The notes under the pieces: generated by a model
What the model was told of the DNA's origin: nothing
Seen by the model: only the letters and a program-made list of their open reading frames with translations
Databases searched by the model: none
Assembly: GCA_016936595.1 (NCBI GenBank)
Contig: JAFGXO010000020.1
Span: 1 to 35,954 of the forward strand
DNA length: 35,954 nt
Source of the DNA: Bacteroidales bacterium
GTDB lineage: Bacteria; Bacteroidota; Bacteroidia; Bacteroidales; JAFGUD01
Reading direction: 5' to 3'
Shown: positions 1-35,954 of the stretch, piece by piece
Numbering within the stretch: the first letter of the stretch is position 1
Layout: every line of letters begins with the position of its first letter
Made by a program: the position numbers and the translations under genes

Positions 1-72
1 ACAATTCTTAAAACCGAACAACCCAAAATCGAATTAGTTAGAATAGAAATTTTAACTCAGGATAAACCGTAA
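1..72 (+). CDS. 3' end of an upstream CDS truncated by the window edge (…TILKTEQPKIELVRIEILTQDKP*)
   Basis: Frame 1 is open from base 1 to TAA at 70-72; product cannot be identified from 23 residues. Confidence 0.5.
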   Translation, partial: TILKTEQPKIELVRIEILTQDKP

Positions 73-388
73 TTTAAAATTATTATTTTATTAGGTAATT
101 AGGTTTTTTGTTGTAAACTATTTTTTTTGTATTGTTGTTCTGAGTGAATAATTTAATAGAATTAAATTTTATTACTTTTTTAATAAGCAAAAAACAACAT
201 GTTTGGTAATAATTTAACAGTTTATAAAATAATAAAACATGTATTAATACAATTGTCTTTTTAACCAAAACTAACTGATTTAAAGCGTTGTATAAATAAC
301 GAGCAAAAATATTTTATTTAAAGAAATTATATTTTTCTTTTAAAAAAATCATATTAAATAAATTGTTTTTTATTTCTTTAAAAAACAC

Positions 389-419
389 TTGACAAAGGGA
401 CTGTTTTTTATTATATTTG
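389..419 (+). promoter_or_regulatory. Bacteroidota-type sigma-ABfr promoter upstream of uppP
   Basis: TTG (389-391), 20-nt spacer, TATATTTG (412-419), matching TTG-N19-21-TAnnTTTG, just upstream of the ATG at 442. Confidence 0.65.
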
Positions 420-441
420 CAGGCTAATTTACAATGAACAA

Positions 442-1251
442 ATGGACTGGATAGAAGCTCTAATTTTAGGAATAATTCAAGGATTAACAGAGTTTTTACC
501 CGTTAGTAGTAGCGGGCACCTTGAACTTGGTAAAGCATTGTTTGGAATACACGCCTCTGAAAGTATGACTTTTACAATTGTTGTTCACGCAGCAACTGTA
601 TTAAGTATTCTCGTAGTTTTTAGAGAAGATATTTTAGGACTTTTAAAATCCTTATTTACTTTTAAAAACAACGAAGACAACAAATATATCTTAAAGCTTT
701 TAGTTTCTGCTATTCCGGTTGTTATTTTGGGGGTTCTTTACGGTGATGAAATAAAGAATTTATTTACGGCAAATGTTTTATTTGTTGGGCTTATGTTAAT
801 TTTAACAGGAGGTTTGTTGTCTTGGGCTCATTTTGCAAAAGACGGCAAAAGAAAAATAACTTTTTTAGATGCAATTATTATTGGTATAGCACAAGCAATT
901 GCCGTTATTCCGGGTATTTCAAGATCCGGAGCAACTATTTCTACTGCTTTAATTTTAGGAAACAGTAAAACTAAAGCTGCTCGTTTTTCATTTTTAATGG
1001 TGATTATTCCAATTCTTGGAGCTGTTTGTAAAGATATTTACGACAATTATATTAGCTCAACTGCCATAACATCAACCGAACAAATTAGTATGCCGGTTTT
1101 AACAATAGGCTTTGTTGCTGCTTTTATTTCCGGATTATTAGCTTGTAGCCTAATGCTTAAAATTGTTAAAAATAGTAAACTTATTTATTTTGCAATTTAT
1201 TGTGTTGTTGTAGGTTTGGCTGCTATTGCTTATGTTTTATTATTCAAATAA
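442..1251 (+). CDS. uppP: Undecaprenyl-diphosphate phosphatase (BacA/UppP family)
   Basis: MDWIEALILGIIQGLTEFLPVSSSGHL and PGISRSGATI signatures; multipass membrane protein, 269 aa. Confidence 0.97.
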   Translation: MDWIEALILGIIQGLTEFLPVSSSGHLELGKALFGIHASESMTFTIVVHAATVLSILVVFREDILGLLKSLFTFKNNEDNKYILKLLVSAIPVVILGVLYGDEIKNLFTANVLFVGLMLILTGGLLSWAHFAKDGKRKITFLDAIIIGIAQAIAVIPGISRSGATISTALILGNSKTKAARFSFLMVIIPILGAVCKDIYDNYISSTAITSTEQISMPVLTIGFVAAFISGLLACSLMLKIVKNSKLIYFAIYCVVVGLAAIAYVLLFK

Positions 1252-1260
1252 AGAAAATTA

Positions 1261-1953
1261 ATGTACGATTTTTTTGAGGGACAAATGTTGTTAATTAACA
1301 AACCTAAAGAATGGACTTCTTTTGATGTGGTTAACAAAGTTCGTAACGTTATAAGACGAAAATACGAAAAAAAATTAAAAGTAGGACACGCCGGAACTCT
1401 TGATCCTTTAGCATCGGGTTTGTTAATTTTATGCACCGGCAAAATGACCAAAAAAATTGCTGATTTTAGTGGCTTAGACAAAGAGTATATTGCTGAAATT
1501 ACTTTTGGGGCAACAACTCCTACTTATGATTTAGAAGCAGAACCCGATACTTTTTTTGACAAAGAGCATATTACCGAAGATTTATTAAATTATACTCTTG
1601 CCAAATTCATAGGAAAACAAAATCAATCTCCGCCAATTTTTTCGGCAAAAAAAATAAACGGACAAAAAGCCTATGAAATTGCTCGTAAAGGCAAAGATTT
1701 TGAAATGAAAAAAGTTGAAGTTGAATTTAAAGAAATTCAGTTATTGGAACACAATTTGCCTAATAATGCTACAATTAGGTTAAAAGTTAGCAAAGGAACT
1801 TACATCAGAAGTTTTGCTTTTGATCTTGGGCAAAAGTTAAATTCAGGTGCTTATTTATCTGATTTAATTAGAACAAAAATTGGTGATTATAATTTAAATG
1901 AAGCCACAGAGCTAAATGATTTTCAAGAAAAAGTTAATAATATTATTATTTAA
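1261..1953 (+). CDS. truB: tRNA pseudouridine(55) synthase TruB
   Basis: INKPKEWTSFDVV, KVGHAGTLDPLASGLL catalytic motif, GTYIRSFAFDLG. Confidence 0.97.
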   Translation: MYDFFEGQMLLINKPKEWTSFDVVNKVRNVIRRKYEKKLKVGHAGTLDPLASGLLILCTGKMTKKIADFSGLDKEYIAEITFGATTPTYDLEAEPDTFFDKEHITEDLLNYTLAKFIGKQNQSPPIFSAKKINGQKAYEIARKGKDFEMKKVEVEFKEIQLLEHNLPNNATIRLKVSKGTYIRSFAFDLGQKLNSGAYLSDLIRTKIGDYNLNEATELNDFQEKVNNIII

Positions 1954-1987
1954 TTACATATTTTTCAATTACTAAAAACTATATAAC

Positions 1988-3031
1988 ATGAAGTTATCAC
2001 AATTTGATTACTTTTTACCTGAAGAACTTATTGCCTTTAAACCTATTAAAGACAGAATGAACGATAAATTAATGGTTTTGAACCGTAAAACTTTAGATAT
2101 TGAACATAAAAAATTTGAAGATATTTTAAACTATTTTGGCGACGGAGACAGAATGGTTTTTAATAATACTAAAATTTTTCCGGCGGTTTTAAAAGGGAAA
2201 AAAGAAAAAACAGAAGCTGATATTGAAGTTTTTTTGTTGAGAGAACTTATTGCCGAAAATAAAATTTGGGACGTTTTAGTTACACCTGCCCGAAAAATTA
2301 GAATAGGGAATAAACTTTACTTTGATAACGATTTGGTTGCCGAAGTAATCGATAATACAACTTCAAGAGGACGTACAGTTAGATTTTTGTACAACGGCGA
2401 TAGTGAAGATTTGAAAAAACTAATCAGAAAAATGGGCAAAGTGCCTCTTCCTCCCTTTATCGACCGAGAAGCTAAAAACGAAGATTTTAATAATTATATG
2501 TCGCCTTTTTCTAAAGAAGAAGGTGCTGTTGCTGCTCCTACTGCCGGTAGTCATTTTGATAAAATTTTGCTTAAAAAACTTGAAATTAAAGGTGTTGATT
2601 TTTCGCAAGTTACTTTACATGCCGGTATTGGAAATTATACACGTATTGAAGTTGAAGATTTAAGTAAACATAAGCCTGATTCTGAAAGAGTTATTATTAC
2701 TCCTGAAACAACCGAAGAAATAAACGGTACTCTTGATAGAGAAAAACGTGTTTGTGCTGTTGGTACTACCGTTGTTAAATCTCTTGAAACTCCTGTTACC
2801 ACTCTCAACAGATTAGATCCGTTTGATGGTTGGACTGTGCAATTTTTGTATCCTCCTTATAATGTTAAAATTGCAAATGCTCTTATCAGTAATTTTCAGT
2901 TACCAATGACACCTATGCTTATGACTGTTGCTGCTTTTGGCGGGTATAGATTTATAAAAAGAGCTTACGAAGAAGCCGTAAATAAAAGTTATAGGTTTGG
3001 CCCGTTTGGCGACGCAATGTTGATAATATAA
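1988..3031 (+). CDS. queA: S-adenosylmethionine:tRNA ribosyltransferase-isomerase QueA
   Basis: FDYFLPEELIAFKP, FNNTKIFPAVLKG, GAVAAPTAGSHFD, FGDAMLII C-terminus. Confidence 0.96.
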   Translation: MKLSQFDYFLPEELIAFKPIKDRMNDKLMVLNRKTLDIEHKKFEDILNYFGDGDRMVFNNTKIFPAVLKGKKEKTEADIEVFLLRELIAENKIWDVLVTPARKIRIGNKLYFDNDLVAEVIDNTTSRGRTVRFLYNGDSEDLKKLIRKMGKVPLPPFIDREAKNEDFNNYMSPFSKEEGAVAAPTAGSHFDKILLKKLEIKGVDFSQVTLHAGIGNYTRIEVEDLSKHKPDSERVIITPETTEEINGTLDREKRVCAVGTTVVKSLETPVTTLNRLDPFDGWTVQFLYPPYNVKIANALISNFQLPMTPMLMTVAAFGGYRFIKRAYEEAVNKSYRFGPFGDAMLII

Positions 3032-3040
3032 AATAATTTT

Positions 3041-3068
3041 AATAGTCGGCTTTTAAAAGCCGACTATT
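3041..3068. terminator. Bidirectional terminator between convergent queA and the 3068-5335 gene
   Basis: Perfect 28-bp palindrome AATAGTCGGCTTTT/AAAAGCCGACTATT in the convergent intergenic gap. Confidence 0.7.
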
Positions 3069-5335
3069 TATAATTTTAGCCCAATAACTAAAACATCGTC
3101 TATTTGTTTATTTTCACCTTTCCAATTTATAAATTCTTCTTCTAATATTTGCTTTTGCTCGTCTAATGTTTTTTTGTAAATAGATATGAATAACTCTTTT
3201 AAATTTCTGCTGTAATATTTTCTATATTCGATGTGTCCAAATTGATCATGAAATCCGTCTGTTAACATAACTATTTCATCTCCTTTGGTTAATTGAATGG
3301 TTTGTTTTGAAAAATCTTTTTCGATAAAATAATTTCCAATTGGTTGTTTATCAGGTATTATGTGAAATAATTTTTCTTGATTGGTTTCAATGTTTTTCTT
3401 TTCGTTGGTGTTAATAAAATTTTCGGGTGTGTTTTTTCTGATAATATACATAGGATTATTTGCTCCTGAAAATTCTAAAATTTTAGTGTCTAAATTTAAT
3501 GAGCAGAAGGTCATATCCATACCATCTTGAAGTTCAGACATATCAGCATTTTGTTTTAGTGCAGTTTTTAGTTGTTTTCTGAATATATCCAAAACAATGT
3601 TTGTTGAATTTATTTCATTTTTTCTAACAATTTCATTTAGTAACGAAATGCCCAGCATACTAACAAAAGCTCCTGGAACTCCATGTCCGGTGCAATCGGC
3701 TACAGCAAAAAGCAAAATGTTGTTAATTTTAGTGGTCCAATAAAAATCGCCCGAAACAATATTTTTGGGTTTGTAAAAAATAAAGTGTTCAGCAAAATTA
3801 TTAACAAACATTTTTTCAGCAGGCAAAAGAGCTTGCTGTATTCTTCGGGCATAAATTATACTGTTTGTTATGTCTTGATTTTGTTTTTCTATTTTATTGT
3901 TTTTTGCGGAAATTTCCAAAAATGCTTTTTCTAAAACCTCCGATTGTGTTTGCAATTCTTCTTTTTGCTGATTTATTTCGTGGTTAATTTCTTGTAAATT
4001 TTCTGTTTGAACTCTTAATTCTTCCTTTTGTTGTTCTATTTTGGCTGTTCGTTGTTCTACTTTTTCTTCTAAATTTTTATTGGCATCGTTTAATTCTTTT
4101 GTGAGATTTTTATTGGCGGCAAACAACCTTGAAAATCTTAGCGATATTGTAAATGATTGTAAAAACACAAATGTAAAAGTTCCAAGTGAAAGTAAGTAAA
4201 TGGATTTTATTAATAATGCGTCTAACAAAATATCGTTTACTGCCGTGCCTATAAAAATAACGAGGGCTAATGCAGAGAAAAATGCTCCCTCTTCTTTTTT
4301 AAAGGCTGCAATTGTAATACCAACAAGTAAATACAGTAATGATATTACCGCCGAGAGTTGAAAATACATCATTATATGTGAAAATATTTTAACTGGTGTA
4401 AAGATGGTAATAACAGAAAAAATGAGCTGAATAATTACTAAACCCGAAATAATTTTTTTATTAAAATGTTTTTTGAATACATTGTAAATGAACAATGTAA
4501 AAGAAAACATTGCAGTAAAATACGATAAAAAGAGAATATTTACAGAAATTTTCCAACTAATCCACGAAAAAACTTTTCCAAATAATATGTCGCCATAAAA
4601 AAATGTTACTATTGCTATGTTTATACTAAATATTGCAAAAAGTAAAGATGCTTTATCTTCTTTTCTGAGTATAAATATACCAAAATGATACAAAGCAACT
4701 ATCAGTAGTACTCCTATTAAAAATACGTTAAAATAATTAACCTTGTTTGAACTTTGAGTAACTGTTTTAACATTTCCAAGCATTATTGAACCTGATGTTC
4801 CTATTTTTTTGTGATGAAAATTAGAGATTTGTAAAATTATTTCCAATTCGTTTGTATCACAAAAAAATATTACATTATCTCTTTCCCAAGAGGGTAAGCT
4901 TGTTTCTTTTGACATACCCGGCACTCCTACTTGTTTAACTAAATTTCCGTTAACAAATAATTTGTATGCGGTTTCAACTCTGCCTATTCGTAAGGAAAGT
5001 ATTTCTTTTTTGTTATCTATTTTTACATTTAATTTGAGTGTGGCAAATCCATCGCTAACTATCTTGAAACTATCAATTTGCATTTTATTCCATAACGAAG
5101 GTATTTTAACGTAATGTGTTGGTTCTATGTTTTGATTTTTAAAATCTTCAGGTGAATAAAATTTGTCCCAATAAAATTCCCATTCGCCTCGTAAATCAAC
5201 ATTGCCCTGTTTGTCAAAATCCCAGTTTGATAAATCTATATAGCCTTTTTCTGCCGGATTTTTTTTCTCAACCGGTGAGCAAGAAAAAAACAAAATGGCA
5301 ACTAAAAAAAATATTATAAAATTTTTTCCTTTCAT
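3068..5335 (-). CDS. 7TM-DISM-type membrane sensor with C-terminal SpoIIE/PP2C-like phosphatase domain
   Basis: Lipobox FFSCSP; extracellular GEWEFYWDKFYSPEDF region; seven or so TM helices; long coiled coil; VADCTGHGVPGAFVSMLG, SGANNPMYIIR, MLTDGFHDQFG, QIDDVLVIGLKL. Confidence 0.9.
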   Translation of the reverse strand: MKGKNFIIFFLVAILFFSCSPVEKKNPAEKGYIDLSNWDFDKQGNVDLRGEWEFYWDKFYSPEDFKNQNIEPTHYVKIPSLWNKMQIDSFKIVSDGFATLKLNVKIDNKKEILSLRIGRVETAYKLFVNGNLVKQVGVPGMSKETSLPSWERDNVIFFCDTNELEIILQISNFHHKKIGTSGSIMLGNVKTVTQSSNKVNYFNVFLIGVLLIVALYHFGIFILRKEDKASLLFAIFSINIAIVTFFYGDILFGKVFSWISWKISVNILFLSYFTAMFSFTLFIYNVFKKHFNKKIISGLVIIQLIFSVITIFTPVKIFSHIMMYFQLSAVISLLYLLVGITIAAFKKEEGAFFSALALVIFIGTAVNDILLDALLIKSIYLLSLGTFTFVFLQSFTISLRFSRLFAANKNLTKELNDANKNLEEKVEQRTAKIEQQKEELRVQTENLQEINHEINQQKEELQTQSEVLEKAFLEISAKNNKIEKQNQDITNSIIYARRIQQALLPAEKMFVNNFAEHFIFYKPKNIVSGDFYWTTKINNILLFAVADCTGHGVPGAFVSMLGISLLNEIVRKNEINSTNIVLDIFRKQLKTALKQNADMSELQDGMDMTFCSLNLDTKILEFSGANNPMYIIRKNTPENFINTNEKKNIETNQEKLFHIIPDKQPIGNYFIEKDFSKQTIQLTKGDEIVMLTDGFHDQFGHIEYRKYYSRNLKELFISIYKKTLDEQKQILEEEFINWKGENKQIDDVLVIGLKL

Positions 5336-5526
5336 AAAGGCTGTTTTATTAACTGTAACTTAATGGTTAAAGAATATAAGATTATTTAACTATCTGTGAT
5401 TTTTTAAGTTAATTATTTTATAATTTTGCAAAAAAAATATCAATCAATCAAATATTTGAACAAATTACGTTCCAACAAATTTATAAAAACTTTTAATCAA
5501 ACCAAACTGTGCATAAAATATAATTA

Positions 5527-5609
5527 GCCTAAAACATGTTTTTGATTGAATAAATGTATTTTAAAAGCATAAATAAGGGAAAACATGTTTTTTATTCGTG
5601 CTTTTAGGC
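5527..5609. repeat. Inverted repeat GCCTAAAA/TTTTAGGC enclosing two AAAACATGTTTT palindromes
   Basis: GCCTAAAA 5527-5534 and TTTTAGGC 5602-5609; AAAACATGTTTT at 5531-5542 and 5580-5591. Confidence 0.6.
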
Positions 5610-5610
5610 G

Positions 5611-7896
5611 TTAATTTATAAATAAAAGCTTTGATACAAAGGTTTCAGTTCCGTCATTGTTGGAGCAAAAAACCAGGTAAATTCCGGTTGCAGCACGTCT
5701 TCCGTCAAAATTATTTCCGTCCCAAGTTGCCTGACCTCCATTTGCCGTTGTTTCGTAAACAATGTTTGCTGCAACATCTGTAATTTTAACATTAACATTG
5801 GCTGCTAAACCTGTTATTGTAATTACTCCAGTGTAATCAGGGCGAACAGGGTTAGGGAAAACGTAAACATTTTCAAAGATGTTACTTGCATCAATAGCGT
5901 TTGAACGATACGAAACAACTCCTTTTGTGGTAACAAAAAATACTTCGCCGGTTTTTGGCTCTACCGAAATAGAGATTATTTTATTTGATGGTAAAGGGCT
6001 ATTTTCTGTGGTAAAATGTAATAATTCAACTGTTCCGGCACTATTCATAAGGTAAACACCTGAGTTTTCGGTGCCAAACCATTTTCTGTTTCCACCATCA
6101 ATTTCTATTGAAAGAATTTTTTCGGATTTTAACAAATAATTTGTGGTCAACGAATCGTTTAAATTTGCTGTAATTTTTACTCGGCTGGCATAAAAATTTG
6201 GATCGTCAAAGTTTTGTGGAGAATAAATTACACCAACCCCTTCATCGGTACCAAACCAAATAGCTCCGTCGTTGTCTTCTTTAAAACACAACACTTCGGC
6301 TCCAATACTTTCGCCGTATTCATCGTGGGGATAAAAAACTCTTTTTATGTCGTCTGAAGTGTTATCAATTGTATTATTGTAGTCTAAGGCTAAAAAACCC
6401 TGTTCTTTAATAATCGCCCATAAAATATTGTTTTGAAGAATTTTTAAATCGCCTGTTTCTTTATTTGATATTAAATTATTTAAAGAATTACTAACCCATA
6501 TTCCGTCGGCTTTTAGAATGTTTAGCGGATTATTGGTGGCTCTGTTTAGTATCCAAAGGTTATTATTAGCGTCAAAATCCAGCCCCGAAATTCTAACGTA
6601 AGGTGAATTTTGAATTATTGTTTCCAGAGGACTGTTCGTGTAATCGTAATGGTTTAATAATTGATCATTTTGATACTCAAATAAACCTGACCCCCACGAA
6701 GAAACAAAAAAATGCCCCGTTAAACTTGGGTCATGTAAAATTGAATAATAATCAATTGCATCATTGTTTTTTATTGTTGTCCATTGTTGATTTGAAAAAA
6801 TATTTATAACACCTTTATTCCATAAATTTGTGCCGGTTCCTGTGAATCCTCCTCGTGTTATTGCTACAAAATTATCGGTTGCATTTACTTCAATTGCTTC
6901 ATTATTATATATTCCGGGGTAATAATAATTTTCAAAATTATTTCCTTGTTGAACATATATACCTTTATAATTGTCAGCAACAATTAATTCATTGTTATCA
7001 TTTATAAATACAAAATTAGGCGAAATTTCTGTAAAACTGCCCAGTTCGTTTATTTTATATTCTAAAGACCCGTAAAAATTAAAAACTAAAATTTCGCTGT
7101 AATTAGGGACATATAATTTGTCTTTGCCAAAAATTCGTGCCGAACTGCTTAAAATAGATGCCATTTGTTTCCAAGTCCCGTCAGATTTTCTTTTAATTAA
7201 CACAACTTTTCCTAAATCATTTTTTGCAATAAAAAACAACTCATTATTTGCAACAAAAATATCTTTAAAGTTACTGTATAGGTTTGTTTCAATTGGTTGC
7301 CAGTTATTATAATCGGCTAAAAAAGTGTTTTTATCGGCAACTAATAACCCAATTGATGTTGCGGCATAAACCGTGTCGCCAAGTTCGGCTACTTTGAACA
7401 CTTGCACAAAAGAAGCGTCTGGTCCTATATAATAAGTGTCAACTACTTCTGCATTTTTTGCGTCAATTTTTACTATTCCAAAGCCACAAGAAAGATAAGC
7501 AAAGTTGCCCGATTTTGTAATAGAATAAATGTTTTTGTCGCCCGAAATATTTTTTCGCTTTATGTCTGAAATATTTCTAACTCCGTCTTCATTTACAATG
7601 TCGATATTGCCGTTTTCGTACCCAATAACAACTGTATTTAAATCTTCAAAAAATTCAGTTGCCGAAATACCAACATCGTATAACCCGTTAGTTTTGGTTA
7701 CTTTAGTAATGCTTCCGTCAGATTCGATATAAATTATGCCGTTTTGTGCGGCTGAAACCACTCGTCCGTCATTCATTTCATAAACTGAAATTATTTTTTC
7801 GAATGAAAAATGATCTCGCCAAGCTCCTACAGCTATTTGAGAATTTCCAACAATTGAAAAAGTTACAAAACATAAAATAAGAGCATACCTTGACAT
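5611..7896 (-). CDS. porZ: PorZ-like beta-propeller protein of the type IX secretion system with C-terminal sorting-like domain
   Basis: N-terminal signal peptide then AVGAWRDHFSFEKIISV…; two-component-regulator-type propeller repeats (NNLWILN, GAIWFGTDEGVGVI, NRKWFGTENSGVYL); YVFPNPVRPDYTGVITI…GIYLVFCSN…FVSKLLFIN C-terminal domain. Confidence 0.8.
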   Translation of the reverse strand: MSRYALILCFVTFSIVGNSQIAVGAWRDHFSFEKIISVYEMNDGRVVSAAQNGIIYIESDGSITKVTKTNGLYDVGISATEFFEDLNTVVIGYENGNIDIVNEDGVRNISDIKRKNISGDKNIYSITKSGNFAYLSCGFGIVKIDAKNAEVVDTYYIGPDASFVQVFKVAELGDTVYAATSIGLLVADKNTFLADYNNWQPIETNLYSNFKDIFVANNELFFIAKNDLGKVVLIKRKSDGTWKQMASILSSSARIFGKDKLYVPNYSEILVFNFYGSLEYKINELGSFTEISPNFVFINDNNELIVADNYKGIYVQQGNNFENYYYPGIYNNEAIEVNATDNFVAITRGGFTGTGTNLWNKGVINIFSNQQWTTIKNNDAIDYYSILHDPSLTGHFFVSSWGSGLFEYQNDQLLNHYDYTNSPLETIIQNSPYVRISGLDFDANNNLWILNRATNNPLNILKADGIWVSNSLNNLISNKETGDLKILQNNILWAIIKEQGFLALDYNNTIDNTSDDIKRVFYPHDEYGESIGAEVLCFKEDNDGAIWFGTDEGVGVIYSPQNFDDPNFYASRVKITANLNDSLTTNYLLKSEKILSIEIDGGNRKWFGTENSGVYLMNSAGTVELLHFTTENSPLPSNKIISISVEPKTGEVFFVTTKGVVSYRSNAIDASNIFENVYVFPNPVRPDYTGVITITGLAANVNVKITDVAANIVYETTANGGQATWDGNNFDGRRAATGIYLVFCSNNDGTETFVSKLLFIN

Positions 7897-8142
7897 ATAA
7901 TCAGATTTAGTTGTTAAAAAAATATTAATTTATTGAAATTAATTAAAGCATTGCAAATATAACTCAAAAAAATGCAAAAAAATTTAATCATTTAAACATT
8001 TTTACTAATTTTACACTCGCATTTAAGAAACTTTATAATAATTAACAAACTAAAAATCAATATTTTGTCAATTTGTTCTCTTGGTCATCTAAATTACAGA
8101 TTATTATCTAAAAATAATATAAAACCCCAAAAAATAAACATT

Positions 8143-8523
8143 ATGAATGTTCCTGAAAATTTAAAATACACCGAAGATCACGAATGGATTTTGGTGGAGG
8201 GAGATACTGCAACTGTTGGTATTACTGATTATGCTCAAAAAGAACTTGGTGATATTGTTTTTATTGAAGTTGAAACTATTGGCGAAGAGTTATCTAAAGG
8301 TGATACTTTTGGCACAATTGAAGCCGTAAAAACTGTTGCTGATTTATTTATGCCTATTAGTGGCGAAGTGTTAGAAAAAAACGAAGGACTCGAAGACGCT
8401 CCTGAAACTGTTAACTCTAAACCTTTTACTGATGGTTGGATTGTTAAAGTTAAAATTACCGATGCTTCTGAAATAGATGCTTTATTATCTGCCGAAGATT
8501 ATAAAAGCAAAATTGAAGCTTAA
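8143..8523 (+). CDS. gcvH: Glycine cleavage system H protein
   Basis: [46 protein letters not shown] lipoyl site; start taken at ATG 8143 rather than the track's 8065. Confidence 0.95.
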
Positions 8524-8530
8524 ATTTTTT

Positions 8531-8565
8531 AAAGGAGGTGATTATTTACCTCCTTTTTTATTTTT
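8531..8565 (+). terminator. Rho-independent-like terminator after gcvH
   Basis: AAAGGAGGT-gattattt-ACCTCCTTT stem-loop followed by a T-rich tract. Confidence 0.8.
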
Positions 8566-8633
8566 TATAGATTTTTTGTTGTTTTGTGATGTGTGTTTTT
8601 CTTCCCTTTTTTGAATTTCTGAAATTAATTTTA

Positions 8634-9719
8634 TTAAACGTATTTTTCTCCTTTTTCAATCTTAATATCATTTACAATATCTTTTATCTTTTGTTCTTCT
8701 TGTATCATAGATACTAAAAAAATACCATCACTTTCGGCAACTATCGCATTTTTAAGGCCATGAATTACAACAAATTTATCGTCAGAAACATTTATGATAC
8801 TGTTTTCTGTGTTGTAAACTAATACATTAGCACCTTTTATAACATTTGAATTTTTATCTTTTTCTGAATAATCGTATAACGACCCCCAAGTTCCAAGATC
8901 CGACCAGCCAAATTCTGCAGGAATTACGTAAACGTTTTCAGCTTTTTCCATTACTCCAAAATCAATTGATATATTTGGAACTTTGCTGTAAACGTCATCA
9001 ATAAAACTTTTTTCTTTATCTGTGTCATATACATTCAAATTATCGAATAAGATGTTTACATCGGGTAAATATTTGAACATGGAGTTTAAAATTGTTTTTA
9101 CAGACCAAATAAAGATGCCTGAATTCCATAAAAACTCACCACTATCCAAAAATAATTGAGCCATTTTAATGTTCGGCTTTTCAGTAAACATTTTTACTTT
9201 TTCAACTCCTTCTGTGTCAACATCGCAATTATTGCAAATTTGTATGTATCCGTAGCCGGTTTCGGGACGTGTGGGTTTAATGCCAACTGTAACTAAAGCT
9301 AAGCGGTCGGCTGCGAAATTTATGGAGTTCTTTATTACTTCTCTAAATTGTTCAACGTATATAACTAAGTGGTCGGCTGGAGTAACTATCATGTTTGCTC
9401 CCGGATTTTTTTTGCGAATTTTATAGGCTGCATAAGCTATACATGGTGCGGTATTTCGTCGGGCAGGTTCGGTTAAAATATTTTCTGCAGGAATTTCTGG
9501 TAGTTGTTCAATTACGGTTTTTTCGTAAATATCACTGGTTACAACAATAAAATTTTCGGGGGGGCAAATAGTTTGAAATCTGTCGTAGGTTTGCTGAATT
9601 AGAGTTCTGCCGGTTCCTAAAATATCCAAAAATTGTTTGGGTTTTGGAGTTCTGCTCACAGGCCAAAATCTGCTTCCAACACCTCCGGCCATAATTACGC
9701 AATAATTATTTGAATTCAT
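8634..9719 (-). CDS. manC: Mannose-1-phosphate guanylyltransferase (GDP-mannose pyrophosphorylase)
   Basis: CVIMAGGVGSRFWPVSRTPKPKQFLDILG nucleotidyltransferase motif, FTEKPN, GEFLWNSGIFIW; start taken at MNSNNY (9719) rather than 9755. Confidence 0.92.
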   Translation of the reverse strand: MNSNNYCVIMAGGVGSRFWPVSRTPKPKQFLDILGTGRTLIQQTYDRFQTICPPENFIVVTSDIYEKTVIEQLPEIPAENILTEPARRNTAPCIAYAAYKIRKKNPGANMIVTPADHLVIYVEQFREVIKNSINFAADRLALVTVGIKPTRPETGYGYIQICNNCDVDTEGVEKVKMFTEKPNIKMAQLFLDSGEFLWNSGIFIWSVKTILNSMFKYLPDVNILFDNLNVYDTDKEKSFIDDVYSKVPNISIDFGVMEKAENVYVIPAEFGWSDLGTWGSLYDYSEKDKNSNVIKGANVLVYNTENSIINVSDDKFVVIHGLKNAIVAESDGIFLVSMIQEEQKIKDIVNDIKIEKGEKYV

Positions 9720-9768
9720 ATATTGTTGTTTTTTTACGTTTAAATATAATTGCAAAAGTACATATTTT

Positions 9769-12700
9769 TTATAAAAAGGCTGCTATGCTAACCGCTCCGG
9801 AATGAATTATCTTGTTCCCTTCGGAGTATCTGCCTGAATATAAGATAGAAACATTTAAAATTGAACCAATTTTATGTGATAAATTTAATTGCCATGTGTA
9901 GTTTTTGTTGGGTTTTAAACCTTGCAGCATCTCATACGAAACGCTTGAAGTGGCATCTCCGCTAAAGTTATTATTAATATAGCTAAATGTTGCATCTACA
10001 GACTGTTTTGAAGTGATTATGTAATTAATATTTGCCTCTAATTTGTTCATAATTAGTGTTTCATTTCCTTGTTTGTTTTGTTTGTCGGCGTAAAAATGTT
10101 TTATCTCAAAAATAAAATCATCTTTAAAAAATCTTAACATTATATTGTTTTCTTTTGTTAGTAGCAAGTATTTTTTTTGTAATGAATAATCTGAATTTGA
10201 ATTATTAATTTCTGTTCCAAGCTCATCAAAAAGTGTGAAATATTTTAACAATTTAATGTCAATTGATATCTTTTTCATCTCTCTAAATAAATTATCTATT
10301 CCTGTTATAAGCTCAACTTTTGTTGAATATTTTTGGTAGCTAAGTTTTATATTTGTGCCGCTTAAAATATTGATAGTTAGCATATTGCTTAATATTAAAG
10401 AATAGTTAACTGTATTAGAATCCGAAATATTTAATAAATTAAAATTATATGATTTATGTTCTAAATTTATCGAACTACTATTATTGAATTTTGATGCAAG
10501 TTTATATATGCTTTTAGTGTCTGAGAATAAATTTGCCGGCAAAAAGTTAATTGTTTGATTTATGTTTTTTGCATATATTTTTTGATATTCATTGGATTGC
10601 ATCTGCACTCGCAAATAAGTAGCTTGGTCGGCAAATTGAGCAATTTCAAATTCATCTATTTGTTTTTTCCCGTCATCATTGTAGTCAATCCAAGTATAAA
10701 TGCCTTTTGTTGGTTCTACTTCAATATAAATAAACTGTATTTTTTGTTCTAAACCTGATTTTAACTCAATTGATGAGGTTGAGCCAAAAGTATTATTAAA
10801 CAAACTAAAATTTATATTTGCTTTGCTGTTTAGCGAATTTTCGGGTTCTATTTTTAATAAATTAGTGTCCTGAACATAAAGTTGTCGATAATTTAAAACA
10901 ATGTTTCCGTTGTAATTTTGTTTGTCAAATCCACCGAATAAATTAAAATTATTACTATAAGATACATTGGTTAATTTTATTAATTCAGGTAAAAAATCCC
11001 ATCTCCTTCTAATTTCTGATTTTAGTACAAAAATATTTGTATCGGTAGTTTGTGCATAAATACCTGCCGAATGAAACATGAATGAATTTTTTAATAGCGT
11101 GTCTGCATTAAATTTTTTCCATATATTTGTTTCTTGCTCATAAATTGCACCGAGAGATAATAGACCAATTTTTTGTTTATATTCTAAATTGCTTCGAGTA
11201 AATTTAGTTGAGTTAATGTAATTACTTGATTGCAAGTGGTTTAGTGAATATGTGAATGCGTTATTGTCTCTTATTATCTTTCCGTTAATATCGGGTTTTA
11301 TCGAAAAATATTCATTGGAATGGAAAAGAGAAGAAATAGAGGTGGTAAAAATACTTGTTGATTTTAAAGAATAAAATCCTGTTTGCAAAAAATGTTCATC
11401 TGAAATAAAATTTTTAGATATATTCCAGTCCCTGTTAAATTCCTGATTTTTATATGTTTCAATCGGTGAAAAATTTTCCCCTGCATATTCATATTTTGCA
11501 AAATAATATGTTTTATAAGCTGATGTGTCGTTTCCGTTTATAAAATGTCTATAATTAATATTTAAAGCTACACCAAAATTATCATCATCATTTAACGGCG
11601 AAAATAAATTTTTGTCATTCTGAGAAATTGAAAAAGCTACATCAATAATATTTGTTTTTGATAATTTAAAATTTGCTCCAAAATCATAAATTTGCAATTT
11701 TTTTGGTGTTATCAAAGTTGCGTTTGGTGCATAATCTCCTTGTTTTTGCCCATTGATTGGTTCTACAAATTTGTAAACTCTTCCATTTGTAAGTTGTTCA
11801 GAAATAATATAATTTCCATTGTTTTGGCCTACATAAGCAAAATTCACCTGGTAAATTGCTAAAGTGCTGTTTGTTGAATACTCGTAATATTCAATTATTT
11901 CATTGCTTATTATTGTATCAATTTTTTTGTACAAAATTTTGTCTTCCGAGAATACAACTGTGTCAACGTTTGGTAAAATTGCTAAGTTTAAACTATCTCC
12001 GGCGAAATACATTATTTTTTTCATGTTATCAGTTAATTCTCTGTCAATTGTTTGATTTTTTGCGTCAGTTTCTGACAAAAAATTGAAATAAAAATTATTA
12101 TTGTTAACAGAAAAAGTATTGTTTGAAAAAATTGCAAATCTGGAATAATTACGTTCGGAATATTCAAATTCTACAATAATTCGTGAATCTTTTGTGATAA
12201 TATTTTGAGCAGTAAAATTAATTTCGGCTGTATTGTAATTTATTGTATAGTCCATGTTTTCACCACGTTGTAGTAAATTCCCATTTAAATATATTCTTTC
12301 AGATTCAGCCAAAACCACAATGTAAGTTTCGCCGTTATTTCCCGTAAGTCTGTATGGTCCTTGATTTCCTTCAACTCCTGATATCGGCTGTTTTTTGTAT
12401 TTGCCTTTTGCAATTGCTGCACCAAAACTAAAAGAATTAACCAATACATTTTGAAACAAGTTTTTGTTTTGTGTAAAGTATTGAATACCTTTAACTTGTT
12501 TGTTGTATTTTAAAAAATAACTTTTCGGTTTTTCAATGTAAAAATCGCCTGCATTTAGCTGAAAGTTATCATTAAATACTTTTATGTGAATATTATTTAG
12601 TTCTTGTATTTGTGCTGTATTGCCATCTGGTTGTATTGGCATGGTTTCGTCAAAAGCAACAGCTTCTATGAATAAATCATCATTTAATTTACCTGAAATA

Positions 12701-13167
12701 TTTAAATTCATTTTTGAAGTAATTACCGGATCTTGATTGTTTCCAACTCCTACCGAACGAGATATGAATCCTGTAGTTTGTAATGAGCTTGAATTTATTG
12801 TTTGATTTGTGTTTGTTTGAATGTTAGATGTTTTAAATGAAAAATTGTAAATTTTCGGCACAATTAATGAACTGTCTAAAAGGTAACGATCTTTAAACGA
12901 GTATTGTAATGATCTAAAATGTATGGTAATTTGACTGTTGATTTTTTTATTAAAAATTATTGCTGAGTTGAGAATATCAAAATCCCATAAAGTGTCTGCT
13001 ACCTGCTCATTATTTGCATATATAATTATGCTTGATGGCAAAACAGTAATAGTATCAAAAAATATAGTATCCGAAAAATCAAATGTTTTTTGATGATAAT
13101 TATTCAAATTTTGCGAAAAAGAAAATATCGACAAAAATATCAAGTATGTAAAAATGTAAACTTTCAA
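9769..13167 (-). CDS. Large predicted outer-membrane beta-barrel protein (1132 aa), possibly distantly SprA-like
   Basis: N-terminal signal peptide (MKVYIFTYLIFLSIFSFSQ); long alternating-hydrophobic beta-rich C-terminal half ending …GAVSIAAFL; ISGKLNDDLFIEAVAFDETMPIQPDGNT segment; EF-hand-like DYNDDGKKQIDE. Confidence 0.6.
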   Translation of the reverse strand: MKVYIFTYLIFLSIFSFSQNLNNYHQKTFDFSDTIFFDTITVLPSSIIIYANNEQVADTLWDFDILNSAIIFNKKINSQITIHFRSLQYSFKDRYLLDSSLIVPKIYNFSFKTSNIQTNTNQTINSSSLQTTGFISRSVGVGNNQDPVITSKMNLNISGKLNDDLFIEAVAFDETMPIQPDGNTAQIQELNNIHIKVFNDNFQLNAGDFYIEKPKSYFLKYNKQVKGIQYFTQNKNLFQNVLVNSFSFGAAIAKGKYKKQPISGVEGNQGPYRLTGNNGETYIVVLAESERIYLNGNLLQRGENMDYTINYNTAEINFTAQNIITKDSRIIVEFEYSERNYSRFAIFSNNTFSVNNNNFYFNFLSETDAKNQTIDRELTDNMKKIMYFAGDSLNLAILPNVDTVVFSEDKILYKKIDTIISNEIIEYYEYSTNSTLAIYQVNFAYVGQNNGNYIISEQLTNGRVYKFVEPINGQKQGDYAPNATLITPKKLQIYDFGANFKLSKTNIIDVAFSISQNDKNLFSPLNDDDNFGVALNINYRHFINGNDTSAYKTYYFAKYEYAGENFSPIETYKNQEFNRDWNISKNFISDEHFLQTGFYSLKSTSIFTTSISSLFHSNEYFSIKPDINGKIIRDNNAFTYSLNHLQSSNYINSTKFTRSNLEYKQKIGLLSLGAIYEQETNIWKKFNADTLLKNSFMFHSAGIYAQTTDTNIFVLKSEIRRRWDFLPELIKLTNVSYSNNFNLFGGFDKQNYNGNIVLNYRQLYVQDTNLLKIEPENSLNSKANINFSLFNNTFGSTSSIELKSGLEQKIQFIYIEVEPTKGIYTWIDYNDDGKKQIDEFEIAQFADQATYLRVQMQSNEYQKIYAKNINQTINFLPANLFSDTKSIYKLASKFNNSSSINLEHKSYNFNLLNISDSNTVNYSLILSNMLTINILSGTNIKLSYQKYSTKVELITGIDNLFREMKKISIDIKLLKYFTLFDELGTEINNSNSDYSLQKKYLLLTKENNIMLRFFKDDFIFEIKHFYADKQNKQGNETLIMNKLEANINYIITSKQSVDATFSYINNNFSGDATSSVSYEMLQGLKPNKNYTWQLNLSHKIGSILNVSILYSGRYSEGNKIIHSGAVSIAAFL

Positions 13168-13486
13168 TAGTATGTAAAAATTTTGTTTAAATTTATAACA
13201 ACATTTTTTATTAAATATTATAATATTTTTAAGTGTTTAAATAACAGGCTTTTACTTATAAACTATTTACACTTGTAAATTTTATTTTATACAAAAAGCA
13301 AACTGTACTTTACATTGTTAACTGTTGATTTTTGTAATTTTTATTTTACTATTTGTAAAATAAACATTAAATTTACAATAAAGCACCTTATATATATATA
13401 GTTTTATTTTTTAATCATGCCCTTAAATAAACAACTTTTTTTTAAAAAAAATATTTTATCTTTACACAAACTCAAATATTTATAGT

Positions 13487-14971
13487 ATGAAAAAAATCGT
13501 TTCACTTTTTGCTATTGTGGCAATTCTTTTAATCAATTTTTCTTCGTGTAAAGAAAAAGATACTGATGACACTGATATTACTTTGCCTGATGGATTTAGT
13601 TCATCGTCGATAACTACAGGATTTAGCCTTACTTATGGTGGGTCAGGAAATAACGATGATGAATTAGTTTCGGGAATGGTAGCCGATAATTCCGGCAATA
13701 TGTACATAACAATGAACATAACCGACGCAGCTGCAAATAAAGATATTATTGTTGTTAAGGTTAATGCAGATGGAACTTTAGGTTGGGCTCAACGGTATAA
13801 TAATAATGGAAATAATGATTGGTCGCCTGATTCAGGCGAAAATTCCGAAACCGGAGGAACAGCAAATTCTATTTCTATTGATACTGAAGGAAATGTTTAC
13901 GTAATTGGAACAACTACCGAAGATAATGCCAGCGAAAGTACTATTGTTCTTAAAATTTCGCACATTGATGGTAGTATAATTTGGCAAAAAATGTGGAAAG
14001 AACAATGGCCAACCGGAACTCCTACTGCTTCACAAAGTAACCAAGGATACGGTTTAGATGCAGAATCTGATTATGTTTATGTAACTGGTGCAACCGGAAC
14101 AAATAAAGTAATAGTTGTTGCTCTTAACAAAGCAGACGGAACAATTTTTTATCAATATACTTTAGATATTGTTAATGGAACTAAAGATAGAGGATATGTT
14201 GTTAAACAATCTCCTACAGGTGATTTATTTATTGGCGGAGTAACCGGTAGTTACGCTTATATTGCTAAAATTAATGGAGGCAACACAAGTTCACCAACTC
14301 TTGCTTGGGTTAAAAATGCCGGCTTATCTTACGCCGCAAGAATTAACGGAATTGATATTGACGCTTCGGGTGTTTATTTGTCGTGTGATATTCGCGGGGT
14401 TCAAACATATTTTGAGGCAATGAAGCTTGATTTTGATGGAAATTTTCAGTGGGCTAAAACTTTTCAAGGTGCCGATGCAGATAGAAACAATACTCACGTT
14501 GTTAAAATTGACGGCAATTTTTTATACGTTGGTGGAAGAATTGGAGAGTCCGGATTAGATACATATTATGGTGATGGACTTTTATTAAAAATGGATAAGG
14601 CTAACGGTGATTTGAATTGGGCTAAGATTTATTATACCGGTAACAGTAGCGAAGAAGCTGCTGAACATAGAATAAAAGGTATTGCTATTAATGGAGCAAA
14701 TATTCTTGTTGCCGGACAAGTATATGGATCTAATGATAATGTTGACCATTTTTTGGGCGAATGGATTGAAAACTCCGCATTAACTTTACAAAATGTAACA
14801 AATTCGTTAACTAATGTTAGTTCTGCAACTTTTGAACAAGTTAATAATGGCGAAGTTAGAGATGGAGTAGGTGAAATGTCGGCGGATACCGGAATATTAC
14901 AAAATGCAAAAGACAAAACAACTTTATCGCCTCCCGATGGTGATGCTTTTATGATGAAATTTAACTTGTAA
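13487..14971 (+). CDS. Surface lipoprotein with SBBP/PQQ-like beta-propeller repeats
   Basis: Lipobox …LLINFSSCKEKD with acidic residues after Cys; repeated SISIDTEGNVYVIGTT…, KADGTIFYQ, MDKANGDLNWAK-type blades. Confidence 0.7.
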   Translation: MKKIVSLFAIVAILLINFSSCKEKDTDDTDITLPDGFSSSSITTGFSLTYGGSGNNDDELVSGMVADNSGNMYITMNITDAAANKDIIVVKVNADGTLGWAQRYNNNGNNDWSPDSGENSETGGTANSISIDTEGNVYVIGTTTEDNASESTIVLKISHIDGSIIWQKMWKEQWPTGTPTASQSNQGYGLDAESDYVYVTGATGTNKVIVVALNKADGTIFYQYTLDIVNGTKDRGYVVKQSPTGDLFIGGVTGSYAYIAKINGGNTSSPTLAWVKNAGLSYAARINGIDIDASGVYLSCDIRGVQTYFEAMKLDFDGNFQWAKTFQGADADRNNTHVVKIDGNFLYVGGRIGESGLDTYYGDGLLLKMDKANGDLNWAKIYYTGNSSEEAAEHRIKGIAINGANILVAGQVYGSNDNVDHFLGEWIENSALTLQNVTNSLTNVSSATFEQVNNGEVRDGVGEMSADTGILQNAKDKTTLSPPDGDAFMMKFNL

Positions 14972-14978
14972 AATATTT

Positions 14979-15014
14979 AACTGCCTGATAAAAATCTCAG
15001 GCAGTTTTTTTTCT
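14979..15014 (+). terminator. Rho-independent terminator after the 13487-14971 lipoprotein gene
   Basis: AACTGCCTGA-taaaaatc-TCAGGCAGTT stem (10 bp) followed by T8. Confidence 0.85.
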
Positions 15015-15111
15015 TTAAAAATATCAAGTGTTTTTTGAAAAGGAAATATTATCTTATTTATGAGTATTTATACAATTTTTTTCAATATTAATTTTAAGAA
15101 AGATGGTTGAT

Positions 15112-15142
15112 TTTGTTTTTGTGATTTTTTTATATAGTTTTG
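15112..15142 (+). promoter_or_regulatory. Bacteroidota-type promoter of the interrupted kinase gene
   Basis: TTTG (15112-15115), 19-nt spacer, TAGTTTTG (15135-15142), 22 nt before the ATG at 15165. Confidence 0.65.
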
Positions 15143-15164
15143 AAATGAATTAAAATTAGTCAAG

Positions 15165-17807
15165 ATGTTTGAAAATCCCCAAAATAAAGAACTCTTAGAC
15201 GAAATATCTCGCCTAAAAAATGAAAATTTACTTCTTAAAGAAAAAATTATTTCAGATACAAAATCTCAAGAATTAATTTTATTTAAAAATGCTTTTTATT
15301 CTTCCAAAAATTTAATTGCTTTGGTTGATAAAAATTACCGGTTATTAGCTGTAAATGATGCTTATGTTAATTTTCATAAAAAAAACAGAAATCAAATAAT
15401 TGGTAGTAAGCTTGAAAATGTAGTAGGAAGCATTAGTTTTAAAAAAGTAAAAGAAAAAATTGATAAATGTTTGTTGGGGCAAACAATTGAATTTGAAGAT
15501 TGGTTTGAAGAAAAATCATTTGGGCGAAAGTAAGTTAATGTGGTATATACTCCTTTTGTTGAAAATGATAAAGAAAATGGAGTATTGATTACCGTTGCCG
15601 ATATCACACAAAAAAAACAATCAGAAATAGACTTAAAAGAAAGCGAAAAAAAACATAAAACATTAGTAAAATCACTCAACGAAGGGTTATGGCAAATAGA
15701 TAGCAAAGGGAAAACAGTTTTTGCAAATTCCATTTTGGAAAAAATGTTTGGCTATTCAAAAAATGAAATGAAAGGGAGATTATTTTTAGATTTCATGGAA
15801 AAAAAATACAGAAGGGAAGCCCAAAAATTATTTGAAAAAAGAGAAAATGGAATTTCTGAAAAACACACTTTTGATTTTTTGAAAAAAGATGGTTCAAAAA
15901 TAACAGTTTATCTTAGTACATCTCCTTTATTTGATGAAAATAATAATTTTAAAGGGGCTTTAGCGTTGGTAAAAGATATTACCGAAATAAATTTGGCTCA
16001 AAAATCATTAAAAGAAAGTGAAGAAAGATATAAAAGCTTGTTTTATAATAATAAAACAGTAAATTTGCTTATTAATCCCGAAACAAAAAAAATTGTTGAT
16101 GCAAATAATGCCGCGTTGGAGTTTTATGGCTACTCTAAAAATGAAATGTTAAAATTAAGAATAACTGATATTAATATTCTTGAAACAGATGAAATTAAAA
16201 AGTTGATGCAAATATCTGTTGAAGAAAAACAAAATGTTTTTGAATTTAAGCACAAACTAGCTAACGGGCAAATAAAAGAAGTAAACGTATATTCAGGAAA
16301 TATTGTTTTTAGTAATCAAACATTAGTTTATTCTATTATTATTGATGTTTCTGAAAAGAAAAAAGCAGAAAAAAGACTTAAAGAAAGCGAGGAAAGATAT
16401 AAAACAGTTGTGTCAAATTTACCGCTTGTAACTTTTGTAATCAATAAAAATGGATTTTTTGAATTTTCTGAAGGAATGGGACTTTCAAAATTAGATTTAA
16501 AACCCGGTCAGGTAGTAGGATTATCGGCTTATGATTTATATAAAGATTATCCTGATGTTATTTTAGCCATAAAAAATTCGTTTAAAGGACAAGCCCTAAA
16601 ACATGTGGTAAATATAAGAGGTGTAATATTTGATGTTTTTTATAATCCTTTAGCTAACAAAAATGGAAAAGTAACTAAAATAATTGGAGTTGCAAATGAT
16701 ATAACAGAGAGTAAAAAAATAGAATAAGAACTAAGAGAAAGTGAATCTAAATTCAGATTATTAGTAAAAAATCAAGGCGAAGGAGTTGTAATAACTGACA
16801 AAAATGAAAATTTTATATTTGCAAATCCTGCAGCCGAGGAAATATTTGGTTTACAAAAAGGTGAAATTATCGGTAAAAATATTATTTCATTTATTTCAAC
16901 TGAAGAGGTAGAAAATATAAAACAAAAAAATCTTATTAGTAAAAAAAATAATTTCGAACTTCAAATAATTAATAATATTGGCAAGAAAATTAATTTATTA
17001 ATTACAAGTACTCCTTTTGATGATAATATTGCCGGAATTCACGGAACTTTAGCAATTTTTAGAGACATAACTGAAATAAAAAATCAAGAAACAAAGCTAA
17101 AAGAGCTTTTGTCAACCAAAAACAGATTTTTTAATATTATAGCTCACGATTTACGAAGTCCTTTTAACGCTTTATTAGGTTTTTCGGAGCTTTTGTATTT
17201 AAATTATGATAGTTTTACGGGAGATAAAATTCAAATGATGACAAAAGCTATGTACGATACATCTAAATCTGCCTTTAAATTAGTCGAAAATTTATTAACT
17301 TGGTCACGTTCTCAATCAGGAAAATTAAAATTTGAGCCAACTTTTTGCTCTTTAAATACTATTATTGACAATCCCATAAGCGGGGTTGACTTAATGGCGA
17401 AAAATAAAAATATTAATATTAAAAAAACAATTACCGAAAATGTTAATGTTTGTGTTGATAAAAACTTGATTTATACTGTTTTAAGAAATTTAATTTCAAA
17501 TGCAGTAAAATTTACTAAGCCTAATGGGGAAATTAAAATAGATACAAAGATTATAGATGAATTTGTTGAAATTTCGGTTTCAGATACAGGTGTTGGTATT
17601 GAAAAATCAAGAGTAGGGGATTTGTTTAAAATTGATGCAGCAAACTCTACTGAAGGAACAGAAAATGAAGCTGGTACGGGTTTAGGTCTTATTCTTTGCA
17701 AAGAATTTATTGAAAAACACGGTGGTGAAATATGGGTAGAAAGTGAATTGAATAAAGGCTCAACTTTTTATTTTACAATTCCGTTGGCTGAAAAAAGTTC
17801 GCAATAA
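15165..17807 (+). pseudogene. Multi-PAS sensor histidine kinase interrupted by two in-frame TAA codons (15531-15533, 16725-16727)
   Basis: ORFs 15165-15533, 15540-16727 and 17109-17807 share one frame; 16728-17108 is also open in that frame and encodes a PAS domain. About five PAS domains, then HDLRSPFNALLGFSELL (H-box), NLISNAVKFT (N-box), DTGVGI (G1), GTGLGL (G2). Confidence 0.85.
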
Positions 17808-17826
17808 AAGGATAATAATTTTGCAT

Positions 17827-17861
17827 AAAAAAATCGCCTAAAAGAATTAGACGATTTTTTT
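17827..17861. terminator. Bidirectional terminator between convergent kinase and lipoprotein genes
   Basis: AAAAAAATCGCCTAA-AAGAA-TTAGACGATTTTTTT, one mismatch in the stem. Confidence 0.8.
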
Positions 17862-17875
17862 GTTTTTTGTTTGGT

Positions 17876-18313
17876 TTATAAACATTCAAAATCGGTAACA
17901 TAAAAAATTTCCATTCCTCCGGCTGAACAAGCAGAATTATTATCAGGTGTAATTTCTACATATTGAAAATATCCATCAATTTTAACATTTTCGTAACACA
18001 TAGGCTCTTCGGTTCCGTTAGGAAAACAAACAACAAAATCTTCGCCGTTCGTTGCATAAAAATATCCAACTTGATAACAGTAGCAACTAATGTCAGTCAT
18101 TACACCGGTTTTGCTTTCATAAGTTCCAATAAATTCGTATTCATCTCCAATAATATCATCATCGGCGTAATCATCGTCATCGGTTGTGTAATAATCGGTT
18201 GTAACGTCTGTATAATCGTTGTCGTTGGAGTAATCAGATGTATTGTCTGAACCACAACTAAATAAAAATAATGGAAAAGAGATTAAAAGAATAAAAAAAA
18301 GCTTGTTTTTCAT
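17876..18313 (-). CDS. Small lipoprotein with Asp/Tyr-rich linker
   Basis: MKNKLFFILLISFPLFLFSCGSD lipobox; SDYSNDNDYTDVTTDYYTTDDDDYADDD low-complexity stretch; Cys-containing C-terminal part. Confidence 0.7.
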   Translation of the reverse strand: MKNKLFFILLISFPLFLFSCGSDNTSDYSNDNDYTDVTTDYYTTDDDDYADDDIIGDEYEFIGTYESKTGVMTDISCYCYQVGYFYATNGEDFVVCFPNGTEEPMCYENVKIDGYFQYVEITPDNNSACSAGGMEIFYVTDFECL

Positions 18314-18404
18314 AGTAATAATTTAAGAGTTTATTAAACAATAAATATTTTACAATTTATATGAGTTTATTTTTAAAAACATGTTTCAAAAAAAATAGTT
18401 GTAT

Positions 18405-18848
18405 CTATTCTGATTTGGTTTTAACATTATCTTTTATTTCAAACCATGGATGAATATACATCATATTGGTATGTTTTAGCGGGTATAAATATAATTTGCC
18501 GTTTTCTTTTACAACTTTAAAAGTCAACTCTTTTATCCATGTTTTTTTTTCGCCCCAAATATTTGTAATAACATATCCGTTTGCGGGGTTGTAACTTACA
18601 ATGCTATACCCGTCAGGATAATAACGATTTATACTGTAATCTTTAATATCAAGTTTGTTGGATTTTAAATAACTTGGAGCAATAATCGACCGGTATTTTG
18701 GTGTAAAGTCATCTATTCCGGCAACCATATCATCTAAAAATTGCTCTACTAATTTAATTTCTTTATCTCCAGATTTTGATAATTTACTTGAGCTAACGCA
18801 ACCCGAAACAAAAATGACGATTGCTATAAAAAAGATTGTTTTTTTCAT
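18405..18848 (-). CDS. Small lipoprotein of unknown function
   Basis: Start at MKKTIFFIAIVIFVSGCVSSS (18848), lipobox VSGC; the upstream part of the track ORF overlaps gatD and is unlikely to be translated. Confidence 0.7.
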   Translation of the reverse strand: MKKTIFFIAIVIFVSGCVSSSKLSKSGDKEIKLVEQFLDDMVAGIDDFTPKYRSIIAPSYLKSNKLDIKDYSINRYYPDGYSIVSYNPANGYVITNIWGEKKTWIKELTFKVVKENGKLYLYPLKHTNMMYIHPWFEIKDNVKTKSE

Positions 18849-18876
18849 AAAAATAGGTTTGATTTTTAAAAAAAAA

Positions 18877-20271
18877 TTATTTTCTGTATTTTTTAATAAA
18901 TTCTTTAATTTCAGGAACACCACCTTGATAAACTAAGTATCCGTTATAAGGCTCACGTTCGGTAATTTCGTCATTTACTGATGTTAACATGATTTTTTTA
19001 ACTTCTTCTGGATCATTAGACATGCCTAAAGCCCAACCGAGTTTTACAAAGGCTACTTCGGGCAACATATTTCCTAATGGAACAACACCTTTTGCTAATA
19101 AATCTCTTCCGGTATCGTAAACATACATGTGAACATAACCCCAAATTGTTTGTAAAGTCATAAAAAACTGTACCCCTTTTTCAACGCCTCGTTCAATTGC
19201 GGGATAAAGTTCGCGATTAACGTGTCCTAAACCTGTTCCAACAATAATTATTCCTTTATATCCCATATCAACTAAAGAGTCAATTATTTCGGGTTTCATG
19301 TGGGGATAAAAATAAATCATTGTAACATTTTCGTTAAAATATGGTAAAATATCAACATTTGTGTCTTTCCTGCGATGATTATATTTTTGCTTAATAGGAA
19401 TTATTTCTTTTTTATTGATAGTTGCAACCGGAGTATCTCCAATAGTTCTAAAAGTTGATCTATATGAAGAGTGCATTTTTCTTACTCTTGTGCCACGATG
19501 TAAAAATCCATATTCGTCGGAAGTTGGTCCGAACATGCAAACTAATACTTCGGCAATATCAGAATGTCCGGCAGCAAAAACCGAATGAATTAAATTTAGA
19601 GCAGCATCTGACGATGGGCGATCTGATGAACGTTGGGAGCCAACTAAAATGATAGGCACCGGAGAGTTTTGAATCATAAACGATAACGCCGAGGCAGTAT
19701 GGTGCAAAGTGTCGGTGCCATGAGCAACAACAATTCCGTCAATACCTTTTTCAATTTCTTTGCCAATTGCTTTGGCTAATTGAATGTATTGAGCGGGTCC
19801 CATGTTTTCGCTAAAAACAGCAAAAACTTTTTCGGTGTCTAAATTAACATAATCGGCTAATTCAGGAACAGCTCCATATAATTCGCCGGGCGAAAAAGCC
19901 GGAATAACAGCCCCTGTTCTATAATCAAGTCGCGACGCAATAGTTCCTCCGGTTCCAAAAAGTTTAACGTATGGTAAATTCTCGGTAACAGGGAATGCTT
20001 TTTCGGGTATTTTGTAATTTGCTTTTTTGTATCCTGTTTCTTTAGCTGATGTAATTGTTTGAATATCAATGCCAATATTGTAACCGGTTTGGATTTTTAA
20101 AACAATATGTTGATCGTCATCATTTTCGGCACGAGGCAAAACGGTGCCAACAAATTTACCTCTTGTGGTTTCAAATTCGGCTTGTCCCCAAACACGAACG
20201 TTGTATTTTTTTAGTGCTTCAATTGCTGCACCTTTGTATCCTTGAAAAAAATCTTGTGTTTCTTTTTGCAT
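18877..20271 (-). CDS. gatD: GatD-type Glu-tRNA(Gln) amidotransferase subunit / type I asparaginase-like protein
   Basis: N-terminal VWGQAEFETTRGKFVGTVLPRAENDDDQHIVLKIQTGYNIGI domain plus KLFGTGGTIASRLDYRTGAV and IVVAHGTDTLHHTASAL asparaginase motifs. Confidence 0.88.
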   Translation of the reverse strand: MQKETQDFFQGYKGAAIEALKKYNVRVWGQAEFETTRGKFVGTVLPRAENDDDQHIVLKIQTGYNIGIDIQTITSAKETGYKKANYKIPEKAFPVTENLPYVKLFGTGGTIASRLDYRTGAVIPAFSPGELYGAVPELADYVNLDTEKVFAVFSENMGPAQYIQLAKAIGKEIEKGIDGIVVAHGTDTLHHTASALSFMIQNSPVPIILVGSQRSSDRPSSDAALNLIHSVFAAGHSDIAEVLVCMFGPTSDEYGFLHRGTRVRKMHSSYRSTFRTIGDTPVATINKKEIIPIKQKYNHRRKDTNVDILPYFNENVTMIYFYPHMKPEIIDSLVDMGYKGIIIVGTGLGHVNRELYPAIERGVEKGVQFFMTLQTIWGYVHMYVYDTGRDLLAKGVVPLGNMLPEVAFVKLGWALGMSNDPEEVKKIMLTSVNDEITEREPYNGYLVYQGGVPEIKEFIKKYRK

Positions 20272-20285
20272 AATATTAAATTTTA

Positions 20286-21482
20286 CTAAAAACTAATGCT
20301 TTCTATTGAACCTAATTCAGGATAGAATTTAATTTTTAGATTTGGGTTTTTAAAAATATTTGCCGGTAAAAATTGAACTGTTCCATGTTGGGCAATATAC
20401 ATGTTTTTTTCTGAAATTATTTGTGAATTAAACACTAATTTTACCGTTGCTTGTTGAGGGATACGGTAATAGAGGCCTTTATATAAAGATTTTTTATTTA
20501 CTTGTGTTAACAAATAAGAATTGTAGTTGTAATTTGAAATGTTAGTAGATTTATTGTTTGAAGCAATTTGAAAATAAACAGGAGTACCGTAAATGTTATC
20601 GGCAGGTAAAAGTCCACTGCTTTGCGAAAATTTAAATAAAATAATACTTTGCTGATAAACACTGTTCTCGGGGGTATAACTAAAAGTAAAAGTATATGTT
20701 AAAGTGTCGGATCTGCCAACAAACATAGATAAATATTCTGTTTCAAGTTTGTCTATTTCGTTAAGCATAATTTTAAGAGCATCACCAGATGGTAAGTTGT
20801 CATTATCGGCTTCTCCAACTAAAAGAGCAGCTCTGTCATCTCGCAATATTGTTATTCTATCGGCAAGTTCTTTTGCTTGTTCCTCGGGCGTTTTTTTAAC
20901 TAAATTTGGTTTTAAAATAGGCACTCTTCTAATTATTGTGTCATAAATTTCTTCTTTATAAACAGTGTCATAAGTTACTTTATATGATTTATCACTTGAA
21001 ACAAAATTAAATGATAAATTTTGAGAATGGTCGTCGTTTAAACCCGATAGGTTGAGGTCTAATTGTTCGTATTGATATTTTTCAGAGGAGTTGTTATAAG
21101 CAATTGGAAAACCGTCTTTTGTTAACGAAAGTGGTAAAAATAAATTCTCGGAACAACCTATTACATAGGTGTTTAAAGTGTCAATTACAGGATAGGATAA
21201 AAAAGAAACATCTGAAATATTCCAAAACGTTTCATTTTGTTTAATCATATTATTTAAAGCTCCTAAATATTTGTCGGTAAAATCGGCAAAAGGTCCTTTG
21301 TTTTGAATGATTTTTTCTACTTGAACAACAATGATAATCTTTGTTTTGGGCAAAGAATAAATAAAATTGTTTTGAAGATTTGATGTTAAATAATTAATGT
21401 TTTGAACATCAATTATTTCTTTTGATGAATTACATGAAAAAAGCAATAATATTGCAAAGAATATTGGAATAAGTTTACGCAT
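20286..21482 (-). CDS. DUF4831-like lipoprotein
   Basis: Lipobox LLLFSCNSS from MRKLIPIFF (21482); FIYSLPKTKIIIVVQVEKIIQNKGPFADFTDKYLG segment resembles DUF4831. Confidence 0.65.
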   Translation of the reverse strand: MRKLIPIFFAILLLFSCNSSKEIIDVQNINYLTSNLQNNFIYSLPKTKIIIVVQVEKIIQNKGPFADFTDKYLGALNNMIKQNETFWNISDVSFLSYPVIDTLNTYVIGCSENLFLPLSLTKDGFPIAYNNSSEKYQYEQLDLNLSGLNDDHSQNLSFNFVSSDKSYKVTYDTVYKEEIYDTIIRRVPILKPNLVKKTPEEQAKELADRITILRDDRAALLVGEADNDNLPSGDALKIMLNEIDKLETEYLSMFVGRSDTLTYTFTFSYTPENSVYQQSIILFKFSQSSGLLPADNIYGTPVYFQIASNNKSTNISNYNYNSYLLTQVNKKSLYKGLYYRIPQQATVKLVFNSQIISEKNMYIAQHGTVQFLPANIFKNPNLKIKFYPELGSIESISF

Positions 21483-22296
21483 TTTTGAAAAATTTAATAA
21501 TTTCAATAATAAAAATAGTTACAAAGCTAAGTATTATAAATAAAAGAACTACAATAACAGAGTTTATTGCACGTTTACTTTGAATTTCGGGGTAATCTGA
21601 AAAACCTTGAACAATAATTACCGGTGATTGGTAAGTTGCTATGTTTGATAGTTTATATTTTTCCATTTCAAGATAAACAACGCTTATAAGGCTGTTAAAA
21701 TCTGCAAAAATCAGTTCATTTGAAGATAGTAATTTGTTATTTAAAGAATCAAGCTCGGATATCCGGTTGTTTATTATTAACAATGCTTGTTTTTTGTATT
21801 CGTTTTGTTCTTTAAATCTTAAAAAAACATATGGATTTTGATTGCAATAATTTACAATTGCATCTTGAAGTTTGCTTAAAATAGTAATATCATAAACTTC
21901 AACATTTATTGTAATATTTTGAGGATCTGCATTTGGAAGGTTATCATTTCGTAAAATAGTTACTTCAATGCTTTTTATTATTTCGGGAGTTTCAATTAAT
22001 AATTGATTTTTTATAAAATCATTGTTATGCTTGTTTATTTTGTTGCTCAAAAATTCCAGAATAGCTACTATTGGCTGTAAGTCAGTGCTATAAAAGTCAG
22101 TGCTTTTTTCATATTCTAAGCTGCTTGAAATTACCATTTGTGCTTGAAAATATGGTTTAGTTGCAAAATATTTATATACACCACCAAAAATTCCGAGTGC
22201 AAAAAAAATAATTAGTAGTAAAAGGTGTTTTTTAATAAAACGAGCAATTTTTTTTGCTAATTCATTTAAATCAATCTCATCATTTAACTTTGTCAT
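21475..22296 (-). CDS. Wzz-like chain-length determinant / polysaccharide co-polymerase-type membrane protein
   Basis: Start at MTKLNDEIDLNELAKKIARFIKKH (22296); TM helix near each end with a periplasmic helical region (…KYFATKPYFQAQMVISSSLEYEKS…). Confidence 0.6.
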   Translation of the reverse strand: MTKLNDEIDLNELAKKIARFIKKHLLLLIIFFALGIFGGVYKYFATKPYFQAQMVISSSLEYEKSTDFYSTDLQPIVAILEFLSNKINKHNNDFIKNQLLIETPEIIKSIEVTILRNDNLPNADPQNITINVEVYDITILSKLQDAIVNYCNQNPYVFLRFKEQNEYKKQALLIINNRISELDSLNNKLLSSNELIFADFNSLISVVYLEMEKYKLSNIATYQSPVIIVQGFSDYPEIQSKRAINSVIVVLLFIILSFVTIFIIEIIKFFKNA

Positions 22297-22357
22297 GTTT
22301 GTAATTTGTATTTTATTTGCAAAATAAAAATTTTTCTTTGTTAAAAAAAAATGTAGT

Positions 22358-22846
22358 ATGGAAAATACAGAAAAAGCTTTTGAATTTTGTTTGCCCACTG
22401 GTGAAAATAAGGATTATTGTTTAAAAGATTACTTTGGGAAATGGGTTGTTCTTTATTTTTATCCTAAAGATAACACATCAGGTTGCACAAAAGAAGCAAT
22501 TGATTTTACCGAAAAAAAATACGATTTTGCCGAAAAAAATGCCGAGATAATTGGTATTAGTCCTGATAAGCAAGAATCACATGCTAAATTTATTGTTAAA
22601 CATAATCTCGGAATAATTCTTTTAAGTGATACAGACAAAGAGGTGATGAAAGCCTACGGAGCTTGGGGAATGAAAAAAAATTACGGTAAAGAATATGAGG
22701 GGGTTATTAGATCAACTTTTTTGATTAATCCCGAAGGAAATATCGTTTATAGCTGGAAAAATGTTAAAGTTCAACAAAAAAGAAAAGCCGGAATTGTAAA
22801 ACATGCTGATATTGTTTTTGAAAAACTTGTTGAGTTACAAAAATAA
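22358..22846 (+). CDS. bcp: Thioredoxin-dependent peroxiredoxin (BCP/PrxQ family)
   Basis: VVLYFYPKDNTSGCTKEAIDF peroxidatic Cys motif, GISPDKQESHAKF, STFLINPEG. Confidence 0.95.
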   Translation: MENTEKAFEFCLPTGENKDYCLKDYFGKWVVLYFYPKDNTSGCTKEAIDFTEKKYDFAEKNAEIIGISPDKQESHAKFIVKHNLGIILLSDTDKEVMKAYGAWGMKKNYGKEYEGVIRSTFLINPEGNIVYSWKNVKVQQKRKAGIVKHADIVFEKLVELQK

Positions 22847-22883
22847 TTTGAAGAAAAAATCACAACAATTAAACTTACATATT

Positions 22884-23318
22884 ATGAAAAAAATAGCAAT
22901 TTTAGTCTTGCTTTCGCTCATTTCCTTTTCATTTTGGGCTCAAAATAATAAATCTATCGTACCAATAATTACTCAAACATCAGATTATATTCAATTGATA
23001 GAACAAAATTATGAAAAACAAATTGTGCTCATTCAGTACGATGTTATTATTAGCGAAAAAGAAGTATTTAGACAATTATTTGCAAATGCTCAATATGGGA
23101 TAATTGTTGTGCCTGACGATAACTTGTCAGATGTTAATATTGAAGTTCAGCAAGTAATTGATAATGAATGGGTTACAATTGAAGATGATTTGACTGCCGA
23201 AGGAGTTGCTATGGTGTATTTTACTCCTACTGAAACCGGTGTTTATCGTTTTTTTATTACTTCAACTCATTTAGTTGATAATGATTTTGGTTTTTATAGT
23301 TTAATAATATTCAGATAA
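22884..23318 (+). CDS. Small secreted protein of unknown function
   Basis: Signal peptide MKKIAILVLLSLISFSFWAQ from ATG 22884; stop overlaps the rlmN start (TAATG). Confidence 0.65.
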   Translation: MKKIAILVLLSLISFSFWAQNNKSIVPIITQTSDYIQLIEQNYEKQIVLIQYDVIISEKEVFRQLFANAQYGIIVVPDDNLSDVNIEVQQVIDNEWVTIEDDLTAEGVAMVYFTPTETGVYRFFITSTHLVDNDFGFYSLIIFR

Positions 23319-24364
23319 TGGAAAATATAAAAGAACTTTCTATTAAAGAAATAACTGAATTTGTTAAAAGTATAAATGATAAACCTTTTAGAGCAAAACA
23401 AATTTATGAGTGGCTTTGGAAAAAAAATGTTTCTTCATTTGATGAAATGAAAAATATTCCAAAAAAGATTATCGATGTTTTAAAATCAACTTATGAAATT
23501 AAATTAATAAAAATAACTTATTCGGTAAAAAGCATAATAGACTATAGTAGTAAATTTGCATTTATAACTCATGATAAGCTGTTTGTGGAGGGTGTTTTAA
23601 TACCTTCGGGGGCTAATAGCAGGGTTACAGCATGTATATCAACTCAAGTTGGTTGTTCGTTAGGTTGTAAATTTTGTGCTACCGGAACCATGGGTTTAAC
23701 TCGTAATTTAACTGCAGCGGAAATTTATGAGCAGGTTTTTTTATTAAATATTGAAGCTGAAAAATTATACCAACGCAAATTAACAAATATTGTAGTTATG
23801 GGCATGGGCGAACCATTGTTGAACTATGATAATTTATTGCGTGCCTTAGATTTTGTAACAAGCGAAAATGGGCTTTCTATGTCGGCGTCTCGCATAACTG
23901 TTTCTACGGTTGGGTTGGTGAAGCAGATTAAAAAACTTGCAGAAGATGAGCCTAAATTTAATTTAGCAGTGTCGTTACATACAGCAAGAAACGAACAACG
24001 GAGCGAGATAATGCCTGTAAATGTTCATAATTCTATCCCTGAATTGATTTCAGCACTTAAATATTTTAATAACAAAACCGGTAAACGCATTACGTTTGAA
24101 TATTTGTTAATTGATGGTATTACCGATACAAAAGAAGATGCCGTTGCATTGGCCGAATTTTGTAAAAATTTTCCGTCTAAAATTAATTTAATTGAATTTA
24201 ACCCTGTTCAGCATATTAATTACAAAACATCTATACCTTATAATACTTTGTATTTTAAAGAGTTTTTAGAAAACAAAAATTTAGTTGTAACTGTAAGAAA
24301 AAGTAAAGGTCAAGATATTAATGCAGCATGCGGACAATTAGCACTAATAAAACAAGATAAATAA
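23318..24364 (+). CDS. rlmN: 23S rRNA (adenine2503-C2)-methyltransferase / radical SAM RlmN
   Basis: CISTQVGCSLGCKFCATGTMGLTRNL radical SAM CxxxCxxC motif; VVMGMGEPLLNYDN; GQDINAACGQL. Confidence 0.97.
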   Translation: MENIKELSIKEITEFVKSINDKPFRAKQIYEWLWKKNVSSFDEMKNIPKKIIDVLKSTYEIKLIKITYSVKSIIDYSSKFAFITHDKLFVEGVLIPSGANSRVTACISTQVGCSLGCKFCATGTMGLTRNLTAAEIYEQVFLLNIEAEKLYQRKLTNIVVMGMGEPLLNYDNLLRALDFVTSENGLSMSASRITVSTVGLVKQIKKLAEDEPKFNLAVSLHTARNEQRSEIMPVNVHNSIPELISALKYFNNKTGKRITFEYLLIDGITDTKEDAVALAEFCKNFPSKINLIEFNPVQHINYKTSIPYNTLYFKEFLENKNLVVTVRKSKGQDINAACGQLALIKQDK

Positions 24365-24369
24365 TTGAT

Positions 24370-27033
24370 TTATTTTGAAAATTTTACGCCAATAACTAAA
24401 ATATCGTCCACTTGTTTAATTTTTCCTCTCCAAGCTAAATGCTTTTCTAAAAGTATTTCTTTTTGTTTTTCAGGATTTAAATGAGACGATTGAGTTAAAA
24501 GAGAAATAAAATTAGCACTTCCAAATTTTGACTTGTTTTTGTAGCCCATTTGTTTATGGTATCCGTCTGAGGATAAATAAATGTTGTCTTCAGCTTTTAG
24601 GTCAAATTCTGTTGTAGAAAATTTATCATCAAAACTTGTATAATAACCACCAATGGATAAATTATCACCTTTAAGCACAATAGGCTCATCTTTGCGTATA
24701 ACGATAAAATGTTGGTTAGCACCCGAAAATTTCATTCTTCCTGTGTTTAAATTTATCGAACATAAGCTGATGTCAAAGCTATCATCAATTTCTTTTATTT
24801 TTTGTTCACCAATATTATTATGATACTTTAATCTTATGTCTTCAATTAGTTCAGCAGGTTGTTTTATAATATCAGGGTTTTTGTCTAAAGTTTCAGAAAT
24901 AATTGATTCTATTAAAAATGATAAAAAAGTTGCACTTACGTTGCGTCCTGTTGTGTCAATTAAACCCCAAAGCCAAATATCATCAATTACGATTGAAATA
25001 TAAAAATCGCCGGAAACAATTTCTTTAGGTATGTTTAATATAAACATATCTTCAAAGGGGAAGTTTTGAATAGATGATAAAAGAGCATTTTGAATTTTAA
25101 GAGAATAACTAATGCTTGAATGAATATTACTTTGTTTTTCTTCTAAGATGTTTTTTTGTATTGCTGTTTGCTTACGTAAAACATTTAATTGTTTGTTTTT
25201 TATATTTATTTCTTGTCGTTGGCTTTTAAGTTCATCGTTTAAATCTTCAACAATACTTGAAGATATATTTAGTTCTTCAATCTTTTCGTCAAGCTCGATA
25301 TTTTTAGATTCTAATTCGTTTTTTTGTTTATAAACTTCTTGTGTGCGTACTTCTATAATGTTTTCAAGATTTTTATTTAATATTTCTAAGTTCCAATAAA
25401 AAGTGTAATTGTCAACAATTGTAGATATTTGAGGCACAAGCATTTCCATTATATCAGCTTTTTCTCTTAAGTTCTGCTTTTCTGTATAGGAAACATGTAA
25501 AAGAGCTTTAATTTTGTTTGATTGAGAAACCGGAATTATTAAAGAATCTCTTTTATTTATAATAGACAAATTTTTAGATGCGTTTTCAATGTCTTCTTCT
25601 GTTATGGAAGATGGGAAATTTTTCTCTAAATTTCCACATATATATTCTTCTTTTGTTTTTATACATTCGCAAATCCAAATTTCTTTTTTTATCAAAAATT
25701 CTATTTTATCTGCTTGTAAAAATTCATCAAAAACTTTCATAGATGCTTGTAAATCAAAAGATTGAAGTTTTACTAATTCGGATTGAATTTGAGCGTATTT
25801 TTGATATTTGTTTGCAAGTTTATTAACCCTTGTAGATGTTTTTGAGTATTTAAGGGAAATCATGATACTGCTTCCAATAAAAAGCAGTAATAGACCGTAA
25901 CTTCCAAAATATCCGGTATTAATAACATTTGTATTATAGAGCATGTCATTTATAGCCGAAACATTTAAAGCAAGCAAACCAAAAAATGAAAAAATTATGT
26001 ACGGAACTTTTTTAATTAGTCCGTTAATAGAAAAGACAAGGAGTGCTAAAAATGCCGGTTCTCCCCAAATCATAAATGATATTAGTGTTTTTGAAAATAT
26101 GTATGAAGGAGTAAATAAGACAATTAGCGAATAAATTGCTGATAAACCAATAATAGTATAAATGATATATTTGTTAAAAATTTTATATTCTTTATACGAT
26201 GACCAGATAAAAAGTGAAAAGAAAAACAGTCGCCCATAATTACTAAAAAAGTCTATCTTTTTCACCAATTCCCAAGATATTGAAGGGAAATAACGTATTA
26301 GAATCATTTCGCCATTTACAAGTTCAAATGCGATAAAGATAATAATTGCAAGACTTAAAAATATATAGGATAAATCTTTTTGTCTGAAAAAGAATAAGAA
26401 AAAGAAGTAAAGAGCGAATATTGTTTCAGCTCCAATAATAAAAAAAGAAATTAAAAGATGTTTTGTAGTGTGAGCTTGAACGTCGTTGGTTTTTCCGAAA
26501 AATATTTTTTCCTGCAAACCTCCGGCTCCATGGTAAAAATTACTAACCTGAATCACAATTTCGATAGTGTCGCTGTTTGAAAAAAAATTTATTTCGTTAA
26601 TCAAGGGTTTTGGCGTAGAATTTTGTCGGCTTGTTCCAACAGTTCCAACTTCAATTTTGAAATCGCCGTCAATCCAAACTTTGTAAGATGTTAAAACTTG
26701 GTGAAATTGAATTGTGTATGCACCTTTAGGGGCTAAAATTTTCATTTTATAAGTTCCATATCCATAATGTTTAACAGGTTTATTATTATATAAATAGCTG
26801 TTCCAATCACCATTAACTCTAATAAAATTATCTTCTTTAGGCTGTCTGTTCCGTAAATCATCAGGAGTAAGTAATTCGTTCCAATAAAATTCCCAACTTC
26901 CGGCAACCAAATATGCTTTATTAAATTCTGCATCATGCAAATCTAATATTCCATTTTCTACTATTTGCGAAAAAGATAGTAGAGGAAATAGGAGGAAGAT
27001 AAAAATTATAATATGTTTATTATATAGATTCAT
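24370..27033 (-). CDS. 7TM-DISM-type sensor with GAF-like region, coiled coil and divergent SpoIIE/PP2C-like domain
   Basis: Signal peptide, GSWEFYWNELLTPDDLRN region, multiple TM helices, coiled coil, VSGDFYISI, FSGANQHFIVIR, SSDGYHKQMG, KQVDDILVIGVKF; the DxTGHG-type motif reads DTTGRN. Confidence 0.85.
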   Translation of the reverse strand: MNLYNKHIIIFIFLLFPLLSFSQIVENGILDLHDAEFNKAYLVAGSWEFYWNELLTPDDLRNRQPKEDNFIRVNGDWNSYLYNNKPVKHYGYGTYKMKILAPKGAYTIQFHQVLTSYKVWIDGDFKIEVGTVGTSRQNSTPKPLINEINFFSNSDTIEIVIQVSNFYHGAGGLQEKIFFGKTNDVQAHTTKHLLISFFIIGAETIFALYFFFLFFFRQKDLSYIFLSLAIIIFIAFELVNGEMILIRYFPSISWELVKKIDFFSNYGRLFFFSLFIWSSYKEYKIFNKYIIYTIIGLSAIYSLIVLFTPSYIFSKTLISFMIWGEPAFLALLVFSINGLIKKVPYIIFSFFGLLALNVSAINDMLYNTNVINTGYFGSYGLLLLFIGSSIMISLKYSKTSTRVNKLANKYQKYAQIQSELVKLQSFDLQASMKVFDEFLQADKIEFLIKKEIWICECIKTKEEYICGNLEKNFPSSITEEDIENASKNLSIINKRDSLIIPVSQSNKIKALLHVSYTEKQNLREKADIMEMLVPQISTIVDNYTFYWNLEILNKNLENIIEVRTQEVYKQKNELESKNIELDEKIEELNISSSIVEDLNDELKSQRQEINIKNKQLNVLRKQTAIQKNILEEKQSNIHSSISYSLKIQNALLSSIQNFPFEDMFILNIPKEIVSGDFYISIVIDDIWLWGLIDTTGRNVSATFLSFLIESIISETLDKNPDIIKQPAELIEDIRLKYHNNIGEQKIKEIDDSFDISLCSINLNTGRMKFSGANQHFIVIRKDEPIVLKGDNLSIGGYYTSFDDKFSTTEFDLKAEDNIYLSSDGYHKQMGYKNKSKFGSANFISLLTQSSHLNPEKQKEILLEKHLAWRGKIKQVDDILVIGVKFSK

Positions 27034-27041
27034 GTAAATAT

Positions 27042-29780
27042 TTAAAACTTAACACCCACAACGCTAACGTCATCTAATTGATAATGAGAACCTTTCCATT
27101 TGTAAAATTCGTCATACAAAAATTGTTTTTGTTCGGCTAAAGGTAAATTTGAAATTTTTAAAATTAGTTTTTTGAAATTTGAAGTATAATATTTTTCTAA
27201 TTTTTCGGAACTAAATTGATCAACAAATCCATCAGAATTAAGATAAATAATGTCATTTGGTAAAATTTTAATTGAGCTTTTAGAAAATGAAAATTCAAAT
27301 CCTTCTACATAACTACCTATGGGCATTCTATTGCCTTTTAGGGTTGTTAATTCATTATTTCTTATTATGTATAATGAATTGTAAGCTCCTGCAAATTCAA
27401 GTGTTTTATTTTCTGTATTGTAAACACATAAGCCCAAATCTAAGCCATCTTTTAAATCATGCTCTTCGTTTGACAAACCTTTTTTTACTCGGTTTCTTAA
27501 TTCATTCAAAACTTCTGCTGGATTTATAAAATTATTTAAGTTTTTCTGTTCGTAAATAATGTTGTCAAGATTTCTGTTTGAAAAAATACTCATTAAAGAA
27601 CCCGGTACTCCGTGTCCGGTACAATCGCCTAACCCAAAAATTGCAAGGTTGTCTATTTTTTTTGCAAAAAAGAAGTCTCCACTTAAAATATCTTTTGCAA
27701 TATCTAAATGAAAAAATTCTTTAAACGGAAGATTTTTTTGGTCTTCATTTAAATTTAATATTTTTAATATTGTTTTAGCATATCTAATATTAGATTGAAT
27801 TAATTTATTTTGCTTTAAAATAATTTCTTTTTGAGATTTCATTTGTTCTGTTTGCTCTTCAAGTGATTTTGATTGAGTGTCAAGTTCTTCTATTTGAGCT
27901 TGTAATTCGTTATTTATCTCATTTTGAATAGCGTATTGTTCTTCTAAAAGTTGAACTTTTTCATCTAATTGCTGGTTTTTGAAATCGAGTTCTTCTTTTT
28001 GTTGTACTACTTCGTGGGTTCTTTCTTTAACTCCATTTTCTAAAACAGTATTCATTTGCTGCAGTAAAAAGTAATTTAAAGCTGTATTAATTAAACTGTT
28101 AAACTGTGATTTTAGTCCTTGAGTAATTTCAATTTGAATTTGAGTTAAATAATTTGTTTTTTTAGCCATATATAAAACTGAAATAACTCTATCTTCTTTT
28201 ACTATAGGCAGAATTATCAGGTTTTTGTAGTCAATATTTGGGTTTTTATTTGACAGGGCAATATTCTTTTTGTTATCAATTGCACTTTTTAGCAATGTAA
28301 TGTCGTATAAATCATTTTTTTGATTCCAATCAACTTTTTGTTTTAAATATTCAAATCCAATATTTTTTTCTACTATTAAATAGGCTTCAAATTCATTATT
28401 TTCGACAGTAAAAAGGATTGTTTTTTCAATTCCTGTAACCTCATTTACTGCATTTAAGGAAGCCGGTAAATCATACGAGGGCGTGGTTAAAAGAGCCTTT
28501 TTTAAATCGTTTTCAAGTTTTTCTCTTTCAGATAATTCTTCGTCTTGCTTTTGAAGTTTTGCATTTCTAACAGAAATTAAAATAGCCTGCGATAAAGTAA
28601 ACAGAAAAACTCCTAATCCGGTAGAATAAAACGTTTTTAATATATTAAACTCAAACAGAGAATCGTTAATAGCCGATATAATAATTATCAGTAAGCCAAC
28701 AAATGACAAAAACATGTTCTTGTCTTCCATTGATGCTCTATATGTAACAAAAAGCTCATAAATTAATGTAATTAATGAAAATACAATCATTACAATTAGA
28801 ATTTGTGAATATATCCGCATTGGTGTTACAATAACAAATATTGACATAACAACAGCAAAAATGATTGAAGCATTTTTTACGATTTTAGAAAAATATTTTT
28901 TTGTAAAACTTTCAATCAAAACTACAAACATTAGAGTACGCATAAACATGCTAACGTAAAATAGTTTAGAGGCAAATTCCCAGTTTGCTCCGGTAAAAAC
29001 CCGCATAAAAACTAATTCGCGATCTAATGAAATAGATATTATTTCGGTAATTAGAAATAATGCAAAATACAGATTAGATTTATTTTGTTTTTGATAAAGA
29101 AATAAAACAAAATAAAAAAACATCATAAATGTTAACGCCCCTATTATAAATACATCGTAAAGCAGGTTTGTGTAGGCATATTGTACAATTGATCGAGGTG
29201 TGCCAAATTTTAAAGGTCTTAAAATTCCGGCTTTTTTATGTGAAAAATTTGCAACTTGAATAGTTAATTCTATAGTGTCGTTAGTGGAATAAAACGAAAA
29301 TTCTTTGGTTAACCTGTTGGATTGATATTCTTTTTTTGTTTTAGCTACTTTGCCTATTGATAGAGCTAAACTGTCGTTAATATAAATATTACAGGATAAA
29401 AAAATACGTTTAAATTTAAAGGAATAAAATTCATTTGCCGGTGCAATAATTTTAGTGTGATATGTTGCATAGCCCTGCGGAGGTAAATTTTTGCCATTAA
29501 TTTTGTAATTTGTCCATTGGTTTGGAATTTCAACAGTTAATGGAATTAAGTTTGTATTTTTTATTTGTTGAGGTGTAAGTAGTGTGTCCCAATAAAAATC
29601 CCAATTCCCTTTTATGTTATAAACATTAAAGTCATTAAATTCTTTTTGAGATAAATCATAAACATTGCCTGTAGTTCCATTCGAATCAGAAACCGGATCG
29701 CATGAAACAACAAAAAATAAAAAAAACAACATAACGTAGGGTGTTTTCCTTAAAATATCTATTTTTGGCACAAAATTCAT
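27042..29780 (-). CDS. 7TM-DISM-type lipoprotein sensor with GAF-like region, coiled coil and SpoIIE/PP2C-like phosphatase domain
   Basis: Start taken at MNFVPKIDILRK (29780), lipobox FFVVSCDP; GNWDFYWDTLLTPQQIKN; GLGDCTGHGVPGSLMSIF, FAGAYNSLYIIR, NSDGFVDQF, QLDDVSVVGVKF. Confidence 0.88.
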   Translation of the reverse strand: MNFVPKIDILRKTPYVMLFFLFFVVSCDPVSDSNGTTGNVYDLSQKEFNDFNVYNIKGNWDFYWDTLLTPQQIKNTNLIPLTVEIPNQWTNYKINGKNLPPQGYATYHTKIIAPANEFYSFKFKRIFLSCNIYINDSLALSIGKVAKTKKEYQSNRLTKEFSFYSTNDTIELTIQVANFSHKKAGILRPLKFGTPRSIVQYAYTNLLYDVFIIGALTFMMFFYFVLFLYQKQNKSNLYFALFLITEIISISLDRELVFMRVFTGANWEFASKLFYVSMFMRTLMFVVLIESFTKKYFSKIVKNASIIFAVVMSIFVIVTPMRIYSQILIVMIVFSLITLIYELFVTYRASMEDKNMFLSFVGLLIIIISAINDSLFEFNILKTFYSTGLGVFLFTLSQAILISVRNAKLQKQDEELSEREKLENDLKKALLTTPSYDLPASLNAVNEVTGIEKTILFTVENNEFEAYLIVEKNIGFEYLKQKVDWNQKNDLYDITLLKSAIDNKKNIALSNKNPNIDYKNLIILPIVKEDRVISVLYMAKKTNYLTQIQIEITQGLKSQFNSLINTALNYFLLQQMNTVLENGVKERTHEVVQQKEELDFKNQQLDEKVQLLEEQYAIQNEINNELQAQIEELDTQSKSLEEQTEQMKSQKEIILKQNKLIQSNIRYAKTILKILNLNEDQKNLPFKEFFHLDIAKDILSGDFFFAKKIDNLAIFGLGDCTGHGVPGSLMSIFSNRNLDNIIYEQKNLNNFINPAEVLNELRNRVKKGLSNEEHDLKDGLDLGLCVYNTENKTLEFAGAYNSLYIIRNNELTTLKGNRMPIGSYVEGFEFSFSKSSIKILPNDIIYLNSDGFVDQFSSEKLEKYYTSNFKKLILKISNLPLAEQKQFLYDEFYKWKGSHYQLDDVSVVGVKF

Positions 29781-29795
29781 ATAAATAATACATTC

Positions 29796-29803
29796 CAAAA
29801 GTA
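29796..29803 (-). promoter_or_regulatory. Possible -7 element (TACTTTTG on minus strand) for the tandem DISM/SpoIIE operon
   Basis: CAAAAGTA on + in the 31-bp divergent gap; no convincing -33 element. Confidence 0.35.
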
Positions 29804-29811
29804 CAAAACAA

Positions 29812-32256
29812 ATGGGAAATAAAAAAATAAAATCACCAGATGTTTCTTTACAGTTTGATAATGACAACTTTTTTAATGTTATACTGAAAAAATACCCGCT
29901 TTTTATTCTTCTTTTAAGCTCGTTAATAATTTCATTTATAGTTTTTCAGAACTTTTTTTTCGGCGATTTTTTATATTTTTTCAAAGATATTGGTAGTGAT
30001 TCCATAAATATAACTTTGCCAAACTTTATTGAGGGACAAAAACTTAGCCAAACTGAAGGATATTTTAAATTTTGGTCATTTTATTCGGGCATGGGAGGTC
30101 CAACCGGTAACTCTGTTTCCCCCGATCCATTTATTTTTATTACTAAAATACTAAGGGGTTTATTTGGTTCGGATCTTCTGTTTTACAGGATTTTTTTAAT
30201 TTATTTTTTGTATATTTTACCTGCCGGAATTGTGGCTTTTTATTTTTTTCGAACTGTTGGTATATCTGAAATATCTGCAATAATAGGAGCTTTATTATTT
30301 GAATTTTCAGGCTATATGATTATAGGTTCTCAATGGGGACACGCTTATAAAATATTTTATTTTATGTTTTACATCTTTTCGTTTGAACAAATACTTGTTA
30401 AACAAAGATGGTATTTTTTTCCTATTGCTGTTTTTTTACAAGCATCAAATATGTTTTTGTTAGCTGCAAATTCAATCTTTTTATTAACTTATTCTGCAAT
30501 AAGATATTTTGATAATAATAATACATTTAAAGGCTATTTTGTTCTGCTTGCTAAAATGGTTGGTTTTGGAGTGTTGGGTGTTGCAATGAATGCTCCAAGA
30601 GCTTGGTCTAATTTTTTAAAAATGTATATGAGCCCAAGAGTTGTTGGAGATGTTTCTCAAGGTCATAATTTAATGCAAACCCCTGAGCAGATAGACGGTT
30701 CACTCAGACGAATAACAACTATTTTGCGGTTTTTTGCAAACGACATAATGGGCTCAGGAAGCAACTTTAAAGGTTGGTATAATTATCTCGAAGCACCAAT
30801 TTTTTATATAGGTTTGCTGCCCTTATTATTGTTATCATCTTTTTTTTCATTCTATAAAAAAAGAAAAAATATTATTTATGGTGCTTTTTTATCTTTTTGG
30901 TTATTAGTTGCTTTTGTTCCTATTTTACGTCATGCTGTTAATTTTTTTGTTGGAAATTATTTTAAAAATACCATTGATATTTTTGTGCCGTTTACTATTC
31001 TTTTTGTTGGAATTTTTGCACTCGATAACTTTTTGAAACTAAAAAAAATAAATCCGCTTTTCCCAGTTGTTTCAGCTGGAGTATTATTAGTGTTTTTGCA
31101 TTTTCCCTATTTTGATTTTGTTGATCAGTATGTTGATTTTAACTTGAAAATAGTTATAAGCGTTTTTATAGTTTTATATGCTTTACTGATGTACTTGTTA
31201 AGTAATAAAAAAAATGTTTCTGTTGTAAAATATGTTTTATTACTTCTTGTGATTTTTGAGCTGTCGTATTTGTTGTATCCTTCTGTAAATAAGCGTGATG
31301 TGTATTTAAAAAATGAAATAATAGCGGACGATGGCGGATATTCTGATCACACAATTGATGCATTAAATTTCATTAAATCAACCGATTCAACTTTATTTTA
31401 TCGAGTAGAAAAAGATTACTCTTCGGGCAATTCAATGCACGGAAGCCTTAACGATGCCAAAGCTCAAGGGTATTTTGGCACAACATCTTATAGCTCTTTT
31501 AATCAAATTAATTATATCAATTTTTTACAAGAAATGGCGGTAATTAAAAAAGGTAGCGAAGCTCAAACTAGGTGGTCGCCGGGTGTTAGAGGTATTCCTT
31601 TGATGATGACTTTTGTTTCGGTGAAATATTTTATTACTAAAGATTTTGATAATCAGCTCCAAAAAAATGGCTTTGATAGTATTGCAAATTTTGATGATTT
31701 ACTTTTATTAAAAAACCGGTATTTTTTACCTCTTGGTTTTATGTATGATGCTTATATTTTATTTGATGATTTTACTAAATTATCGCCTTTTAAAAAGCAA
31801 CAGGTTTTATTAAAAGCTGTGGTTTTAGACGAAGAATACAGAAAAGGGAATTTATCTGTTTTAGACACTAATACATTGGTTGATGTAAAATTATTCAGTT
31901 TGCAGGCTTATGCAAAGTTAATTGACACTTTAAACACCAATACGTTTAATATTACCAGTTTTAAACACAAAACTATTAAAGGAAATATATCGGTTAATAA
32001 AAATGGAATGTTGTTTTTTTCAATTCCATACAGTAAGGGTTGGAAAATTATTGTTAACGGAAAATCTGTTAATCCGATTAAATCAAATATTGGTTTTATG
32101 TCAATTTATTTAGAACAAGGACAATATGATTTAATTTTAAAATATAGATCTCCCAATTTAACACTAACTATTTTTATTGCTGTTATTGCTCTGATTTTAA
32201 CATCAATAATTTTTTATATAATTTTTAGGATTCAAAAAGAAAGAAAAATCCAATAA
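29812..32256 (+). CDS. YfhO-family multipass membrane protein (GT-C-like glycosylation-related)
   Basis: More than ten TM helices, C-terminal soluble domain with SIPYSKGWKIIVNGKSVNPIKSNIGFMSIYLEQGQYDLILKYRSPNL and a final TM helix. Confidence 0.8.
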   Translation: MGNKKIKSPDVSLQFDNDNFFNVILKKYPLFILLLSSLIISFIVFQNFFFGDFLYFFKDIGSDSINITLPNFIEGQKLSQTEGYFKFWSFYSGMGGPTGNSVSPDPFIFITKILRGLFGSDLLFYRIFLIYFLYILPAGIVAFYFFRTVGISEISAIIGALLFEFSGYMIIGSQWGHAYKIFYFMFYIFSFEQILVKQRWYFFPIAVFLQASNMFLLAANSIFLLTYSAIRYFDNNNTFKGYFVLLAKMVGFGVLGVAMNAPRAWSNFLKMYMSPRVVGDVSQGHNLMQTPEQIDGSLRRITTILRFFANDIMGSGSNFKGWYNYLEAPIFYIGLLPLLLLSSFFSFYKKRKNIIYGAFLSFWLLVAFVPILRHAVNFFVGNYFKNTIDIFVPFTILFVGIFALDNFLKLKKINPLFPVVSAGVLLVFLHFPYFDFVDQYVDFNLKIVISVFIVLYALLMYLLSNKKNVSVVKYVLLLLVIFELSYLLYPSVNKRDVYLKNEIIADDGGYSDHTIDALNFIKSTDSTLFYRVEKDYSSGNSMHGSLNDAKAQGYFGTTSYSSFNQINYINFLQEMAVIKKGSEAQTRWSPGVRGIPLMMTFVSVKYFITKDFDNQLQKNGFDSIANFDDLLLLKNRYFLPLGFMYDAYILFDDFTKLSPFKKQQVLLKAVVLDEEYRKGNLSVLDTNTLVDVKLFSLQAYAKLIDTLNTNTFNITSFKHKTIKGNISVNKNGMLFFSIPYSKGWKIIVNGKSVNPIKSNIGFMSIYLEQGQYDLILKYRSPNLTLTIFIAVIALILTSIIFYIIFRIQKERKIQ

Positions 32257-32302
32257 ATTTGTAAATTTGCGGATTGTAAACTACTTATGAATCGGTAATA
32301 TT

Positions 32303-33748
32303 TTGAAGAAAAAATTTTTCACAAATCTAATATTTCTTGTAACACTAAATTTGATAGTAAAACCTTTTTGGGTTTTAGGAATCGATAGAGTAGTACAAAA
32401 CAATGTGGGCTCATCAGATTACGGGATTTATTTTTCACTCTTCAATCTATCAATTCTTTTTAATATAATATTAGATTTTGGCTTAACTAATTTCAATAAT
32501 CGAAATATTGCCCAACATAAACAACTTCTTCCAAAATATTTTTCAAATATTGTAGTGTTAAAGTTTTTATTATCAGTGTTTTACGCTATAATAACTATTG
32601 CATTGGGAATATTATGGGGCTATAATTTTGCAGAATTTAAAATTTTATTATTGCTAATTTTTAATCAGTTTTTACTGTCTTTTATAATGTATCTACGATC
32701 AAATATTTCCGGATTACATTTTTTTAAAACCGATAGTTTAATTTCGGTATTAGATAGGTTTTTAATGATTGGGATAATCGGTTTTTTGCTTTGGTCAAAA
32801 CAAATTGAAAAAAATTTTAAAATTGAATGGTTCGTTATTGCTCAAACAATTGCTTATTCGGTTACAGCACTTTCAGCATTTATAATAGTTCTAAAACATG
32901 CTAAAGTTTTTAAAATTAAAGTTAATAAACCATTTTTAATTTCAACATTAAAACACACATTACCTTATGCTCTTTTGGTATTGTTAATGTCTTTTTATAA
33001 TCGTTTTGATGCGGTGTTAATTGTAAAATTAATACCCGATGGAAAAATTCAATCCGGAATTTATGCCCAGTCGTTTAGATTGTTAGATGCAGTTTCGCAG
33101 TTCTCTTTATTATTTGCAACATTATTGCTTCCTATCTTTTCAAAAATGATAAAAAACAAGGAAAATGTTTCAGATTTAGTAAACTTTTCGTTTTTTTTAT
33201 TGATTGCACCGGCAATAATATTTGCTGTTTCTTCTGTTTATTACAACGAAGAAATAATATCTTTACTTTATAAAGATCACACTGATATTTCGGCCAGAGT
33301 ATTTTCTGTTTTAATAACTGCTTTTATACCTATTTCAACAACATATATTTTTGGTACATTGTTAACTGCAAACGGTAGTTTAAAGCAGCTTAATATTATA
33401 GCTTTTTCCGGAGTTGTTGCAAATTTAACTCTAAATTTAATTTTAATACCCATAAGTCAAGCAAGAGGAGCTGCTATTTCGGCCTTAATTACTCAATCAT
33501 TTACAGCTATTTTACAAATAGGTTTGGCAATTCACATGTTTAAAATTAAATTTTCGTTGAAAAAAATTCTTTCAATTGTAATTTTTCTTATAGTATTTAT
33601 TGGCTCGGTGCATTTTATTCATATAATAGATGTTAAATGGAGTTTGAGATTTTTAGCGAGTTTAATTAGTGGGGTTATTCTTGCTTTTTTGCTGCGCCTT
33701 ATGAGCATTAAAACAATTTTTAATTTATTAAAAGGCTACGAAAAGTAA
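32303..33748 (+). CDS. Polysaccharide flippase (Wzx/MOP superfamily)
   Basis: MOP-type topology; NLIVKPFWVLGIDRVVQNNVGSSDYGIYFSLFNLSILFNIILDFGLTNFNNR; TTG start. Confidence 0.8.
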   Translation: MKKKFFTNLIFLVTLNLIVKPFWVLGIDRVVQNNVGSSDYGIYFSLFNLSILFNIILDFGLTNFNNRNIAQHKQLLPKYFSNIVVLKFLLSVFYAIITIALGILWGYNFAEFKILLLLIFNQFLLSFIMYLRSNISGLHFFKTDSLISVLDRFLMIGIIGFLLWSKQIEKNFKIEWFVIAQTIAYSVTALSAFIIVLKHAKVFKIKVNKPFLISTLKHTLPYALLVLLMSFYNRFDAVLIVKLIPDGKIQSGIYAQSFRLLDAVSQFSLLFATLLLPIFSKMIKNKENVSDLVNFSFFLLIAPAIIFAVSSVYYNEEIISLLYKDHTDISARVFSVLITAFIPISTTYIFGTLLTANGSLKQLNIIAFSGVVANLTLNLILIPISQARGAAISALITQSFTAILQIGLAIHMFKIKFSLKKILSIVIFLIVFIGSVHFIHIIDVKWSLRFLASLISGVILAFLLRLMSIKTIFNLLKGYEK

Positions 33749-33790
33749 AATTTTCAAAAAAAAATTATATTTTTATTGAAAATTTTTAGC

Positions 33791-34996
33791 ATGACAATTG
33801 TAGATGCAAAAACAAAAAAAAGCATTAAAACAATGCCCCAAAAGGTGAAATTGCAGAAAAATAATAACACCTTATCGATTGGAATACCAAAAGAAACATC
33901 GGTTGACGAAAAAAGAGTGCCCTTAACTCCTGATGATATTATTGCCATAAAAAATGCAGGATTTGAAGTGTTGCTTGAAAAAGGAGCCGGATTAAAATCA
34001 AATTTTACAGATTTAGAGTACTCAGAAGCAGGTGCTAAAATTGTTAATAATCGCGAAAAAATTTACAAAGAAGCCTTTATTATTGTCAAAATTTCGCCGT
34101 TAACGCTCGAAGAAATTGATTTAATATCGCCCGAAAAAATTGTTTTTTCCGCATTAAATTTATCTACACAAAGTTCGCTTAGACTTCAAAAACTTCAAGA
34201 AAAAAAAATTACGGCAATAGCTTATGAATTATATAATGATGAGTTAGATTTTAATCCTTTTTTGCATGTAATAGGGCAAATAAATGGTAGTTCTGCAATA
34301 ATGATTGCTTCGGAATTATTGTCAAATTCTACCGGTGGGAAAGGTGTAATGCTTGGTGGATTAACCGGAATGCCGCCCACAGAAATTGTTGTTTTGGGAA
34401 CAAGTATTTCGGCCGAATATGCAATTAGAATTGCTTTAGGATTGGGGGCAACTGTTAAGGTTTTTGATAATTCGATGTTGAATTTTATAAAATTTCATAA
34501 TACATTTGGTCAACACTTATTTACATCAACAATTACTTATAGCCATTTAAAAAAAGCAGTTGCAACTGCCGACGTAATTATCAATACTTTAGATAAAAAG
34601 CCCGGAAAAAGTTTTTTAATTACAGAAGAAATGCTTTTTTTGATGAAAGAGGGTAGTGTTATTATCGACCTTAAAATTGATGCAGGTTCAATAGTTGAAA
34701 CTTCTGAAATTACTACTTTTGATAACCCAACTTTTATAAAACATGGTGTAATTCATTATTGTGTTCCAAATTTGGCTTCGCGAGTAGCTCAAACTTCTTC
34801 TACGGCAATTAGCAATCTTTTGTCTAATATTTTATTGAAAATTTTAGAACAGGGGAGTATAATTCCGCTTTTACAGTTTGAATACGAACTGCGTAATGCT
34901 ACATATTTATTCAAAGGAATTTCAACAAACAGGCTTGTTTCAAATACGTTAAATTTAAATTATACTGATATTAATTTAATTATCCACGTTTTTTAA
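33791..34996 (+). CDS. Alanine dehydrogenase / transhydrogenase alpha-like protein
   Basis: IGIPKETSVDEKRVPLTPDDIIAIKNAGFEVLLEKGAG N-terminal signature; MLGGLTGMPPTEIVVLG…IALGLGATVKVFDNS nucleotide-binding region. Confidence 0.8.
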   Translation: MTIVDAKTKKSIKTMPQKVKLQKNNNTLSIGIPKETSVDEKRVPLTPDDIIAIKNAGFEVLLEKGAGLKSNFTDLEYSEAGAKIVNNREKIYKEAFIIVKISPLTLEEIDLISPEKIVFSALNLSTQSSLRLQKLQEKKITAIAYELYNDELDFNPFLHVIGQINGSSAIMIASELLSNSTGGKGVMLGGLTGMPPTEIVVLGTSISAEYAIRIALGLGATVKVFDNSMLNFIKFHNTFGQHLFTSTITYSHLKKAVATADVIINTLDKKPGKSFLITEEMLFLMKEGSVIIDLKIDAGSIVETSEITTFDNPTFIKHGVIHYCVPNLASRVAQTSSTAISNLLSNILLKILEQGSIIPLLQFEYELRNATYLFKGISTNRLVSNTLNLNYTDINLIIHVF

Positions 34997-35008
34997 AAAA
35001 TATAAGCT

Positions 35009-35752
35009 ATGAAAAAAACAGTATTTACAACTTTATTTGTTTTGCTTGCAGCAATGTTGTTTGCACAACAAAATTCATCATTAACATGGTTTGGCTTAGG
35101 ACTAAAGGGTGGTTATGGAACTTCTTTTTTGTTTAATAAAGCATCTGTTGACGATGCAAAAGTAACTTACGCTTATTATTCCCCTTCTTACTTTTTTGGA
35201 GGAGATTTTGGTTTGGTTTTTGGCGATTATATTGGCGTATCTGTTGAATATACTTTTAATAATTTTTCGCAGGCTTACGATGTGCAAGGTGCCGAAAATT
35301 TTAAAAGAATAATTTCTTGTAAATCAAACGATTTAGGTTTCTTACTTAATCTTCAGGCTGAAACTGGTTTTTACTTTGATATTGGTCCAAAATTTTCGAC
35401 ATTAAAAACGGCTATGCTTTCTACAACAAGCAGTGTTGGAACTATAGAAATGGATAGAACTAACAAATTTAGACCTGAATTTTCAAGTATTGTTTTGGGT
35501 GTAGGATTAAAACCTTTGATAACACAATCTTTTGAAATAAAAATAGGTGTACGTGGTGTTTATACTTTTTCGAATATTGTGAATACACCAGGTTACATTA
35601 TTGCTGCCGATGATAATGTTTTGTATATGCCAAATTATTCCGAAGAAAAAACAAATCCTATTCAGTTGATGTTAACTACAGAGTTTACTTTAGTTTTTGG
35701 GAAATTTGGAAAAGCAAGGTGTGGAAAAAACCGCTTTATGTTTAATTTTTAA
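35009..35752 (+). CDS. Outer-membrane beta-barrel protein
   Basis: Signal peptide MKKTVFTTLFVLLAAMLFAQ; alternating beta-strand pattern (GLGLKGGYGTSFLF, YIGVSVEYTFNNFSQAYD, FEIKIGVRGVYTFSNI). Confidence 0.7.
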   Translation: MKKTVFTTLFVLLAAMLFAQQNSSLTWFGLGLKGGYGTSFLFNKASVDDAKVTYAYYSPSYFFGGDFGLVFGDYIGVSVEYTFNNFSQAYDVQGAENFKRIISCKSNDLGFLLNLQAETGFYFDIGPKFSTLKTAMLSTTSSVGTIEMDRTNKFRPEFSSIVLGVGLKPLITQSFEIKIGVRGVYTFSNIVNTPGYIIAADDNVLYMPNYSEEKTNPIQLMLTTEFTLVFGKFGKARCGKNRFMFNF

Positions 35753-35769
35753 TAATTTGATTTGATTAA

Positions 35770-35954
35770 GTTTAAATAGTGATGAAATGGAATTTTCTAT
35801 AGAAGACCTGATGGAGTAGCACAAACTCCTGTTACGGTTGCAAGTTTCAATCCTTGTTGTAATGGAATTTTCTTTAGAAGATTTGCGAAATAGACGAAGA
35901 ATACTTTAATAATGGCTGTTTCAATCCTTGTTGTAATGGAATTTTCTTTAGAAG
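35770..35954 (-). CRISPR. Leader-distal (trailer) end of a CRISPR array with 37-bp repeats; array continues past the window
   Basis: Two identical repeats GTTTCAATCCTTGTTGTAATGGAATTTTCTTTAGAAG at 35844-35880 and 35918-35954; degenerate 36-nt repeat at 35770-35805; spacers 35806-35843 (38 nt) and 35881-35917 (37 nt). The reverse complement ends in ATTGAAAC, the usual 3' end of type I/III repeats, so the predicted transcript is on minus. Confidence 0.93.

Follow-up and report, generated by a model that had tools for sequence, protein, structure and literature searches.

The window, the whole stretch of 35,954 nucleotides that was analysed, is an entire contig (C221) of a draft genome comprising 241 contigs (3.34 Mb, 85% complete). 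Its last 186 bases form part of a CRISPR array. Two perfect 37-bp repeats with spacers of 38 and 37 nt had been noted in a preliminary description made from the letters alone, and both repeats are found at 35844-35880 and 35918-35954. A third repeat, degenerate and uncounted in that description, precedes them. The features at this end of the window are as follows.

35009..35752, plus strand: outer-membrane beta-barrel gene, flanking and outside the CRISPR locus
35769..35805, minus strand: degenerate terminal (trailer-end) repeat, 27/37 identical, decayed in the half encoding the 5' handle
35806..35843, minus strand: spacer of 38 nt, the oldest; 22-nt core without exact match in viral_contigs
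35844..35880, minus strand: perfect CRISPR repeat
35881..35917, minus strand: spacer of 37 nt; 22-nt core without exact match in viral_contigs
35918..35954, minus strand: perfect CRISPR repeat whose final base is the contig end; CTTCTAAAGAAAATTCCATTACAACAAGGATTGAAAC in the crRNA sense

On the minus strand the perfect repeat ends in ATTGAAAC, as first described. In dinucleotide shuffles the expected number of matches to this repeat, allowing up to three mismatches, is 0.00. The degenerate copy agrees with it at 27 of 37 positions, compared with 23 of 37 for the next best position in the window when both strands are compared; its GTTTCAATCC... half has decayed while the ATGGAATTTTCT...AGAAG half is kept. 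Decay of one half of the repeat is usual at the trailer end of an array, and the degeneracy of this outermost copy thus marks the window as the trailer side.

No cas genes were detected by PADLOC among 26 open reading frames spread over the entire window. The same scan gave a partial match, covering the C-terminal half, between window positions 17109-17807 and the candidate defence family PDC-M43B (E=9.2e-11).

A search of the whole genome for the exact repeat returned a single further place, positions 6-190 of contig C75 (11,688 bp), where three copies lie on the same strand as those in the window. Together the two contigs carry five perfect repeats and one degenerate copy, with spacers of 38, 37, 37 and 37 nt. 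This fits the definition of a CRISPR array, which calls for three or more near-identical repeats separated by unique spacers of comparable length. Beyond the last repeat on C75 lies a leader of about 190 bp, with the motif TTCTTTGACGTACTGA between the array and cas4, and then a cas operon encoded entirely on the minus strand in the order cas4-cas2-cas1-cas6-(PDC-M21B, PDC-M21A)-cas3-cas5b-cas7b-cas8b-HTH regulator.

C75 383-955, minus strand: cas4
C75 1100-1390, minus strand: cas2
C75 1387-2463, minus strand: cas1
C75 2473-3132, minus strand: cas6b
C75 3210-3902, minus strand: PDC-M21B (PADLOC)
C75 3895-4446, minus strand: PDC-M21A (PADLOC)
C75 4498-6915, minus strand: cas3
C75 6912-7673, minus strand: cas5b
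C75 7663-8592, minus strand: cas7b/csh2
C75 8615-10480, minus strand: cas8b/TM1802
C75 10620-11576, minus strand: HTH regulator (Pfam)

The encoded proteins were identified as Cas4b, Cas2b, Cas1b, Cas6b, Cas3b, Cas5b, Cas7/Csh2 and Cas8b/TM1802. The large subunit matches Pfam Cas_TM1802 with 287.9 bits (cut-off 25.1) and the PADLOC Cas8b model with E=1.4e-79, although the NCBIfam TM1802 and Csh1 models score slightly below their cut-offs. Cas7/Csh2 and Cas5b (Cas5h) are recognized by TIGR02590 (244.6 bits, cut-off 171.55) and TIGR02592 (125.6 bits, cut-off 97), respectively, and Cas3 has both HD and helicase domains, with TIGR01596 and TIGR01587 above their cut-offs. Cas6, Cas1, Cas2 and Cas4, which a type I-B assignment also calls for, are all present. 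We read the terminal regulator as a member of the WYL type; the Pfam match covers its HTH part only. The locus is thus a known kind of bacterial CRISPR immune system, and of the two types proposed from the repeat end, I or III, type I is the one borne out by a complete type I-B operon carrying the same repeat.

The window has a trailer but no leader, C75 has a leader but no trailer, and their orientations agree, such that one broken array is the simplest reading. We consider it highly probable (roughly 92%) that the window holds the trailer, or oldest, end of the array of this complete type I-B locus, broken in assembly, and that C75 holds the leader side and the cas operon. On C75 the array is linked directly to the operon, while for the window half we infer it across a physical join that no read or contig spans. 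The preliminary description had placed transcription on the minus strand and had put the leader and any cas operon beyond the right edge; both are found on C75 in the predicted orientation, subject to that same join. Its statement that the flank has no cas genes holds for the reading frames scanned, but their seeming absence is an effect of the contig break and not of biology, because the assembly broke inside the repeats. No cas1 or cas2 lies to the left of the array, an arrangement that the same description had named as one that would count against it, and the total of repeats is well clear of the other such outcome, fewer than three copies. To label the window's repeats an orphan array would therefore be wrong, since searching the genome for the same repeat recovered a complete type I-B system.

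Synteny was considered as proof of the join and was set aside. In G001, a sister species, the gene that follows the outer-membrane protein gene corresponds to window positions 13460-14965, and in G002, of the same genus, the contig with the outer-membrane protein gene ends without a repeat. In two genomes of the same genus, the repeat was looked for beside the homologue of the outer-membrane protein gene and not found.

Other CRISPR-related loci are present in the genome. Two further Cas1 loci, on C37 and C143, each adjoin a protein with a BT4734-like N-terminal domain, supported by a Pfam match for the C37 copy and by resemblance judged by eye for the C143 copy. C37 also has a Cas2-like reading frame and an array with the repeat GTCAAAGAATAACTACCAATACAATAAGGATTAAGAC, and C143 encodes a CARF-sigma54 activator (RtcR_PspF2). 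Short tandem repeat tracts (ATTCACTATGCACTA-like and GCGAGTTGCCAGTT-like) occur near both extra cas1 genes (L066:1148-1519 on C143 and L067:2849-3173 on C37). A second, more distant Cas6b homologue lies on a short contig (G000:C183:462-1112, L121).

Genomes often contain several arrays for one cas operon, and the ends of the two contigs lack a physical join, so the window might instead hold a second, cas-less array of the same repeat that relies in trans on the type I-B proteins of C75. We regard this as very unlikely: the window misses only the leader end and C75 only the trailer end, their orientations are compatible, and with only five perfect repeats genome-wide a single array is the simplest account. 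It is more improbable by far that the window array belongs to one of the other Cas1 loci. The genome does have those two additional Cas1 genes, but the array on C37 is built from a different repeat, and the window's repeat is absent from both C37 and C143. Finally, the window by itself displays just two perfect copies, as might be seen for a short tandem or interspersed repeat unrelated to CRISPR. That interpretation is barely tenable, given that on C75 the identical repeat adjoins a leader followed by the complete cas operon and that homologous arrays occupy the same place in two related loci (L069 and L071).

If a single array was split in assembly, its working would probably follow the established type I-B pathway. 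The array would be transcribed in the minus-strand sense, starting at the C75 leader and running towards window position 35769, and Cas6b would cut within the repeats to leave an 8-nt ATTGAAAC 5' handle. Cas8b, Cas7b and Cas5b would then assemble on the crRNA as Cascade, with matched DNA presumably degraded by Cas3, and new spacers would enter at the leader end through Cas1, Cas2 and Cas4. The cores of the four spacers (20-22 nt) have no exact match in viral_contigs, nor does the repeat itself. For uncultured phages, exact matches of 20-22 nt are frequently missing from collections, and the null result for the spacers therefore says little.

Scanning species genomes with Cas3 revealed four loci at 70-73% identity, in Bacteroidales or Mariniphaga metagenome-assembled genomes. 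Two Bacteroidales type I-B loci, L069 (CSMAG_2501) and L071 (GMC9.metabat2.98), each on one contig, share the order cas8-7-5-3-6-1-2-4-leader-array with ours, and their proteins are 60-80% identical to those of C75. Like the window's repeat, theirs are 37 nt long and end in AAGGATTGAAAC, with 8 and 6 mismatches to ours, respectively, and their repeat-to-repeat spacing is likewise mostly 72-76 nt. A locus in G018, from the same order as the window's genome (L108), gave matches identical to those of L071. The leader motif TTCTTTGAC[AG]T[AG][CT]TGA is common to C75, L069, L071 and the same-genus locus L111 (G002, contig C521), and the motif TTCTTTGACGTACTGA recurs in L111 and, in variant form, in L069 and L071. 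At L111 a contig edge coincides with a repeat beside cas4, the same kind of assembly break as at the window. The window's repeat itself (29-nt core, up to three mismatches) was found in none of 40 relatives.

These loci differ at the junction between cas3 and cas6. In a small sample of seven distinct loci whose cas3 genes are closely related, the junction is empty (6-21 bp) in L069, L106 and L110; it is filled by the PDC-M21 pair on C75, an AlbA_2/Schlafen-HTH protein in L071, an AAA_14/DUF4143 ATPase in L072 and an IS200-type transposase in L112. Moreover, cas4, cas2, cas1 and cas6 of the same-genus locus in G002 are 66-88% identical to ours, compared with about 30% for cas3, cas5 and cas7. 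Such closeness on one side of the junction together with divergent type I-B effectors on the other indicates that effector modules have also been exchanged there within the genus.

The candidate defence pair that fills the junction on C75 (L006, positions 3210-4446) was recognized by PADLOC with E=5.5e-49 for PDC-M21A and 7.8e-60 for PDC-M21B; weak matches relate B to AbiEii and A to an HTH regulator model. No homologues of our type I-B cas genes were found in the fetched flanks of 20 members of the order that carry the pair, and its place in the C75 operon thus looks like an insertion. A perfect 24-bp palindrome, ATTTGCAATTCGCGAATTGCAAAT (L006:4439-4462), lies directly upstream of the likely M21A start, and 15 of the 20 other loci have its 20-bp core (up to four mismatches) ahead of M21A. 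The palindrome is a predicted operator, as expected of a pair that regulates itself.

It is conceivable, though we think it unlikely, that the cas3-cas6 junction of Bacteroidales type I-B loci acts as a landing slot for accessory genes, occupied here by a self-regulated, nucleotidyltransferase toxin-antitoxin-like PDC-M21A/B module. If this were true, the pair could penalize loss of the CRISPR locus or serve as a back-up defence. The junction, with its differing genes among relatives, is a possible place to seek accessory defence genes linked to CRISPR.

A precedent for such nesting is CreTA, an RNA toxin-antitoxin module found within type I-B loci (PMC8501985, PMC12737573), whose copy in H. 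hispanica sits between cas6 and cas8 (PMC8501985). A CreA-like degenerate repeat was sought beside the M21 genes and none was found, the best match to the repeat outside the array on C75 (21/37) being at background; control of the pair by Cascade is therefore not indicated. PDC-M21A/B thus resembles CreTA as a toxin-antitoxin-like module inside a type I-B cas locus, but it consists of two proteins and has a palindrome of its own upstream, whereas CreTA is an RNA module.
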